In this document: one piece after another, positions 1 to 64,000 of the stretch | How positions within the stretch are numbered: position 1 is the stretch's first letter | Layout: each line of letters opens with the position of its first letter | DNA from: Sporosarcina jeotgali | Lineage (GTDB): Bacteria > Bacillota > Bacilli > Bacillales_A > Planococcaceae | DNA length: 64,000 nt | NCBI RefSeq assembly: GCF_033304595.1 | Contig: NZ_CP116341.1 | Coordinates: forward strand, 1,593,001-1,657,000 | Direction: 5' to 3' | The notes under the pieces: model-generated | What the model was told of the DNA's origin: nothing | Database searches by the model: none | What the model saw: the letters and a program-made list of their open reading frames with translations, nothing else | Program-made: the position numbers and the translations under genes

Positions 1-127
1 GGTTTATGATCACTTCCCTGGCTTTATGAGCGCTTTCTCGGGTTTATGATCACTTCCCTGGCTTTATGAGCGCTTTCGCGGGTTTATGATCACTTCCCCG
101 GCTTTATGAGCGCTTTCGCGGGTTTAT
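1..127. repeat. 20-bp tandem repeat array, block 1 left part
   Basis: Six full units and one partial unit repeat every 20 bp without slippage. Two unit types alternate: A (TTTATGATCACTTCCCTGGC) and B (TTTATGAGCGCTTTCGCGGG), so the higher-order period is 40 bp. A contains the palindrome TGATCA and B contains AGCGCT. The array runs off the left edge of the window. All reading frames meet stops, so it is not coding. The insertion sequence that follows splits one unit exactly; the array continues at 1845. Confidence 0.95.
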
Positions 128-1844
128 GGTTCTTACGCGAAAACGGGGAGTTAGCCTCTAACCTATTACGTCTTGAATGATTACTTTTTGAAAATAATTA
201 CAGGTGATACAATACTCGCTTTTCCAAGACCTTAAAGCCTGCTCGACCATACATTAAGCGCTTAAGTGTCTTTAATCGATTGACATTTCCTTCTGTTGGA
301 CCATTGCTCCAATGCAAACGTATCCCAAGCAGAATGGCGTCTAAATCGTTTTTCACTCCTTGGAAAAACGATTGGATAGATTTATTTTCAAAACCCTTAT
401 GGTTTTCTATCCATTGTGGCAATTGGTCAGCTGCTTTTTCTTTGATCAATGATCGAAATGAATGAATTAGCTTACTTAATTCTTTTATCAAAGGGAATGT
501 TGACAGAAAGTCAGGATGGAAGCTTTGTAGTTCTTCAAGAACGTCTTCATTATCAGGATTCCATAATAACCGTAAGGTCTTTTGCCGAAAAGACAGACCT
601 GGGGTTTCCAATTTAGCAGAGCGATTACGTGCGCTCGTAATCATTCCAGTCAATGTATCCAGGGATCCAGTATACCCTTGAGATCGGCATGTCTCCTCAA
701 TTTGGTCGGAACTCATTTTATCTTTCACCAGTGAAGAAACCAAGGGATAGTAGGCGGTATCCGGCGAAGCACGTTCCTCATAAGGAGGCACTGTCTGATT
801 TAAGTCGGAGTAGACGGTGTTCCTTACAACGCCGAGTTTCCGTGCGATAGTTGCGACACGATATCCCTCTGAAAATAACTGCTGGGATTGTTGAATACGC
901 TGCCATCTTTCTTCAGACCGGTTCCATGGAACCGAATCAGACTCTTGGGCTAAAGTCGTTTCAACTTTTTTATCCTCGGTTATAGAAGATGCGTTCCACT
1001 TCCTAGGGATACACGAATAAATGGCTTTTTTTGACGCTTCGAACAGCTGATGAAGTACATGCCAGCGATCAGCCACCTGCTGAATAGTAGGCGAAGCATC
1101 ATGAACTGCCTTGGCATACCCTCTTGATCCGTCCCGAGTAATAAGACAGATTTCCGGATGGCCTAAAAGCCACTTCGTGACTTCCGCTGAATCTCTTGTC
1201 GGTATCAACCCTAGCGGCTTGTTTGTCTCCAAATCAATAAAAATCGTTCCATAAGATAGACGCTTCTTGAACGCGAAGTCATCAATTCCTACAAAAGGGA
1301 GAGCCCTCAGGCTTCTCTGGGGTAAATGATTTGTTTTTTATGGATCGTAAAATCGTGTCATGACTGACTGGAATGTGAAGAGAGCGGCAGATCTTTTCCG
1401 CAGCCAGGCAACTCGTCGAAAATCCGATGGTCTCAATCACTCTTTCTAATCGTTCTGTTCTTCTGTGATAAGGTTGTAGCCATGAGATTCGCTCAGTGAA
1501 AACCCGTGCGTCACACTCGGTATTTTCGCAGAACCACTTACTTGTAATCACCTGGATTTCGACCGGAGTGTCTGCATTAGCTAAATCTTTCACCAATCGA
1601 GTGTATCGGCTATGGCGACGATGGGAAGTTTCCTGGCACTTTGGGCATTTGGAAGAACTAGAACGAAGTTCAATAATAAGAAAAATCACATCATCTGTCT
1701 GTTTGAAATACAAGAGTTGATCTTTTTCTATGAACGGAAGTGTTAAATTCGTTAGCAATTCCATAGGGAGCCACCCTTTCGTTTTTTCTAAAACTATACC
1801 CAGAAAATGACGAAACAAATCCTCCCCAAACCACCGTAAGAACC
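128..1844 (-). mobile_element. ISL3-family insertion sequence with 8-bp target duplication
   Basis: The element is 1717 bp. Its ends are imperfect 23-bp inverted repeats at 128-150 and 1822-1844: both begin GGTTCTTACG and share GGGGAG at positions 18-23. The 8 bases on each side are identical, GGGTTTAT at 120-127 and 1845-1852, the duplication length expected of the ISL3 family. Deleting the element and one copy of the 8-mer restores the 20-bp phase of the surrounding array exactly. The only gene inside is a transposase broken by a frameshift. Because every array unit contains the same 8-mer, the duplication alone is not proof; the restored phase and the terminal repeats are stronger. Confidence 0.92.
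198..1764 (-). pseudogene. ISL3-family transposase, frameshifted
   Basis: This is a DDE transposase of the ISL3 (IS204/IS1001/IS1165) type, split into two frames. The N-terminal frame (to 1282) starts at the ATG at 1764 behind GAAAGGGTGG and carries zinc-finger cysteines (CPKCQ and CENTEC) plus a helix-turn-helix region. The C-terminal frame (198 to about 1310) carries the catalytic set: GIDDF for the first Asp, DRWHVLHQ for the second and NGPTEGN for the Glu. The frames join around 1282-1315, where a one-base change moves reading by +1 near CTCCCTTTTG. The simplest reading is an inactivating indel. Programmed +1 slippage at CCC-TTT is possible but unsupported. The C-terminus appears complete. 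Confidence 0.88.
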
Positions 1845-2040
1845 GGGTTTATGATCACTTCCCCGGCTTTATGAGCGCTTTCGCGGGTTTATGATCACTT
1901 CCCCGGCTTTATGAGCGCTTTCGCGGGTTTATGATCACTTCCCTGGCTTTATGAGCGCTTTCGCGGGTTTATGATCATTCCCCTGGTTTTATGAGCGCTT
2001 TCGCGGGTTTATGATCATTCCCCTGGTTATATGAGCATTG
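1845..2040. repeat. 20-bp tandem repeat array, block 1 right part
   Basis: This continues the array interrupted by the insertion sequence. Units start every 20 bp from about 1849 to 2009, alternating A (TTATGATCACTTCCCCGGCT) and B (TTATGAGCGCTTTCGCGGGT). The last two or three copies diverge (TGATCATTCCCCTGG, then TTATATGAGCATTG with a 2-bp slip) before unique sequence resumes near 2041. The degraded edge is typical of tandem arrays whose centre is homogenised. The array lies beyond the 3' end of the leftward SEC-C gene. Confidence 0.95.
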
Positions 2041-2079
2041 TTCACTCATAAGAATACCCTCCCCCAAACATTCCCCACA

Positions 2080-2116
2080 GACAAAACGAAGCCCATGCTC
2101 AAAATTGAGCATGGGC
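2080..2116 (-). terminator. Terminator of the SEC-C gene
   Basis: A 10-bp perfect inverted repeat, GCCCATGCTC/GAGCATGGGC at 2091-2116, is followed on the minus strand by TTCGTTTTGTC. It lies 10 bp beyond the stop of the SEC-C gene. Confidence 0.8.
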
Positions 2117-2125
2117 ATCTGATCA

Positions 2126-3109
2126 TTATTCATTCATTTTCGTTTCAGTATACTCTGTGATACCGTTGTAATAACGGTTTAAAGATGACGGGGATACACC
2201 GAATTCATCAGCAATCGCCTTCACTGTAAAGTCGAGAGTTTCAAACAATCCCTTTTCTTGTCCGTAACGGATGGCGCCAGCTGCAATGGCGACATCTTTG
2301 CGAGCGTTCGGTTGTTCTTCGACTAAATAGTCTTCAATTAACTCCAAGAGTTCATCCGATTTACGAGCATGTGCTTCTAGGAATGAGGCAATTCTTGCTA
2401 GGACGCCTTGTTCGAAATCTGTGAACTCTTCTCCTTTATATCCATTTTCCGCTAACTGTTCCCACAAATTCACTGAATGATTCTTCATGTATGTTTCTGT
2501 ATCTTGATCCACATTGGTAAACGCTGTTACAAATTCATCAAATACAGAACTTTGGTCGACTGGGAAGAAGATAAGCGTTGAGACGGCGAGAACTCCATCC
2601 ACACCGTCCGGTAACGTGAAACACCAGAGATGAACATCTTCTGGTACTGGCTTATCTGACTCTCTGCGCAACAAGACCGTCCGGTTATTCAGCCGGTCGT
2701 AAACGGTTAAGTAGGATTCTTCCGTCTTAACCACTTGTCCTAGTAAAGTTTGTGGCACTGTCCAGCTCTCAAGAACTTTAATAACGGATGGACGAACCGC
2801 TTTCTTCAATTGCTTTCGCGCAAAACCTTCCCAGATATCCGTCCGATTATGGAAGAAGAATTCATCTAATGCTATCGCTTCAATCATTTCTTCTGAATAC
2901 GCTGCAGAAAGTGGAAGTTTCCATTGGATGGCGAATTCACGATAATCCCCAAAGTCTTTTTGCTTTGGATATTCATCATAAAACGACTGCAGAGTGCGTT
3001 CCAATTCTTCCGCTTGAACGATTTCTACAGTGAGCTCTTCTTTACCTGCACAACATTTCTTATATTTCTTTCCGCTGCCGCATGGGCACGGATCATTTCT
3101 ACCGATCAT
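2126..3109 (-). CDS. SEC-C motif protein with C-terminal helix-turn-helix-like segment
   Basis: The 327-residue protein opens with a zinc-binding SEC-C motif (NDPCPCGSGKKYKKCC, residues 4-19), the module known from the C-terminus of SecA and from YecA-like proteins. The middle is acidic and mostly helical with no recognised catalytic motif. Near the C-terminus, TVKAIADEFGVSPSSLNRYY looks like a helix-turn-helix. The ATG at 3109 is preferred, with AGGTG seven bases upstream; a GTG nine bases further upstream is the alternative. It is a single gene with its own terminator. Function is unknown; a zinc-dependent adaptor or DNA/ribosome-associated role is only a guess. Confidence 0.8.
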   Translation of the reverse strand: MIGRNDPCPCGSGKKYKKCCAGKEELTVEIVQAEELERTLQSFYDEYPKQKDFGDYREFAIQWKLPLSAAYSEEMIEAIALDEFFFHNRTDIWEGFARKQLKKAVRPSVIKVLESWTVPQTLLGQVVKTEESYLTVYDRLNNRTVLLRRESDKPVPEDVHLWCFTLPDGVDGVLAVSTLIFFPVDQSSVFDEFVTAFTNVDQDTETYMKNHSVNLWEQLAENGYKGEEFTDFEQGVLARIASFLEAHARKSDELLELIEDYLVEEQPNARKDVAIAAGAIRYGQEKGLFETLDFTVKAIADEFGVSPSSLNRYYNGITEYTETKMNE

Positions 3110-3177
3110 CTTCAACACCTGCTTCTTTCTAAGCTGTTGTCCAGTTTACCACTTTTTTGTGCTGCATGGAAGTTTGC

Positions 3178-4746
3178 CTACATGTGATGATTCCGGTCAT
3201 TCGCATTGACGACCCGGTTGCGGCCAGTTTCCTTTGCATAGTAAAGGCATTCGTCAGCCAATTCAAGCAGTCGTAAAAAGTGCTCAGCATGTTCGGGTAT
3301 ATTAGCCACTCCAGCAGAAAAAGTAATCGGCTCACCGATGGGACTAACTTCAGAAAACACATTTATTCTAATAGTATTTGTTAGTTCAGTCGCTTCCGGG
3401 AATTCAATTTCAGGTAAAAGTATCACAAATTCTTCACCGCCAAAACGATAGCACATTCCTTTGTCTTTTGTGTAATGCTTTAACTTTCCAGCTAAATATT
3501 TTAACACTTCATCTCCCATATTATGGCCATATGTATCATTGACTCTCTTGAATCGGTCAATATCTAAAATCACTAAGGAAAAGGGAACTTTTTGTTCCAC
3601 AAGGACTCTGGCTTGCTCGTTTAGGGCTCTCCTATTTAAAAGGCCAGTGAGGGAATCCGTAGAAGATTCTTGTATAAAATGATTAACTTTATCCTGGAAC
3701 CTGCTAAAGCTGTCAGTTAAAGCGAGATCCAGCTGAATTGCTTCATGATACCATGCACCGCTCTCTAGCGTTGAATGACCTTCTCTTTCTAATTGATGGG
3801 TCGCATAACTCGCTAATTTTTCAAGTGGTTGAGCAATTTTTGAAGCAAAATATAAAATAATCAGTGCAGATAATAGAATAAATGGGAGTGACTTTAAAAT
3901 CATTTCCTTCAGCATCACTTTTGAGGAAGCCAGTGCGATTGCAGTGGGTCTTTGGGAAACGACTCCCCACTTCGTAAGAGGGACTGAGGCATAACCAGCC
4001 AGCATATCCTGATTTTTGCTGTTCAAGAGCCTCATACTGCCGCTATTTCCCTTCCTTAACTCTGCTATTACCCTGTTCTTTGTGACATACTCTCCCACAC
4101 GGCCACGATCCAAGTGGTACAGCAGCATGCCTTCTTCATCGACGACATAAACGTATGAACCATCTTCATAAAAGTGTTGTCCCAATAAGTCATTCAAGAT
4201 GTTTTCTTCTTTAAGATAAATACTTCCGCCAATCAACCCCATCACATGATTTGAGGCATCAAGGATCGGTGTAGATATAAAAACTACCAATCGTCCAGTT
4301 TGTGATTGGTAAGGCTTACTGATTGAAGGTTTACCTGCAGTTAACGTCTCAATTCCAACATCGTCTGTCAGCGGCTTTCCGATTAACTCTCGAATGCCTG
4401 AAGATGTTCCCCGGACAATTCCGCGGCTGTCTGCAATAATTACTGAACTTAACGAATCTGCTTGAACTACTAATCGTTCTGCTTCATGATTCAGTTTCGC
4501 AGCGTCAGCAGAACTTAATGAGAGAGACAGTTCATTCGCAGAATACGCTAGAGTTTTTTCGGTTCTTAAAAGAAAATCTTCTGTCGTTTTCGCTAACTTT
4601 TGCGCATAAGCAAAGTTTGTTTCTAACGTAGTTTTTTCAAGGGTTTGCTGATCAGCACGGTATCCGGCATATAGACTGCTTGCTAATGTTAATGTAATAG
4701 AAAGCCATGCGATGGCCAACAATAAATGCTTTAAGGATATCTTCAT
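3178..4746 (-). CDS. Membrane-bound diguanylate cyclase, dCache sensor plus GGDEF
   Basis: It is predicted to make cyclic di-GMP from two GTP at the membrane. The 522-residue protein has an N-terminal membrane helix (about 8-29), a long extracytoplasmic region resembling a dCache_1 ligand sensor, a second helix (about 280-300, LPFILLSALIILYFAS) and a C-terminal GGDEF domain with an intact active loop, RFGGEEF. No RxxD inhibitory site precedes that loop (the sequence is TKDKGMCY), so product feedback may be weak. The ATG at 4746 follows AGAAGGACGG; a longer in-frame form to 4812 lacks a ribosome site. The ligand cannot be read from sequence. The patatin gene lies upstream in the same orientation. 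Confidence 0.88.
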   Translation of the reverse strand: MKISLKHLLLAIAWLSITLTLASSLYAGYRADQQTLEKTTLETNFAYAQKLAKTTEDFLLRTEKTLAYSANELSLSLSSADAAKLNHEAERLVVQADSLSSVIIADSRGIVRGTSSGIRELIGKPLTDDVGIETLTAGKPSISKPYQSQTGRLVVFISTPILDASNHVMGLIGGSIYLKEENILNDLLGQHFYEDGSYVYVVDEEGMLLYHLDRGRVGEYVTKNRVIAELRKGNSGSMRLLNSKNQDMLAGYASVPLTKWGVVSQRPTAIALASSKVMLKEMILKSLPFILLSALIILYFASKIAQPLEKLASYATHQLEREGHSTLESGAWYHEAIQLDLALTDSFSRFQDKVNHFIQESSTDSLTGLLNRRALNEQARVLVEQKVPFSLVILDIDRFKRVNDTYGHNMGDEVLKYLAGKLKHYTKDKGMCYRFGGEEFVILLPEIEFPEATELTNTIRINVFSEVSPIGEPITFSAGVANIPEHAEHFLRLLELADECLYYAKETGRNRVVNANDRNHHM

Positions 4747-4839
4747 ACCGAACACCGTCCTTCTAGCAAAGTAGTCATTATCTCTTAAGACTATTATACC
4801 AGTTCTCGACAAAAAACAACATATTTACTTACCTAATTT

Positions 4840-5748
4840 TCAAACTATTCTCGTTAACGAGGGTGATTTTCCCCATTGTTTTAAAAAGTTGGTAGCTGAT
4901 ACTTCTCCGCTAATAACTAGTGTGTCTTTTTGCTCGTCTGACAAATCGAATTGCACTGCGGAGATTCCGTCTGTCGGAATGAAGAGAACATCTTTTTCTA
5001 ATCTTTTAGAAACGTGTTTTTCATCGTGAGCGTCCTTCATCGTCGTAAAGAGTGCTTCGTAAAGTCCCAATCCATTTCGGATAACTGTTTTTTTCTTATC
5101 TGCTGGATTGTGACTCAATTTCATACCAACAATCGGGCGGATTTCTCCATTTTCAGGCTCATTGAATACCCATAAAGGAAAATTGCTAAGCACTCCGCCA
5201 TCTACGGTCACTGAGTTTCCTGCTAATGAATGCAGGATAACCGGTTCGAAAAAGAAAGGAATACTTGTGCTCATTCGTAACGCACGGGCAACAGGGAAAA
5301 AATCTGGTCTTAACCCGTACTCTCCTAGATCATCAGGCAGCACAATCAATTTTCCATTAGTTAAGTCAGATACAATAATTTTAAGGGAGCCTTCCGGCAG
5401 ATCTGCAAATGTATAAACTCCTTTTTCTGCCAGGATGTCACTAAACCAATTTTCTAGTGCCGTTCCTTGATATAGCCCCATACGCCAATAAAGCTGCAGC
5501 CACTTCATAAATGGAATCGGGATAAATGTCTTTCTTGCATCTAGCAGTTCGGGAAAGTTTTGCTGCTGCATGATGTCTTCCATTTCAACCGCCGTGTATC
5601 CGGCTGCTAACATTGCAGCGACAATGGCTCCTGCACTCGTGCCGACAGTACGCTTAAACGTGTAGCCATTTTGTTCGAACACTTTACACGCGCCAACTAA
5701 CGCAAGCCCCTTTAATCCCCCGCCTGAAAAGACGCCGTCAATTTCCAT
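4840..5748 (-). CDS. Patatin-like phospholipase
   Basis: This 302-residue protein is predicted to be a cytoplasmic serine lipid acyl hydrolase. The patatin signatures are all present: the oxyanion loop GGGLKG (residues 9-14), the nucleophile elbow GTSAG (about 38-42) and the catalytic Asp in VDGGVLSNFP (about 187-196), giving a Ser-Asp dyad. There is no signal peptide. AAAGGTGGAG sits just before the ATG. It may be cotranscribed with the downstream diguanylate cyclase (93-bp gap, same strand), but a functional link is inference. The true substrate is unknown. Confidence 0.9.
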   Translation of the reverse strand: MEIDGVFSGGGLKGLALVGACKVFEQNGYTFKRTVGTSAGAIVAAMLAAGYTAVEMEDIMQQQNFPELLDARKTFIPIPFMKWLQLYWRMGLYQGTALENWFSDILAEKGVYTFADLPEGSLKIIVSDLTNGKLIVLPDDLGEYGLRPDFFPVARALRMSTSIPFFFEPVILHSLAGNSVTVDGGVLSNFPLWVFNEPENGEIRPIVGMKLSHNPADKKKTVIRNGLGLYEALFTTMKDAHDEKHVSKRLEKDVLFIPTDGISAVQFDLSDEQKDTLVISGEVSATNFLKQWGKSPSLTRIV

Positions 5749-5847
5749 GCAATCTCCACCTTTCTGCAGCCATATAGCTTACTGTAAGAAACATCCCTTT
5801 CTTTTAGAACCAATTCATCCAATAAACCAAGCCCTCTAAATCAATTG

Positions 5848-5876
5848 TTGACTGTCTCACGTTAAGGTGTTATGAT
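5848..5876 (+). promoter_or_regulatory. Consensus SigA promoter of the candidate RNA
   Basis: TTGACT at 5848-5853 and TATGAT at 5871-5876 are separated by exactly 17 bp, with an extended -10 (TG at 5868-5869). It points rightward, away from the patatin gene, into a region with no rightward gene before a terminator. Confidence 0.8.
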
Positions 5877-5882
5877 TATTAA

Positions 5883-6160
5883 GTTATAACCAGTTAGCTG
5901 ATTCTTGAATACTGGCATTCTGCGGAATGTTTACCCATTATACGTATTCAAACTGGCGCGGCTATAGGGCCGCAAGGACGCAAAAGTAGGTAGGGTTTGC
6001 GTTGCTTATGTTAGGAAACAACTGCTGAACAACGACCGCGGCAATGATCGTTGTGAGTAAATACACAATTCTAGATGATAATAGAAGTAACATTTTCTGA
6101 TATTCAATAATCGGCTATACAAAAAAACAAAGGGATGCCCCAACCGGGCATCCCTTTTCC
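5883..6160 (+). ncRNA. Candidate structured non-coding RNA, about 275 nt
   Basis: The region between patatin and the MFS gene holds no credible ORF; the longest is 20 codons without a ribosome site. It has a near-consensus promoter upstream and a strong terminator at its end. The RNA can close on itself: TTAGCTGATTCTTGAATA (5894-5911) pairs with TATTCAATAATCGGCTA (6101-6117) with one mismatch and one G-U. Inside are hairpins CATTC/GAATG (5916-5929), GCGGC/GCCGC (5958-5973), ACGCAAA/TTTGCGT (5978-6002) and ACAACGA/TCGTTGT (6029-6054), and a stem GTATT/AATAC (5944-5948 with 6060-6064). An alternative helix, TTGAATAC with GTATTCAA (5905-5912 with 5944-5951), excludes the closing stem. The string GGACGCAAAAGTAGGTAGGG recalls the c-di-GMP-I aptamer core but not its full fold. 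No family is assigned. Confidence 0.6.
6121..6158. terminator. Bidirectional terminator between candidate RNA and MFS gene
   Basis: The perfect stem AAGGGATGCCC/GGGCATCCCTT (6130-6140 and 6146-6156) has TTTT to the right and a long A-run to the left, which is a T-tract on the minus strand. It can end both the rightward RNA and the leftward transporter gene. Confidence 0.88.
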
Positions 6161-6167
6161 AATTCCT

Positions 6168-7361
6168 CTATTCAGTTTTATCCCCTATTAACAATGCCAA
6201 AATGATCATACCGATAAATAGTGAGGCAAATAATGCGATCGTCACTTGATGGTTATTGGTTGCATCATATAATACTCCGATTAGTAACGGCAAAATTCCG
6301 CCGATAATGTATCCGCCTGTTTGCATCATCGCTGTCCAAGAATTAGTTTCTGCTGCATTCTCAGTTTCATCTAACGGCAGGACAAGTGCAATCGGGAACA
6401 TGCCTCCTAACGGCACTCCCATTAGAAGCGCACCAACCCACAAAAACGGTACATGCCCTGTCGCAAACATTCCAACTGCAACTAACCCAATTAGGAGAAT
6501 AAACAGCAGCCACATTTTTCTGCCGGGATAACGTTCCATCATAAGTGGAATTGTAATATTCAAAACAATTTGTACCGCCGTCATAAGACTGACCAGCGTA
6601 CCCGCTTGCACAATTGTCATCCCTTTCGAAATTGCGATTGGCGCAAGCCAGATAACGATTGAGAAAAACGCTGCTGACTGCAAACCGAAGAAGAATAGGA
6701 ATAACCACGCTTTGCTGTTTTTCCAAGGTGAACGGAATTCGCTTACTTTTTGTTTAGATGACTTTCCTGCTTGTTGATGTACGACTAGCTGATCAGTTGC
6801 AGAAGCGAGCCAAACTGCAATTCCTGCAAATGCCAGAACTGCCCAAATACTGAGCGCAAATGGGTAGGAGCCGGTCAATTCGTAGAAATATGCGGATAAT
6901 CCCGTACTTGCAGTAGCTCCCGCTCCGAGACCGAAAGAATAAATTCCAATTACAGGACCAGCACGGTGAGGAAAGTTCTGCTTAATCATTGCTGAAAGTA
7001 ATGGACCGGCGATGGCAATTGCAATCCCTACTCCAATAGAAGAAACTAGGAGCATTGTATACGTTGGTATGAAATCACGAAGTGCAGTCATTACACCAAT
7101 GACTGCAACCATGAAAATCATCGTTGCATTCAAACCGAATCTCCTATTTAGCACTGGAGCCAATGAAGCAAACACGCCCATGCAGATGACGGGCAAGGCC
7201 GTCAGAAGGCTCACTTGTGCATTCGTCAATGACAGTTGCCCCCTAATTAAGTCAAGGAGCGGACCAATTGATGTAATGGCTGGCCGCATGTTTAAGGACA
7301 CTGCAAAGATTGCAAAGATCAAGAGTACTGTTTTTTTTGTTGTGAGTTGGTTAGGATTCAT
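6168..7361 (-). CDS. MFS transporter, CynX/NimT (YycB-like) family
   Basis: This 397-residue inner-membrane protein has about twelve hydrophobic segments and no signal peptide. The N-terminal stretch SLNMRPAITSIGPLL followed by a long first periplasmic loop is typical of the CynX/NimT branch of the major facilitator superfamily, whose members carry cyanate or export 2-nitroimidazole-type compounds. Substrate is not determinable from sequence. AAAGGAATCCTT precedes the ATG. It is monocistronic, with the terminator at 6121-6158. Confidence 0.85.
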   Translation of the reverse strand: MNPNQLTTKKTVLLIFAIFAVSLNMRPAITSIGPLLDLIRGQLSLTNAQVSLLTALPVICMGVFASLAPVLNRRFGLNATMIFMVAVIGVMTALRDFIPTYTMLLVSSIGVGIAIAIAGPLLSAMIKQNFPHRAGPVIGIYSFGLGAGATASTGLSAYFYELTGSYPFALSIWAVLAFAGIAVWLASATDQLVVHQQAGKSSKQKVSEFRSPWKNSKAWLFLFFFGLQSAAFFSIVIWLAPIAISKGMTIVQAGTLVSLMTAVQIVLNITIPLMMERYPGRKMWLLFILLIGLVAVGMFATGHVPFLWVGALLMGVPLGGMFPIALVLPLDETENAAETNSWTAMMQTGGYIIGGILPLLIGVLYDATNNHQVTIALFASLFIGMIILALLIGDKTE

Positions 7362-7391
7362 AAGGATTCCTTTCTGATATCGGCATCGAAC

Positions 7392-7420
7392 TTGCGTTTG
7401 GTTTCTTCTAGTCGTATAAT
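7392..7420 (+). promoter_or_regulatory. SigA promoter of the small 83-residue gene
   Basis: TTGCGT (7392-7397) and TATAAT (7415-7420) are spaced 17 bp and lie just upstream of the small gene at 7443. Confidence 0.7.
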
Positions 7421-7442
7421 TTTCTGTGAAAGGATGAAGTCT

Positions 7443-7694
7443 ATGAAACTAATTCATTGGTCCTATACACGGAAATATCAGGTTAAAAGTGTATTCGACA
7501 TGTTTCCTGACACCGTTGTTGTGTTCCGCCAAATCAATGGGTATTACTTCATTAACACGATGAAAGGGCTGGATCCGCTTGGATTACCCTCTCGCAAACA
7601 TTATGTACAAATGGAGTATTTGATCAATAAAGAACTTGGCACATTGCCAGCATATAAAAATCGCAGAGCTCTTCAAAAGAAAGAAAGTTCTTGA
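7443..7694 (+). CDS. Small conserved-looking protein of unknown function
   Basis: The 83-residue protein begins MKLIHWSYTRKYQ and is rich in aromatic and basic residues, with no signal peptide, membrane helix or recognised motif. The ATG at 7443 is chosen because AAAGG lies nine bases upstream and a clean promoter (7392-7420) sits before it; an ATG nine bases earlier overlaps that ribosome site. It precedes the ABC-F gene in the same direction by 127 bp and could share transcripts with it. No function can be assigned. Confidence 0.65.
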   Translation: MKLIHWSYTRKYQVKSVFDMFPDTVVVFRQINGYYFINTMKGLDPLGLPSRKHYVQMEYLINKELGTLPAYKNRRALQKKESS

Positions 7695-7821
7695 ACAATT
7701 TAGACGATATACCCATAGATGTATTGTAAGCTTGAAATTTGAATTTTGCCACTGTAAATTCCCCCACCGTAACGACAATCCGTGCTATAATGGGCAAAGT
7801 GTGAATTTTAGGAGGTCAATT

Positions 7822-9429
7822 ATGTTAGCAGTAAGTAATGTAAGTCTTCGATTTGGAGACCGTAAACTATTTGAAGATGTTAATATACAGTTTAACCCTG
7901 GGAATTGTTATGGGCTAATCGGTGCAAATGGTGCCGGTAAATCAACATTCATTAAAATACTTTCCGGTGAAATCGAACCGCAAACCGGGAACGTCATTTT
8001 AAATAATGACGATCGCCTGGCAGTACTAAAACAGGATCACTTCGAATTCGAAGAAGTGCAAGTTCTTGAAACTGTGATTATGGGGCACAAACGGCTCTAT
8101 GATATTATGACTGAAAAAAATGCGATTTATATGAAAGAGGACTTTTCAGATGAGGACGGCATGCGTGCTGCTGAACTTGAAGGTGAATTCGGAGAGCTAA
8201 ACGGATGGGAAGCAGAATCCGAAGCAGCTATCCTTCTTCAAGGTCTTGGAATTTCTGAGAAGTTTCATACAATGAAAATGTCAGAACTTAACGGTTCCGA
8301 CAAAGTGAAAGTTTTACTTGCTCAAGCTCTATTTGGTAAGCCAGACGTCCTGTTACTGGATGAGCCGACTAACCACTTGGACTTGAAAGCGATTCAGTGG
8401 TTGGAAGAATTCCTGATTAACTTCGAGAATACAGTTATCGTTGTTTCTCACGACCGTCACTTCCTAAACAAGGTATGTACACATATTGCGGACTTGGACT
8501 TTAGTAAAATCCAAATCTATGCAGGTAACTATGATTTCTGGTATGAGTCTAGTCAGCTGGCACTTAAACTTTCTCAGGAACAAAATAAGAAAAAAGAAGA
8601 AAAAGTTAAAGAATTACAAGCCTTCATTGCACGTTTCAGTGCGAACGCTTCCAAATCGAAGCAAGCCACTTCACGTAAAAAGACGTTGGATAAAATCGAT
8701 ATTGATGATATTAAACCATCATCACGCCGTTATCCATATGTGAACTTCCAGATGGGACGTGACATTGGTAATGATGTGCTAATGGTTCGCGACCTTTCTA
8801 AAGCTCAAGAAGGCGTTCAATTGTTGAAAGATGCCTCGTTTACATTGAACAAAGAAGATAAAGTTATTCTTATCGGAAATCCACTTGCTAAGACAGCTTT
8901 ACTTGAAGTTTTAGCTGGCGAACAGGAACCTGATGCAGGAACAGTTAAATGGGGCGTCACAACGTCACAGGCTTATTTCCCTCTCGACAATAGCAAATTT
9001 TTCGAAGGCAATGAAAAGTCACTTGTTGAATGGCTCCGTCCTTACTCACCAGAAGATGAAACCGAAACGTTTTTACGCGGATTCCTCGGAAGAATGCTTT
9101 TCTCTGGCGAAGAAGTGAACAAAAAACCATCAGTTCTTTCAGGTGGAGAAAAAGTTCGTTGTATGCTGTCTAAAATGATGTTGACACATTCAAACGTCAT
9201 CTTATTAGATGAGCCGACTAACCACTTGGATCTTGAATCGATTCAAGCATTGAACAATGGGCTAATTGCATACAAAGGCGTAATGATCTTCACTTCTCAT
9301 GACCATCAGTTCATCCAGACAATTGCCAATCGCGTAATTGAAATTAATGATGATGGAACGATTTTCGACAAGATGATGAGCTATGATGAGTATTTGGAAT
9401 GGAAAGAAACACAGCCCTCTGTAAAATAA
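7822..9429 (+). CDS. ABC-F family ATPase, YkpA/YbiT type
   Basis: This 535-residue soluble protein has two ABC ATPase domains and no membrane segment, the plan of ABC-F translation factors that act at the ribosomal E site. Domain 1 has a normal Walker A (GANGAGKST) but a modified signature, ELNGSDK in place of LSGGQ, and Walker B LLLDEPTNHLDL. The linker is basic (about residues 245-300). Domain 2 has a degenerate P-loop, GNPLAKT, one residue shorter than GxxxxGKT, with intact signature LSGGEK and Walker B. The weak second P-loop resembles the YbiT/YkpA group; the shortening is notable. The start ATG follows TAGGAGGTCAAT. The in-frame extension upstream to 7636 has no ribosome site. Confidence 0.9.
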   Translation: MLAVSNVSLRFGDRKLFEDVNIQFNPGNCYGLIGANGAGKSTFIKILSGEIEPQTGNVILNNDDRLAVLKQDHFEFEEVQVLETVIMGHKRLYDIMTEKNAIYMKEDFSDEDGMRAAELEGEFGELNGWEAESEAAILLQGLGISEKFHTMKMSELNGSDKVKVLLAQALFGKPDVLLLDEPTNHLDLKAIQWLEEFLINFENTVIVVSHDRHFLNKVCTHIADLDFSKIQIYAGNYDFWYESSQLALKLSQEQNKKKEEKVKELQAFIARFSANASKSKQATSRKKTLDKIDIDDIKPSSRRYPYVNFQMGRDIGNDVLMVRDLSKAQEGVQLLKDASFTLNKEDKVILIGNPLAKTALLEVLAGEQEPDAGTVKWGVTTSQAYFPLDNSKFFEGNEKSLVEWLRPYSPEDETETFLRGFLGRMLFSGEEVNKKPSVLSGGEKVRCMLSKMMLTHSNVILLDEPTNHLDLESIQALNNGLIAYKGVMIFTSHDHQFIQTIANRVIEINDDGTIFDKMMSYDEYLEWKETQPSVK

Positions 9430-9457
9430 GTTTAAAAACATTTCCAATTGAAATAGG

Positions 9458-9488
9458 AGCAGCTGCTTTTTTAGCAGCTGCTTTTTTC
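9458..9488 (+). terminator. Terminator of the ABC-F gene
   Basis: Two copies of the self-complementary AGCAGCTGCT (9458-9467 and 9473-9482) flank a five-T loop and are followed by a T-run. Confidence 0.88.
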
Positions 9489-9571
9489 TTTGAGTTTTTT
9501 AATACAAGAAATAAACACTATACATACATTTTTGAAAAACGGTAATACTATTGGAAAAGGAGTGATTGACT

Positions 9572-10315
9572 ATGAAAAAGGTTCCGTTTTTGTTTTTCTT
9601 ACTCATTAGTCTCCTCGTCGTCTCCGCTTGTTCCAAACTGAACGGTGAAGATGTCACTGCTCCGGATAATTCCGGGAATAGCGGCCAAACAACTCCCCTT
9701 GACAAAAATGATTCCGATGCCGGAGGTGAAATCAAGGACAAGGATAAAGACAATGATGGCGTTGAAGAACTTGATGATCCGAACGCAGAAATCAAAGATC
9801 CTGCAATGCTTGATTATTTGCTCCCTGACAGTTCCAAAGCCCATTATGAAGGTGCTGGAAACGAGTATGCAGAGCTAGATGTTCAGGTATATCACCCTTA
9901 CGAGGAATATGTGATGATTTATGAAAATAATGGCGGATCGATGGTGCGGAAACTTTATAAGGTGGAAAAAGATCGAATTTTAACCTTGGAGGAAAAGCAT
10001 GTTGATGTGACGGAGAACGCTCCGCCAGTGGCTGAAATTGAAAAGATGGCAGTGACGGGGGTTTATTTGCAAAAGCCTTTTGAAAAGGGTGCAACATTCG
10101 GGAAATGGACGGTTGTCGATACAGATGCGACTGTGGATACTCCCTATAAAAAATTTGAACATGCGATTGTGATTGAAGAACAAGGTGACTCATACATTAA
10201 CCGAAAATATTTTGTGGAAGGTTTTGGAGAAGTTAAACGAGAATCCGTGATGACGGTTAAAGGAGAAGATGATTTATTGGTCACCTCATCTATGGAATCC
10301 GTAACGAAACCATAA
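9572..10315 (+). CDS. Predicted lipoprotein of unknown function
   Basis: The 247-residue product starts with a lipoprotein signal: KK, a hydrophobic core and the lipobox LVVSAC, so the mature protein should be anchored by Cys at about residue 20 to the outer face of the membrane. A low-complexity acidic linker follows (Asp, Lys, Asn and Gly rich, about 22-65), with DxDxD-like calcium-binding flavour. The rest is predicted beta-rich without catalytic motifs. ATG 9572 is preferred because GGAG is nine bases away; the TTG six bases earlier is too close to it. It is a single gene between two terminators. Function is unknown. Confidence 0.8.
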   Translation: MKKVPFLFFLLISLLVVSACSKLNGEDVTAPDNSGNSGQTTPLDKNDSDAGGEIKDKDKDNDGVEELDDPNAEIKDPAMLDYLLPDSSKAHYEGAGNEYAELDVQVYHPYEEYVMIYENNGGSMVRKLYKVEKDRILTLEEKHVDVTENAPPVAEIEKMAVTGVYLQKPFEKGATFGKWTVVDTDATVDTPYKKFEHAIVIEEQGDSYINRKYFVEGFGEVKRESVMTVKGEDDLLVTSSMESVTKP

Positions 10316-10324
10316 AGCGTAAAG

Positions 10325-10366
10325 AAAAAAGGAGACCCACTCGGAAAAGTGGGCCTCCTTTTGTTT
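10325..10366. terminator. Bidirectional terminator, lipoprotein gene versus cold-shock gene
   Basis: The stem AAAGGAGACCCACT/AGTGGGCCTCCTTTT has an A-run on the left and T-run on the right and lies between two convergent genes. Confidence 0.88.
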
Positions 10367-10370
10367 GTTA

Positions 10371-10571
10371 TTAGAGTTTAGTAACGTTTGCAGCTTGTAG
10401 ACCGCGGTTACCTTCAACGATTTCGAACTCAACCTGCTGGCCTTCGTCCAAAGATTTGAAACCTTCGCCTTGAATAGCTGAGAAGTGTACGAATACGTCG
10501 TCTTCTCCGTCAACCTCGATGAAACCGAAACCTTTTTCTGCGTTGAACCACTTAACTGTACCTTGTTTCAT
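10371..10571 (-). CDS. Cold-shock protein, CspB/CspD type
   Basis: This 66-residue single-domain protein binds single-stranded RNA and DNA and acts as an RNA chaperone. Both nucleic-acid motifs are intact: RNP1 KGFGFIEV (about 13-20) and RNP2 VFVHF (about 26-30). Length and sequence match Bacillus Csp proteins almost throughout. GGAGG is close to the ATG. The leader is long, about 145 nt from the promoter at 10724-10751, and contains a 54-nt hairpin, which fits the structured leaders used for cold-regulated translation in this family. Confidence 0.97.
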
Positions 10572-10628
10572 AAATGAAAACCTCCAAATAATAATTGCTA
10601 ATACATGAACCTGCTACAAAAAAGAAAA

Positions 10629-10682
10629 TTCACGTATTACGAAAAGTACCGACGTCGCCGATCACTTTTTGTAATAGGTGAA
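10629..10682 (-). promoter_or_regulatory. Long hairpin in the cold-shock mRNA leader
   Basis: TTCAC, TATTAC, AAAAGT and the central CGACGTCG pair in order with ACTTTT, GTAATA and GTGAA, separated by one- to three-base interruptions, forming a 54-nt hairpin within the 5' untranslated region, about 60 nt before the start codon. A thermosensing or stability role is inferred from known csp leaders. Confidence 0.65.
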
Positions 10683-10723
10683 TCCGTTTCTCGTCGCGAG
10701 CACTTGCTATTAACCTTTGTTCT

Positions 10724-10751
10724 ACTATACCATACCACTTTTAAATGTCAA
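10724..10751 (-). promoter_or_regulatory. SigA promoter of the cold-shock gene
   Basis: On the minus strand TTGACA (10746-10751) and TATAGT (10724-10729) are 16 bp apart, giving a transcript with a leader of about 145 nt. Confidence 0.8.
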
Positions 10752-10758
10752 TTAAACA

Positions 10759-11079
10759 TTATGAAATATTCCAATTACTTTCTTCTATAAAGGAAATCGG
10801 TTCACTGCCACGCAATAGAAAAACACCATGATATAATTGCATGTCATCATCGCATCCGTCACAATACGTTCTTTCACCAGGATTCCAAAATGCTGCGAAT
10901 GTTCCCTTACGAGTTTTTTCTTTTTCAAAAAATCGGCGCATTTCATTCATAATAGAGATCGCAAAATCAATTGCCTCTTCTAAAGCATCAAATGTTTTTC
11001 TTAAACGGACCATCTCTTCCCATCCTTCAAACATCCACCAAGGTTCATAATCTGCTTTCATATAAATCACTTCGTACAT
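10759..11079 (-). CDS. DUF1033 family protein
   Basis: The 106-residue protein starts MYEVIYMKADYEPWWMFEGW, a Trp-rich opening typical of DUF1033 proteins in Bacilli. It then has a helical middle and a C-terminal part with CDGCDDD, a possible metal-binding pair of cysteines. There is no signal peptide. ATG 11079 is used because AGAGG lies nine bases upstream; the frame is open further upstream without a ribosome site. Its 3' end overlaps the region just upstream of the csp promoter. The function of the family is not known. Confidence 0.75.
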   Translation of the reverse strand: MYEVIYMKADYEPWWMFEGWEEMVRLRKTFDALEEAIDFAISIMNEMRRFFEKEKTRKGTFAAFWNPGERTYCDGCDDDMQLYHGVFLLRGSEPISFIEESNWNIS

Positions 11080-11218
11080 GCTAAAACCTCTTTTCCTATA
11101 CAGTTGACAATTATACAAAGCACTTCGGGTTTTTCCAAGCAATCTGTACTAATCTGCATTTCAAATGTTCGTCTGAATGGTGCTTATACGGTATACTAAA
11201 GAGAGATTAATGAGTCGA

Positions 11219-11245
11219 TGAAACTTTTCCTGGTGCTTACACGTA
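11219..11245 (+). promoter_or_regulatory. ECF-type (SigW-like) promoter of xpaC-telA
   Basis: TGAAAC (11219-11224) and CGTA (11242-11245), separated by 17 bp, match the cell-envelope-stress ECF sigma consensus of Bacillus (TGAAAC-N16/17-CGTA). It lies about 40 bp before the xpaC start. Confidence 0.55.
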
Positions 11246-11286
11246 ATAAAGATATATATACTAACGATAAGGAGGGCTGACCGAAG

Positions 11287-11961
11287 ATGAAAAAAGTCAA
11301 ACAGTTTTTTATGCGGCACTTCATCGTGGCGCCCGTCAGTTTTGGAACATACCTCTTTTTACTGCTAGGAACCGGCATACCTTTTTTGGCATCAACGGGT
11401 ATTCTCATCGCGATGTACCTTGGAGGTACTTTTGCCATTAAACAAGTCCAAATCAGCTCATCAGTGAAAGAACTTGGAATGACACGTTCTGAGTATCGAC
11501 ATATTGAATTACAACTTCATGAAGCCAAGCAAAAAATTAAAAAGTTGAATAGTCTATATGGACAGGTTCGCTCGGTTCAGGCTTTTCGTCAAGTGTATGA
11601 GCTGAGTAATCTTTCTAGAAAAGTGCTTACGATTGTACGCAACGATCCAAAGAAATTTTACCAGACCGAACAGTTTTTCTACGCACATCTGGATTCCGCA
11701 GTTGAACTGACTTCTAAATATGCACTGCTTGCCAATCAGCAACTGAAAGAAAAAGAAGTTCGTATTGCCTTGCAGCATACTCGAGAAACCATTACTGATG
11801 TCACCCATCAGCTGGAGAGTGATTTGCAGGATGCCCTAGCCACTGATTTAGCAGCCCTGCAACTTGAACTTGACTATGTAGATATTACAATGGCACGTAA
11901 AAAATCCTTGCCGAACACGAAAGGGGAAACATTAGATGACCGAAAATCAGCCAATGAATAA
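11287..11961 (+). CDS. xpaC: XpaC family membrane protein
   Basis: The 224-residue protein is the XpaC (5-bromo-4-chloroindolyl phosphate hydrolysis) family partner of TelA. It has a basic N-terminus, a hydrophobic hairpin around residues 13-52 that should make two membrane helices, then a long cytoplasmic alpha-helical domain. AAGGAGGG precedes the ATG. Its last codons overlap the telA start by 26 bp, so the two are translationally coupled. The same pair occurs in B. subtilis. An ECF-like promoter upstream suggests envelope-stress control. The historical enzymatic name is not supported by any visible active site. Confidence 0.85.
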   Translation: MKKVKQFFMRHFIVAPVSFGTYLFLLLGTGIPFLASTGILIAMYLGGTFAIKQVQISSSVKELGMTRSEYRHIELQLHEAKQKIKKLNSLYGQVRSVQAFRQVYELSNLSRKVLTIVRNDPKKFYQTEQFFYAHLDSAVELTSKYALLANQQLKEKEVRIALQHTRETITDVTHQLESDLQDALATDLAALQLELDYVDITMARKKSLPNTKGETLDDRKSANE

Positions 11962-13132
11962 TGACGTGAAATCTTTTGATGATTTACTCAGCAGTCCTTT
12001 TGATAGAAGTGAACCGATGCTCCCTAAAGAAATGCAAACAGAGCAAACTGAAAACAATGCTTCTGTAGCACTAATGGATCGTCTGTCACCTGAAGAACAG
12101 CAAAAAGCTAAAGAACTCGCCGATCAAATTCCTGTTGGTGATTATGAAGCGATATTAACTTACGGAGCTTCAGCACAAAACGAACTGTCTCGTTTTTCCC
12201 ATAAAATGCTGGATCATGTTCAAAGTAAAGATATTGGTCCTGTCGGTGATGTCTTAAACGATTTAATGGGTAAGCTTTCTGAAATCGACCCTGATGATCT
12301 ATCTGAAAAGAAAAAGTCCGGTTTGAGCCGCCTTTTCAATAAAGCATCCCGTTCTATACAAGAAATGATGACGAAGTATCAAAAACTAAGTACACAAATT
12401 GACCGGATCGGTGTGCAGCTGGAACACTCTAAACGAGGGTTAATAGAAGATGTTCATATGCTCGATAATCTATATGAACAGAACAAAACATATTTTCAAG
12501 CTCTTAACGTCTATATTGCCGCAGCTGAAATAAAGCGTGATGAACTTGCAAACATTACGATTCCACAGATGCGCTCAGATGCGCAGCTATCTAATGACCA
12601 GATGGCTATACAAGAAGTAAACGATATGAGTCAATTTCTCGATCGTTTGGAAAAACGTTTATATGACCTGCAGCTTTCCCGTCAGCTTACCATTCAAAGC
12701 GCACCGCAAATCCGGATGATTCAGCAGACGAACCAAACACTTGCAGAGAAAATACAATCATCCATCATGACATCCATTCCTTTATGGAAAAACCAAATTG
12801 CGATTGCGTTAACATTGAATCGCCAAAAGAAAGCTGTTGAATCGCAGCGCCTTGTGACGAAGACAACAAATGATCTATTGCTTCGTAATTCTGAAATGCT
12901 AAAACTGAATTCAATAGAAACCGCAAAGGAAAACGAACGCGGTATCATTGAAATCGATACGCTGAAAAAGACCCAGGAAAACTTGATCCAGACAATTGAA
13001 GAAACTCTTGTCATCCAAGCAGACGGCCGCGTGAAACGGAAAGAAGCAGAACGTGAAATCGGCAGAATGGAAGAAGAGTTAAAGCAACGCCTCCTCAATA
13101 TCCATGAAAAAACGCAAAACCGCCCATTATAA
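11936..13132 (+). CDS. telA: TelA/KlaA toxic-anion resistance family protein
   Basis: This 398-residue soluble, nearly all-helical protein belongs to the TelA (TerA-independent tellurite resistance, KlaA, YceH/YaaN) family. Coiled-coil-like stretches cover most of it, with conserved-looking blocks around LSGLSRLF-type and LKLNSIETAKENERGIIE segments. Members associate with tellurite, lantibiotic and envelope stress; the mechanism is unresolved. The ATG overlaps xpaC. The stop codon lies within the loop side of a terminator hairpin. It converges on the VWA/MoxR pair, a neighbourhood known for tellurium-type stress systems. Confidence 0.88.
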   Translation: MTENQPMNNDVKSFDDLLSSPFDRSEPMLPKEMQTEQTENNASVALMDRLSPEEQQKAKELADQIPVGDYEAILTYGASAQNELSRFSHKMLDHVQSKDIGPVGDVLNDLMGKLSEIDPDDLSEKKKSGLSRLFNKASRSIQEMMTKYQKLSTQIDRIGVQLEHSKRGLIEDVHMLDNLYEQNKTYFQALNVYIAAAEIKRDELANITIPQMRSDAQLSNDQMAIQEVNDMSQFLDRLEKRLYDLQLSRQLTIQSAPQIRMIQQTNQTLAEKIQSSIMTSIPLWKNQIAIALTLNRQKKAVESQRLVTKTTNDLLLRNSEMLKLNSIETAKENERGIIEIDTLKKTQENLIQTIEETLVIQADGRVKRKEAEREIGRMEEELKQRLLNIHEKTQNRPL

Positions 13133-13149
13133 GGTGGTTTTGCGTTTTT
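13107..13149. terminator. Shared terminator of telA and the VWA gene
   Basis: AAAAACGCAAAACCGCC (13107-13123) pairs with GGTGGTTTTGCGTTTTT (13133-13149). The stem includes the telA stop codon and touches the stop of the opposing VWA gene, so it ends both transcripts with no spare sequence. Confidence 0.88.
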
Positions 13150-15053
13150 CATTGGGCTGCTATCGCGAGCAATTTTCTCAGGATACGAAGTGTCTGGCTC
13201 GCAAATTCTTCTACAGAATCAGAAGATGCGGTTTTATTGCCAAACATTGCAGCAAATAATTCTTTTTGGTTTTCAGTGGGCTGTTGACCTGATAAAAATA
13301 GATGGACAACAGAAATCCCTTGCTTCTCTGCCTCCCACACAGCTTCTGCAGTGTCGATAATTCCATTGCGATCGTATCCGAACGCAGATGGTTCCCCATC
13401 AGAAAACACTAGTAAAAACTTGTGCTGTTCAGATCGCTTCGCCAAGCGTTTGGCCATCCACCGAATCGCAAATCCGTCGCGATTGTCTTCGTGTGCTTCA
13501 AAGTTCATAATTGCTGGTCCACTGTCGATATTTGTTTCTTCGAACGTATGCATCACTTCGAAAAAGTTCGGCTGCTCTTCTTTTGATGCTTCAAATGCAT
13601 CTTCGTAGTACGCAGTAATTTCATGGGATACATGAAGTTTTCGTAAGACATCATGGAAAAGAACAACCGCTTCTTTAGTCTCATCGACTTTATCAATCAT
13701 GGATGCAGAGCCATCTACGAGTAACCCGAATACGGCATTGAGCTCCGGTGAAGGTGCTGATTTTCGATAGAATGGTTTTGGCCGCTCATCTGTCAGCATC
13801 GTGGTTAACTTTGAGGACAGTCGTCCTTTCGTTAAGTTCTCACGCTTTCGTTGTTTTTTGCGCTCCAGTCTTTTTTTCATCTCGGTAACAAGTGCGCGAA
13901 CAATTGGTAAATGTTCGGTTCGCCATTCATTGAGCAGGATAGCTGAGGATGCCTCACCCGCATTTGGCATTTTTGTTATTTTAAACGTGACATGAGTATG
14001 CGCTGAACCATAATCGGAGCCTGCTTTAGCTGTTGTCTCCTCTGACCTGTCCCCCGTTAGATCTGCCTCTTGCTTTGGCATCCCCTCTTTATCGTTACCT
14101 TCCGAGCTTCCCATTCCGAATTGTTGAACCTCTGTGTTGTCATCACCCGGACTCGCTTCCGCCGCATCTGCAGCACCTTGAGTTCCTTGCTGCAGCTCAA
14201 ATTCCAGATAAGTTCCCTTTTCTTCTTCAGTCTTCTGATGCCACGTACGAAACTCTTCCTCAATCGTCTCTTTCACATCCTGATTCTCTAACTCATCCGG
14301 ATCAGACATTGCTCGCACATCGGTATTCATCTCTGTACCATCTTCGAAAGATTCTCCAAATGTGTATAAGGGAAGTATAACGTCCCCAGTCAATTGCTCT
14401 TCCACAAGTTCTATAATTCTTTTTGCTAGAAATGCACTTTGACTGGTAGTTTTTAATTCATATGCACTCTGTATAATTTGCCGAATTCGTTCCATCGGAA
14501 TATGATCGAACGATTCGTGAGGTGAGGCTGTCATTCCTATATGAATGTCTAAAAATAATTGATTAATTAACGCGTCCGCACCGAACCCGCGTTGTGCATT
14601 TGAAAGAAGTCGATCCTTATGGAACTCCGCGTAGACTTCACTTCGTACTGCAAAAGCCTTCTGAGTCCCAATCCGTGTCTTTTGAATCGATTCCATTAAT
14701 CTAAATTCTTCAAGCATCATCAGTAGTTGACCTGCTAATTTAGGATGATGGCTGGACTTCATTTCCAGCGTGAACGCTCTCCAGGCTGCTAAGTCAAATT
14801 GCCGATAAAAACCTGCAGCAAGCAGATAGATATCCGAAAGACGACCTAAATGTGTTACCCGCTCTGTACGATGCCGCCAAAATACACTCATCGCAAGAGT
14901 TGCATCTTTTGGCTGATACTCGATTAACTGACGCTCCGTGATTTTTACAAAAGGTGCGTTTGCCAATGACTGCGCAATCCTTTCGTAAAGCAAGATTTTT
15001 CGTGTTTCAACGGATTCGTCATTAAATTGTATGAACCGATTGACTTTATCCAT
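13149..15053 (-). CDS. VWA-domain protein partner of MoxR ATPase
   Basis: The 634-residue cytoplasmic protein has an N-terminal helical region, a central acidic, low-complexity segment (about 270-350) and a C-terminal von Willebrand A domain with a MIDAS metal site beginning DGSASM (about 440). This plan is like CobT/CoxE-type proteins that work with MoxR AAA+ ATPases in metal insertion or protein-complex remodelling. The upstream moxR stop lies 10 bp before this start, and AGGGA overlaps it. ATG 15053 is chosen over the adjoining GTG 15056. Being next to TelA/XpaC suggests a stress role. The client is not identifiable. Confidence 0.85.
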   Translation of the reverse strand: MDKVNRFIQFNDESVETRKILLYERIAQSLANAPFVKITERQLIEYQPKDATLAMSVFWRHRTERVTHLGRLSDIYLLAAGFYRQFDLAAWRAFTLEMKSSHHPKLAGQLLMMLEEFRLMESIQKTRIGTQKAFAVRSEVYAEFHKDRLLSNAQRGFGADALINQLFLDIHIGMTASPHESFDHIPMERIRQIIQSAYELKTTSQSAFLAKRIIELVEEQLTGDVILPLYTFGESFEDGTEMNTDVRAMSDPDELENQDVKETIEEEFRTWHQKTEEEKGTYLEFELQQGTQGAADAAEASPGDDNTEVQQFGMGSSEGNDKEGMPKQEADLTGDRSEETTAKAGSDYGSAHTHVTFKITKMPNAGEASSAILLNEWRTEHLPIVRALVTEMKKRLERKKQRKRENLTKGRLSSKLTTMLTDERPKPFYRKSAPSPELNAVFGLLVDGSASMIDKVDETKEAVVLFHDVLRKLHVSHEITAYYEDAFEASKEEQPNFFEVMHTFEETNIDSGPAIMNFEAHEDNRDGFAIRWMAKRLAKRSEQHKFLLVFSDGEPSAFGYDRNGIIDTAEAVWEAEKQGISVVHLFLSGQQPTENQKELFAAMFGNKTASSDSVEEFASQTLRILRKLLAIAAQ

Positions 15054-15062
15054 CACGATCCC

Positions 15063-15926
15063 TCATTTCACCCAAGTAGCTGTCAATTCGTTCACGAGAT
15101 CCCGTTCCATTTTATCTTCCAGGAGTTCAGCGATTGCATACATTACAGCACGATTAACAGGCATGTGGACAGCGAGTTGAAGTGCATCGATCAGACTTCT
15201 GACCGAAGCTGCTTCGTCGGCAAGGAGGCCATTAGCAGCTTGTTTAGACAGATCCCCTGATAGATTCATAATTGTATCCACTACAGATGCTTCCGCTTCG
15301 GGTACTGCATCTTCCAATACCTTTCGTAATTGCGCTGCTTCTAAGTAAGGGATGGAAAACGATACAAAACGGTTTTTTAGTGCTTCGTTCATGGGAGAAG
15401 TTCCAATGTATCCTTCATTGATGGCCGAGATGACGGAAAAGTCTTCATGGGCTACGATGACTTCCCCTGTAAATGGATTCGTCAGCATTCGACGATGATC
15501 GAGCAGACTATGTAAAATCGGCAGCGTTTCCGGTTTAGCCATATTGATTTCATCGATATATAAAATATGACCGCGCTTCATAGCAGTCACAACTGGACCG
15601 TCTATAAATTCAATAACACTTTGACCTTCTTTGGTGACAATCGTTTTAAAACCTAACAACGCCTCAGCATCCAGATCTACAGAACAGTTGACACTTTGCA
15701 TTGGCTGCTGGAACAACGCCGAGATACTTTGGGCAAGGCGAGTTTTCCCACTTCCAGATGGCCCTTTTAAAAGAACCGGCTTCTTTAATGAAATGGCAAT
15801 TAAAATATCATCAAACAAATTGCGAGTCGGGCTTACATACCCACCCTCTTGAATAAGTAAATGCTCTTCCTCCGAATACGTCCTATTTAAACGCGATGCT
15901 TGAATTTGTTCAATTAATTGGTTCAT
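15063..15926 (-). CDS. MoxR-family AAA+ ATPase
   Basis: This 287-residue ATPase has Walker A GPSGSGKT (about residues 54-61), Walker B ILYIDEI, sensor 1 SVISAINEG and an arginine-finger region with LKNRFVSF. MoxR ATPases act with VWA proteins as chaperones that load or remodel client complexes, and the VWA gene follows directly. AAGGAGACAAG precedes the ATG at 15926; the 13-residue longer form has no ribosome site. Transcription probably starts between here and the terminator at 15945-15990. Confidence 0.9.
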   Translation of the reverse strand: MNQLIEQIQASRLNRTYSEEEHLLIQEGGYVSPTRNLFDDILIAISLKKPVLLKGPSGSGKTRLAQSISALFQQPMQSVNCSVDLDAEALLGFKTIVTKEGQSVIEFIDGPVVTAMKRGHILYIDEINMAKPETLPILHSLLDHRRMLTNPFTGEVIVAHEDFSVISAINEGYIGTSPMNEALKNRFVSFSIPYLEAAQLRKVLEDAVPEAEASVVDTIMNLSGDLSKQAANGLLADEAASVRSLIDALQLAVHMPVNRAVMYAIAELLEDKMERDLVNELTATWVK

Positions 15927-15944
15927 GAGTACTTGTCTCCTTCT

Positions 15945-15990
15945 ATATAAAACGGCCTGATGCAATTATAGCATCAGACCGTTTTATTAA
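15945..15990 (-). terminator. Terminator of the 66-residue gene
   Basis: AAAACGGcCTGATGC and GCATCAGaCCGTTTT form a 15-bp stem with one mismatch, with a minus-strand T-rich tail. It lies beyond the stop of the small gene at 16019 and upstream of moxR. Confidence 0.75.
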
Positions 15991-16018
15991 TCAGTGTTTA
16001 CTTATAGCTACCTGCAAA

Positions 16019-16219
16019 TCACTCGAAATATGTTTTGTAATATCCGCCGACTTTGCCTGTGTTGTCAACGACGAAAAGAAATTCTTCCGTTTCGTTTTTC
16101 ACATCATAGGTTTTGCCAGGCGTGAGAACGTTTGTTACTAAATATTTTTCAGCGTCTGCGTGTTTGCAGACGACTTGCCGGATTGCCGGTGCGTGAAGCC
16201 ATTCTTTGAACGAAGACAT
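16019..16219 (-). CDS. Small conserved protein, possibly DUF6501
   Basis: The 66-residue protein begins MSSFKEWLHAPAIRQV and ends in a beta-rich half with GKTYDVKNETEEFLFV, resembling small SH3-like proteins annotated as DUF6501 in Bacillales. That family call is from memory and tentative. There is no signal or membrane segment. The gene is on its own, downstream of odhB and separated from it by a hairpin at 16261-16284. A purine-rich stretch AGGAAGGGCGGGG lies before the ATG. Function is unknown. Confidence 0.65.
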   Translation of the reverse strand: MSSFKEWLHAPAIRQVVCKHADAEKYLVTNVLTPGKTYDVKNETEEFLFVVDNTGKVGGYYKTYFE

Positions 16220-16260
16220 TCCAGGACCCCGCCCTTCCTATAAAAAAGTGTAAGAGTAAA

Positions 16261-16284
16261 TCTGTCCGCAGCAATGCGGACAGG
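16261..16284 (-). terminator. Hairpin downstream of odhB
   Basis: A perfect 8-bp stem, CTGTCCGC/GCGGACAG (16262-16283), lies 9 bp beyond the odhB stop. The following minus-strand sequence is only moderately T-rich, so termination may be partial and the small downstream gene may be read through. Confidence 0.55.
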
Positions 16285-16292
16285 TTCATTAC

Positions 16293-17525
16293 TTATGATC
16301 CAAGAAGAAGATCTTCTGGATTTTCGATTAATTCCTTGATCATTTTCAAGAAACCAACTGAATCTTTACCATCGATGACACGGTGGTCATAAGAAAGAGC
16401 CACATACATCATCGGACGGATTTCAACATTATTCCCGACAGCAATCGGACGTTTTTGGATCGTGTGCATTCCAAGAATACCAACTTGAGTTCCGTTAAGG
16501 ATTGGCGTAGATAGAAGTGAACCGAATACTCCGCCGTTCGTAATTGTGAATGAACCGCCTGACATATCAGCTAGCGTCAATTTGTTATCACGCGCTTTTT
16601 TAGCAAGTTCTCCGATAGTTGCTTCGATTTCAGCGAAGTTTTTACGGTCTGCATCGACGACATTTGGTACAACAAGTCCGCCATCAGTGGAAACAGCGAT
16701 ACCTATATCAAAATAGTTTTTCATGATCAACTCATCGCCATCCAGCTCTGAGTTAACTTTAGGATACTTCTTAAGCGCAGCGACAACTGCTTTTGTGAAG
16801 AATGACATGAAACCTAGACGGACATCATTCTTATCAAAGAATTCGTCTTTCTTACGTGAACGAAGTTCCATCACATTTGTCATATCAATCTCATTGAACG
16901 TTGTAAGCATAGCTGTGTTTTGCTTAACTTCAAGCAAACGTTTTGCAATCGTTTGACGGCGACGGCTCATTTTTACGCGTTCTACGCGGCCATCGTCCAC
17001 TTTTGCTTCCTGTTTAGCTGCAGGTGCTGCAGGTTGTGCTTTAGGCGCAGTACCGTGTGCCTCTACGTCTTGAACGCGTACACGCCCCATTGGATCTACA
17101 GGTGAAATCTCGGCTAAGTTAATGCCTTTCTCACGTGCTAGTTTACGTGCAGCAGGACTTGCAATCAAACGATCTCCTGAAGTTGCTTCTTCAGCAGGTG
17201 CTTGCGCCGCAGCTGGTTCAGATACCGCTGGTGCAGTCTGTTCTTGTGCAGATGGAGCGGGTGCAGCCGGCTGCTGTGCCGGTGCTCCCGAACCTGCTCC
17301 AACAATTGCAATGACTTGACCGACTTCAACTGTGTCGCCTTCAGCCGCCATTAGCTCTTGAACTGTTCCAGCTTCTTCTGAAATCACTTCAACGTTTACT
17401 TTGTCTGTTTCAAGTTCAACGATGAATTCACCTTTGTCTACGGATTCACCTGGTTGTTTCAGCCACTTTGCAATTGTTCCTTCGGTAATCGATTCTGCCA
17501 GTTCAGGTACTCGGATCTCTGCCAC
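16293..17525 (-). CDS. odhB: Dihydrolipoyl succinyltransferase, 2-oxoglutarate dehydrogenase E2
   Basis: E2 of the citric-acid-cycle 2-oxoglutarate dehydrogenase complex transfers succinyl from lipoate to CoA. The 410 residues show an N-terminal lipoyl domain with the lipoylated Lys in ETDKVNVEV (about residue 42), an Ala-Pro-rich linker (80-115), a peripheral-subunit-binding domain ([14 protein letters not shown], about 121-134), a second linker and the catalytic core ending in SYDHRVIDG, which holds the active-site His. It follows odhA by 48 bp in one operon. The usual E3 subunit is shared with other complexes and is not in the window. Confidence 0.97.
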
Positions 17526-17573
17526 AATAATTTCCTCCTCTAATATCGTTCAATCATTTAAGAATTGCTGTTA

Positions 17574-20396
17574 TTAGTTTTTAAGTGCTTCCTCAATAAT
17601 ACGCTGCTGTTCAAGTTTATGCATTGTGCCATTTCCTTCAGAAGGACTTGCACGATGAATACGCCCAACGTAATTCACTATCAAACCTTGAGAAATTTCA
17701 TACAGATATGGCAATGCGAATGACCATGAGCCCATATTCTTCGGTTCTTCTTGAACCCAAACGATTTCTTCGGCGTTTGGATATCGTTGAATGATTGCAG
17801 CCAGTTTGTCAGATGGGAATGGATATAATTGTTCCACCCGTGCAATATGCAAGTGGTCGAATCCTTCACCGTCTTTCACTTTCTCTGCTAGGTCAATTGC
17901 CATTTTACCGCTAGTCATAATCACTTTTTTCACGCTATCTGCGTTTTTACCTGTATTCGGTTCTTCGAGTACTGTTTCAAAGTGACCTTCCGTCAAATCA
18001 GCTAGATCCGCACCAACAAGCGGATGGCGCAGCAGTGATTTAGGTGTTGCAATGACGAGTGGACGTTCAGCTTCTTCTCCAAGTATTGCAGCTTGTCTGC
18101 GAAGTACGTGGAAGTAGTTTGCTGCACTTGAAATGTTCGCAACTGTCCAGTTGTTTTCGGCACAAAGCTGTAAATAACGTTCGATACGGCTGCTTGAGTG
18201 TTCCGGACCCTGTCCTTCGTAACCATGCGGCAGCATCATGATTAAACCAGACTGCTGACCCCATTTCGCGTTACTGGAAGAGATGAATTGGTCATACATC
18301 ACTTGGGCCATATTGGAGAAATCTCCATATTGCGCTTCCCAAATTGTAACAGTCTTCTCTTCTTCAAGATTATAACCGAATTCATATCCTACGACACCAG
18401 CTTCAGTCAACGGACTGTTGTAAGCGACAAACGACGCGTTTGAATCACTGATGTGATGCAGCGGAACAAATTCTTCGCCTGTTTTTTCATCGTGAAGAAC
18501 AAGATGACGATGTGCAAACGTACCGCGCTGAATGTCTTGACCCGACATCCGGATTGGCTTGCCGTCTTGAAGAATTGAACCGAATGCAAGCTGTTCAGCA
18601 TGCGCCCAGTCGATTTTCCCTTTTCCGTTGAACGGATCTTGACGACGTTTCAAAATACGATCCAGCTTACCGAAGACATTGAAGCTTTCCGGGTATGAGA
18701 GCAATTCTTCGTTCATACGGCGAAGACGTTCTTCAGAAACACCTGTTTGAAGGTCTCTTGGATATCCCGCAAGTACAGCATCAGGCGTTGCATTAGAACT
18801 ATTGCTAGTATCTGATGACGACTCTTTTACTTTGTCATAAGCACGCTGCATCTCAGCAAATACTTCGGCATCCAAGTTCTCAACGTCTTGAGCGGTTAAA
18901 ATGCCTTCTTTTGCTAATTTTTCTCCATACAACTGACGAGCAGTCGGATGGTTGTGCACGTCATGATACATAACAGGGTTTGTAACCATCGGCTCATCCA
19001 TTTCGTTGTGACCGTAACGACGGTAACCGAGAAGATCTATTAGAATGTCTTTACCAAACTTCTGCCGATAGTTGAACGCGAATAATGCTGCGCCGATAAC
19101 ATCTTCCGGACTATCTGCATTCACGTGCAGAATCGGCACTTCGAATCCTTTTGCCATATCCGAAGAGTAGTGGGTTGAACGCGAATCATAATACTCTGTT
19201 GTAAATCCGATCATATTATTTGCGATCACGTGAATGGAACCGCCAGTCTGGAATCCGCGAACCCGGCTGAAGTTGAATGTTTCCTGTGTAATCCCTTCAC
19301 CTGGGAACGCAGCATCTCCGTGAACCATAACTGCGTATGCAGCATTGGTATCTTGTACGGGGATACCGGGATGATCTGTATTTTCTTGTGCAGCACGCGT
19401 CTGTCCTGCGATTACAGGATTCACAACTTCCAAGTGGGATGGGTTGTACGCTAGGAATCGATCCATACCCGTTTGACCTTTATATAAAGCACCAAGGTGA
19501 TACTTTACGTCGCCAAACCAGCCGCGAGTCACTTCTACTGAACCATCTTCCGGCAGAAACGGACCTGATGGGACGCCCGCGAATTCTGCAAACATCATTT
19601 CATAAGGTTTGTTAAGGATGTGCGTCAGAACGTTCAAACGTCCTCTGTGCGCCATGCCAATCAACATTTTCTTCGTATTTGCTTCCTCAGAACGCCTTAC
19701 TAATTCATCTAGGAATACGACCAGCGTGTCAAGACCTTCAATCGAGAATCGTTTCGCTCCTACAAATGTTCTGTGTATGAACTTTTCGAAGCCTTCGATT
19801 CTAGTTAAACGATCTAACAATTGTTTTTTATCGTCAGCTGTAAGGGAAATCGTTAATTTTCCAGATTCAATATTTTCTTGAATCCATAGCTTTTCCTCTT
19901 CTTCAATCAAGTGAGCAAACTCATAAGCGATTTTGCCCGTGTATAAGGATTTCAAATAATTCACAGCGTCGAGTGCATTCTCCACTTGAGAAGGAACTTC
20001 TTTTAAGAAAAGTGACGCTGGCATCGCTTCAAGATCACTTTCAGATAGATCATAAGCTGAAAGTTCAATACGTGAAGCGTCTTTTGGACGGTCATTCAGC
20101 GGGTAAATATCAGCGTTTAAGTGTCCGTATGCCCGAATTGCATCCATGAGTTTGTATGCGGAAAGAACTTTACGGAAATCAGCTGGACTTCCTTGAGTTC
20201 CATCTGCTGTTGCTAAACTTGAGGTATGATCGCCTCCCGTTTCAGGTGTACCGTTTCGCTTAAAGAATTCAGCAAGTTCCGGATCGATGGATTCTGGTGC
20301 ATTTTTGTAAAGCTCATACATCTCCATTACATAGCCAAGGTTCGGACCTGAAAAAGCTGCATACGGTGAACGCTCGGAACCAACACTGTTCGACAT
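17574..20396 (-). CDS. odhA: 2-Oxoglutarate dehydrogenase E1 component
   Basis: This thiamine-diphosphate-dependent E1 decarboxylates 2-oxoglutarate and passes the succinyl unit to OdhB. The 940-residue length equals that of Bacillus OdhA. It begins with the E2-binding region (FSGPNLGYVMEMYELYK), then the core with HRGRLNVL, the MVHGDAAFPGEG block and the C-terminal transketolase-like pyrimidine-binding part. GGAGGTAATAA precedes the ATG. A good promoter, TTGCAT-17-TATAAA, lies at 20442-20470. It is the first gene of odhA-odhB. Confidence 0.97.
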   Translation of the reverse strand: MSNSVGSERSPYAAFSGPNLGYVMEMYELYKNAPESIDPELAEFFKRNGTPETGGDHTSSLATADGTQGSPADFRKVLSAYKLMDAIRAYGHLNADIYPLNDRPKDASRIELSAYDLSESDLEAMPASLFLKEVPSQVENALDAVNYLKSLYTGKIAYEFAHLIEEEEKLWIQENIESGKLTISLTADDKKQLLDRLTRIEGFEKFIHRTFVGAKRFSIEGLDTLVVFLDELVRRSEEANTKKMLIGMAHRGRLNVLTHILNKPYEMMFAEFAGVPSGPFLPEDGSVEVTRGWFGDVKYHLGALYKGQTGMDRFLAYNPSHLEVVNPVIAGQTRAAQENTDHPGIPVQDTNAAYAVMVHGDAAFPGEGITQETFNFSRVRGFQTGGSIHVIANNMIGFTTEYYDSRSTHYSSDMAKGFEVPILHVNADSPEDVIGAALFAFNYRQKFGKDILIDLLGYRRYGHNEMDEPMVTNPVMYHDVHNHPTARQLYGEKLAKEGILTAQDVENLDAEVFAEMQRAYDKVKESSSDTSNSSNATPDAVLAGYPRDLQTGVSEERLRRMNEELLSYPESFNVFGKLDRILKRRQDPFNGKGKIDWAHAEQLAFGSILQDGKPIRMSGQDIQRGTFAHRHLVLHDEKTGEEFVPLHHISDSNASFVAYNSPLTEAGVVGYEFGYNLEEEKTVTIWEAQYGDFSNMAQVMYDQFISSSNAKWGQQSGLIMMLPHGYEGQGPEHSSSRIERYLQLCAENNWTVANISSAANYFHVLRRQAAILGEEAERPLVIATPKSLLRHPLVGADLADLTEGHFETVLEEPNTGKNADSVKKVIMTSGKMAIDLAEKVKDGEGFDHLHIARVEQLYPFPSDKLAAIIQRYPNAEEIVWVQEEPKNMGSWSFALPYLYEISQGLIVNYVGRIHRASPSEGNGTMHKLEQQRIIEEALKN

Positions 20397-20441
20397 GAGT
20401 TATTACCTCCACATTTGCCTTTTGGCATGTTGCGCAAATTT

Positions 20442-20470
20442 TTTATATCCTTCTTCATGTTACCATGCAA
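20442..20470 (-). promoter_or_regulatory. SigA promoter of odhAB
   Basis: On the minus strand, TTGCAT (20465-20470) and TATAAA (20442-20447) are exactly 17 bp apart, giving a leader of about 40 nt. Confidence 0.65.
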
Positions 20471-20593
20471 ACACTTGAACTGAAAGGGTTTCGTTCTAGT
20501 AAGCACATGTATTATCCGCGGACTAGTTTACACCTTGCAGACTCGCTATGCAAGAGTTAAAAAAACGCAAGTGTCCATTTTGTGGATTAAAGT

Positions 20594-21676
20594 TTATGAG
20601 TTCGTTCTATACGAGAGAATGAGATTCGCCATTTCTTCGGGCGTTTTGGTTGCATCCGTTTGTTCCATTGTCGAAATGATGATCTTTTTGTCCTCTGCAA
20701 GGTCCACAAGACCAGCTAATAATGACACTTCTGTAATGTCCTCCTCATTCAGGACATGTGCAAAACCAAGTTTCTTAAAATGTTCAGCATTCAGAATCTG
20801 GTCACCCCTGCTTTTTTCAGCAGACAATGGAACAAGGAGCATCGGTATACGGACCGCGAGTAATTCAAATATCGCGTTTGAACCCGCACGAGAAAGTGCC
20901 AGTTCAGACGCCGCCATCAAGTGCGGCAGCCCCTCAGTCACGTATTCAAACTGAATATACCCTTCTGTCTGGTCAAGGGATTCATCTAAATTCCCTTTTC
21001 CGCAAAGATGAATAATTTGGAAATCTTTTAAAACCGTTTGCAGGTTGCCTCTTAGTGCATCATTGAGTACTGCAGAACCTTGACTGCCTCCCATTACGAT
21101 GACGACTGGCTTATCTCCAGATAACCCAGACATGCGAAGACCGGTCTTTCGATCTCCTTCAAATAGTTCAGGACGGATAATTGCTCCTGAACAAGAAGAC
21201 TTCTCCGAAGGGACATATGAAAGTGTTTCTTCAAATACGGTAAAGATATGCTTTACAAATGGCAGTGCGATTTTGTTAGCGAGTCCAGGAGACACATCTG
21301 ATTCGTGTGCAACGACAGGAATACGCGCAAGCTTAGCAGCAAGCACAACCGGTACCGACACAAATCCGCCCTTGGAGAAGATAATCACAGGCTTTAATTT
21401 ACGCAAAATCGAATATGCCTGTAAAACACCCGCACCTACGCGAAAAGGATCCGTAAAGTTTTTCATTGAAAAATAACGTCTTAGTTTACCACTATCAATT
21501 GCATGGTAGGTCACTTCTGGATGACCTGTGCCGATTAGGTCCCGCTCTATTCCTTCATGGGATCCGATATAATGAATCTCGTATCCTCTTTCTAAAAATG
21601 CAGGGATAATCGCCTCGTTAACCGAGACGTGCCCAGCCGTTCCTCCGCCTGTTAATACGATTACTGGCCGTTTCAT
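20594..21676 (-). CDS. murG: MurG-type UDP-GlcNAc:lipid I N-acetylglucosaminyltransferase
   Basis: MurG adds GlcNAc to lipid I to make lipid II on the inner membrane face. The 360-residue GT-B fold protein shows the two glycine loops TGGGTAGH (residues 9-16) and FSKGGFVS, the HESD motif and the donor-binding GGSQGS (about 196-201). It stands alone rather than in the mur/fts cluster, like the second murG gene found in some Bacillales, so a separate murG elsewhere is possible. AGAGGTGAACGG precedes the ATG. The GG in GGxQG and the E in FE(L)L are present, so it is probably active. Confidence 0.9.
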   Translation of the reverse strand: MKRPVIVLTGGGTAGHVSVNEAIIPAFLERGYEIHYIGSHEGIERDLIGTGHPEVTYHAIDSGKLRRYFSMKNFTDPFRVGAGVLQAYSILRKLKPVIIFSKGGFVSVPVVLAAKLARIPVVAHESDVSPGLANKIALPFVKHIFTVFEETLSYVPSEKSSCSGAIIRPELFEGDRKTGLRMSGLSGDKPVVIVMGGSQGSAVLNDALRGNLQTVLKDFQIIHLCGKGNLDESLDQTEGYIQFEYVTEGLPHLMAASELALSRAGSNAIFELLAVRIPMLLVPLSAEKSRGDQILNAEHFKKLGFAHVLNEEDITEVSLLAGLVDLAEDKKIIISTMEQTDATKTPEEMANLILSYRTNS

Positions 21677-21794
21677 TAGGGCCGTTCACCTCTTCTATCA
21701 TTAAAAAATAAAGTCAATCTCATTTGTTTCTTTTGATAGTATACCAAAATAAGCATGATACAATAAGGATTGAAACAAAAAAGGAGGGAAATCG

Positions 21795-23147
21795 ATGGAA
21801 TCTTCTCTTCCTGTGGAAAGAAAATCATTCCGTTTTGCCAAAATTGTTATGCCGATTTTAATCACACAGGTAGCACTCTACTTAGTAACATTCTTTGATA
21901 TCCTTATGACCGGAAGATACAATACATACCATTTAGCAGGAGTAACAATTGGTTCATCTTTCTGGGTCCCTGTTTATACGGGTCTTGCAGGTATCCTTAT
22001 GGCGCTTACGCCGATTATTGCCCAGCATGTCGGAGCCAGACGGAACGAACATGTCCGCCCCTCTGTTCAACAAGGAATCTATGTATCCGTTGCGTTAGCC
22101 GCAGTCGTTTTTGGATTAATTCTTTTCGTATTCTTCCCAATCATCCGTACGATGTCACTTGAAACACCCGTGAGTATTGTAGCGATTGACTATTTAAAAG
22201 GGATGAGTGTTGGGCTTGCACCATTGTTCGCATACACCGTATTACGATCGTTCTTTGACGCACTGGGTTCTACTCGTGTGTCGATGTTCATCATCTTAAT
22301 TTCTGCCCCCATTAACGTGCTCTTGAACTACTTATTAATCTATGGTCACTTTGGCTTCCCTGAGCTTGGGGGAGCTGGTGCTGGTTATGCTTCAGGAATT
22401 ACGTATTGGATTGTGTTTGCTATTGCCGGAGTTGTAGCGGTCGCGGGTAAACCTTATCAGAAATATGAGCTTTTGCATCATTGGCAGCTGCCGAGCTGGC
22501 CCTATTGGAAAGAGATTTTGTTCATTGGTGTACCCATCGGAATGTCCATATTCATTGAAACCAGTATTTTTTCAGTAGTTACGTTATTGATGAGTTCCTA
22601 TTCAACTGAAGTAATTTCTGCGCACCAAGTCGCACTGAATTTCACTTCCCTGCTGTATATGATTCCGCTTAGTATATCAATGGGAGCGACCATATTAGTC
22701 GGGCAATCGATAGGGGCGGGTCAATCCAGCGATGCAAGAAAATACAGCTTGCTTGGTATAAGTTTCGCCGTGATTTTCAGCTTTATCGGCATCGCCATAT
22801 TATTAGGGTTCCGCGAACCAATCGCTTCGTTATACACGACAGACAAGTCGATCATCACTCTGGCTGCCCAATTTTTCATATTTGCAGCGTTATTTCAGTT
22901 ATCGGATGCTGTTCAAGCACCTATACAAGGGGCACTGCGGGGTTACAAGGATGTCAACATCACATTCCTGATGGGCTTTATATCCCTATGGGTGATTGGA
23001 CTTCCTGTTGGCTATGCCGCTGCCACTTATACCGGTCTCGGCCCTTACGGATATTGGGTCGGGTTAATTGCAGGGTTAACGGTTGGAGCAATTGCACTGA
23101 GTATTAGACTGCGAGTTGTTCAGAAAAGACATGATCTTTCTATTTGA
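21795..23147 (+). CDS. MATE family multidrug/Na+ antiporter
   Basis: This 450-residue membrane protein has about twelve helices and the twofold MATE repeat. The first half starts PILITQVALYLVTFFDILMTGRY and the second repeats the pattern around FIGVPIGMSIFIETSIFSVV. It is probably a NorM-like exporter driven by sodium or protons and expels cationic compounds. AAAGGAGGG precedes the ATG. It is a single gene ending at a strong terminator shared with the CAP-protein gene. Substrates are unknown. Confidence 0.93.
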   Translation: MESSLPVERKSFRFAKIVMPILITQVALYLVTFFDILMTGRYNTYHLAGVTIGSSFWVPVYTGLAGILMALTPIIAQHVGARRNEHVRPSVQQGIYVSVALAAVVFGLILFVFFPIIRTMSLETPVSIVAIDYLKGMSVGLAPLFAYTVLRSFFDALGSTRVSMFIILISAPINVLLNYLLIYGHFGFPELGGAGAGYASGITYWIVFAIAGVVAVAGKPYQKYELLHHWQLPSWPYWKEILFIGVPIGMSIFIETSIFSVVTLLMSSYSTEVISAHQVALNFTSLLYMIPLSISMGATILVGQSIGAGQSSDARKYSLLGISFAVIFSFIGIAILLGFREPIASLYTTDKSIITLAAQFFIFAALFQLSDAVQAPIQGALRGYKDVNITFLMGFISLWVIGLPVGYAAATYTGLGPYGYWVGLIAGLTVGAIALSIRLRVVQKRHDLSI

Positions 23148-23148
23148 T

Positions 23149-23197
23149 AAAAAACGCCGGTTCAGCAATTTTTTTTGCTGAACCGGCGTTACTTTTT
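23149..23197. terminator. Bidirectional terminator, MATE versus CAP gene
   Basis: AACGCCGGTTCAGCAA and TTGCTGAACCGGCGTT form a perfect 16-bp stem flanked by A- and T-runs between two convergent genes. Confidence 0.93.
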
Positions 23198-24044
23198 ATT
23201 TTTGAATAAATTGCTGTGTCCAATAGTTACCTCTTGCATCGTAACCGATTCCGATGTGCGTGTAGCCAGGAGTCAAGATGTTTTCACGGTGTCCTGGGGA
23301 CGCCATCCAACCTATAACGACTTCTTCTGCACTTCGTTGACCCATTGCAATATTTTCAGCAGCAGCGCGGTATGTGATACCGTTCGCTTTCATCTGATCA
23401 AACGGTGAGCCGTATGTCGGGCTTGTATGAGAGAAGTAATTCTTTGAAGCCATGTCTGCAGATTTTGCACGTGCAGTCTGCATCAATTTCTCATCCATTT
23501 GAAGAGGTTTCAAACCTGCTTTTTGACGTTCTGCATTCGTAAGCGTCAAGACTGCTTGTTCGATTTGACTCGCAGAAACTTGACCTTGGTCAGGTGTTTG
23601 TTCTGGTTTTTCTTGCGGTGCCGGCTTAGCAGGCGGTGTCGGCACTGGAGTAACGTCCGGCTTTTGCTCAGGCTGTGGTGTCGGCACTGGCTTTTCAGCT
23701 GCTGGAGGCGTTGGTTTTTCCGGTTTCACTTCAGGCACCGGCTTCTGATCCGGCTTTGGTGTCGGTGTTGGCTTTTCAACTGGAACATCCGGCTTTTCTA
23801 CAGGTTTTTGCTGCGGTTTCACATAGTGTTTCATTAACCAGCTGGCTAACCCATTGTAGTAAGCTTGCAGATCCCCCTTATTGTATTGAAGCTGTGTCGG
23901 GAGCTGTTGCAAATTCCCCTCCGCGGTAATTGTTTTTACTGCTTTGTTCACTTGGACAGAGTCTAGAGTAGAAGCTTCTGCCTGGCTAGTGTTCGGCAAT
24001 ACGAGTGCCGAACCGAGCAAGATGACTGCTATCGATTTTTTCAT
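23196..24044 (-). CDS. Secreted CAP/SCP-domain protein, YkwD-like
   Basis: The 282-residue protein has a signal peptide (MKKSIAVILLGSALVLP, cleavage near SQAEA), a helical N-terminal region, a long Pro-Lys-Glu-rich linker (about 80-150: PTPKPDQKPVPEVKPEKP-type repeats) and a C-terminal CAP domain with NAERQKAGL, FSHTSP, AENIAMG and HRENIL motifs. The linker probably spans the cell wall. ATG 24044 is chosen because AGGGAGG lies eight bases before it and it begins the signal peptide; 26 further in-frame residues upstream do not look like one. Biochemical function of bacterial CAP proteins is unclear. Confidence 0.92.
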   Translation of the reverse strand: MKKSIAVILLGSALVLPNTSQAEASTLDSVQVNKAVKTITAEGNLQQLPTQLQYNKGDLQAYYNGLASWLMKHYVKPQQKPVEKPDVPVEKPTPTPKPDQKPVPEVKPEKPTPPAAEKPVPTPQPEQKPDVTPVPTPPAKPAPQEKPEQTPDQGQVSASQIEQAVLTLTNAERQKAGLKPLQMDEKLMQTARAKSADMASKNYFSHTSPTYGSPFDQMKANGITYRAAAENIAMGQRSAEEVVIGWMASPGHRENILTPGYTHIGIGYDARGNYWTQQFIQK

Positions 24045-24239
24045 CTTGTACGCCTCCCTTCGAAAACTATCGTAAACGAAGAAGGCTGTCGCAAAACTGG
24101 AATACATTGGAGACATCTCCACTCCCTATCTCTTTGTCTTTAAAAATAGAGTTGAAGAATGTTCTCAATGGATATCAATGGTATTGGGATGCATTATTGG
24201 ATAACAAATCGTCTTGACAAGGCATGAGAAAGCATCTAT

Positions 24240-25136
24240 TTAATCAATCCATTCAATTTGTTCAATACCTTCGCCAATCACAACAAGACGTTCAGGCATC
24301 TTTACATATTCCGGCATCCAGTTCACCATACCATAGGCATATTGGAACAGCATCGGATTTTTCACACCCTCAATTGGGATATATCCTTTCATGCGATATA
24401 CGGTATCAGGAAGTGAAGCCGTCCATGATTCAACATCCTCTTTTTTCACTGGATTCAGGAACAGTATGACTTTCGATGAAAGCGGTAAGTTCTTGCCTGA
24501 AATAATCGGCTGCTGTGCAGACTTCTCGGCTGACAATGTTTTTTCAATGAATGAGAAATCTAATTTCCCTTTGACGGTCTGTACAATAGGTGCAGACGTG
24601 TTCAAGTTCGCAAGTTCCATTGAAATGGTTGCTAATTGCGAGTCCGTCACTAAGTCAGACTTATTTAATGCAATAATATGCGCATGCCGGATTTGTTCTA
24701 ACATCAGAGAGTGGATTCTAGGTGAAAGCTCTTCCCGATTCAGCCACCTGGGTGCATCTGCCACTGTAACAATACCTTTTACTTGAAGGCGATCTGCAAA
24801 TAAGGGTGAATACACGGCGTCCAAAGCTTCCACTGGATGTGCAGCACCCGTAGTTTCAATCAGAATGACATCAATGCCTTCGTAGTCTTCCAAGAGCGCT
24901 TGTAATTGCGCCTCTGTCTTCTCAGAACCCGTACAGCAAATACAGCCGCTCAGCAGTTCTTTTAACGGAACATCCCCTGATGCGGATACAGAATCTGAAT
25001 CCACGGGCAATTCTCCAAACTCATTCATCAAAACAGCCGGTTTCTTGCCCGCTGCTTTCAGTTGAGCAATTGAATTTAGCAGAAGTGATGTTTTACCGCT
25101 TCCGAGAAAACCACTATATAAATATACATCTATCAT
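24240..25136 (-). CDS. CobW/COG0523 G3E GTPase, metallochaperone-like
   Basis: This 298-residue GTPase has the P-loop GFLGSGKT (residues 9-16), the metal-binding CICC motif (about 65-68) that defines COG0523 proteins, a Walker B-like VILIETTG and the base-specificity motif NKSD. Related proteins deliver zinc or cobalt in metal-limited cells (YciC/ZagA, YjiA). The C-terminal CobW_C domain is present but short, and there is no His-rich stretch. The gene lies 61 bp after the protease gene, beyond a hairpin. No clear Zur box was seen upstream. Metal identity is unknown. Confidence 0.87.
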   Translation of the reverse strand: MIDVYLYSGFLGSGKTSLLLNSIAQLKAAGKKPAVLMNEFGELPVDSDSVSASGDVPLKELLSGCICCTGSEKTEAQLQALLEDYEGIDVILIETTGAAHPVEALDAVYSPLFADRLQVKGIVTVADAPRWLNREELSPRIHSLMLEQIRHAHIIALNKSDLVTDSQLATISMELANLNTSAPIVQTVKGKLDFSFIEKTLSAEKSAQQPIISGKNLPLSSKVILFLNPVKKEDVESWTASLPDTVYRMKGYIPIEGVKNPMLFQYAYGMVNWMPEYVKMPERLVVIGEGIEQIEWID

Positions 25137-25160
25137 TGTACCCCATCCTTTCTAGTAGAG

Positions 25161-25194
25161 AAGGCGCCCAATCCGGTATGGATTGGGCGCCTTC
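25161..25194 (-). terminator. Hairpin downstream of the Ctp protease gene
   Basis: AAGGCGCCCAATCC/GGATTGGGCGCCTT is a perfect 14-bp stem right after the stop codon. The minus-strand tail is CTCTACTAG, so the T-run is weak and readthrough into the cobW-like gene is possible. Confidence 0.65.
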
Positions 25195-25197
25195 AGC

Positions 25198-26694
25198 TCA
25201 TTTACCGATTTTGTCGAGCACAACTTGTTTAGCTTTCAACAACTGTGGATCGTCTTTTTCGATTTTTTCACGCAGCTTGTTCATAAGACCAATTGCTGTA
25301 TCACCTGACAAAACACCATTTTCTTCAAGTTTCAAATCAGCTTGAAGTTTTTTAACAGCTTGGGTCATCGTTTCATCGAAGAGACCGTCAATTTTACCAG
25401 CGTCATAGCCGACTGCTTTCAACATTTCTTTAGCAGTTTCCGTATTAGCCGAAACCTGTCCTTCTTTCATCTCTTCAGAAGGGTCTAAGAAAGGCAGCAT
25501 CGCATAGGATGGATAATCGACTTTAACGTCAGGCTCGATTCCTTTTTTATGAATCCAATTGCCGTCTGGTGTTAACCATTTCGCAGTTGTGATTTTTAAA
25601 TTGGAACCGTCTTTCATATCTAGTGGAGATTGTACTGTCCCTTTACCAAATGTCTTAATACCGACCAGTGGAATATCTGAAGACTCTTTCAGAGCGCCCG
25701 CTAAAATTTCAGAAGCGGATGCACTTCCGTCATCAACCACGAGTGCAACAGGCACTTCCACTTTCCGTCCTCCAGATGCAGGATAGAGGACTGGTTTCTT
25801 ACCCTTTTCTTCGGTTTGAAGGACTGTTTTTCCTTTATCCAGGAACAGATCGGAAATTTTAAGCGCGCCATCTAGAACACCGCCGGGATTCTGCCGGACA
25901 TCAAGTACGAGTCCCTTCATTCCTTTAGCTTCCATTTCGTCAAGAGCAGTTAGCAATTCGTCATACGTATGTTCCGAAAACGTCGTCATTCGAATATGCG
26001 CAATCCCGCCGTCTAACATTTCTGCATAAACGGTTTCAATCGGAATATCGTCTCGTTTAATCTTCACTTCGAAAGGTTCTGCTTTTTCTCCGCGTTTGAT
26101 TGTTAACGTAACAGTTGTCCCTTTTTCACCACGGATAAGCATTACAGCTTCTGAAGAAGACATGCCTTGTATGCTTTTGCCATCAACCGATTGAATCAGG
26201 TCGTTCGGCAGCAAACCTACTTTTTCAGCAGGTGAATTTTTAATGGGTGAAACCACTTTGATATACCCTTCTGCTTCTTGAATTTCTGCACCAATACCTT
26301 GGAAGCTGGAAGAGATATTCTCCATGAGGTGTTCAGTTTCTTCTGTATTCAGGTAATCTGAATAAGGATCGTCCAAAGCATCGACCATCCCATTAATGGC
26401 ACCATCAAGTACTGCTTTATCGTCAATATCTTCAAAATAGTTTTTCTTGATTTCGTCATAGGCGTCATAAAACTTTTGGAATTCCTGACGATCTGTTTTT
26501 TGAGGACTTACCACTTCAACAACTTTATCATCACCAAATGTAAGTGCAAAAAACGTAATTCCTGCAGTAAGAATGACTAATGTGAAAATCAGCATGACGA
26601 ATGAGAACGGTTTTATCTTAAAATATCGATTGTGAGCAGGGTGTTGTTCCGGCTCTTGCGGCCGGTTCTGCTCTTGTTGTTCATTTTCGTCCAT
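25198..26694 (-). CDS. Carboxy-terminal processing protease, S41 family (CtpA/CtpB)
   Basis: This 498-residue membrane-anchored protease has a cytoplasmic N-terminus, one membrane helix (about 31-52), a PDZ domain (about 100-185), the S41 catalytic domain and a C-terminal peptidoglycan-binding-type domain (about 410-475). The catalytic Ser lies in DDGSASASEI and the Lys in KTFGKGTVQ. In B. subtilis the paralog CtpB clips SpoIVFA during sporulation; whether this is that protein or the vegetative CtpA cannot be decided. ATG 26694 is preferred, with GTG 26706 as the alternative; neither has a strong ribosome site. Confidence 0.93.
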   Translation of the reverse strand: MDENEQQEQNRPQEPEQHPAHNRYFKIKPFSFVMLIFTLVILTAGITFFALTFGDDKVVEVVSPQKTDRQEFQKFYDAYDEIKKNYFEDIDDKAVLDGAINGMVDALDDPYSDYLNTEETEHLMENISSSFQGIGAEIQEAEGYIKVVSPIKNSPAEKVGLLPNDLIQSVDGKSIQGMSSSEAVMLIRGEKGTTVTLTIKRGEKAEPFEVKIKRDDIPIETVYAEMLDGGIAHIRMTTFSEHTYDELLTALDEMEAKGMKGLVLDVRQNPGGVLDGALKISDLFLDKGKTVLQTEEKGKKPVLYPASGGRKVEVPVALVVDDGSASASEILAGALKESSDIPLVGIKTFGKGTVQSPLDMKDGSNLKITTAKWLTPDGNWIHKKGIEPDVKVDYPSYAMLPFLDPSEEMKEGQVSANTETAKEMLKAVGYDAGKIDGLFDETMTQAVKKLQADLKLEENGVLSGDTAIGLMNKLREKIEKDDPQLLKAKQVVLDKIGK

Positions 26695-26732
26695 TCGCGA
26701 TCCCACTTTCTGCTTCGCAGTGCGTATTTAGT

Positions 26733-26764
26733 CAAAAAAGGGCCGCTGACTTGACCGCGGCCCC
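26733..26764 (-). terminator. Terminator of deoD
   Basis: GGGCCGC/GCGGCCC with a 10-base loop is followed by TTTTTT on the minus strand, 8 bp after the deoD stop. Confidence 0.85.
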
Positions 26765-26771
26765 ATTTGAA

Positions 26772-27476
26772 TTATTCCTGAATTGCTGCTTCTAAAGCAA
26801 CTTCAATCATGTCATTGAACGTTGTTTGACGCTCTTCAGAAGTAGTTGCTTCACCCGTAAGAATGTGGTCGCTAACTGTAAGAACAGAAAGTGCCTGGCA
26901 ACCGTGTTTAGCAGCAAGTGTATACAATGCAGCTGTTTCCATCTCTACAGCTAACACTCCATAAGATGCTAGTTTTTCGTGTTCAGCGTGCTCATTGTAG
27001 AAGAAGTCTTCAGTGAAGACATTTCCTACTTGAAGATGTAAGCCCTTTTCTTTTCCTGCATTATAAGCTTTCAGCAGCAAATCGAAGTTGGCAGTTGGCG
27101 CATAATCCACGTCATTGAAGAAAGTGCGGTTGATCGGTGAATTTGTAGTTGCACTTTGTGCAAGAATGACGTCACGAACTTTCACGTCTTTTTGAATTGC
27201 GCCGCAAGTACCAACGCGAATCAGTTTTTTTACGCCAAACTCTTGCATAAGTTCAGTTGTATAGATTGAGATAGATGGTACTCCCATTCCAGTCCCTTGA
27301 ACGGAAATACGTTTTCCTTTGTATGTTCCAGTGAACCCGAACATGTTACGTACTTCGTTGTATTGAACAACGTCTTCAAGGAAAGTTTCAGCAATATACT
27401 TCGCCCGGAGTGGATCTCCAGGAAGCAGAATCGTATCGGCTACATCGCCTTTTTTCGCATTAATATGTATACTCAT
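26772..27476 (-). CDS. deoD: Purine-nucleoside phosphorylase, DeoD type
   Basis: DeoD cleaves purine (deoxy)nucleosides with phosphate to a free base and pentose 1-phosphate in nucleoside salvage. The 234-residue length is that of the hexameric DeoD family. The phosphate-binding GDPLRA (about 20-25), [12 protein letters not shown] and the active-site EMETAALY and SDH (about 203-205) are present. GAGGTG lies upstream of the ATG. It is a single gene with its own terminator. Confidence 0.96.
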
Positions 27477-27528
27477 CTCTACATAGCACCTCTTTTTTCA
27501 TTTTCTGTACTTATCATACAGTTAAACA

Positions 27529-27554
27529 GGCGGTATTGCAACGGTTCTACCGCC
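27529..27554 (-). terminator. Likely terminator after yozE
   Basis: The stem GGCGGTA/TACCGCC spans 27529-27554, just downstream of the yozE stop. The minus-strand tail TGTTTAACTG is moderately T-rich. Confidence 0.55.
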
Positions 27555-27557
27555 CGC

Positions 27558-27779
27558 TTAAAGGAATCGATCTTCGAAATGCCGATACAGTTCGTCAAAA
27601 AGAACAGACGGCATTTGAGGATCAGCTTTTTCTTCGATATAACGTGATAGCGTATCGAACGATCTCTCGTATCTTGGAAAACTGTGATCATTAAACATAC
27701 TTTCCGCAAAAATTGTATGTGGATCGTTTTTTTCGCCGCCTCGATAAGATAGTACAAATTGATAAAAGGAACGGTCCAT
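27558..27779 (-). CDS. yozE: YozE family small protein
   Basis: The 73-residue protein MDRSFYQFVLSYRG... matches the YozE (SAM-like helical) family of Bacillus, all-helical with conserved aromatic and acidic residues. ATG 27779 is fixed by AAAGGGGGT; a longer in-frame ORF upstream overlaps msrB and has no ribosome site. It ends the gene string after msrB with a 16-bp gap, matching the Bacillus arrangement near ypmS. Function is unknown. Confidence 0.87.
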   Translation of the reverse strand: MDRSFYQFVLSYRGGEKNDPHTIFAESMFNDHSFPRYERSFDTLSRYIEEKADPQMPSVLFDELYRHFEDRFL

Positions 27780-27795
27780 CCGCGGACCCCCTTTC

Positions 27796-28218
27796 TTATT
27801 GGAATTGAGCTTTGTAGTCGCCCAGACCTTCTTCGTCAAACTTTTCAACAGGAACAAAGCGGAGTGCCGCCGAATTAATGCAATAACGCGTTCCGGATTC
27901 CCCAGGACCATCAGGGAAGACATGTCCTAGATGTGAATCTGCTGTTTTGCTGCGTACTTCTGTTCTGCGCATTCCGTGTGTCGTATCGAAGTGCTCTGTA
28001 ACTTCTTCTTTTTCAATAGGCTTCGTGAAACTTGGCCAGCCGCAACCTGCATCATACTTATCCTTTGAACTGAAAAGCGGCTCTCCAGATACAACGTCTA
28101 CATAGATTCCATCTTCAAAATGGCTGTCAAACTCATTGCGGAATGGAGGTTCAGTTCCGTGTTCTTGCGTTACGTGGTACTGCATTTCGGTTAATCGATT
28201 TTTCAAATCCTCTTTCAT
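27796..28218 (-). CDS. msrB: Peptide-methionine (R)-S-oxide reductase
   Basis: MsrB reduces methionine-R-sulfoxide in proteins. The 140-residue enzyme contains CGWPSF with the first zinc-site Cys region replaced (only CGW and the catalytic block are clear), the signature GHVFPDGP and the catalytic Cys in RYCINSAAL. It starts 3 bp after the msrA stop, with a ribosome site GGAG inside the last msrA codons, so translation is coupled. Confidence 0.95.
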
Positions 28219-28220
28219 GA

Positions 28221-28742
28221 TTACTCACTCCAATTCTCTGATTTAAATCGTTCCCTGCCAGACCCCGCTGAATAGCGGTTATAATGTCCTGGGTTTTTCT
28301 TATAATAATCTTGATGCCCCTCTTCTGCCAAATAAAACGGTTTCGCGGGTAATATTTCTGTCGCAATTGATTTTGTGAATTTTCCTGACTTTTCTAGTTC
28401 AAGCTTGGATTGTTCAGCTTCTTTCTGTTGCTCAGCTGAATGATAAAAAATTGCGGTTTGGTAAGACTCTCCTCGATCGAAAAATTGTCCGCCGCTGTCG
28501 GTAGGGTCAATCTGACGCCAGAAGATATTCAATAATTCCTGATATGAAATGACTTCATCGTCGAATTCAATTTGTACCGCTTCCCGATGACCTGTTGTTT
28601 CTGAACAGACAAGTTCATACGATGGGTTCGGCACGTCGCCGCCAGTATAGCCGGAGACAACTGAATGGACGCCATCGTACTTATCAAAAGGTTTCACCAT
28701 ACACCAAAAACAACCGCCTGCAAAAGTTGCATATTGCTTCAT
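28221..28742 (-). CDS. msrA: Peptide-methionine (S)-S-oxide reductase
   Basis: MsrA reduces methionine-S-sulfoxide and complements MsrB next door. The 173-residue protein has the catalytic motif GCFWCM near the N-terminus (active Cys about residue 10), followed by VSGYTGG and GQFFDRG. ATG 28742 with upstream AAGGAG is chosen over a GTG twelve bases earlier that sits too close to that site. It is the first half of msrA-msrB and follows ypmS by 15 bp. Confidence 0.96.
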
Positions 28743-28757
28743 GACGTACACCACTCC

Positions 28758-29336
28758 TTATTTTTTGAGGATGGACACTTCGAGTAAGATTTCATCCTTT
28801 TCTAGGTTGAACGATTTTGCTCGTACCGATACATCCTTTGCAACAGGTACTTTCGATAAATCGATAAAAAGCTCTTCCTCTTTTGGCCGGACAATCATCC
28901 ATGAAGGTAATTTCACTGAATCACGTAAAACCTTAAGAACGGTTGATGGTGGAATGTTTAATTGACCTAGTTCCATGGAAGACTGTTTTAAGATCAAGTT
29001 CCCGTCTTTTTGGACAATAGGATCGAAATGCATAACTACAGGCAATGTAAAGGAAAAAACCGTTAACTCGGAGTACAGGATTACGTCGTCTTTAACTTTC
29101 ATTTGTACCGGAAGTTTCTCACCTTTCATTGCTTCCCGAATATACGTATTCGCGATCCCTTCAAAATCTTTTTTTGTTGTACGGACTGTCAGGAGATTGG
29201 CATCCCCGTCTTCAATCACTTCTGTTGAAGGTAACGGCTCTGAGGTTCCTGTCGAACCTAGTAAAAAGAGAACACCTGCAAATCCTGCTGCTACCATTCC
29301 TGATAAAGTGAAAAAAGCGATTTTCCATCGGTTCAA
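28758..29336 (-). CDS. ypmS: YpmS family membrane-anchored protein
   Basis: This 192-residue protein with one N-terminal membrane helix (about 5-27) and an extracytoplasmic beta-rich domain belongs to the YpmS/DUF2140 family. The start is TTG at 29336, with AGGAG eight bases upstream; no ATG gives the full N-terminus. It sits between ypmR and msrA, as in B. subtilis. Function is unknown, though its company with the lipase-like YpmR suggests an envelope role. Confidence 0.88.
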   Translation of the reverse strand: MNRWKIAFFTLSGMVAAGFAGVLFLLGSTGTSEPLPSTEVIEDGDANLLTVRTTKKDFEGIANTYIREAMKGEKLPVQMKVKDDVILYSELTVFSFTLPVVMHFDPIVQKDGNLILKQSSMELGQLNIPPSTVLKVLRDSVKLPSWMIVRPKEEELFIDLSKVPVAKDVSVRAKSFNLEKDEILLEVSILKK

Positions 29337-29347
29337 GCAATCATCTC

Positions 29348-30166
29348 CTACCTGTCCATTTCCCCTTGGAACAGTTCTGGCAAACCAAACTCCTCCAAGT
29401 ATTTTACATAACGTTCTTCCATCAGCGCATACCCTTGAGCATTCGGATGGAAAAAGTCCGTATGATAGACAATATTTGTATTTTCTTCGAACAAATCTGC
29501 TACTGGAACGAAACAGCTGTTTCCGTCCAATTCAATTCTGTTTTCGATGACTGCATTCCAATCATCAATAATCTCGTCAAACTCTTTTACTTCATCCGTT
29601 ATTAACAAGATTGGATTGTACAATCCGGACATCACGATAGGGGCATCTGGATTAAGTGCACGGATTGTTCCAAAAATCTCATCCAGCCGCTTTTCATAGC
29701 TGTCCATTTCTTTATAAAACGGTTTTGTTTTCAGTTTGAACAAATTGGCTTTCAATACTTTCATAATATCATTGCCGCCAATGGTTATAAAAATCACGTC
29801 TGCATCTTTAATAGATGCCTGAATATCAGCTTCTTTCAACTGCGTTGCCAGCTGATCGCTTCGACGGCCGCGTTTTGCCAAGTTTTCCGTTTCTACAAAA
29901 GAAATCCCTTCCCATTCAGTCAGGTCTGAAGCTACCCGTTCAAAATAACCGCCCTTTTTCTCCTCGTCACCCACACCCTGAGTCAAGGAATCTCCCAATC
30001 CAACTACGTGAATAGACCTTGGCACAAAGCTAGTTGGAATATCCCAATTCGCAAACTCGAAGTTTCGTCTTTCAGTAAAAGGTTCTGCATTATTTCTGAA
30101 CACCTGATCACACCCCGTCAGCACCAATGAGAAGGCAAGTAATACTATCCATGCTCTTCTTCTCAT
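29348..30166 (-). CDS. ypmR: SGNH/GDSL-hydrolase lipoprotein YpmR
   Basis: The 272-residue secreted lipoprotein carries the lipobox LVLTGC (Cys about 19). The SGNH hydrolase core has block I GLGDSLTQG with the nucleophile Ser, block III GGND and block V DFFHPN with catalytic Asp and His, so it should be an active esterase or lipase at the cell surface. TGAGGAA precedes the ATG. It is next to ypmS, as in Bacillus. The substrate is not known. Confidence 0.93.
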   Translation of the reverse strand: MRRRAWIVLLAFSLVLTGCDQVFRNNAEPFTERRNFEFANWDIPTSFVPRSIHVVGLGDSLTQGVGDEEKKGGYFERVASDLTEWEGISFVETENLAKRGRRSDQLATQLKEADIQASIKDADVIFITIGGNDIMKVLKANLFKLKTKPFYKEMDSYEKRLDEIFGTIRALNPDAPIVMSGLYNPILLITDEVKEFDEIIDDWNAVIENRIELDGNSCFVPVADLFEENTNIVYHTDFFHPNAQGYALMEERYVKYLEEFGLPELFQGEMDR

Positions 30167-30229
30167 TTTTAAAGTTTCCTCATTTCGTATGATTTGTCAA
30201 ACCCATGACCCGCCAATAAATTCAAGGTC

Positions 30230-31069
30230 TCATTCAGTGTAGTACATAAACCCGATTGCACCTGCGCCAGTGTGTGTACTGACTACTGGTGAAGTGAAAG
30301 AAAAACGGATATCTTTAAAACCGCTTTCTTCGATAAGGCGCATCAATGGTTCTGCCATGGCTAATCCTTGTGCGTGAGAAATACCTACACCTTTTACTAT
30401 TTTCCCCGCTGTATCTTCTTTAAACGAGGCAAAAAGTTGTGCTGCGACTTGTTTATGACTTCTTGCTTTTCCAACAGGAGTATAAACACCGTCTTGAAGG
30501 GAAGCGATGGGTTTAATGTTAAGTAAAGATCCAATAATCGCTTTGCCTTTTCCAATCCGTCCGCCTTTTACAAGATTATCTAATTTATCAACAACAACGA
30601 ACAGCATTGTTTTAGAACGCACTTCGTTCAAGTGCTGAACAATTTCATTCATCGTTTTGCCTTGCTGGGCTAATTTTGCAGCTTCAAGCACTTGAAATGA
30701 AAGAGCGTGAGAAATATATCGTGAATCAATCACTGTTACGGAAGTGTCCGTCATCTCAGCTGCTGCTTCTGCTGATTTCACTGTACCGCTCATTCCACCC
30801 GTCATATGGATAGAAATCACTTCACTTCCATCTTTACCAAGTTCATTATATAACTCCGTAAATGTACCGGATGATGGCTGGGAGCTTTTAGGCAGCTCAT
30901 CAGAAGCCGCCATTTTCTCTAGAAATTCCAATGGTTTAATATCGATTTGGTCTTGGAAGACGTCTCCGTCAATATGTATCGACAATGGAACAACCTGGAT
31001 TCCATATTTGCTGATTTCTTCTTCTGTTAAATCTGCCGTTGAATCGGTAACGACTTTGATTTTGCTCAT
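30230..31069 (-). CDS. DegV family fatty-acid-binding protein
   Basis: The 279-residue DegV/FakB-like protein has the N-terminal VTDSTADL motif, SQPSSG (about 61-66), the SGTVKSAE segment and a C-terminal THTGAGAIG, which together form the fatty-acid-binding pocket. In related Firmicutes such proteins present fatty acids to the kinase FakA; no fakA is in this window. GGAGAG precedes the ATG. It may be transcribed with ypmR and its followers (64-bp gap). Confidence 0.9.
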   Translation of the reverse strand: MSKIKVVTDSTADLTEEEISKYGIQVVPLSIHIDGDVFQDQIDIKPLEFLEKMAASDELPKSSQPSSGTFTELYNELGKDGSEVISIHMTGGMSGTVKSAEAAAEMTDTSVTVIDSRYISHALSFQVLEAAKLAQQGKTMNEIVQHLNEVRSKTMLFVVVDKLDNLVKGGRIGKGKAIIGSLLNIKPIASLQDGVYTPVGKARSHKQVAAQLFASFKEDTAGKIVKGVGISHAQGLAMAEPLMRLIEESGFKDIRFSFTSPVVSTHTGAGAIGFMYYTE

Positions 31070-31141
31070 TACATTCTCTCCTCTGTCAGTGGAAACTGTG
31101 TTTCTATTTTAGTATAATGTACGAAAAGGAGGCACTCGCCA

Positions 31142-31777
31142 ATGGAAAGCGCGTTTGACTATAAAACCCGCAAAGAGGAACGGTGGAATGCCATAACACA
31201 TGGCATTGGAGTACTGTTAAGTATTCCAGCTCTCGTTTTCCTCATTTTAAAAGGGGTTCATCAAGACAATGTCCTTGCGCTCGTCAGTTATAGTATATTC
31301 GGTGTGTCGATGATATTGTTGTATACGATGAGTACACTTTTGCATAGCTTACCTGAAAAGTTCAAGAAACTGTTTTCGATATTCGATCACTCAGCAATCT
31401 ACTTTTTGATCGCAGGTACGTATACCCCATTCGTACTGGTAGCGATCGGCGGTAGTTTGGGCTGGACTCTGTTCGGTATCGTATGGGGGCTGGCTATTTT
31501 TGGAACATTGTTTAAAGTGTTCTTCATCCACCGGTTTGAAGTCGTTTCCCTCATTCTTTATATCGTGATGGGATGGCTGATCATTATTGCAATAAAACCA
31601 TTATACGCGACACTTACTGGTACAGGTATTACGCTGCTTGTTGCAGGCGGTGTGTTGTATACTCTTGGTGCTTTAGTGTATGCATGGCGCAGTCTCCCGT
31701 ACAACCATGCAATTTGGCATCTTTTCGTTTTAGCTGGGAGCGCTTCCATGTATTTCAGTGTTTTGTTCTTTGTATAG
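31142..31777 (+). CDS. Hemolysin III family (YplQ/PAQR-like) membrane protein
   Basis: This 211-residue protein has seven predicted membrane helices. Family motifs are visible: NAITHGIG near the N-terminus, STLLHSLP and FDHSAIYFLIAGTYTPF in the middle, and HAIWHLFVL near the end. These His, Ser and Asp residues form the metal site of PAQR/hemolysin III proteins. The name reflects a Bacillus cereus protein; hydrolase activity or lipid homeostasis is the current view. AAAAGGAGG precedes the ATG, and a TATAAT lies about 25 bp upstream of it. Confidence 0.9.
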   Translation: MESAFDYKTRKEERWNAITHGIGVLLSIPALVFLILKGVHQDNVLALVSYSIFGVSMILLYTMSTLLHSLPEKFKKLFSIFDHSAIYFLIAGTYTPFVLVAIGGSLGWTLFGIVWGLAIFGTLFKVFFIHRFEVVSLILYIVMGWLIIIAIKPLYATLTGTGITLLVAGGVLYTLGALVYAWRSLPYNHAIWHLFVLAGSASMYFSVLFFV

Positions 31778-31783
31778 GTATGT

Positions 31784-31812
31784 AAGGCAGCCATAATCGG
31801 CTGCCTTTTTTT
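31784..31812. terminator. Terminator after the hemolysin III gene
   Basis: AAGGCAGCC/GGCTGCCTT is followed by a T-run rightward and lies between convergent genes. The last codons of dfrA abut it. Confidence 0.85.
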
Positions 31813-32299
31813 ATGCTGCTGTTTCGCGTTCGTAAATGTGATAGGCATAAGCGAGACCGTCTTCTGTGCGGTGGTCTTTAGATTCTGAGATCAGTTTCCA
31901 TCCCATACTGTATGGAGGGAAGAATGTGTCACCTTCATAGGTACGGCGAATGATTGTCGTGTAAAGACGATCAGCATAAGGCATGGCCATTTCAAAAATT
32001 TGAGCTCCGCCAATTATCATAACTTCTTCTGCATAGCTTTCAGCACGTGCAATGGCTTCTTCTAACGAATGAACAATGACGACGCCTTCAGCTTGGTAGT
32101 TCTTGTCGCGAGTCAAAATAATATTAAGACGTCCCGGCAACGGTTTGCCAATGGATTCAAATGTTTTTCTGCCCATGATGATGCCTTTACCCATCGTCTT
32201 TTCTTTAAAATACTTTAGTTCCTCGGGGATATGCCAGGGCATTTTATTGTCGACTCCGATGACTCGGTTTTCATCGTGCGCTGCCAATAATGAAATCAT
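31811..32299 (-). CDS. dfrA: Dihydrofolate reductase
   Basis: This enzyme reduces dihydrofolate to tetrahydrofolate with NADPH, regenerating the cofactor oxidised by the neighbouring thymidylate synthase. The 162 residues show IGVDNKMPWHIPEELKYFK with the catalytic Glu and Trp, the GRKTFESIG nucleotide-binding block and IIGGAQIF. AAGGAGGATACTT precedes the ATG. It follows thyA by 15 bp in the same operon. Confidence 0.97.
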   Translation of the reverse strand: MISLLAAHDENRVIGVDNKMPWHIPEELKYFKEKTMGKGIIMGRKTFESIGKPLPGRLNIILTRDKNYQAEGVVIVHSLEEAIARAESYAEEVMIIGGAQIFEMAMPYADRLYTTIIRRTYEGDTFFPPYSMGWKLISESKDHRTEDGLAYAYHIYERETAA

Positions 32300-32314
32300 A
32301 AGTATCCTCCTTAG

Positions 32315-33271
32315 TTAAACAGCAATCGGTGCTTTGATTTTCGGATGCGGGTTGTAATTCGTTAAGACAATATCAGATGTCGTCAAATCGAATATTGATT
32401 TCCCTTCCATATTGACACTAATTGTTGGTAATTCACGAGGTTCTCGAGTCAATTGCTCTTTTACTTGATTGACATGGTTTGAATAAATATGAGCGTCCCC
32501 TAATGTGTGGATAAATTCTCCTGGAACCAAGCCTGTCTCGAGAGCAATTAAATGAATGAGCAAAGCATACGATGCAATGTTAAATGGAACACCAATGAAG
32601 ATATCTGCGCTTCGTTGATAGAGCTGGCACGATAGTTTCCCATCTGCTACATAAAACTGGAACAGTGCATGGCAGGGCGGCAGCGCCATATCTTCAATTT
32701 CTGATGGATTCCAAGCGGTTACGATATGTCTTCTTGAATCGGGATTGTTTTTCAGTCCGTCGATCAGCTGGGCAATCTGGTCAATCGGCTGCCGTCCTGT
32801 TTCAGTCGCGCCGGTTCCAAAGCTTCGCCATTGTTTCCCGTATACGGGTCCCAGGTCACCATACGTTTCTGCAAATGCATCATCTTCTGCAATTCGTTTT
32901 TTAAAGTGTTCCATTTCAACTTTATACTGAACACGGAATTCTTCGTCCACGGGTGCACGTCTTCCGAAATCCGTCATATCAGGTCCAGTATACTCTTCAC
33001 TGTTTACCCATTTCTCAAACGCCCACTCGTCCCAAATCGGGTTGTTTTCTTCTACCAATGTGCGGACGTTTGTATCTCCTTTTAAAAACCAGAGAAGCTC
33101 TGAGACAATTAAACGAAATGCTGTCTTTTTAGTCGTCATTAAAGGGAACCCTTTTTGTAAGTCGTAACGCATCTGGTAGCCGAATACACTTAATGTGCCC
33201 GTTCCAGTGCGATCCCCTTTTTGAATTCCTGTATCTAATACATGCTGGCAAAGATCTAAATATTGTTTCAT
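32315..33271 (-). CDS. thyA: Thymidylate synthase, long ThyA type
   Basis: ThyA methylates dUMP to dTMP with methylenetetrahydrofolate. The 318-residue length equals the Lactobacillus/Staphylococcus form, which has an extra stretch of about 50 residues ([20 protein letters not shown] region) compared with E. coli. The nucleophile Cys is in [10 protein letters not shown], and [13 protein letters not shown] binds substrate. GGAGGG precedes the ATG. It leads the thyA-dfrA operon. Confidence 0.97.
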
Positions 33272-33340
33272 GGTTCAGCCCTCCTGTTACTCTCTAGTCT
33301 TACTATACCAAGTGAAGGTTACCTATTACAAATTTCAAAA

Positions 33341-33392
33341 AGTCAACAAAAAACCACCAAGACAGCTGTCAGGACAGCCACTTCGGTGGTGT
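33341..33392 (-). terminator. Terminator of ypjP
   Basis: Minus-strand ACCACC(..)GGTGGTTTTTTGTTG, with an inner GGCTGTC/GACAGC stem, forms a long hairpin whose 5' arm includes the end of ypjP. Confidence 0.75.
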
Positions 33393-33965
33393 GTTTTTGG
33401 ACCAGTAGACGTCGCCCAGCGTATGATGCGCTTGGTAATCGTCTTCCGGAAGATGGTAATGGAAGTTAAAGAAGTATCCATCTTGCGGCCGTTTCTCTGT
33501 TCTGACATGAAAGAGAAGCAAATTTTTATCTGCATCGACATCTTTAATATTAAATATCTTTTCAGAAGTTCCGCCAGATGGATGTTCTGAAATGGCCAAT
33601 TTCCGATTCATTTGCACGTGTTCACCAATCTTTTCACGAATGACTTGTTCGATTTGGGGAAAAATCACTTCGTCAAACTCATCTTCAATAACAGGACCGA
33701 TTTTTGAGCCGAACTTTGTGAATGCGAGCGTGCGGGCACCATTTACAAGTTCTTCTTCAGTAAGTATGTCTTCAGAAGTAGTAATTCCAGTAAAATACGG
33801 GTCATCGAAATGAACGGCATACTGTGTTGTATGCTGTGGATGTTCAGCTTCTTTTACATCTTCTTTGTCATGTAGAGTCGACCAGATTTCGTGATTCGGA
33901 GAAATGACTCCGAATGTCACAAAAGCGACTGATATGATCATCAGTTGCTGTAACCATTTTTTCAT
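33369..33965 (-). CDS. ypjP: YpjP family protein
   Basis: The 198-residue protein has an N-terminal signal or anchor helix (MKKWLQQLMIISVAFVTFGV) and an extracytoplasmic domain ending HTLGDVYWSKNTPPKWL, the pattern of YpjP proteins. In B. subtilis ypjP lies next to thymidylate synthase, as here. The start follows a T-rich leader with a modest AGGTGATGAGAT ribosome site. Function is unknown. Confidence 0.85.
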   Translation of the reverse strand: MKKWLQQLMIISVAFVTFGVISPNHEIWSTLHDKEDVKEAEHPQHTTQYAVHFDDPYFTGITTSEDILTEEELVNGARTLAFTKFGSKIGPVIEDEFDEVIFPQIEQVIREKIGEHVQMNRKLAISEHPSGGTSEKIFNIKDVDADKNLLLFHVRTEKRPQDGYFFNFHYHLPEDDYQAHHTLGDVYWSKNTPPKWLS

Positions 33966-34107
33966 ATCTCATCACCTGCACTTATGTATTTTAAAAGAAC
34001 CGCTTTCTGAACAGTACGAAAAATAACCGAAAAGGTTCCCTCTTTTCTAATTTCATTGTACAATAAACTTTAGAGTACGTGTATGTTTTTTTAAGGAGGT
34101 TACTCAG

Positions 34108-34185
34108 ATGGATGTTCAATTAATCGCCGGGATCGGCATGCTGGTATTCGTCCTATACTTAAGTTCACTCAATTTCACGCATTAA
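34108..34185 (+). CDS. 25-residue single-helix membrane microprotein
   Basis: ATG at 34108 is preceded by TTAAGGAGGTTACTCAG, a near-perfect ribosome site at ideal spacing. The 25-residue product, MDVQLIAGIGMLVFVLYLSS then LNFTH, is almost entirely one hydrophobic helix with an acidic N-terminus. TACAAT upstream (about 34060) could be its -10, and a strong terminator follows 5 bp after the stop. With its own promoter, ribosome site and terminator it looks like a dedicated small gene, either a membrane regulator or a type I toxin-like peptide. No homolog is recognised. Confidence 0.65.
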   Translation: MDVQLIAGIGMLVFVLYLSSLNFTH

Positions 34186-34189
34186 TTCA

Positions 34190-34236
34190 CAAAACGCCAA
34201 TCGGTTTCTTACGAGACCGATTGGCGTTTTATTTTT
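34190..34236. terminator. Bidirectional terminator, microprotein versus YpiP gene
   Basis: AAAACGCCAATCGGT/ACCGATTGGCGTTTT is a perfect 15-bp stem with flanking A- and T-rich tails between convergent genes. Confidence 0.9.
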
Positions 34237-35011
34237 CTATAAACCCAAAATGGAACTTGGTATTGGGTCTTATTAGCTGCGTAAAGTTGAATTCTCCGAA
34301 GACCGGATCGCTAAAATGGGCTTTTACTACAACTCGTTTTCTGGCTACCCGTTTCGCCTCCGCCACCCACTCTTCTGTCAAACTCCCATGAACCCCTGCC
34401 TGCCGAAGCGGAGCAAAGCTAGTTGACTCAGATATCGTTTGAGAAAACATCGGATCCAAGTATACAATATCCCACGACTGTTCAGGCAACCCCGATAAAA
34501 AAGAGCAAGCTGAGTCCTGGATGACAGAAATTCTGCGCATCGCATCTTGCAGTTCTTGAAACTTAGGTTCAAATTGTGACAATCCTGTTGCGGTAATGAA
34601 GGCAACATCGGGATCAGCCTCAATTCCTTTTACCTTGCCTTCAGTCCCTGCTGCAAAAGAAGCGACAATACTATCTGTCGCTAAACCAAGTGTGCAGTCC
34701 AAAAATGAGCTGCCCGGTTCCAATTGACAAGCGTCAATGAGTGGATCCGATTCCCCTTTCATCAATCGCTTGAGACGGAAAGCGGCAGTATCCGGATGAA
34801 AGAAAAAGGGCTCACTCATTTCCTGTCTGAATAATTCATAGCGTTCTTTTCCCGCTACAAGGAGATCGCTGGAATAGGTTTCCATAATTTTATTCACAGA
34901 ACGTTTGCTGCGTGGAATTATTGAGTATCCGAGTGCCTGGTGTGCAGCATGTGCACGAGCTTCGGTTACCTCATCCGGTCGGCCAGCAGTTGTAATGAGG
35001 ACGCGATTCAT
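34229..35011 (-). CDS. ypiP: Class I SAM-dependent methyltransferase, YpiP-like
   Basis: The 260-residue enzyme has motif I FLDCTLGLATDSIVAS (about 104-119), an acidic GIEADPDVAF loop that should bind the SAM ribose and the catalytic-type motif YLDPMF in the position of NPPY/DPPF. This matches YpiP and RsmJ-like methyltransferases, so an RNA base is the likely substrate, but this is unproven. Its start overlaps the bacilliredoxin gene stop by 4 bp (ATGA), implying coupling. Confidence 0.85.
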   Translation of the reverse strand: MNRVLITTAGRPDEVTEARAHAAHQALGYSIIPRSKRSVNKIMETYSSDLLVAGKERYELFRQEMSEPFFFHPDTAAFRLKRLMKGESDPLIDACQLEPGSSFLDCTLGLATDSIVASFAAGTEGKVKGIEADPDVAFITATGLSQFEPKFQELQDAMRRISVIQDSACSFLSGLPEQSWDIVYLDPMFSQTISESTSFAPLRQAGVHGSLTEEWVAEAKRVARKRVVVKAHFSDPVFGEFNFTQLIRPNTKFHFGFIEK

Positions 35012-35445
35012 GCCGTAGTGACTTGGTTTAAGGCACCTGCCAGGTGGTCTCTTACTTGTTCCATTTCAAATCCTTCGATTTGCTCTCGAGGTATGAAGTA
35101 CGCAAGCTCTCCATTTTTTACAATTGCAATGGACGGTGAGCTTGGCGGTACGTCAGAAAAATAAGAACGCATTTTTGCAGTCGCATCTTTTTCCTGCCCA
35201 GCAAATACAGTAAACAAGTGGTCGGGCTGCTGATCCGCTTGACTGAGTGCTTCTCGTACAGCAGGTCTGGCGAGTCCAGCAGCACATCCGCAAACTGAAT
35301 TGATCACTACGAGTGCAGTTCCCTTATGATCTTCCATCACAGAGGTAACATCGTCTTCTGTAAGCAGTTCCGTAAAACCGCTTGCTACTAACTCTTTTCG
35401 CATTGGTTGTACAATTCCTTGCATGTATTCTTCATAAGCATTCAT
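35008..35445 (-). CDS. brxA: Bacilliredoxin, BrxA/YphP family
   Basis: This 145-residue thioredoxin-like protein carries the active-site motif CGC (within NSVCGCAAGLARP, about residues 53-55) characteristic of the YphP/YqiW bacilliredoxins. They remove bacillithiol from S-bacillithiolated proteins after oxidative stress. AGGGGGCTATTTCC precedes the ATG. It overlaps the downstream methyltransferase gene by 4 bp. In B. subtilis brxA lies near ypgR, as here with cvfC. BrxA versus BrxB is not certain. Confidence 0.9.
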   Translation of the reverse strand: MNAYEEYMQGIVQPMRKELVASGFTELLTEDDVTSVMEDHKGTALVVINSVCGCAAGLARPAVREALSQADQQPDHLFTVFAGQEKDATAKMRSYFSDVPPSSPSIAIVKNGELAYFIPREQIEGFEMEQVRDHLAGALNQVTTA

Positions 35446-35603
35446 TGGAAATAGCCCCCTAATAGGTATTGGTGCTCTATTCGATACACCGTCATTCTTA
35501 TTCTACATGGAAAACACCCGAATGAAAACGAACGGCATTTGAACCAGACTTGCGTCATCCTGTGATACACTACATACAGACTTTACACGCAAGGAGAATT
35601 CTT

Positions 35604-36257
35604 ATGGATATCAAACACCAGCAACTGAATGCTTATTATTACAAACGATTCACTCAACGAAACTTTGACGAAAAAGATGTACTTGGATTTTTAACGGCAG
35701 CAGGGAGTGATCCCCAGTTTGAAGTTTTGTATGCACTAAAGGAACTTGTCACTTCTCGTGATACAGCAGCCAGCTCAGTTAAACCCTATTTTGACCGTGC
35801 CCAAGAAATTATTAGCCGGCTGGGGTCAGGCGGAAAAAAAGAGAAGATCGAACTTCTATACTCATTCAAAGAAATCCGCAATGGACTGAACCTATACTTT
35901 ACTGAACATGGATTCGACAAGCTGCCAATTGGAACAATTAGTGATTTGTTGTTGTGTTTCATATCACTTTTACAAGGAATACAGATTCATAGCGGAAAAA
36001 ACCGTCGCGCAGTCGGAAGTTTATGCTTTGGAGCCTCTCATAAAGAGCTGCTTCTGATGGGTACCATTAAGACAACTGTACGCGGTCGCTCTGTACCTGT
36101 TACATTTCCGATACTAGCGGTAATGAACGAGTATGAAAAGATTCAAAAACAAGATGACATGGATAGTCCATACCTCTTTGAAACAACCGTTGCAGAAATC
36201 GTCACGAATGAAGGCAGCCTAGTCGTTACCTTCCCGGAAATACCATCCCAATTATAA
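35604..36257 (+). CDS. Hypothetical protein, unrecognised family
   Basis: The 217-residue soluble protein has no signal peptide or membrane segment. The N-terminal third is helical (MDIKHQQLNAYYYKRFT), the middle contains basic KKEKIELLYSFKEIRNGLN, and the C-terminal half is beta-rich with conserved-looking GTIKTTVRGRSVPVTFPIL. ATG 35604 is preceded by AAGGAG. It is alone, opposite in direction to its neighbours, and followed by a strong terminator. Composition does not differ from its surroundings. No function can be proposed. Confidence 0.75.
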   Translation: MDIKHQQLNAYYYKRFTQRNFDEKDVLGFLTAAGSDPQFEVLYALKELVTSRDTAASSVKPYFDRAQEIISRLGSGGKKEKIELLYSFKEIRNGLNLYFTEHGFDKLPIGTISDLLLCFISLLQGIQIHSGKNRRAVGSLCFGASHKELLLMGTIKTTVRGRSVPVTFPILAVMNEYEKIQKQDDMDSPYLFETTVAEIVTNEGSLVVTFPEIPSQL

Positions 36258-36303
36258 AAAAAGCAGCGCCACCTGAATTTGATCAGAGGGCGCTGTTTTT
36301 GTA
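36256..36303 (+). terminator. Terminator of the hypothetical gene
   Basis: CAGCGCC/GGGCGCTG, extended by A- and T-runs, begins at the stop codon. The remaining bases to 36396 show nothing recognisable. Confidence 0.83.
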
Positions 36304-36396
36304 ATTAAGCGTTTGTTGCTTGCTGTTCAGCGATGAAAATATCGAGATGTCTCGAAGTGCACACTACCCCCAAGACCCTCTATAGCTTTTCCGCCT

Positions 36397-37524
36397 TCAA
36401 TTTGTTGTGCTTCTCAATTCAGTCATTTGCTTCCAAATGGAACCTTTTGCATCTTCACCTTCTTCAATACGCTCAATTGCCATCTTGATTTGTAATTTCA
36501 CTTCAAACTCTGGGTCCTCAACAGCTTCACGCAGTGCAGGTAACGATTTTTCTGTTCCTGTTTCATATAAGAACATTGCGGCACGCCAGCGGACTAGTTT
36601 GTTTTTGTCTTTCAACAGCTCCATTGCGGCTGATTCGAATTCAGCGAATCCTAGATCGCTCATGCAATCCCCTGCCGTCCTTCGCACAGCCCAGCTTTTA
36701 TCATGCAAAGCCTTCTCAATATATGGAACTACGTCAACTGACTCAATCATCCCTAAATATACAGCTGCAAGTCGTCGGATCGACATTTTTTCATCAGTTA
36801 ATGCACGGTCGAGCAACGGCAAATCTTGAATTGCAGGGTCTGCCATTTGGTCTAGTAACCGGAATCGTGTTTCCCATTCCTGCGTTTCAAATTCAGCTAA
36901 TGAAACCTTGAACCGTTCTTGGCCGCTTTGAGTATTGCCTTCATGTGAGTTGTTCACAATTGCAGCCAAACGTTCTTCAGGGTATGCAGCCTCCACTTCT
37001 TTAACGACGGTCTCTCCTATTTCTTCTTTACTGCCATATCGAATACCGTAATCAGCCCACTTGCGCAAGAGAATATAATTCTCGACTTCTGCGCTATGAA
37101 CTTTTTCCATAGCTGATACAAACCGCTCACTTAAGCCGAATCGCTGTTCACTCTCACTGTCGAACACTTTAACTTGGAGCGGGATATCTTTATACGTCTG
37201 AACGTGCACATAGACTTCGCCAAAGTGCTCAGCTGCTTCGGAAACTTCTTCAGTCTGCTCTGAAGTTTCCTTGTTAAAAACTTTTCGAACTTCCGCCAGA
37301 ATCGTTTCCCACTGAACATTTCCAACACGTTCAACCGCCATGAAATTCATGACATGATAAATTCCTTTGATTCCTGTTATTTGAAGCAATTGAGCGACTG
37401 GCTCAGGCGCAGTCGCTGCATCTTCTTTTTTATAATTGTGCGTTTCCAGCATTGGCAGTTCCGTATCCAGCACAATTTTCATCGAGTTCGGACTTGGTGT
37501 TGGTTCAATTGTTACTATATTCAT
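36397..37524 (-). CDS. cvfC: CvfC/YpgR: NifU-N-like domain plus HEAT repeats
   Basis: This 375-residue protein is named conserved virulence factor C in Staphylococcus and YpgR in Bacillus. It starts with an Nfu N-terminal-like domain (IEPTPSPNSMKIVLD, about 5-19) without the cysteine-containing cluster domain, then a central region, and ends with HEAT repeats (about 225-365: DKSWAVRRTAGDCMSDLG, DKNKLVRWRAAMFLYETG). It is presumably an adaptor, possibly in iron-sulfur metabolism. ATG 37524 with AAAGGAGG is used. It follows the ABC-F gene by 15 bp. Confidence 0.88.
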   Translation of the reverse strand: MNIVTIEPTPSPNSMKIVLDTELPMLETHNYKKEDAATAPEPVAQLLQITGIKGIYHVMNFMAVERVGNVQWETILAEVRKVFNKETSEQTEEVSEAAEHFGEVYVHVQTYKDIPLQVKVFDSESEQRFGLSERFVSAMEKVHSAEVENYILLRKWADYGIRYGSKEEIGETVVKEVEAAYPEERLAAIVNNSHEGNTQSGQERFKVSLAEFETQEWETRFRLLDQMADPAIQDLPLLDRALTDEKMSIRRLAAVYLGMIESVDVVPYIEKALHDKSWAVRRTAGDCMSDLGFAEFESAAMELLKDKNKLVRWRAAMFLYETGTEKSLPALREAVEDPEFEVKLQIKMAIERIEEGEDAKGSIWKQMTELRSTTN

Positions 37525-37539
37525 CACTTGGTACCTCCT

Positions 37540-39438
37540 TTAATTGTCCATCAATTCTTCTAAAATTGACCAGCGTTCAATTAAGTACTCATACTTTTCG
37601 TTCAGCGCATCCAGGCTTTTTGTCAGATCCCTTAATTTATCATAATCCGCACCGCAAGTACTCATTTCCGTTTCAGTGGCCGCAATTGCTTGTTCCGTTT
37701 CTTCAATATCTTTTTCAATGGTTTCCCATTCACGTTTTTCTTTGTACGTCGGCTTCTTCTTAGCAGGTGTTTCAATTACAGGTTCTGCTGTGCGTTCTTC
37801 GGTCATTGCAGGTTCAGAGACCGGCTTTGAAGTTTCTTTGAACCGTGCAACTTCTAAATAATCGGTATAGGACATGAAAACCGTCTCTATATTCCCCATC
37901 CCGTCAAGGACCCAAAGTTTGGTGGACGTACGATCCAAAAAGAATCTGTCGTGTGAAATCGTAAGTACCACGCCAGGGAAAGTTTCTATGAACGTTTCAA
38001 GAACGGACAACGTCTCCAAGTCCAAATCATTTGTCGGTTCATCCAGCAAGAGAACATTTGGCTGTTCCATAAGCAGCTTCAGCAGATATAAGCGCTTTCG
38101 CTCGCCGCCTGATAATTTGCCAATAGGTGTTCCGTGTGCAGAAGTTGGGAACAAAAAGCGTTCCAGCATTTGAGAAGCCGATATTCGGTTGCCTTCTCCA
38201 TCTTCAATGTCATTAGATGTTTCCCGAATGTATTCAATAATACGTTTGTTTTCTTGCATTTCGGGTAAATGCTGTTTGAAGTATGCAATTTTAACTGTTG
38301 TTCCCCGTTCGATGATTCCTTCGTCCGGTTCAAGTAAACCGTCAAACATGTTGACCAAGGTTGTTTTACCGGCACCATTCGGACCGACTATAGCAATGCG
38401 ATCTCCTGATTGAAGAAGCGTTGAAAATTGATGGATAATTGTTCTGCCGTTGAATGACTTGGAGATGTCTTTAGCTTCCAAGACTTTTTTCCCTAATCGG
38501 GAAGTTTTAAGCCCGGCATCCATCTCTTCTTTCACGGAACCGCTCTTCACTTGCTGCTCAAGCTCTTCAAATCGTCCAATTCTGGCTTTCTGTTTTGTAG
38601 ATCTCGCTTTAGCACCGCGCCGTATCCATTTTAGTTCTGAACGATAGCGATTTTTAAGCTTATCTTCCGTTGCGGCGTTCATTTCCTCACGAAGCGCTTT
38701 CGCCTCTATATAATCGCCATAGTTGCCTTTGTGCGCATAAAGCGTTTGGTCTGCAAGTTCGAAAATCGAAGTGGAGATTGCGTCCAGGAAATACCGATCG
38801 TGTGTCACAAATAATACAGCGCCCGATAAATTCTTAACGAAATCCTGCAGCCAAGTAATTGAAGCGACATCCAAATGGTTCGTTGGCTCGTCAAGGAGCA
38901 GCAGATCTGCAGGTTCAATGAGTGTTTTCGCAAGCATGACACGCTTCCGCTGACCGCCTGAAAGTTCGCCCATTTTTTTGTCATACGTTTCAATTCCTAA
39001 TTTTGAAAGAATCATTCGGGCTTGTGTATTTATATCCCACGCATTTTGCTCATCCATCTGTGTTTGATAGGTCGCAAAACGGGCCTGATTTTCTTCAGAG
39101 TCAGGATTTTCCGTGAGCGCCTGCAAGGCGTGTTCATAATTTAAGTTTAATCGAATAACGGAGGCATCACTTTGAAACACAGCTTCCATTACAGTTAAGG
39201 ATGGATCGATGATTGGATCTTGCGGCAGATACGCGATCCGATAATTATTCGGATGATCTTTAGAGATGGTATCTGCATCTTCAGTACCGGCGATTATCGA
39301 GAGCAACGTAGACTTTCCCGTTCCATTTATGCCAAGCAGGCCCGTTTTCTCTCCTGATGTTATGGTGAAATCGATTGCGCGAAATAATGTTTTTTCACCA
39401 ACCGTTTTTGTTAGATTTTCTATAATCATTTGACTCAT
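37540..39438 (-). CDS. yfmR: ABC-F ATPase, Uup/YfmR type
   Basis: The 632-residue protein has two complete ABC domains (Walker A GINGTGKST and GPNGAGKTT; signatures LSGGQRKR and LSGGERKR; Walker B LLLLDEPTNHLD and LLLDEPTNDLD), a charged linker with RRGAKARSTKQKARI and a C-terminal coiled coil (about 555-632), the plan of Uup/YfmR. Members act at the ribosome on stalled translation, for instance at proline stretches alongside EF-P. The start lies upstream of cvfC, with which it probably forms an operon. It is the second ABC-F gene in the window. Confidence 0.93.
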   Translation of the reverse strand: MSQMIIENLTKTVGEKTLFRAIDFTITSGEKTGLLGINGTGKSTLLSIIAGTEDADTISKDHPNNYRIAYLPQDPIIDPSLTVMEAVFQSDASVIRLNLNYEHALQALTENPDSEENQARFATYQTQMDEQNAWDINTQARMILSKLGIETYDKKMGELSGGQRKRVMLAKTLIEPADLLLLDEPTNHLDVASITWLQDFVKNLSGAVLFVTHDRYFLDAISTSIFELADQTLYAHKGNYGDYIEAKALREEMNAATEDKLKNRYRSELKWIRRGAKARSTKQKARIGRFEELEQQVKSGSVKEEMDAGLKTSRLGKKVLEAKDISKSFNGRTIIHQFSTLLQSGDRIAIVGPNGAGKTTLVNMFDGLLEPDEGIIERGTTVKIAYFKQHLPEMQENKRIIEYIRETSNDIEDGEGNRISASQMLERFLFPTSAHGTPIGKLSGGERKRLYLLKLLMEQPNVLLLDEPTNDLDLETLSVLETFIETFPGVVLTISHDRFFLDRTSTKLWVLDGMGNIETVFMSYTDYLEVARFKETSKPVSEPAMTEERTAEPVIETPAKKKPTYKEKREWETIEKDIEETEQAIAATETEMSTCGADYDKLRDLTKSLDALNEKYEYLIERWSILEELMDN

Positions 39439-39681
39439 GACAACACTTCCATTCTATAGCCTGTTCTTTTCATAATACCTTATATTTGTCCGCTTTTGTA
39501 GAAATAGCCTTATCGCTTAAGTGTTTCAGGGTTTTCTATTTTGGGGGCACTCCCTGAGATTGGGAATTTGACAGCTTTTATTATCTGAAAATAGCTTCGA
39601 ATCGCAATTCTTTCTATTCAAATAAACATAAAAGTCAAGGAAATCAATATTATAAGACTTATTTTATTTTCGAATATATTA

Positions 39682-39710
39682 TTTTCAGACTACCACTAAA
39701 AGTGGTACTA
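39682..39710 (+). promoter_or_regulatory. Promoter with palindromic operator before the peptide transporter
   Basis: TTTTCA (39682-39687) and TACTAT (39705-39710) are 17 bp apart. The spacer contains a perfect palindrome, TACCACT-AAA-AGTGGTA at 39691-39707, which overlaps the -10. A repressor bound there would block RNA polymerase. The regulator is unknown. The rest of the 302-bp gap from 39439 is AT-rich with nothing else recognised. Confidence 0.6.
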
Positions 39711-39740
39711 TGTTCTTCATAGATAAAAGGAGGATTTCTC

Positions 39741-41234
39741 ATGTCACAGCTGTCAAAAAAGGAAATCGTTGAAAGTGTCCCTCAAAAAGGCTTCTTCGGT
39801 CATCCAAAAGGACTGTTCTCGTTATTCTTCACTGAATTTTGGGAGCGCTTTTCTTACTACGGAATGCGAGCTATTCTCGTCTTCTATATGTACTACGAAG
39901 TTTCAAAAGGCGGTCTTGGAATCGATCAGGGAACTGCTCTTGCAATTGTTTCCTTGTACGGATCACTCGTCTATATGTCAGGAGTTATTGGCGGCTGGTT
40001 AGCAGACCGGGTATTCGGTACGTCACGTTCTGTCTTCTTCGGCGGAATTTTCATAATGCTCGGGCATATTGTTCTTTCTTTCCCCGGAGGCCTTGGAATG
40101 CTCTTCTTCTCCATGGCGTTAATCGTCATTGGTACAGGGTTACTGAAGCCGAACGTATCAAGTATGGTTGGAGATATCTATCCTGCAGGTGACAATCGTC
40201 AGGATGCTGGATTCAGTATCTTCTATATGGGTATTAACCTGGGTAGTTTCATTGCACCTTTAACTGCCGGAACTATTGGAACAGAATACAATTTCCATTT
40301 AGGATTTAGTGTCGCTGCTTTTGGTATGTTCCTAGGACTGGTCATGTTTGTCGTAACAAAGAAAAAGAACTTAGGTCTCGCAGGAACTTATGTGGCAAAC
40401 CCGCTTTCTCCTGCTGAGAAGAAAAAAACGATCAAAATTGTCGGAATTGCAGTTATTATATTAGCAATTCTAGTGGCAATCGCAATTCCAACTGGATATC
40501 TAACATTGAATTCCTTCACAGCTTTAGTTGGTATTCTTGGATTCGCTATTCCAGCTGCGTATTTCATCGTTATGTACCGAAGCCCTAAAACTACAAGTGA
40601 TGAAAAGTCCCGAGTTCTGGCTTACATACCACTGTTCTTAGCAGCTGTTATGTTTTGGTCAATTGCAGAGCAAGGATCCACAATTTTAGCACTCTATGCA
40701 GATAAAAGAACGAACTTGGATTTCTTAGGCATTCACATATCACCTGCTTGGTTCCAGTCATTGAACCCGTTGTTCATCATCATTTTCGCGCCGGTGTTTG
40801 CATGGCTTTGGGTTAAGCTTGGAGACCGTCAACCTTCAATCCCTCATAAGTTCTCGCTCGGTTTGCTATTTGCCGGTATTTCATTTATCGTCATCTTGCT
40901 TCCTGGTGTCTTGAGCGGTACGGATGCTTTAGTTAGCCCGATTTGGCTGGCATTAAGTATTTTCACACTTGTACTTGGTGAATTGTGTATATCCCCAGTG
41001 GGATTATCCGCGACAACTAAACTTGCACCTGCTGCGTTTACTGCACAAACCATGAGCCTTTGGTTCTTGTCGAATGCAGCAGCTCAGGCATTGAATGCAC
41101 AGCTTGTTAAATTGTATTCTGCAGATACTGAAATGCTTTATTTCGGAATTATCGGCGGAGTTGCAATCGTACTTTCAATCGTTGTATTCTTTATCTCGCC
41201 AATCATTTCTCGTTATATGAAGGGTGTTCATTAA
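39741..41234 (+). CDS. Proton-dependent oligopeptide transporter (POT/DtpT family)
   Basis: The 497-residue inner-membrane symporter imports di- and tripeptides with protons. Key motifs are present: EFWERFSYYGMRAILVFY in helix 1 (the ExxER proton-coupling motif), the FYMGINLGSFIAPL signature (PTR2) and about fourteen hydrophobic segments. AAAGGAGGATTTCTC precedes the ATG. It is a single gene with a palindromic operator-like site at the promoter and a terminator after the stop. Confidence 0.95.
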   Translation: MSQLSKKEIVESVPQKGFFGHPKGLFSLFFTEFWERFSYYGMRAILVFYMYYEVSKGGLGIDQGTALAIVSLYGSLVYMSGVIGGWLADRVFGTSRSVFFGGIFIMLGHIVLSFPGGLGMLFFSMALIVIGTGLLKPNVSSMVGDIYPAGDNRQDAGFSIFYMGINLGSFIAPLTAGTIGTEYNFHLGFSVAAFGMFLGLVMFVVTKKKNLGLAGTYVANPLSPAEKKKTIKIVGIAVIILAILVAIAIPTGYLTLNSFTALVGILGFAIPAAYFIVMYRSPKTTSDEKSRVLAYIPLFLAAVMFWSIAEQGSTILALYADKRTNLDFLGIHISPAWFQSLNPLFIIIFAPVFAWLWVKLGDRQPSIPHKFSLGLLFAGISFIVILLPGVLSGTDALVSPIWLALSIFTLVLGELCISPVGLSATTKLAPAAFTAQTMSLWFLSNAAAQALNAQLVKLYSADTEMLYFGIIGGVAIVLSIVVFFISPIISRYMKGVH

Positions 41235-41245
41235 AAGAAATTCAA

Positions 41246-41284
41246 CAAAAAAGCGGTTTCCATTACGGAGACCGCTTTTTTTGT
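41246..41284 (+). terminator. Terminator of the peptide transporter gene
   Basis: AAGCGGTTTCC/GGAGACCGCTT, flanked by A- and T-runs, lies 13 bp beyond the stop codon. Confidence 0.88.
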
Positions 41285-41357
41285 GTCCTGTGATTTAACA
41301 AAATGCAGTTGCATACTTTAAAGAACTAGATAAGTTTTGTTAAGCGAGGGATCGTCT

Positions 41358-42368
41358 ATGATATTGATTTTGCTCATTCTGCTTGTTGCTGTTCTATTTG
41401 GACCTTTTGTATTGCCATTTGCAGAACGTCAGTTGGAATTCTACCTGTTTACATTAGGAATTCTCTCCGTATTCACAGCAGGCATATGGAGTGCGTCAAT
41501 TGTTCATACGGTACTTACCGATCCTATCGCAATCACATGCGCTGTATTCGTCGCAGGAATGCTATTCCGTATCTTCGAGCGGCCATTCAGCCAGTTAATA
41601 CGCTTTACGGAGCGTCTACTTCCCTCCCGTATTTTTGTCGCACTCATCGTGATCGGGATTGGGTTAGTCTCAAGTTTCATAACAGCAATCATTGCAGCAA
41701 TTCTTCTGGTCTCAATCGTCAGCTTGCTCCATTATGACAGACAAACTCAAATACGCCTGGTCATTGTCTCATGTTACGCCATCGGGTTAGGTGCCGTGCT
41801 GACACCACTAGGCGAACCTTTGTCGACCATCGCAACCAGCAGACTGAACGAATCCTTCTTTTACTTATTTTCATTGTTAGGAAGCGACGTTATCACCGCT
41901 ATCGCTTCATTAGGAGTTTTTGCGGGAATCGTCATTCCTCCGCCAAATAGGAAGCGCACTATCGATAAGAAAGTAAAACGTGAATCGTGGAGCGCAATTG
42001 TTGTGAGAAGTATTAAAGTATACGTATTTGTGATGGCACTGACTCTGTTAGGAGCCGGATTCGAACCACTGCTGAGTCCTTTTTTGGAAGGGAAAAGCCC
42101 TGCGGTCCTTTATTGGATCAATATGATCTCTGCTGTTCTGGATAATGCCACATTAGCTTCAATTGAGCTCAGCCCCGCTATGGATGAACCCACGATACGG
42201 GCCATTCTAATGGGCTTGCTTATAAGCGGAGGCATGTTGATTCCCGGTAATATCCCAAACATCATTGCAGCTGGAAAGTTATCAATCACCAGTAAGGAAT
42301 GGGCACGCTTCGGCTTCCCGTTCGGACTGTTAGCGATGCTCGTTTACTTTTTTGTCGTTGTGTACTGA
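41358..42368 (+). CDS. DUF1646 family predicted cation transporter
   Basis: The 336-residue protein has about ten membrane helices and belongs to the DUF1646 family, related to ion-transporter superfamily antiporters. The paired half-repeats contain conserved polar helices: TPLGEPLSTIATSRL (about 143-157) and DNATLASIELSPAM, and GGMLIPGNIPNIIAAGKLSI. ATG 41358 follows GCGAGGGATCG; the upstream TTG 41337 is not supported. Some DUF1646 genes are controlled by sodium- or lithium-sensing riboswitches; only about 70 bp separates this start from the previous terminator and I cannot identify one there. Confidence 0.82.
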   Translation: MILILLILLVAVLFGPFVLPFAERQLEFYLFTLGILSVFTAGIWSASIVHTVLTDPIAITCAVFVAGMLFRIFERPFSQLIRFTERLLPSRIFVALIVIGIGLVSSFITAIIAAILLVSIVSLLHYDRQTQIRLVIVSCYAIGLGAVLTPLGEPLSTIATSRLNESFFYLFSLLGSDVITAIASLGVFAGIVIPPPNRKRTIDKKVKRESWSAIVVRSIKVYVFVMALTLLGAGFEPLLSPFLEGKSPAVLYWINMISAVLDNATLASIELSPAMDEPTIRAILMGLLISGGMLIPGNIPNIIAAGKLSITSKEWARFGFPFGLLAMLVYFFVVVY

Positions 42369-42414
42369 CTATATACCATCGAAGTGGCGGCGCATGTTCT
42401 ATAATTCTTGCGAC

Positions 42415-42464
42415 TAAAAAAGGCTGCTCGGAAATCAGTTTTCACTGAACTTCTGAGCAGCCTA
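42415..42464 (-). terminator. Terminator of the proline dehydrogenase gene
   Basis: AGGCTGCTC/GAGCAGCCT with a long loop is followed on the minus strand by TTTTTT. It may also stop the convergent DUF1646 transcript. Confidence 0.82.
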
Positions 42465-42475
42465 TGTTGTTTCTA

Positions 42476-43447
42476 TTACTTATTTCGTTTCGTCATGCGG
42501 CCAAGTGCAAATGCACCCGCAGCCAGACCAATTAGCGTGTTGGTCTTTTTATTGAATACTTGCTTCACAATCAAATTCATGTTTTGAGGACGCTCTGCAA
42601 GACGGCGCATGAAGTACCCATACCAGTCTTCTCCAAAAGGAACGTACGTCGTGAAGTTGTAGCCTTCCTTGGCAAGTTCTAATTGCATATCTTTACGGAA
42701 TCCATAAAGCATTTGGAATTCAAACTTGTCATAAGAAATATCATTATCTTTCACAAATTGCTTCACATGATTAATGACATGGTGATCATGTGTTGCAATC
42801 GAAGTGAACTTTCCGTTCAATAAATGCCATTCAATTAATTTAACAAAGTTTTCATCGATATCCGCTTTGTCTTGATACGCAACTGCTGGAGATTCTTTAT
42901 AAGCTCCTTTTACAATGCGCAGACGGAAATCTTGATGCTGTTTCATATAGTCTTCTGCTTCGAAGAAGTATGCTTGAATAACTGTTCCGACATTTTTATA
43001 GGTCTTTGATAAGTCATCAAGTAAATCGAATGAAGGCTTCAATCGATCATAGTCTTCCATATCAAAGTTAACAAAAATATCGTAGTCGTTCGCTTTACTT
43101 ACGATTTCCCGCAAATTTTCTTCACAGAAACCCGGATCGATATCCAGTCCGAGCTGAGAAGGCTTCAGTGAAATCGTAGCATCGACACCGTTTTCATGAA
43201 TTGCTTCAATCACACTTAAAATTTGTTTTTTTGCAGCAGTTGCTTCTTCGCGATTGTAAACGAACTCACCAAGATTGTCGACAGTACAAGAAATACCGTG
43301 CGCATTCAGTTCCTTAATACTTTCAATTGTCTCAGGAATATTTGTTCCTGCTACTACGTTTTGAGCTCCCAGCTTTAGACCGTATTTTTTTGCTGCGCTG
43401 TTTAATGTCTGGTTTTGGGAAAGACCCATAAATAAATCTTTTAGCAT
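42476..43447 (-). CDS. putB: Proline dehydrogenase (PutB/FadM type)
   Basis: This flavoenzyme oxidises proline to pyrroline-5-carboxylate. The 323-residue TIM-barrel PRODH carries the proline-binding YGFRKDMQ and YVPFGEDWYGYFMRRLAERPQN near the C-terminus and SLKPSQLGLD on strand 3. An additional tail of about 20 residues (KTNTLIGLAAGAFALGRMTK) follows the usual end and is glycine-rich and hydrophobic. GAGGAG precedes the ATG. The P5C dehydrogenase gene is not adjacent. Confidence 0.93.
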   Translation of the reverse strand: MLKDLFMGLSQNQTLNSAAKKYGLKLGAQNVVAGTNIPETIESIKELNAHGISCTVDNLGEFVYNREEATAAKKQILSVIEAIHENGVDATISLKPSQLGLDIDPGFCEENLREIVSKANDYDIFVNFDMEDYDRLKPSFDLLDDLSKTYKNVGTVIQAYFFEAEDYMKQHQDFRLRIVKGAYKESPAVAYQDKADIDENFVKLIEWHLLNGKFTSIATHDHHVINHVKQFVKDNDISYDKFEFQMLYGFRKDMQLELAKEGYNFTTYVPFGEDWYGYFMRRLAERPQNMNLIVKQVFNKKTNTLIGLAAGAFALGRMTKRNK

Positions 43448-43570
43448 GTCGATAACTCCTCAGAACTAAAATTTTTCACTACTTCATTATATCATATATC
43501 GCAAGGATACAACATGATCTGACACGTAAAAGACGTTCCCTTTTAATTCCTATAGCTTTATCCAAGTTCT

Positions 43571-45310
43571 TTATGGTCGCGTTGCTGAGTCCGCTGCTTC
43601 CTCAGCCATTCTAAACAGCTGCACACTCGTATCCAATTCATCTGCAAGTCGTTTCATTTCGTTAGATTGTTCAGCTACATCAGTAATGGTTGCGGATGTC
43701 TCTTCACCTGATGCTGAAATATTTGATGTCATTTCTTCTAATGATCGAAGCGCATCCGACAGCATTTGGATATGACGTTCAGCCTCTCCAGATTTTTGTG
43801 CTTCTCGCATTAGACTTTCAGAAATCGCAGATACTTCTGCAACGGTTTCTTCAACAGCCGTGGAAATACCGCTTAATGTCTGCGCAGTTTGACGGACTGT
43901 TTCTGACCCTGTTTCAATCAGTTCACCGCTTTCTTCAGTAGAATGCACCACATCTGCAATGCTGGTAGAAATATCTTTTATCAGCTGTCCAACTTCCTGG
44001 ACGTCCTGATTAGATTGCTCAGCGAGTCGGCGCACTTCATCAGCAACGACTGCAAACCCTTTCCCATGTTCACCTGCTCTAGCTGCCTCGATAGAAGCAT
44101 TCAATGCGAGTAAATTGGTTTGGTCAGCAATATCTGAAATCGACTCTGTAATCGTTTGTATCTTCTTTGCGGAATCTATAAGACCTTGAATTGCTGATTT
44201 CGTACTGGAAGAGGATAGTGAAATCTTCTTCATATCATCACTTAGTGATACAGCACGTTCTCTGCCTTCTTCGGCCAACACCATCGTGTTTGATGAAATC
44301 GATGTTGCTTTCTTTGCGCGGTCATCCGCCAGGTGAAGATCATTCGCTAAATCTTGGATAAGAAGAGCAACTTGACCGGCACTTGCATTTCCGTCTACTA
44401 CAGAACTAGCTGCTTCATTAATATTTTCTGATACCATATGCGCTGCGCCTTCCATTTCTTTCAAGGAGTCCACAGTTTGTGTAGTGCTTAGAGTTAATTT
44501 AGTTGATGTTGTTTTGACGGTTCCGATCATACTCCGCAGATTGGATGCAAGCGTATTTAAGGTAATACCTAAATCCCCAACTTCATCTTTGCTTGAAACC
44601 TGTACGTCTGCAATCCCTAAATTACCGTCTGCGAGCTGTTTCGAGTGTTCTATCAACTCCGAAATCGGTCTTGTTTTTTTACGAAGCAAGAAGATTGTCA
44701 ATAACGCTGCGAGCAATAACGGCACGATGCTGATCAATATTCCGTTACGAACAACTCCCCATGTGCGGGAAGTAACAATTCCAGCATCAAAGTCGATTAC
44801 ACTTACAGCGATCACTTCTTTTGAAGGATCCTGATCTTTGAAAATAGGCGCATAGCCGGACAGCCGTTTCATTCCTGCAAAGTTATATGCTTTTGAATAT
44901 GTTGGATGCTTCATTTCTTTAAGCATAGCAATCGCTTCTTCATCTACTTTGAACTTATCTCCCGGTTTGAAACCGTTGTTTTGGAGATTGTCATCGACAG
45001 CAACTAATGTACCGTCTAAATCTACAATATATTGCGTTTCAAAAATATCTTTATGAGCGGTTGTCCAGTTAAGCTGCTCGCCCACTTTGTCTTGAGTGGA
45101 GCTGTCGCCTTCGAGAACTTTGTCCATATCTTCCGGTAATATAAGACCAGTTGTTATATTTGCACAACCATACGCTTCAATTCCAGCTGCTTCAAAAAGC
45201 TTGTCATATGCAGTCTTGTAGGTAGCTACAGAAGTGATTGCAAGCATGACAATAAGAATTCCAATAATCAAACTCCCCAGCTGGAACGTTAATGACCTTT
45301 TCATCTTCAT
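43571..45310 (-). CDS. Methyl-accepting chemotaxis protein
   Basis: This 579-residue transmembrane receptor has an N-terminal helix (about 10-30), a periplasmic-side sensor resembling a single Cache domain (about 32-190), a second helix (about 193-213, [17 protein letters not shown]), a HAMP linker (about 214-270) and the cytoplasmic signalling domain. The hairpin tip contains [22 protein letters not shown]. It should control CheA and swimming bias; the ligand is unknown. AGAGG precedes the ATG by about ten bases. It is divergent from the MarR gene. Confidence 0.95.
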
Positions 45311-45524
45311 GATTCATAATACCTCTTTCTAATTTCACATAATAAGGACTTTATTACTTTAAACTTTACCTCAAAACTCCTAGAAAAACTATACATACAT
45401 AATTATTTCACATAACCTTCACGATTCCTGCATATCTCTTATCGACTAAAATTTCAGCTTTCGAAGTCATTTTTCTCTATTTTTTATTTCACTTGGGGTA
45501 TGATTAGTTAGTATTTCATTTTGA

Positions 45525-45536
45525 ATAACCTGTTAT
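45525..45536. promoter_or_regulatory. Candidate MarR operator
   Basis: ATAAC-CT-GTTAT is a perfect 12-bp palindrome, within TTGAATAACCTGTTATGAA, 40 bp upstream of the MarR gene start and just after a TATGAT element at 45499-45504. Self-repression is inferred. Confidence 0.4.
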
Positions 45537-45576
45537 GAATCGCATTTCAGGTATATTACTACCGGAGGTTTACACA

Positions 45577-46020
45577 ATGTCTGATACTAACGATAAAAAT
45601 ATTTTTGAATTACTTCATACGATTGAAAAAATCAGCTATCAAATGGTTATTAAATGGCAGCAGCGATCCAATAACGACTTAGGTATTTCTCATATCCTTG
45701 TCTTGCAGGAATTGGTGAACGAGGGAGAAAGCCGGCCTTCTGATATTGCGAAGAAATTAAACTTTACACCCGCTTCCCTCACACACCTTTCAATGAAGCT
45801 AACGAAGCAAGGTTTAATTGAAAGAAGACAATCTGAAGAAGATAAGCGCACTAAATATTTATCCATCACCAATGCTGGCAAGGAGCTTGTCGAAAAAGCG
45901 TATAATGACGGTATCGAAGTCCGCCGTGAATTATTTTCACATATTTCTACAGAAGAACAGCAAAAAATGCTGGAGATTTACAGAAAGTTGGATGAAGCAC
46001 TTATGAAGCCCTCGAAATAA
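45577..46020 (+). CDS. MarR family transcriptional regulator
   Basis: The 147-residue dimeric winged-helix regulator has an N-terminal helix for dimerisation, the recognition helix in PSDIAKKLNFTPASLTHLSMKL (about 63-84) and the wing SEEDKRTKYLSITNAG (about 95-112). CCGGAGG lies before ATG 45577; the 14 extra in-frame residues upstream lack a ribosome site. It is followed after 24 bp by a lipid kinase gene, its most likely target besides itself. The effector is unknown. Confidence 0.9.
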   Translation: MSDTNDKNIFELLHTIEKISYQMVIKWQQRSNNDLGISHILVLQELVNEGESRPSDIAKKLNFTPASLTHLSMKLTKQGLIERRQSEEDKRTKYLSITNAGKELVEKAYNDGIEVRRELFSHISTEEQQKMLEIYRKLDEALMKPSK

Positions 46021-46044
46021 TTTAGTGGAGATGAGGTATGGCCT

Positions 46045-46947
46045 ATGTTTGCACTTATTGTCAATCCTTCTTCCGGCCGCGGTCGGGCAACCTCTCTATT
46101 TCAACAAGTCGAAGAAAGACTAATCCAACACGATTTAGCTTATACGACTCTGTTAAGTGATTCTAAGGACGCTTCGATTGAGTTTCTTAAACGACTTTTA
46201 GATGACTATAGACTAACAGCGATTATTATCATTGGCGGTGATGGTACTGCGGGATCTGTCGTTCAAGTCGCTTCAAATTACGCTATCCCGCTCGCTATTC
46301 TTCCCGCAGGTTCCGGAAATGACGCCGCAAGAGCGTTTAACCTTACATATGATCCAAATGTTTTCGTACAAAAACTAATCCACCTTTCTACGCAACAGGT
46401 CGATTTACTCAGTGTAAATGGAAAGAAAGGAATCACCATTGCGGCTGCAGGGGTGGATGCAGAGATTGGAGAAGCGGCAAATCACTCCTTTTATAAATCC
46501 TTCCTGAATAAATTCGGGATAGGAGGAGTCGCTTATCCAATCGCTGCGATTCATACACTCTGCACCTTTACACCATTTGAAGTCAGGTTGTCCATCGACA
46601 ACACCCCTCATGCTTGGCACCGCACGTGGCTGATTGCTGCAGGCAATACTCCATCTTACGGGGGTGGATTGCGTGTCTGTCCGGAGGCGTTGCCAAATGA
46701 CGGTGTGCTGCATATTACCGTGGCACATTCCGCTAGCAGGACATCTTTACTTCTTCGTTTGTTTCCGAAACTGCTTCAAGGTAATCTGATTCACAGCCCT
46801 TCCATCAGTTATTTAACAGGTACCGCCATAACGCTGCAAGCCAATCGAAATATTCTTCTTATACTCGATGGTGAACCTATCCATTCGCCACAGTTCACAA
46901 TTTGTATAGAAGCGGGTGGACTAAAGCTTGTAAACAGCAGCGAATAA
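46045..46947 (+). CDS. Diacylglycerol/sphingosine-type lipid kinase, YegS/DagK-like
   Basis: The 300-residue soluble kinase has the nucleotide-binding IVNPSSGRGRA (residues 5-15), GGDGT (about 64-68) and LPAGSGNDAARAF (about 92-104) blocks typical of DagK/YegS/LCB5-type kinases that phosphorylate diacylglycerol or related lipids. The C-terminal domain contains GDGVLHIT and LDGEP motifs. ATG 46045 follows GAGATGAGGT. It is probably cotranscribed with the upstream MarR gene. The exact lipid is undetermined. Confidence 0.9.
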   Translation: MFALIVNPSSGRGRATSLFQQVEERLIQHDLAYTTLLSDSKDASIEFLKRLLDDYRLTAIIIIGGDGTAGSVVQVASNYAIPLAILPAGSGNDAARAFNLTYDPNVFVQKLIHLSTQQVDLLSVNGKKGITIAAAGVDAEIGEAANHSFYKSFLNKFGIGGVAYPIAAIHTLCTFTPFEVRLSIDNTPHAWHRTWLIAAGNTPSYGGGLRVCPEALPNDGVLHITVAHSASRTSLLLRLFPKLLQGNLIHSPSISYLTGTAITLQANRNILLILDGEPIHSPQFTICIEAGGLKLVNSSE

Positions 46948-47081
46948 CTCATATTTTCATAAAGAAAACGCTTTCATATTATTCTCGGACTAAATGTTCT
47001 AACTATTTAGACTAAGTTGTTGTATTCTCCCTGCTCCTCATGGTAGTATTGAAAAATGCTAGTGTTGAGGAGGTCGCCCCA

Positions 47082-48353
47082 TTGACAAACGTTCAAGAAG
47101 TAGAAAAGAAAAGTTTAGGTATTGAAGATATTTTGATAGCGAATCAGGTGTTAAAAGATATCGTGGCACATACGCCTCTTCAGAAAAACGAGCGGTTGTC
47201 AGAAGAATATGGATGTACCGTTTATATAAAACGAGAGGACTTGCAGCATGTTCGATCGTTCAAACTCAGAGGCGCTTATTATAAAATCAAGCGGATTGAA
47301 TCCGCTGCTTTAGAAAAAGGAATTGTTTGTGCGAGTGCTGGTAATCACGCTCAAGGAGTAGCCTTTGCATGTGCGCAGCTAGGAATTGACGGGAAAATCT
47401 TTATGCCCTTAACGACACCTAAGCAAAAGGTGGATCAAGTTAAAATGTTCGGTAAAGGGTTTGTTGAAATCTTATTAACGGGAGATACGTTCGATGATTC
47501 CTTTGACAGTGCAATACTTTGTACAGAGGAAGAGGATCGAATATTCATTCATCCTTTTGACGATTTCGACATTATTGCCGGTCAAGCTACGGTGGCTGTG
47601 GAAATTATGAATGACATCGAACAGCCGATTGACTATGTATTTTCAAGCATCGGCGGCGGCGGACTTATGTCCGGTATGAGCACATACATTAAGAATTTAT
47701 CTCCGTTAACGAAGATGATTGGTGTTGAACCTGCTGGAGCAGCGAGCATGAAATCCTCTTTTGATAATGGAAAGCTTACACCGTTAGCCTCGATTGATAA
47801 GTTTGTTGACGGCGCTGCAGTAAAGTGCCCTGGCCAGAAGACGTTCGATATTTGTTTTGAACTGGTGGAAGAAATCGTAGCAGTTCCAGAAGGTAAAGTA
47901 TGTACAGCAATTCTTGAACTGTATAATAAGCACGCAATTATTGCAGAACCTGCAGGAGCGCTCCCGATTGCCGCACTGGATTATTATAAAGATGAAATTA
48001 AAGGAAAATCGATTGTCGTTGTCATTAGCGGCGGAAATAACGATATCGGCAGAATGCAGGAAATCAAAGAGAAATCATTGATTCACGAAGGATTATTGTA
48101 TTATTTCATAGTGAATTTCCCTCAGCGTGCAGGAGCACTGCGTCAATTCCTTGATAATGTTCTCGGTCCGAATGATGATATTACCACATTTGAATATACG
48201 AAGAAAAACAACAAAGAAAACGGCCCGGGACTCGTAGGAATTGAGCTGAAGCATCCTGAAGAGTATGAAGGACTGCTAGACAGGATGCGATCGAATGGTT
48301 TCTCATTTACTGAAGTGAATAATGACAGCACGTTGTTCGATTTGCTAATTTAG
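47082..48353 (+). CDS. ilvA: Threonine ammonia-lyase (threonine deaminase)
   Basis: IlvA makes 2-oxobutyrate from threonine, the first step to isoleucine. The PLP Lys is in RSFKLRGAYY (about 52), SAGNHAQGVA binds PLP and the glycine loop GGGGLMSG follows. The C-terminal regulatory ACT-like domain is single (about 330-423), giving 423 residues, the B. subtilis length. TTG at 47082 is chosen as start because GAGGAGG sits eight bases before it, while the in-frame ATG at 47040 has no ribosome site. Feedback inhibition by isoleucine is expected from the family. Confidence 0.93.
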   Translation: MTNVQEVEKKSLGIEDILIANQVLKDIVAHTPLQKNERLSEEYGCTVYIKREDLQHVRSFKLRGAYYKIKRIESAALEKGIVCASAGNHAQGVAFACAQLGIDGKIFMPLTTPKQKVDQVKMFGKGFVEILLTGDTFDDSFDSAILCTEEEDRIFIHPFDDFDIIAGQATVAVEIMNDIEQPIDYVFSSIGGGGLMSGMSTYIKNLSPLTKMIGVEPAGAASMKSSFDNGKLTPLASIDKFVDGAAVKCPGQKTFDICFELVEEIVAVPEGKVCTAILELYNKHAIIAEPAGALPIAALDYYKDEIKGKSIVVVISGGNNDIGRMQEIKEKSLIHEGLLYYFIVNFPQRAGALRQFLDNVLGPNDDITTFEYTKKNNKENGPGLVGIELKHPEEYEGLLDRMRSNGFSFTEVNNDSTLFDLLI

Positions 48354-48356
48354 TGA

Positions 48357-48403
48357 AACAAAAAACAGACAAAGCTCTAAATCGCTTTGTCTGTTTTTTG
48401 TTT
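48357..48403. terminator. Bidirectional terminator, ilvA versus gabD
   Basis: AAAAACAGACAAAGC/GCTTTGTCTGTTTTT is a perfect 15-bp stem between convergent genes. Confidence 0.92.
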
Positions 48404-49822
48404 TCACAATCCCACTGAAATGTATTTCACTTCTACAAATTCTTCTATCCCTTGGCGGCCCCCTTCTCTGCCTAAACCGCTTTGTTTAAATCCGCCAAAT
48501 GGTGCTTGCGGTGAAGAGGGTGATCCGTCGTTCAGACCGACAATTCCATATTCAAGCTGTTCACTCATTCGGATTCCTCTGCTGAGGTTTTCGGTGAAGA
48601 GATAGGCTGCTAGTCCGAAAATGGTATCATTCGCCCGTTGAATTGCTTCCTCTTCTGTCTTGAATACAGAAATCGGAGCAACGGGTCCAAATGTTTCTTC
48701 ATTCATACATAACATATCTTCGGTTACACCTGTCAGCACAGTCGGTTCATAGATCAGTCCATCTAACTTTTTACCGCCTGTCGCAACTTTGGCACCTTTG
48801 TCGAGTGCATCTTTTACATGTTTCTCTACTTTTTCAATCGCCTTTTCATCAATCAATGGACCAATTTTAGTACCCTCTGCAAGACCATCCCCTGTCTTCA
48901 GAGCCTGAACCTTAGCAGTGAATATTTTTGTAAACTCTTCGACAATCGACTCTTGGACATAGACGCGATTCGCACAGACGCATGTTTGACCGGCATTTCT
49001 AAACTTCGTAGCAATAACACCATCCGCAGCTTTTTCCAGGTTACTGTCTTCCATCACAATCGCAGGTGCGAGCCCCCCAAGTTCCAGTGACACTTTTTTC
49101 ACTGTATCCGATGCTTTCTTCATCAAACCTCGTCCAACTTCCGTGGAACCTGTAAACGTGATTTTTTTAACACGACCATCTTCGAGCCAAGCATCGCTAA
49201 TTGTTTTTGAATCCCCCGTGACAACATTCACGACACCTGGAGGGATTCCCGCTTCCAATGCGAGTCTTCCGAGCTTAATGGCAGTCAGAGGGGTTTGACG
49301 GGATGGTTTTATGACGACTGTACATCCCACCGCAAGCGCAGGTGCCACTTTCCGTGTAATCATTGCAGCTGGGAAATTCCATGGTGTAATGGCAGCGACG
49401 ACACCGACTGGTTGTTTAGTGACAAACATGCGCTTATTTTGTTGTGTGGCAGGAATCGTTTCCCCATAAAGACGCTTCGCTTCTTCTGCATACCACTCGT
49501 TGAAGCCATTTGCATAATCGATTTCACCAACTGCTTCTTTTGTTGGCTTCCCTTGTTCCAGCGTCATAGTTTTGGCTAAATCGTATTTGTCGCGTTCAAT
49601 CAGATCATGCCATTTCATGATCAGTTCGCTGCGTTCATACGCAGAGAGTGCGGCCCAGTCCGGAAATGCTTTACTTGCTTCATCTACAGCAAGAACCGCT
49701 TCTTTTTCCCCGCCGTTTGGCACATCTGCAATCTCTTTTTGAGTGAATGGATTAACAATAGAGATTTTCTCCAGTTTGTCACCGAAGTCCGGTTTTCCAA
49801 TAATCATTTCGTAGCTTTCCAT
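48404..49822 (-). CDS. gabD: Succinate-semialdehyde dehydrogenase, GabD type
   Basis: This NAD(P)-dependent aldehyde dehydrogenase of 472 residues probably oxidises succinate semialdehyde to succinate in GABA breakdown. The nucleotide-binding TFTGSTEVGR (about 223-232), catalytic Glu in LELGG (about 247-251) and nucleophile Cys in AGQTCVCANR (about 281-285) are intact, with SSPQAPFGGFKQSG near the end. Substrate choice is by similarity only. AGGAGG precedes the ATG. No GABA transaminase gene adjoins. Confidence 0.85.
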   Translation of the reverse strand: MESYEMIIGKPDFGDKLEKISIVNPFTQKEIADVPNGGEKEAVLAVDEASKAFPDWAALSAYERSELIMKWHDLIERDKYDLAKTMTLEQGKPTKEAVGEIDYANGFNEWYAEEAKRLYGETIPATQQNKRMFVTKQPVGVVAAITPWNFPAAMITRKVAPALAVGCTVVIKPSRQTPLTAIKLGRLALEAGIPPGVVNVVTGDSKTISDAWLEDGRVKKITFTGSTEVGRGLMKKASDTVKKVSLELGGLAPAIVMEDSNLEKAADGVIATKFRNAGQTCVCANRVYVQESIVEEFTKIFTAKVQALKTGDGLAEGTKIGPLIDEKAIEKVEKHVKDALDKGAKVATGGKKLDGLIYEPTVLTGVTEDMLCMNEETFGPVAPISVFKTEEEAIQRANDTIFGLAAYLFTENLSRGIRMSEQLEYGIVGLNDGSPSSPQAPFGGFKQSGLGREGGRQGIEEFVEVKYISVGL

Positions 49823-49907
49823 TTAAAATTCCTCCTTCAAAATCGATGGTTCCTATCAACACGAATCCTCACATGAGGTGTGATAAACATAAGATTTGAC
49901 GGTTGTT

Positions 49908-49942
49908 CTCAGTTTTTGAATGCTTCACAACAGAAAACTGAG
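49908..49942. promoter_or_regulatory. Inverted repeat upstream of selD
   Basis: CTCAGTTTT (49908-49916) and AAAACTGAG (49934-49942) are perfectly complementary with a 17-base loop. The sequence TGTGATAAAC occurs before and after it (49880 and 49949). It could be an operator or attenuator-like hairpin for selD; no known factor is recognised. Confidence 0.4.
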
Positions 49943-50018
49943 CGTTTTGTGATAAACTGAACGATAGCAAGCTTTTCGGGCTTACTGAACAAAACAAGAA
50001 TTGTGAGGCGACGTACAC

Positions 50019-51062
50019 ATGGAAACAACCGTTAAACTAACGACACTTACAAAAAAAGGAGGCTGCGGCTGCAAAATCGGACCAGCAGATTTAGCTGAAG
50101 TTTTGCGCACGCTCCCTACTGCTACACCGAATCCAAACCTATTGGTAGGATTGGATACAAGCGATGATGCCGGTGTTTACAAGTTAACAGACGATCTTGC
50201 AATCGTGCAAACACTGGATTTCTTCACACCGATCGTGGATGACCCGTACGACTTCGGTCAAATTGCTGCAACTAATGCGATCAGTGATGTCTACGCAATG
50301 GGAGGAACTCCAATAACTGCCCTTAATATAGTTGCATTCCCTATTGCAGTACTCGACAAAACAATTTTGACAGAAATTCTTCGCGGGGCTGGCGACAAAT
50401 TGAAAGAAGCTGGCGTCGCTCTGGTCGGCGGGCATTCGATTGACGACCAGGAGCCGAAGTTCGGTCTCGCAGTGACAGGTACTGTTCATCCGGATAAAAT
50501 CCGACCGAATGCAGGGGCGCTTCCTGGAGATATTCTAATTTTAACAAAGCCAATCGGAGTAGGAATTTACACGACTTCATTGAAACATGGCGAGCTATCA
50601 GAAGAAGAAATCAAACACGTGACCTCAATCATGACAACATTGAACAAAACAGCTGCTGAAACGATGGCTGATTTCGATGTTCATGCAGTTACAGATGTGA
50701 CTGGATTCGGTCTGCTTGGGCATACTTCTGAGATGGCGAAAGGTAGCAATGCGGGCATCACAATTGAAGCGAGTGCGGTTCCAGTCCTCCCCCGTGCTAA
50801 AGAATTAGCTGAAGGCGGCCACGTCCCGGGCGGAACCAAGAACAATTTCGCACATCTTGAAAATGATGTTACATTTGCAAGTCACTTAAACCAGATCGAT
50901 CAATACATTTTGTGCGATGCGGTTACTTCTGGAGGGTTGCTGATCGCAGTTGCTCCTAATGAGGCTGATGAGCTGTTATCTGCCTTGCAGAAGAATGGTG
51001 TAGATGCAAAACAAATTGGTAAAGTTACGTCTGAAAATCCCGGACACATTACAGTCCAATAA
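50019..51062 (+). CDS. selD: Selenide, water dikinase
   Basis: SelD makes selenophosphate from selenide and ATP. The 347-residue PurM/AIRS-type enzyme has the glycine-rich N-terminus with catalytic KGGCGCKIGP (the first Cys takes the place that is Sec in some SelD proteins), GLDTSDDAGVY, the NAISDVYAMGG metal/ATP motif and VTDVTGFGLLGH. The window shows no selA, selB or selC, but mnmH follows 12 bp later, so selenium use here points to 2-selenouridine tRNA. GAGGCG precedes the ATG. Confidence 0.95.
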   Translation: METTVKLTTLTKKGGCGCKIGPADLAEVLRTLPTATPNPNLLVGLDTSDDAGVYKLTDDLAIVQTLDFFTPIVDDPYDFGQIAATNAISDVYAMGGTPITALNIVAFPIAVLDKTILTEILRGAGDKLKEAGVALVGGHSIDDQEPKFGLAVTGTVHPDKIRPNAGALPGDILILTKPIGVGIYTTSLKHGELSEEEIKHVTSIMTTLNKTAAETMADFDVHAVTDVTGFGLLGHTSEMAKGSNAGITIEASAVPVLPRAKELAEGGHVPGGTKNNFAHLENDVTFASHLNQIDQYILCDAVTSGGLLIAVAPNEADELLSALQKNGVDAKQIGKVTSENPGHITVQ

Positions 51063-51074
51063 GAAGGTGCATGT

Positions 51075-52118
51075 ATGTTTCGAGATATAACGCTGCGAGA
51101 TTTAATGGGGCTCCACGCCAAAGAGCCCCATACAATGATCGATGTCCGATCTCCTAAAGAATTTGCAGAGGCAAGCATTCCAGGCGCCTTGAATATTCCT
51201 GTTTTTAATGATGAAGAGCGTGCAGAAGTCGGAACGATCTATAAGCAAGTGGGTCAAGCCGAAGCAAAAAAACGAGGACTCGCTATTTTTGCTGAAAAAC
51301 TCCCTGATTTCATTGCTGAGTTTGAAAAGATTGATACGTCTATGACCGTTTTTTGCTGGCGCGGCGGGATGCGCAGTAAGACTGCAGCAACGGTTCTCGA
51401 TCTCATGGGAATCCACGCGCATAGACTTACAGGAGGCATTCGCACATATCGCCAATGGGTGGTCGAAGAGCTGAATGCAATCGAATATAAACCTGAGCTG
51501 ATTGTGTTAAACGGCTATACGGGGTCCGGCAAAACGGTGATTTTGCATAAGTTAGCTGAAGTGAACGAACCGATTATAGACTTAGAAAATTTAGCCGGCC
51601 ATCGCGGGTCGATTTTCGGTCAGATCGGGTTAGAAGGCAGTAATCAGAAAAACTTCGAATCGTTGCTTTTACATGATTTAAAACGGACCAATGATGAGAA
51701 AGTTGTATTTATCGAAGGCGAGAGTAAACGGATCGGCAAAGTAACGATGCCTGGTTTCTTGTTTGATAAAAAAGAACACAGTCGGCAGCTGATCATCAAA
51801 CTCCCCATTCAAGAGCGTGTGAGAATTACGCTGGAAGACTATAAACCAGCAGAGCGGCCAGAAGAGTTTATAAAGGCATTTGAGCAAATCCGGCGTCGGA
51901 TCCACGTACCGATTGCAAAAGAAATTGAAGTTGCGCTGGATAACGGTGATTTCGAGACAGCTACCCTGTTACTCCTTGAGCATTACTACGATCCTCGCTA
52001 TCAGCATTCTACTGGAAAAGTGGATGATGAGTTAAAAGTGGCGATTGAAGCGGATACTGTGGACGAGGCGTTCGAAAAAGTACTGGCGTGGAAAAAAGAA
52101 TATATGAAGTTGATATAA
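51075..52118 (+). CDS. mnmH: tRNA 2-selenouridine synthase
   Basis: MnmH (SelU/YbbB) replaces sulfur by selenium at wobble 2-thiouridine of tRNAs for Lys, Glu and Gln, using selenophosphate. The 347 residues comprise an N-terminal rhodanese domain (about 1-130) with the active Cys in FCWRGGMRS and a C-terminal P-loop domain with GYTGSGKT (about 146-153). AAGAAGGTG precedes the ATG and the gene is coupled to selD. A long GC-rich terminator follows the stop. Confidence 0.95.
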   Translation: MFRDITLRDLMGLHAKEPHTMIDVRSPKEFAEASIPGALNIPVFNDEERAEVGTIYKQVGQAEAKKRGLAIFAEKLPDFIAEFEKIDTSMTVFCWRGGMRSKTAATVLDLMGIHAHRLTGGIRTYRQWVVEELNAIEYKPELIVLNGYTGSGKTVILHKLAEVNEPIIDLENLAGHRGSIFGQIGLEGSNQKNFESLLLHDLKRTNDEKVVFIEGESKRIGKVTMPGFLFDKKEHSRQLIIKLPIQERVRITLEDYKPAERPEEFIKAFEQIRRRIHVPIAKEIEVALDNGDFETATLLLLEHYYDPRYQHSTGKVDDELKVAIEADTVDEAFEKVLAWKKEYMKLI

Positions 52119-52178
52119 GGAAAGCATGCACACCGTTGGGGGTCGTTTGACGACACCCTGGCGTGCATGCTTTTTTTG
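52119..52178 (+). terminator. Terminator of selD-mnmH
   Basis: AAAGCATGCAC/GTGCATGCTTT forms the outer stem and GGGTCGT/ACGACACCC the inner one, followed by TTTTTTT. Confidence 0.88.
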
Positions 52179-52456
52179 TTGTGTTTTAAACGAAATGTGG
52201 ATGTGTATGCTGCAGACGGACGCTTATCAAAACAAGTAAGTATAATCAGTGTGCCGCTTGGAAATTGGGTTGTGGCTTAGATACACAGTTCGTGAATTAA
52301 GTGCACTTAACCAATCAAATCTCTTATGTTTTTTCATTTTGCGTAGATTTGGGATACCGGTTCACCAGTTCCATTATGAAAGAAATTAATTGGTAGCGCT
52401 TCGCTTGATTTTTCGCGGGCTATTGCTTCAATTTCAGGTGTTAGAGATATTGGTGG

Positions 52457-52836
52457 ATTTATGAGTGCATTTTAATTGGGTTGTGAGCGCTTTTCTTGGG
52501 TTATGATCATATTTTCAGCTTTATGAGCACTTTCTCTGGTTTATGGTCACTTTTCCAGGTTTATGATCACTTCCCCTGGGTTATGATCACTTTTCCAGGT
52601 TTATGATCACTTCCCCTGGGTTATGATCACTTTTCTAGTTTTATGAGCACTTTCCCAGCTTTATGATCACTTTTCCAAATTTATGAGCACTTCCCCTGAG
52701 TTATGATCACTTTTCCAGGTTTATGAGCACTTTCCCTGGTTTATGATCACTTTCACAGATTTATGATCACTTCCCTAGCTTTATGAGCACTTTCCCTGGT
52801 TTATGATCACATCGCCAGAGATATAAGCATATTCCA
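52457..52836. repeat. 20-bp tandem repeat array, block 2
   Basis: At least 17 units starting TTATGATCAC or TTATGAGCAC follow one another every 20 bp exactly from 52481 to 52801, with a degenerate copy at each end. They share the consensus TTATGAKCACTTTTCCAGGT with block 1 and the same orientation, but A and B types are not strictly alternated. All frames contain stops. It lies between the mnmH terminator and the opposing tcdA gene. The stretch 52179-52456 holds nothing recognisable. Array, terminator and that stretch fill the 736-bp gap. Confidence 0.95.
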
Positions 52837-52854
52837 CCACCTCTTCAGCCACCC

Positions 52855-53625
52855 TTACTTCTTCGCGTCGCTCACCCGCTCCAGCGGGATATCTGCTGTG
52901 ATATCATTCAGTACCCAGCTTGCGCAAACGAGGCCAGCTACAGATGGACAATAGGAATTCGAGGCAGGCGGCATTTTCGCTTTACGGATTGCGGCTTCCG
53001 GCTTCCCTACCGTCTCTGCCACATCAGGGCGCACGATGATCGGGCTTTCATCCGAAAATACAACGGGCACCCCTTTATAGATACCCAGTTTTCGCAAACG
53101 CGTCCGAATTACTTTAGCAATGGGATCTGTATGCGTTTTAGAGATATCTGCAATTCGGAACCGAGTCGGATCAATTTTGTTGGCTGCGCCCATGCTTGAG
53201 ATGATTTTAATGCCCCGTTTGTGACATTGTTCAATCAAGTGAATTTTGTAACTGATCGTATCCGATGCATCAATTACATAATCCGGCTTTTGATCGAAAA
53301 AGCGCTCTGCTGTCTCTTCCGTATAAAACATATGGAGCGGGACAATTTCGCAATTCTCGTTAATGTCCTGAATGCGCTCAACCATCACTTCCGCTTTCGA
53401 GCGTCCAACGGTAGATAAATAGGCGACTAGCTGCCGGTTGATATTGGTAATGTCCACATCATCTTTATCTATTAAAATGATTTTGCCGACACCGCTTCTT
53501 GCGCAAGCTTCGGCTGCAAAAGATCCTACCCCTCCTACCCCTAAGATTGCGACGGTTGTGTCGCTCATCCGCTTGACGCCTTCTTTGCCTATGGATAATT
53601 CGTTTCTTGAAAACTGATTCAGCAT
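52855..53625 (-). CDS. tcdA: tRNA threonylcarbamoyladenosine dehydratase, TcdA/YrvM
   Basis: This E1-like enzyme cyclises t6A37 in tRNA to ct6A using ATP. The 256-residue protein has the nucleotide-binding ILGVGGVGSFAAEACARSG, the D-D-V-D-I-T-N-INRQ adenylation motif and VIDASD, and ends with a conserved CPSVAGLVCASWV block containing the catalytic-type Cys. AAAGGTCG precedes the ATG. In B. subtilis yrvM lies beyond aspS with the 6S RNA gene between them, as here. Confidence 0.92.
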   Translation of the reverse strand: MLNQFSRNELSIGKEGVKRMSDTTVAILGVGGVGSFAAEACARSGVGKIILIDKDDVDITNINRQLVAYLSTVGRSKAEVMVERIQDINENCEIVPLHMFYTEETAERFFDQKPDYVIDASDTISYKIHLIEQCHKRGIKIISSMGAANKIDPTRFRIADISKTHTDPIAKVIRTRLRKLGIYKGVPVVFSDESPIIVRPDVAETVGKPEAAIRKAKMPPASNSYCPSVAGLVCASWVLNDITADIPLERVSDAKK

Positions 53626-53660
53626 TTTCTAACGACCTTTCTTTTTAGAAATTCACAAAT

Positions 53661-53690
53661 AAAAACCCCTCAGCAAGACTGCCGAGAGGT
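53661..53690 (-). terminator. Terminator downstream of the 6S RNA
   Basis: An imperfect stem based on CCTCTCGGCA/TGCTGAGGGG on the minus strand is followed by TTTTTAT. Confidence 0.75.
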
Positions 53691-53693
53691 GAA

Positions 53694-53894
53694 CATTCAC
53701 ATAAGAAACAAATCCCGAATGTGCCGTCTTTGTAATATCGTTTTGAACCCGCATACAGCAGGTGGGTGTCCGATCTTCTTACTTCTGAGGTCCCATGACA
53801 GGCATGTCATCATAAGAAGAATCTAGACTCCCGACGATTGAAGTGTTCGGTCAAAACTGTCTGGCAAATAACGAACACCTCAGGATTTGTTGTT
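53694..53894 (-). ncRNA. ssrS: 6S RNA (SsrS/BsrA)
   Basis: 6S RNA binds SigA-RNA polymerase by imitating an open promoter. Support: the position between aspS and yrvM matches bsrA of B. subtilis; a consensus promoter precedes it; the predicted 201-nt length is right. The 5' ACAAATCCTG pairs with the 3' CGGGATTTGT to close the long helix, and TCCTGAGGTGTTCGTT is a typical 5' sequence. No ORF is present. Exact ends are estimated; the mature 3' end could be a few bases off. With the terminator it accounts for most of the 352-bp gap 53626-53977. Confidence 0.85.
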
Positions 53895-53900
53895 AGATGT

Positions 53901-53929
53901 ATCATATCATACGACTTCTTGAGATTCAA
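53901..53929 (-). promoter_or_regulatory. SigA promoter of 6S RNA
   Basis: On the minus strand TTGAAT (53924-53929) and TATGAT (53901-53906) are 17 bp apart; the start is predicted near A53894. Confidence 0.78.
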
Positions 53930-53977
53930 TAATTTGCACGAAATATTTCTTGTTTAATTCAGAAAAGTCCTAATTTC

Positions 53978-55744
53978 CTATTTTTGTTCGTCCGCCAATT
54001 GGATGTGAAGTTCTTTCAATTGTTTAGGATCAACCGCATCCGGAGCTGCTGTCAACAAGTCTGTAGCACTTGCTGTTTTCGGGAATGCAATTGTATCCCG
54101 CAAGTTAGTAGAACCAGAGAGCAGCATGACAAGACGGTCGAGTCCGAAGGCGATTCCGCCGTGCGGGGGCGTTCCATATTCGAATGCATCGAGAAGGAAT
54201 CCGAACTGCTCGCGCGCTTGCTCTTCAGTGAAACCGAGTGCTGCGAACATTTTCTCCTGAACATCACGTTCGTAAATACGAAGTGAACCTCCGCCTAACT
54301 CGTAGCCATTTAGCACTAAGTCATATGCTAACGCTTTGACAGTTTCAGGACTTGATACGAGTTCTTCCACGTCAGCAGGCATCGTGAACGGATGGTGTGC
54401 TGCGTAATAACGGCCGTCTTCCTCGTCGTATTCAAACAACGGCCAATCCGTCACCCATAGGAAGTTATAAAGGGACTCATCAATTAATCCGCGTTCACGG
54501 CCGAACTTCATTCGGAGTGCACCGAGTGTGTCTGCGACCACTGATTTTTTATCAGCAGCGAATAACAGCAAGTCACCTGGCTGTGCATCTGCGGCAGTTT
54601 TAAGTGCTTCTGCAGTCTCCCCTTCGAAGAACTTGGAAATCGGACCTTTGAGACCGTCTTCTTCACATTTCAACCAAGCTAATCCTTTAGCGCCGTAGAC
54701 TGCTGCGAATTCACCGAATCCATCGATATCTTTACGTGAATAATCAGCTGCAGCACCTTTTACGTTGATTAATTTTACTTGGCCGCCATTTTCTAATGCG
54801 CCCGTAAATACTTTGAATCCTGTTTCTTTAACAACTTCAGATACATCGATTAGTTCCATCGCGAACCGTGTATCCGGCTTATCTGAACCGTAACGGGCCA
54901 TTGCGTCTGTATACGTTATCCGTTTAAATGGTCCGTCAATTGTAATATCCTTCACATCGTTCATAACTTTTTGCATGAGACGTTCGTTTAACTCGATAAT
55001 TTCTTCAATCGACATGAAACTCATTTCCATATCAATTTGAGTGAATTCCGGCTGGCGGTCTGCCCGTAAATCTTCATCACGGAAACAGCGGGCAATCTGG
55101 AAGTAGCGGTCGAAGCCGGAAACCATCAGCATTTGCTTGAACAGCTGCGGTGATTGTGGAAGTGCATAGAACTCTCCGTCATGCACACGGCTAGGTACGA
55201 GATAGTCACGCGCGCCTTCAGGTGTGGACTTAGTCAGGATTGGCGTCTCGACTTCGAGGAAGCCTTCACCATCCAGGAAGTTTCGGACAGTCTTTGTAAT
55301 ATCCGAGCGCATTTTGAATGTACGCGCAAGTTGCGGACGTCGAAGATCGAGATATCGATATTTCAAACGCAGCTCTTCACTGACATCTGTGTCATCTTCG
55401 ATTAAGAATGGAGGATTCTTCGCTTCGTTAATAATTGTCAGCTCAGTTACTTGAACTTCAATTGAGCCTGTTTTCAAATTCTTGTTTTTCGTCCGTTCGT
55501 CACGTTCTACTACATTTCCTGTAATCGAAATGACGAATTCGCTGCGCAGCTTTTCTGCCGTAGCGAGAGCTTCTTCAGAAATTGCAGGATTGAAAACCGC
55601 TTGGACGATGCCCGTGCGGTCGCGCATGTCAACAAAGATTAACCCTCCGAGATCACGCCGTTTTTGGACCCATCCTTTTAACGTAACTTCTTGACCGATA
55701 TGTTGCTCGTTTAGTTCTCCACAATATTGTGTTCGCTGCATCAT
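53978..55744 (-). CDS. aspS: Aspartyl-tRNA synthetase
   Basis: This class IIb synthetase of 588 residues charges tRNA-Asp. It has an N-terminal OB-fold anticodon-binding domain (about 1-110; [20 protein letters not shown]), the catalytic core with motif 2 [16 protein letters not shown], the bacterial GAD insertion and motif 3 [21 protein letters not shown] precedes ATG ATG. It follows hisS by 20 bp and shares the T-box leader at 57060. Whether it is the discriminating or non-discriminating type cannot be read by eye. Confidence 0.97.
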
Positions 55745-55764
55745 TCAACACTGCCTCTCTTCAA

Positions 55765-57027
55765 TTAGCCTTTGATAAGTTCAATTAGTTCTGTAACGCT
55801 GACGGATTGTTGTGTACCTTCCGCCATGTTTTTAAGCTGGACGATTTGTTGTTCGACTTCTTCTTCTCCAATAACGGTAACCCATTTGGATTGCAATCGG
55901 TCTGCTGATTTCATCTGAGCTTTCATCTTCCGGTCGAGATAGTCCATATCTGCACGGATGCCTGCTGCGCGTAATTGCTGAAGAACTTGGAAGCCTTCTT
56001 GCTTCGCCGCTTCACCCAGTGTCACGACGTACACGTCCAGCGCGTCATCATTTGTCAGCGGGACTTGTTCCGCTTCAAGTGCCAGCAGTAAACGCTCGAT
56101 ACTCATTCCAAAGCCGATACCAGGAGCTGACGGGCCGCCAATCTCTTCAGAAAGTCCATTATACCGGCCGCCGCCGCATAGCGTTGTAATTGCGCCGAAA
56201 CCTTCAGCGGTGCTCATGATCTCAAAAGCAGTGTGATTGTAATAATCAAGGCCGCGTACTAGATTTGGATCTAATTCATAAGAGATGCCCGCTTTCGATA
56301 ACAATTCCTTCAGCGCTTCAAAATACGCACGGGATTCATCATTCAAGTAGTCGGTAAGCGATGGGGCTGTTTTCATGAGCGGGTGGTCGCGGTCTACTTT
56401 ACAATCCAAAATTCGCAAAGGATTTTTTTCTAAGCGAGTTTGGCAATCCCCGCAAAACTCATCAATATGAGGAGTAAAGTGTGCAACTAAAGCATCTCTA
56501 TGTGCTGTGCGCGAATCTTTATCCCCTAGAGAATTCAATACCAGTTTGATGTCTTTCAGACCCGCACGTTTATATATTTCGAGTGCCAGGGCAATTACTT
56601 CAGCATCGATTGCTGGATCAGCACTGCCGATTGCTTCTGTTCCAAATTGAACAAATTGGCGATACCGTCCTGCTTGTTGTCGTTCGTAACGGAACATCGG
56701 CTCAATGTAGTACAATTTGACAGGCTGGTCGACCCAGCCAAACATCTTATGTTCAACAAACGAGCGAACGACTGGTGCTGTTCCTTCAGGACGCAAAGTC
56801 ATGGAACGATCTCCGCGGTCTTTAAATGTATACATCTCTTTCGACACGATATCTGTTGTATCGCCAACCGCTCTTTGGAAAAGTTCAGTTTGCTCAAACA
56901 TCGGAGTGCGAATCTCTGAATAGCGATACACTTCACATGCTTCGCGGATAAGCTGCTCTACTTTTTGCCACTTCCAGGATTCGGAAGGCAGAATGTCTTG
57001 TGTTCCTCTTGGCACTTTAAACTTCAT
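55765..57027 (-). CDS. hisS: Histidyl-tRNA synthetase
   Basis: This class IIa synthetase of 420 residues charges tRNA-His. It opens MKFKVPRGTQDILP and has motif 2 YEPMFRYERQQAGRYRQF, the His-specific GLDYYNHTAFE and motif 3 GFGMSIERLLL, then the C-terminal anticodon-binding domain. ATG 57027 follows GAGAGGGG; the further 40 in-frame codons upstream overlap the T-box terminator. It is the first gene of hisS-aspS. Confidence 0.97.
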   Translation of the reverse strand: MKFKVPRGTQDILPSESWKWQKVEQLIREACEVYRYSEIRTPMFEQTELFQRAVGDTTDIVSKEMYTFKDRGDRSMTLRPEGTAPVVRSFVEHKMFGWVDQPVKLYYIEPMFRYERQQAGRYRQFVQFGTEAIGSADPAIDAEVIALALEIYKRAGLKDIKLVLNSLGDKDSRTAHRDALVAHFTPHIDEFCGDCQTRLEKNPLRILDCKVDRDHPLMKTAPSLTDYLNDESRAYFEALKELLSKAGISYELDPNLVRGLDYYNHTAFEIMSTAEGFGAITTLCGGGRYNGLSEEIGGPSAPGIGFGMSIERLLLALEAEQVPLTNDDALDVYVVTLGEAAKQEGFQVLQQLRAAGIRADMDYLDRKMKAQMKSADRLQSKWVTVIGEEEVEQQIVQLKNMAEGTQQSVSVTELIELIKG

Positions 57028-57059
57028 TGGTAAACCCCTCTCGTTTGTTTCAGTTAAAC

Positions 57060-57345
57060 GGAAATACAAAAAAGCCCCCATCCCTTGCGTATGCAAGGGA
57101 CGAGAGCTTGTAATCAGCTTCCGCGGTTCCACCCAAATTGACGTCAAGGACGTCCACTCGTATCCGGATAACGGCCGGCTCCGTCTTTACCTAATATGCC
57201 CCTCGGACGTTTCAGTAAAGAGTCTCATTGGTGTTGTTCATCAAGTTAGTCTGCAGGGGGATTTCAGCCACGTCCGCCCTTCTCTGGTCAGCCACGATCT
57301 TGATTACTTTCCAAGTCATCGACATGAATTCATCATGCAGTTATC
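57060..57345 (-). promoter_or_regulatory. T-box riboswitch controlling hisS-aspS
   Basis: The leader contains the invariant T-box GGGTGGAACCGCGG (57121-57134 on the minus strand), which pairs with uncharged tRNA acceptor ends, and the terminator at 57070-57107. The stem I region has the AGTA motif and an ATCAAG/CTTGAT helix. The sequence after it, GATGAACAACACCAATGAG, should carry the specifier. CAC (His, 57231-57233) fits the first gene, but AAC also fits the usual register, so the codon is not certain. Uncharged tRNA would stabilise the antiterminator. Confidence 0.92.
57070..57107 (-). terminator. T-box leader terminator
   Basis: Minus-strand AGCTCTCGTCCCTTG and GCAAGGGATGGGGGCT form the stem, followed by TTTTTT; it competes with the antiterminator. 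Confidence 0.88.
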
Positions 57346-57349
57346 AATA

Positions 57350-57377
57350 ATAGTACCATCTGGTGAAAATGTGTCAA
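57350..57377 (-). promoter_or_regulatory. SigA promoter of the hisS-aspS leader
   Basis: TTGACA (57372-57377) and TACTAT (57350-57355) are 16 bp apart on the minus strand. Confidence 0.7.
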
Positions 57378-57444
57378 CCTTTTTCATTTCCTCTAGTCTT
57401 TTTCGACAATCTCTTTTACAATAATGAGAAAGGAGAGTGATCAA

Positions 57445-58983
57445 ATGCCGAAACTGGCAAAACTAGTGGCCGCTGTCCTGTTGGTGTCATTTACGCTGTT
57501 GGACGTACGACCTGCTGTTGCTGATTCTTCAGGACAAACGGCAGTTGTCGATTCTCCGACACTAAATGTCCGTTCTGGACCGGGTCTCACCTATTCTTTA
57601 AAGGGGAAATTGAAGGATGGACAGAAAGTAAAGATCATCGACAAGTCAGATGATTGGTATCAAGTATCGATAAATGGTGAAACAGGATGGATAGCTTCTT
57701 GGCTAACCAAATCTGATGAGCAAGGTTCTAATGCAGACAAAACAATTGTCTCACGTGTTGATTCACTAAATATCCGTTCGTCTCCTTCGATCACTTCTGC
57801 AGCTATCGGAAAGTTACGTTCCGGTGATCTTGCACAACTCGTCGAATACCAAGGAGAATGGGCTTCGATCATCGTAGATGGGATGGAAGGCTGGGTTCAC
57901 ACGACATACATAACTGAAGTTGATTCGGATCATGTGCAAAACATATCAGAGACGGACAAACCTGCTGTTACGAACGCAAATACATTTACTGTAACTGTGA
58001 ATAAATTGAATGTCCGAAAAAAACCCGATCAAACTTCAAAGAAAATCGGAACGGTAAGTAAGAATGACACATTCCCGATTCAGAAAATTGATGGCAATTG
58101 GGTTAAGATTTCATTGACAGGCAACCAATCAGGTTGGGTGTATTCGTTTCATGGTGAACTTTCAAGCAAAGCAGCAAGTACTTCAAGCAAAACGGATCAA
58201 ACCGTATCAATTGTCACAAATGGAACTAATATTCGAGTGGAACCTGCAACCTCTTCAGAAGTTGCTCTGCGTGCGGACGCGGGTGATGTGTTCCAAGTAG
58301 TTGAAAAGAAAGAAAAATGGTATGAAATTCAACTGCCTGCTGGCGGTACTGCATATGTTGCTGAATGGGTTGTCAATTCTTCCGATACATCCAGCGCTTC
58401 CACAACTGCTGTTCCTGAAAAAAAGAAACGTGTACCGGGAACTTTGAAAGGGATCACCATCGCACTGGATCCCGGACATGGCGGGAATGATCGCGGCACG
58501 ACAGGTACACGCGGCACCGATGAAAAGAATTTAACCTTACAAACAGCAGAGCTTTTAGCTGGTAAGTTGAAAGATGCAGGAGCGATCGTTGTCATGACAC
58601 GAAACTCGGATACGTATGTGTCATTGCGGAAACGGACGTCCATAGCTCACCAGGAAGGTGCAGATGCGTTTGTCAGTCTGCATTATGACGCAAATCCAGA
58701 TCGCTCGATTACTGGATTTACCACATATTATACGCAGTCTGCCCAACAACCGTTTGCTAAAGCTGTGAATGAAGGACTTTCTTCAACCATCGACTTAACG
58801 AATCGCGGAACTCAGCCGGCGAATTACTTAGTTCTTCGTGAAAACAGATTACCTGCAGTTCTCATTGAATTAGGATTCTTATCGAATTCATCTGAAGAAC
58901 GTGTGCTGACAAGTTCTTACTTCCGGGAACAAGCATCTCAAGGTATTTATAAAGGATTACTTCATTACTTTGACGCACAATAA
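57445..58983 (+). CDS. N-acetylmuramoyl-L-alanine amidase with four SH3b domains
   Basis: This 512-residue secreted cell-wall hydrolase has a signal peptide (cleavage after about VRPAVA), four bacterial SH3 repeats (about 30-85, 100-155, 180-235 and 255-310; each begins with an LNVR- or NIRV-like strand) and a C-terminal Amidase_3 domain. Zinc ligands are visible in LDPGHGG and SLHYDANP, with the catalytic Glu in VLIELGFLSN. It cleaves the bond between MurNAc and L-Ala. It matches YrvJ of B. subtilis in position next to hisS. AAAGGAG precedes ATG 57445. A TACAAT lies upstream, close to the divergent T-box promoter. Confidence 0.95.
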   Translation: MPKLAKLVAAVLLVSFTLLDVRPAVADSSGQTAVVDSPTLNVRSGPGLTYSLKGKLKDGQKVKIIDKSDDWYQVSINGETGWIASWLTKSDEQGSNADKTIVSRVDSLNIRSSPSITSAAIGKLRSGDLAQLVEYQGEWASIIVDGMEGWVHTTYITEVDSDHVQNISETDKPAVTNANTFTVTVNKLNVRKKPDQTSKKIGTVSKNDTFPIQKIDGNWVKISLTGNQSGWVYSFHGELSSKAASTSSKTDQTVSIVTNGTNIRVEPATSSEVALRADAGDVFQVVEKKEKWYEIQLPAGGTAYVAEWVVNSSDTSSASTTAVPEKKKRVPGTLKGITIALDPGHGGNDRGTTGTRGTDEKNLTLQTAELLAGKLKDAGAIVVMTRNSDTYVSLRKRTSIAHQEGADAFVSLHYDANPDRSITGFTTYYTQSAQQPFAKAVNEGLSSTIDLTNRGTQPANYLVLRENRLPAVLIELGFLSNSSEERVLTSSYFREQASQGIYKGLLHYFDAQ

Positions 58984-59033
58984 AAAAACGTCCGCAGCAT
59001 GCCAATCATCTGGCTGCTGCGGACGTTTTTATT
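58983..59033. terminator. Bidirectional terminator, amidase versus dtd
   Basis: ACGTCCGCAGCA/TGCTGCGGACGT, flanked by A- and T-runs, lies between convergent genes and includes the dtd stop. Confidence 0.92.
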
Positions 59034-59469
59034 TGGATTCCACAATAATCGTCACAGGTCCGTCGTTCACAAGCGAAACATCCATCATTGCGCCGAACAC
59101 GCCCGTTTCCACTGTTAGCCCATAACTGCGAAGCTGTTCGTTGAAATAATCGTAAAGCGGCTGAGCAGTTTCAGGTCTGGCAGCCTCGATAAAGCTCGGA
59201 CGTCTCCCTTTCCGTGTATCCCCGTAAAGGGTAAATTGGGAAACCGACAGAATCGCTCCGCCCGTTTCGTCAATGGATCGGTTCATCTTCCCGTCCTCAT
59301 CTTCGAACAATCGGAGACTCGCGATCTTCTTAGCCGTATACGCCGCGTCTTGATGCGTATCCGTATGCGTCAGCCCGACAAGAAGAACATACCCGTGATC
59401 GATGGCACCCGTTACGGTACCATCGACTGTGACGGATGCCTTCTTGGACCGTTGAAGCACAACTTTCAT
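59029..59469 (-). CDS. dtd: D-aminoacyl-tRNA deacylase
   Basis: Dtd hydrolyses D-amino acids (and glycine from tRNA-Ala) off tRNA, proofreading chirality. The 146-residue dimeric enzyme has the two family motifs SQFTLYGD (about 78-85) and an N-terminal [13 protein letters not shown]; the usual GP-motif NDGPVTI(I) is at the C-terminus. AAGAGGTG precedes the ATG. It lies 17 bp after relA, as in B. subtilis. Confidence 0.95.
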
Positions 59470-59486
59470 GTGAGGACACCTCTTTG

Positions 59487-61685
59487 TTAATTAATAATAC
59501 GCTGAACGGAATATATGTCCCGGACTTGCTTGATTTTATCGACAATCCGTTGTAAATGCTGTAAATCCGTAATTTTGATAGACATACTGATGTGAGCAAT
59601 TTTTACACGGTCCGCTTTACCGGAAACAGCCACAATTGGGGTTTTAGTATCCACTACAGCCATCATGACTTCGTTTAACAAGCCTTGCCGGTCATAACCC
59701 GTGATTTCAATATCGACCTGGAATTCCTTTTTAACGCTTTCAGTTCCGGAAACAGCCCAATTTACGTCAATTAAGCGGTCTTCTTGCTCTCCGTCTGCAT
59801 GGATATTCGGACAGTCCACGCGGTGAACGGATACACCGCGGCCCTTTGTGATGAATCCAACAATCTCATCTCCCGGAACCGGATTACAGCATTTTGAGAG
59901 TCGGATGAGCAGGTTTTCCAGCCCTTTGACGACCACTCCGGATTCGGTCATTGGCTGGGTCGGCTGCGCTTTGATGTCAGAGACGATCCGGTCGATGGCA
60001 TCCTTCTGTTCCCGCTCTTTACGGATTTTATCTGTCATCCGATTGACGACTTGCTGAGCGGTAATTCCGCCAGAGCCGATGGCTGCATACATGTCTTCTT
60101 CAGATGTAAAACTATATTTATCGATGACACGCCGTAAACTTTCTGGTGTAACTACTTCACGGAGGATAAATTCTTGCTGCTTCACTTCTTTTTCCAGCAG
60201 CTCTTTGCCACGATAAATATTCTCTTCACGCAGCTGCTTTTTAAAATACTGGCGGATTTTGTTGCGCGCTTGAGAAGTGTTCGCGATTTTTAACCAATCA
60301 CGGCTTGGCCCAAACGACTGTTTAGACGTCAGCACTTCCACGATATCGCCGGTAAATAATTCAGTTTCAAGCGGCACCATTTTGCCATTCACTTTGGCAC
60401 CGATTGTCCGGTTTCCGACTTCTGAGTGAACACGATAAGCAAAGTCGATTGGAATGGAGCCTTTCGGGAGTTCAATGACGTCTCCTTCAGGGGTAAATAC
60501 ATAGACCATGTCCGAGAATAAGTCGAATTTCAAGGACTCCATGAATTCTTCTGCATTCGAAGACTCATTTTGCATTTCTAATATTTCACGGAACCAGGTC
60601 AATTTCGAGTCGATGGTATCAGGATAAGAGGCAGTGATTCCCTCTTTATATGCCCAGTGGGCAGCGACTCCGAATTCAGCAATTTTGTGCATATCTTCCG
60701 TACGGATCTGCACTTCCAGCGGATCTCCCGCAGGACCGACAACAGTAGTATGCAAGGATTGGTACAAGTTCTGTTTTGGCATCGCAATATAGTCTTTAAA
60801 ACGGCCTGGCATCGGTTTCCACAGTGTGTGAATGATGCCGAGGACGGCGTAGCAATCTTTAATGCTTTTGACGACGATCCGGACCGCAAGCAAGTCATAT
60901 ATTTCGTTGAATTCTTTTTTCTGTAAAATCATTTTCCGGTAAATGGAGTACAAATGCTTCGGACGGCCTGATAATTCAGCATGAATATCCATCGTTCCAA
61001 TTTCAGTATTAATCTGTTCCATGACATTTTTCAAATAGTTTTCACGTTCAACACGCTTCTGTTTCATGAGGTTGACGATGCGGTAATATTGCTGAGGGTT
61101 TAAATAGCGAAGGGCAATGTCTTCGAGCTCCCATTTTATCGCAGATATTCCGAGCCGGTGCGCAAGCGGTGCAAAAATCTCAAGTGTCTCCGCAGAAATC
61201 CGACGTTGTTTTTCTTCTTTCACATACTTTAACGTCCTCATATTATGCAGACGGTCTGCCAATTTTATAAGAATGACCCGTATATCCTGTGCCATTGCGA
61301 TAAACATTTTACGATGATTTTCTGCTTGTTTTTCTTCATTTGTTTTAAATTTCAGCTTTTCAAGTTTTGTAACGCCATCGACAAGCATCGCGACTTCTTC
61401 CCCGAAGTCCCGTACGATGTCTTCTCTGCCGATTTCTGTATCCTCTACAACGTCATGTAAAAAGCCTGCAGCCACTGTCGAAGGATCCATTTGTAGTTCT
61501 GCAAGAATTCCAGCTACTTGCACTGGATGGAGAATGTAAGGTTCTCCAGAACTTCTGAACTGACCTTCATGCGCTCTCTTTGCAGCTTCGTACGCTTTTT
61601 CGACAAATGCTACGTGTTCATTGTTCATATAGGAACCCACGAGTTCAAATATATCCTCTGCCGTTAAATCCTGATTTTTCGCCAT
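59487..61685 (-). CDS. relA: Bifunctional (p)ppGpp synthetase/hydrolase
   Basis: This Rel enzyme makes and degrades the alarmone (p)ppGpp on amino-acid starvation. The 732 residues carry the HD hydrolase domain with HDVVEDT (about 70-76) and DRLHNMRTL, the synthetase domain with [20 protein letters not shown], the TGS domain (about 390-450, [15 protein letters not shown]), a zinc-finger-like CCNPVPGD and a C-terminal ACT domain. ATG 61685 follows AAAGAGGTG. The hydrolase motif is intact, so the protein should be bifunctional, as in other Firmicutes. Confidence 0.97.
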
Positions 61686-61835
61686 TCTCTCACCTCTTTC
61701 AAGCAATTTCCGAAAAAATAAACATACCTCTATTGTATGGCGAAAATAGAAGATTTGTAAAGAAATGAATTCAATGAGTTTCGCTCACTGTGTCAAAAGC
61801 ATGTCTATTCAAATTTTATTTCTACAAATAAATAC

Positions 61836-61868
61836 AAAAACTCCCCCGCTAAATTGCGAAGGAGAGAG
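61836..61868 (-). terminator. Terminator of apt
   Basis: Minus-strand CTCC-TTCGC / GCGGGGGAG is an imperfect stem followed by TTTTTG, four bases past the apt stop. It falls within a 186-bp AT-rich gap before relA with nothing else seen. Confidence 0.65.
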
Positions 61869-61871
61869 ATA

Positions 61872-62384
61872 TTAGTATTTCATTAGCGAAAGAACGTTAT
61901 GGTTTTCCAGTTTTCTTCGGCCATCCAAGTAAGTGAGTTCGATTAAGAACGCACATCCGGCAACGACACCGCCAAGTTTTTCAACAAGTTCCACTGTTGC
62001 GCCAACTGTTCCGCCAGTAGCTAGAAGATCGTCTACCACAAGAACGCGCTGACCAGGTTTGATTGCATCTTTATGAATCGTTAACTGGTCAACACCATAC
62101 TCTAAATCATAGTCGACCGCGATTGTTTCGCGAGGTAATTTTCCAGGTTTGCGGACCGGTGCAAAACCGATTTCAAGGGCATAAGCAACCGGACATCCAA
62201 TGATGAATCCGCGTGCTTCAGGACCAACAATCAGTTCTGCGCCCATTTCTTTTGCGTATTCAACGATTTGATCCGTTGCATATTTGTAGGCTTCACCATT
62301 ATCCATGATTGTTGTAATATCTTTAAAGCTAATCCCTTTTTTCGGATAATCGGGAACTACTGTTACGAATTGTTTCAAGTCCAT
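61872..62384 (-). CDS. apt: Adenine phosphoribosyltransferase
   Basis: Apt salvages adenine to AMP with PRPP. The 170-residue enzyme starts [18 protein letters not shown] and has the PRPP loop [13 protein letters not shown] (about 119-131) and the ARGFIIG substrate loop. ATG 62384 overlaps the recJ coding end by 10 bp, with AGGAGGA eight bases ahead, so apt is coupled to recJ. The longer ORF upstream is recJ-overlapping extension without its own site. Confidence 0.96.
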
Positions 62385-64000
62385 ACTGTTTCCTCCTTGA
62401 CGGCTATCTCCTGATGCACCTTTTGAAACCATTGTTTCAGCTCCTGGTAAGGGGCATACAGCATCCGTTCTTCCATTTCAATCTGTCTCTTCCGTTCCTT
62501 GTAAGCAGGTGCTTCGGCAAGATCGCGTTTGCCTGCCGTTGGTTCGATTATAACAACACCATTCTCTATCTTAACAAATCCTAAATCAAAAAACACTTTC
62601 GACATGAAATAAATCGTGTCTAATTTCCAACCTTTGTGTTTTGCAAGCTGCTCTGCTTGTTTATCCAAATCGAACGTACCCCGTTTTTTCAAGAAGCTGA
62701 AGTACCATCCGAACTCTTTACGATCCGGAATACCGTCAAAATAACGCGAGTCCGGTGCATAGAAGTGAGCATATATTCTGCCAGGATTGTATTCACTCAG
62801 TAATGACTCAAGCTGTTCCTGCTGTTCAGGCATATCGAGTAACACAATGTGTTCAATGGCCGGATCTGCCTGCCGTTCATCATATAAAACGATGTCGCTG
62901 CCTTGTAGAATCGGGAGGAAGTGCGCTTTCGTTTGCGGCTGGAATGCAATATAAAGTGCATTGTCCTTCGGAATTGTGTGAATCCAGCGAAGCGGATCCC
63001 GAATTCCCCTTAAGTCGAATACTTGCCGCTCATCAGAACGGATATCTTGAAGGAGAATTTGCGGCTTTTTAAAATTATTCCACTCATTCACTTGCAAGTC
63101 CCCTGTCACCATCAGCGACATGCCGTGTGTCATTTCATCTGCAAGTTCACCGGATCCGAAACTGATGGCATCCAGTTTACTTGCCCCATCTTCCAGCTCA
63201 AGTTTCAAATGATTTTTGGCAGCGCCGATTTTTCTAATGGACCCGACTGTGATCTGTTCAATCATATACATCGGTTTCGGGAATGCCATTCCAAATGGAC
63301 GCAGCTGTTCCAAAGATTCCAATACGTCCACTTCAATTTCATCGATTGTCAGAGGAACGTCAATTTGAACAGTAGCGATAAGTTGTTCATCTGTTAATAC
63401 TTGAATCGCCTGCTCGTTAAGACGATCACGTAACGCCTCGACATCTGATAGGGCAAGTGTCATCCCGGCAGCCATTGCGTGGCCGCCGAAATGCGGAAGC
63501 AGTTCTTTGTTTTTTGACAGTTCCTGATACAGGTCAAATCCTTCGATACTGCGTGCAGATCCTTTCGCTGTTTCTGCGGCAGGGTCAATGGCTAATACAA
63601 TGGACGGCCTATGGAACCTCTCCGTTAATCGAGAAGCAACGATTCCGATGACGCCTGGATTCCATCCTTCTTTCGCAAGAACAAACACATGCGGAATAGT
63701 TGAGCCGTATTGTTCTTCAATCATGGTGAGCGCTTCTTCTGTAATCCCATTGACGAGTGCTTGACGCTCTTTGTTAAGGCGATCCAGCTCGTTTGCAATT
63801 CCTGTTGCGACTGCACTATCCTCTGCTTTTAATAGTTCGACAGCAGGATCTGCATCCCCTAAACGGCCGGGTGCATTCAGACGCGGTCCAACCATGAAAC
63901 CAAGTGTCTCTTCTGTAAATTGACGCTGCTCAGTTCCGCCGATTTTAGCAAGCGCTTGAATTCCCGGACGGCTTGACATGCGAAGCCGGCGAATGCCTTC
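62375..64000 (-). CDS. recJ: Single-strand exonuclease RecJ, 3' part
   Basis: RecJ degrades single-stranded DNA 5'-3' in recombination and mismatch repair. The gene is cut by the right edge. The frame stays open to 64000 (codons reading EGIRRLR before the internal Met at 63979), so that Met is not the start; the DHH catalytic half is mostly outside. The visible about 541 residues begin in the DHH domain with [11 protein letters not shown], then the DHHA1 domain ([27 protein letters not shown]), an OB-fold ([12 protein letters not shown]) and the long C-terminal domain of Bacillales RecJ. It overlaps apt by 10 bp. Confidence 0.93.

Follow-up and report, generated by a model that had tools for sequence, protein, structure and literature searches.

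The stretch of DNA analysed here, hereafter the window, comprises 64,000 nucleotides of the Sporosarcina jeotgali genome. According to its ORF list, a 419-bp gap lies between an ORF ending at 5748 and one starting at 6168; these encode a patatin-like phospholipase and an MFS transporter, both on the minus strand, and no plus-strand gene follows the element described below (Table 1). Since the list holds no ORF of at least 50 aa within the gap, a coding role was ruled out and the RNA was read as non-coding. An earlier, sequence-only reading had assigned to this 419-bp gap a structured RNA standing alone, equipped with an extended -10 promoter, a closing helix and a strong terminator of its own and followed by no rightward gene, and our results bear out each of these points. 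Elsewhere in the window, the adjacent minus-strand ORFs at 198-1232 and 1282-1818 (window 198-1818) read by eye like a frameshift-split transposase.

Table 1. Features of the RNA locus and its flanks, in window coordinates.
Feature	Position	Strand	Basis or remark
Patatin-like phospholipase gene	4840-5748	minus	One flank of the gap
Promoter TTGACT-17-TATGAT, TG preceding the -10	5848-5876	plus	Sigma-A-type; start expected at ~5883-5884
Predicted transcript, ~279 nt, non-coding	5884-6162	plus	Promoter and terminator positions, ORF absence
P1 closing helix, 5' arm, UAGCUGAUU C UUGAAUA	5895-5911	plus	Permutation test
5' box CUGGCA (long form)	5912-5917	plus	Co-occurs with 3' box
P2, 5' arm UUCUGC	5918-5923	plus	Permutation, helix length, alignment; one U-U mismatch in window
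Rfam RF01410 (BsrC) match	5928-6015	minus	60.2 bits, cut-off 38, E 5.4e-8; strand not favoured
Three-way-junction core, 79 nt	5941-6019	plus	Model R1, 87.8 bits; window among the model's 45 sequences
Core closing stem, 5' arm ACGUA, pairing UAUGU 6007-6011	5942-5946	plus	Core alignments
Core hairpin P3, GCGGC / GCCGC	5958-5973	plus	Core alignments
Core hairpin P4, ACGCAAA / UUUGCGU; conserved loop AGUAGGUAGGG at 5985-5995	5978-6002	plus	Core alignments
P2, 3' arm GCUGAA	6024-6029	plus	Permutation, helix length, alignment
3' box ACCGCGG (long form)	6035-6041	plus	Comparison of relatives
P1 closing helix, 3' arm, UAUUCAA U AAUCGGCUA	6101-6117	plus	Permutation test
Intrinsic terminator, hairpin (6129-6157) and plus-strand T run	6129-6158	plus	Also ends the minus-strand MFS gene
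MFS transporter gene	6168-7361	minus	Other flank of the gap

Promoters and terminators were scored with a simple matrix and rule devised for this analysis. Sites that fit the promoter pattern alone are not rare in the region (5 found against 6.4 expected from shuffles), but an upstream plus-strand promoter (score of at least 9) is kept at 51 of the 54 loci of what we term the long form of the RNA, the window among them, against 17/54 for the minus strand. The terminator hairpin was listed on the minus strand, where it has the longer U-run in the window and serves the leftward MFS gene. Its plus-strand tail, CCUUUUCC, is nonetheless kept in relatives, where the stretch CCTTTTCC after the hairpin is conserved, and a downstream terminator is present at 44/54 long-form loci on the plus strand and at 1/54 on the minus strand. 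In this comparison, as in the short-form counts given below, a locus whose flank was short was scored as lacking a minus-strand terminator. The segment 5884-6166 (283 nt) folds at -84.1 kcal/mol compared with -64.4 for shuffles (z -3.9), with 1/200 shuffles equally good. By sequence, positions 5848-6160 make up a plus-strand gene for a structured RNA that stands alone, and we would expect it to be transcribed in S. jeotgali.

At the centre of this RNA is a conserved three-way junction that the earlier reading had overlooked and that adjoins cold-shock genes in other genera. A MAFFT alignment of 45 loci showed its 18 pairs to be formed in 92.7% of cells, with two-sided changes at 15/18 pairs (0/500 shuffles as high), while slid versions of the structure were only 33-43% paired. 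The plus-strand covariance model R1, built from this 45-locus core alignment with the window included, recovered all 70 further loci it was given. When these 70 loci (68 distinct rows) were fitted to R1, all 18 core pairs showed two-sided changes (275 cells vs 88 in shuffles, 0/500), and the result persisted after removal of three loci that repeat a model-building core (18/18 pairs, 263 cells, 65 rows); because either RF01410 or R1 had located these loci in the first place, they do not constitute an independent discovery. The compensatory changes that the sequence-only reading had hoped to see in relatives are thus abundant, and the pattern of substitution in these sequences indicates that the fold of the core is kept by selection. 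Conservation extends to unpaired parts, namely UUCACACUGG preceding P3, the AAGG linking P3 and P4, and the G-rich P4 loop AGGUAGGG, which is nearly invariant across loci.

In the long form, the core is enclosed by a second module. P1 consists of 9 + 7 pairs flanking one C-U mismatch, with 2 further outer pairs across a bulge, close to the 17-18 bp with one mismatch that had been predicted for the self-pairing ends. Across 29 loci, P1 arms paired better with their own partners (mean -18.3 kcal/mol) than with permuted ones (-13.75 kcal/mol; 0/2000 as good); 8 of 37 selected loci, in which the arms were expected at other distances, had been dropped before this test and its P2 and switch counterparts, and the permutations ignore relatedness among loci. 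For P2, 9/2000 permutations of swapped arms were as good as the native arrangement, and mean helix length was 6.14 for own arms vs 5.43 for permuted ones (0/2000; 36 distinct loci), although in a few of the 36, the window included, the helix is weak, with only 3-4 consecutive pairs. Exchanges such as UUCUAC/GUGGAA, UUCCAU/AUGGAA, UUGCC/GGUAA and UUCUAUAG/UUAUAGAA occur in relatives. On a 31-locus alignment, P2 together with its inner extension was paired in 92.7% of cells with two-sided changes at 19/28 pairs, while P2 alone showed them at only 2/6 pairs. Taken together, these comparisons support coevolution of the arms of P1 and of P2 in relatives. RNAalifold gave P2-like and closing-stem-like pairs without P1 on a long alignment, and P3 and P4 with neither P2 nor the closing stem on a shorter one; since helices were missed, P1, P2 and the closing stem were tested as named structures, the names being drawn from the same sequences. 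Some loci without a detected terminator were retained in the long RNAalifold alignment and in the alignment designated A1. The two boxes of this module come and go together: both were present at 43/68 loci from the genome collection and the window's own genus and neither at the other 25/68, and among 54 other groups, with one further family (29 genomes scanned) entered as a single group, both boxes were found in 12, the 3' box in 13 and the 5' box in 14. Within the long form the ACCGCGG box is nearly invariant.

A search with Rfam at curated thresholds returned a single match in the gap, RF01410 (BsrC), whose original report is said to be that of Saito et al. in 2009. The sequence-only reading had missed this overlap, although a hit to a known family was among the outcomes that it had itself counted as refuting, which here bears on novelty; the match, however, lies on the strand opposite to the predicted RNA. 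Under permissive settings the additional matches in the gap were all below their cut-offs; Plastid-psbN (E 0.006, 28.6 bits, cut-off 50), sraA, ftsZ-DE, MicC and SNORA20, around the terminator, were taken as chance. By sequence and structure score the locus belongs to RF01410, and, judged from the sequences, the strand modelled by that family is probably not the structured and transcribed one. Paired columns held G-U in 64 cells vs A-C in 8 (57 vs 4 without the weak outermost pair), as expected if the plus strand is the one that folds. At the 91 loci of the short form, which lacks both boxes, promoters scoring at least 9 were found on the plus strand at 43 and on the minus strand at 13, and terminators at 39 and 6, respectively. 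Over 129 loci, the mean promoter score was 10.9 on the plus strand compared with 7.5 in shuffles; the corresponding minus-strand values were 7.0 and 7.1.

Published data point the same way. For Paenibacillus riograndensis, one report describes a minus-strand transcript of 322 nt at 688 kb and annotates it as BsrC (PMC5670726). Among the matches listed, six single-contig genomes from groups g3 and g26 (G062, G136, G150, G235, G300 and G316) carry the RNA at 539-587 kb, each on the minus strand, the exceptions being G350 (g3, two contigs), with the RNA at 4.04 Mb, and G445 (g75, single contig), with the RNA at 170 kb, both on the other strand. We read g3 and g26 as Paenibacillus-like because a g3 locus (L181) has the same neighbours as a Paenibacillus locus (L049). 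In position and orientation the published transcript therefore agrees with the plus strand, an agreement that is only supportive since it presupposes a common starting point for the assemblies. By eye we take the two neighbours of the RNA in B. sonorensis, B. haynesii, B. glycinifermentans and B. paralicheniformis to be ydaG and ydaH, and both run in its plus-strand sense. The B. subtilis bsrC segment is described as joined with its upstream gene (PMC2784878). Considering the G-U excess, the promoters and terminators, the published transcript and the sense of the flanking genes, RF01410 was probably drawn on the complementary strand. An RNA functional on the minus strand, as in RF01410, with the plus strand as its antisense, would account for the 60.2-bit score, but it fits poorly with 64 G-U to 8 A-C cells, with the scarcity of minus-strand terminators and promoters in the long form and with the Paenibacillus transcript, and we consider it extremely unlikely. 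That the element is a homologue of the Rfam BsrC locus and that its RNA is the plus strand appear, jointly and on sequence grounds, very probable.

The RNA is widely distributed. RF01410 scored above its cut-off in 72/101 relatives and in 209/398 sampled genomes of the class, with matches in 77/145 genus groups of that sample and, among the matches listed, mostly one per matching genome. A pattern of the core, run against the genome collection, hit 111 stretches, of which many are chance matches from unrelated phyla, and the conserved loop occurred near the pattern at 77 places among 142 sequences; hosts named for core and loop together include Sporosarcina, Bhargavaea, Lentibacillus, Neobacillus, Bacillus, Shouchella and Paenibacillus. 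A further 55 stretches were added, picked to cover other genus groups. R1 matched 14/398 genomes of a phylum sample, all 14 in the window's own class, and 25/29 genomes of one further family. Besides the 54 long-form and 91 short-form loci, three were of mixed form; these counts are not independent, owing to shared ancestry, to one locus counted twice (L134 = L155) and to two with the same neighbours (L129 and L183). From one genus to another the neighbours of the RNA change and the core stays, and by this comparison the RNA is structured and conserved widely among Bacillus-like bacteria.

A cold-shock protein (csp) gene lay within 1.5 kb at 26/132 loci, and by form at 25/91 short, 1/54 long and 0/3 mixed loci; our own estimate of chance proximity, from 164 csp genes in 61 genomes, is ~0.2-0.3%. 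Two genomes carry two copies. In one, L001 is short and less than 1 kb from csp, and L192 has both boxes and no csp within 1.5 kb; in the other (L146 and L147), one copy is short and less than 1 kb from csp, and L147 has only the 5' box and no csp within 1.5 kb. Two same-strand arrangements, RNA then csp and csp then RNA, were seen in several genus groups. Where csp is directly downstream, a terminator-like hairpin of 13-23 bp with a U-rich tail separates it from the core at 10/12 loci, all but L152 and L153, and ends 56-70 nt short of the csp start codon; the 12 include one locus counted twice (L134 = L155) and three with an identical stem (L143, L195 and L196). The hairpin would fit either an attenuator or the end of an sRNA. 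At L003, L005, L134 (= L155), L143, L148, L158, L179, L195 and L196, it is long, with CACAUAU or CACAUGU on the 5' side and AUAUGUG on the 3' side before the U-rich tail, and a further stretch of 5-8 nt downstream, ahead of the csp start, is complementary to part of the 3' arm and could compete with the hairpin. B. subtilis Csp proteins alter read-through at terminators (PMC8307031), and a second B. subtilis BsrC match sits between cspC and ydeB (PMC8208703).

For the window's own long-form copy the nearest csp gene is 4.6 kb away on the opposite strand, so any Csp link there is an analogy with the short form. Within the short form itself, 66/91 loci have no csp gene within 1.5 kb and 48/91 have no promoter scoring at least 9; the Paenibacillus and ydaG-ydaH type loci shown are among these. 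Several neighbours were noted by eye: L002 is a short-form RNA between a csp gene and an ORF resembling a DEAD-box RNA helicase, and a gene resembling that of the RNA-binding protein CvfB/YitL lies downstream of the long form at L163, L182, L190 and L088. The window also contains an Rfam match to the cspA thermoregulator at 10328-10688 on the minus strand, overlapping a cold-shock gene at 10371-10571.

The sequence-only reading had further proposed that a second TATTCAA copy captures the 5' strand of the closing helix, giving two mutually exclusive states. The copy does exist, at 5945-5951, but the alternative pairing is not conserved: across 29 loci, own pairing of the 5' strand with this segment was no better than swapped pairing (849/2000 permutations as good), and relatives such as L006, L009 and L015 retain very little of the complement. 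The segment forms part of the conserved UUCAC stretch of the core even where the partner is absent. We therefore rejected the two-state switch as a conserved feature, and of the regulatory or riboswitch-like RNA that had been suggested, the stand-alone structured RNA stands and the switch does not. The minus-strand flanking genes, moreover, leave the RNA without a same-strand regulated gene downstream such as a cis-acting riboswitch would have, and the 5945-5951 pairing supplies no conserved alternative. A related possibility is an orphan riboswitch-like aptamer, in which a ligand-binding junction would control csp or other genes in cis through a terminator and would here persist as a stand-alone receptor or decoy. 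The compact junction with its conserved joining strands and the hairpins before csp agree with such an aptamer. Set against these are the loss of the proposed switch and the fact that the next ORF is often unrelated or on the other strand, with no single conserved metabolic neighbour at the loci examined; we regard the aptamer as quite unlikely.

Taking the conserved fold, the strand, the stand-alone gene design, the two forms and the csp proximity of the short form as given by the sequences, we infer that a protein or small ligand may recognise the core, in which junction and G-rich loop are conserved, and that the RNA would act in trans as a structured regulator, not by changing its own fold. 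The circuit could be one of Csp control, in which the boxless short form, before or behind csp and often with a hairpin between, would govern or share csp transcripts, and the long form, with P1, P2, CUGGCA and ACCGCGG as its second module, would now be an independent gene. On present sequence comparisons we judge it about as likely as not that the RNA acts in trans and has a protein or a ligand as its partner; the tie to Csp control, which draws on analogy, is possible but doubtful. Overall, the best explanation we can offer, and we offer it tentatively, is a structured RNA that regulates in trans and may be connected with Csp control.

A different account is a structural RNP scaffold with a housekeeping task unrelated to cold shock, csp proximity being inherited gene order. 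The single match in most matching genomes, among the matches listed, and a core that stays constant while neighbours change between genera would suit it; adjacency to csp in two same-strand arrangements, before and after, in several genus groups would not, and we find it very unlikely. More serious is an Hfq-associated sRNA whose loop AGGUAGGG or ACCGCGG box would base-pair with other RNAs, mRNAs among them, without any particular cold-shock tie. The window's genome has an hfq gene, and both loop and, within the long form, box are nearly invariant. B. subtilis bsrC is listed among Hfq-bound RNAs, with a ratio of 53.6 (PMC3574147). The ACCGCGG box is complementary to the 530 region of 16S rRNA over 8-10 nt, as is CGGCUGCUGG in a Paenibacillus locus; because matches of that length are, by our own estimate, expected by chance and a simple shuffle control is ill-suited to conserved motifs, rRNA pairing is kept only as a lead and adds little to the base-pairing account. 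The targets of base-pairing sRNAs usually drift. The loop, unlike these, is kept across the sampled genus groups in which RF01410 occurs (77/145), and we consider a base-pairing sRNA unlikely. As a separate observation on rRNA, two of the 23S copies of the window's genome, at C1:105029-107715 and C1:2330303-2332512, match their family only in several pieces, as if through gaps, inserts or assembly.

A broader reading, to which we would return from the trans-acting regulator only as speculation, and a rather unlikely one, is a new structured-RNA class spanning much of the Bacillales, in which one junction receptor would serve as a cis-acting csp attenuator in the short form and as a trans-acting RNA in the long form, sensing or buffering the same partner. 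Such a class would have escaped notice so far because the Rfam family was modelled from the opposite strand. What is already known is the BsrC family, named and functionally unstudied, to which the element is homologous. Expression of BsrC is reported in other species (PMC2784878, PMC3574147 and PMC5670726), and it was undetected in B. amyloliquefaciens FZB42 (PMC4634765), as far as the accessible text of these papers goes; in that of PMC11805744, "BsrC" is a strain designation unrelated to the RNA. The parts available of five papers that mention BsrC (PMC2784878, PMC3574147, PMC8208703, PMC4634765 and PMC5670726) contain no work on what it does, how it folds or which strand it comes from, and the available text of the literature searched likewise yielded nothing on its strand, three-way junction, long form or csp relation. 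Since RF01410 apparently describes the wrong strand, annotations based on it would name an RNA that is probably not made and miss the real one. BsrC lends itself readily to study in B. subtilis, and such work could open up the matter of how Csp levels are set in Gram-positive bacteria.

Comparison with known systems places the RNA as follows. It shares with 6S RNA (RF00013) a stand-alone design with pairing ends; RF00013 had no match in 5750-6250 at E up to 10, and its match at 53708-53889 of the window agrees with the earlier statement that 6S RNA lies elsewhere. Like riboswitch and T-box leaders it has a conserved junction core, and it differs from them in having neither a downstream gene nor a conserved switch. 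The ACCGCGG box presumably recalls part of the T-box sequence; this likeness (GUGG...ACCGCGG) was rejected since the UGG lies inside helix P2 and the T-box leader (RF00230) had no match in the RNA region at E up to 10. A T-box leader match is present elsewhere in the window, at 57093-57328. With csp leaders and the cspA thermoregulator (RF01766, without a match to the RNA region at E up to 10) the short form shares a place before csp genes in several genus groups, whereas no csp gene stands behind the window's long form. The closest relative is BsrC, the ydaG-ydaH intergenic RNA of B. subtilis: it belongs to the same locus family, the window's core overlaps its 87-nt model above the cut-off, and RF01410 also matches the B. 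subtilis control genome. The Rfam model describes one hairpin of 87 nt on the opposite strand, whereas the window's RNA is predicted to be a plus-strand molecule of ~279 nt with a three-way junction, a closing helix and a second module.
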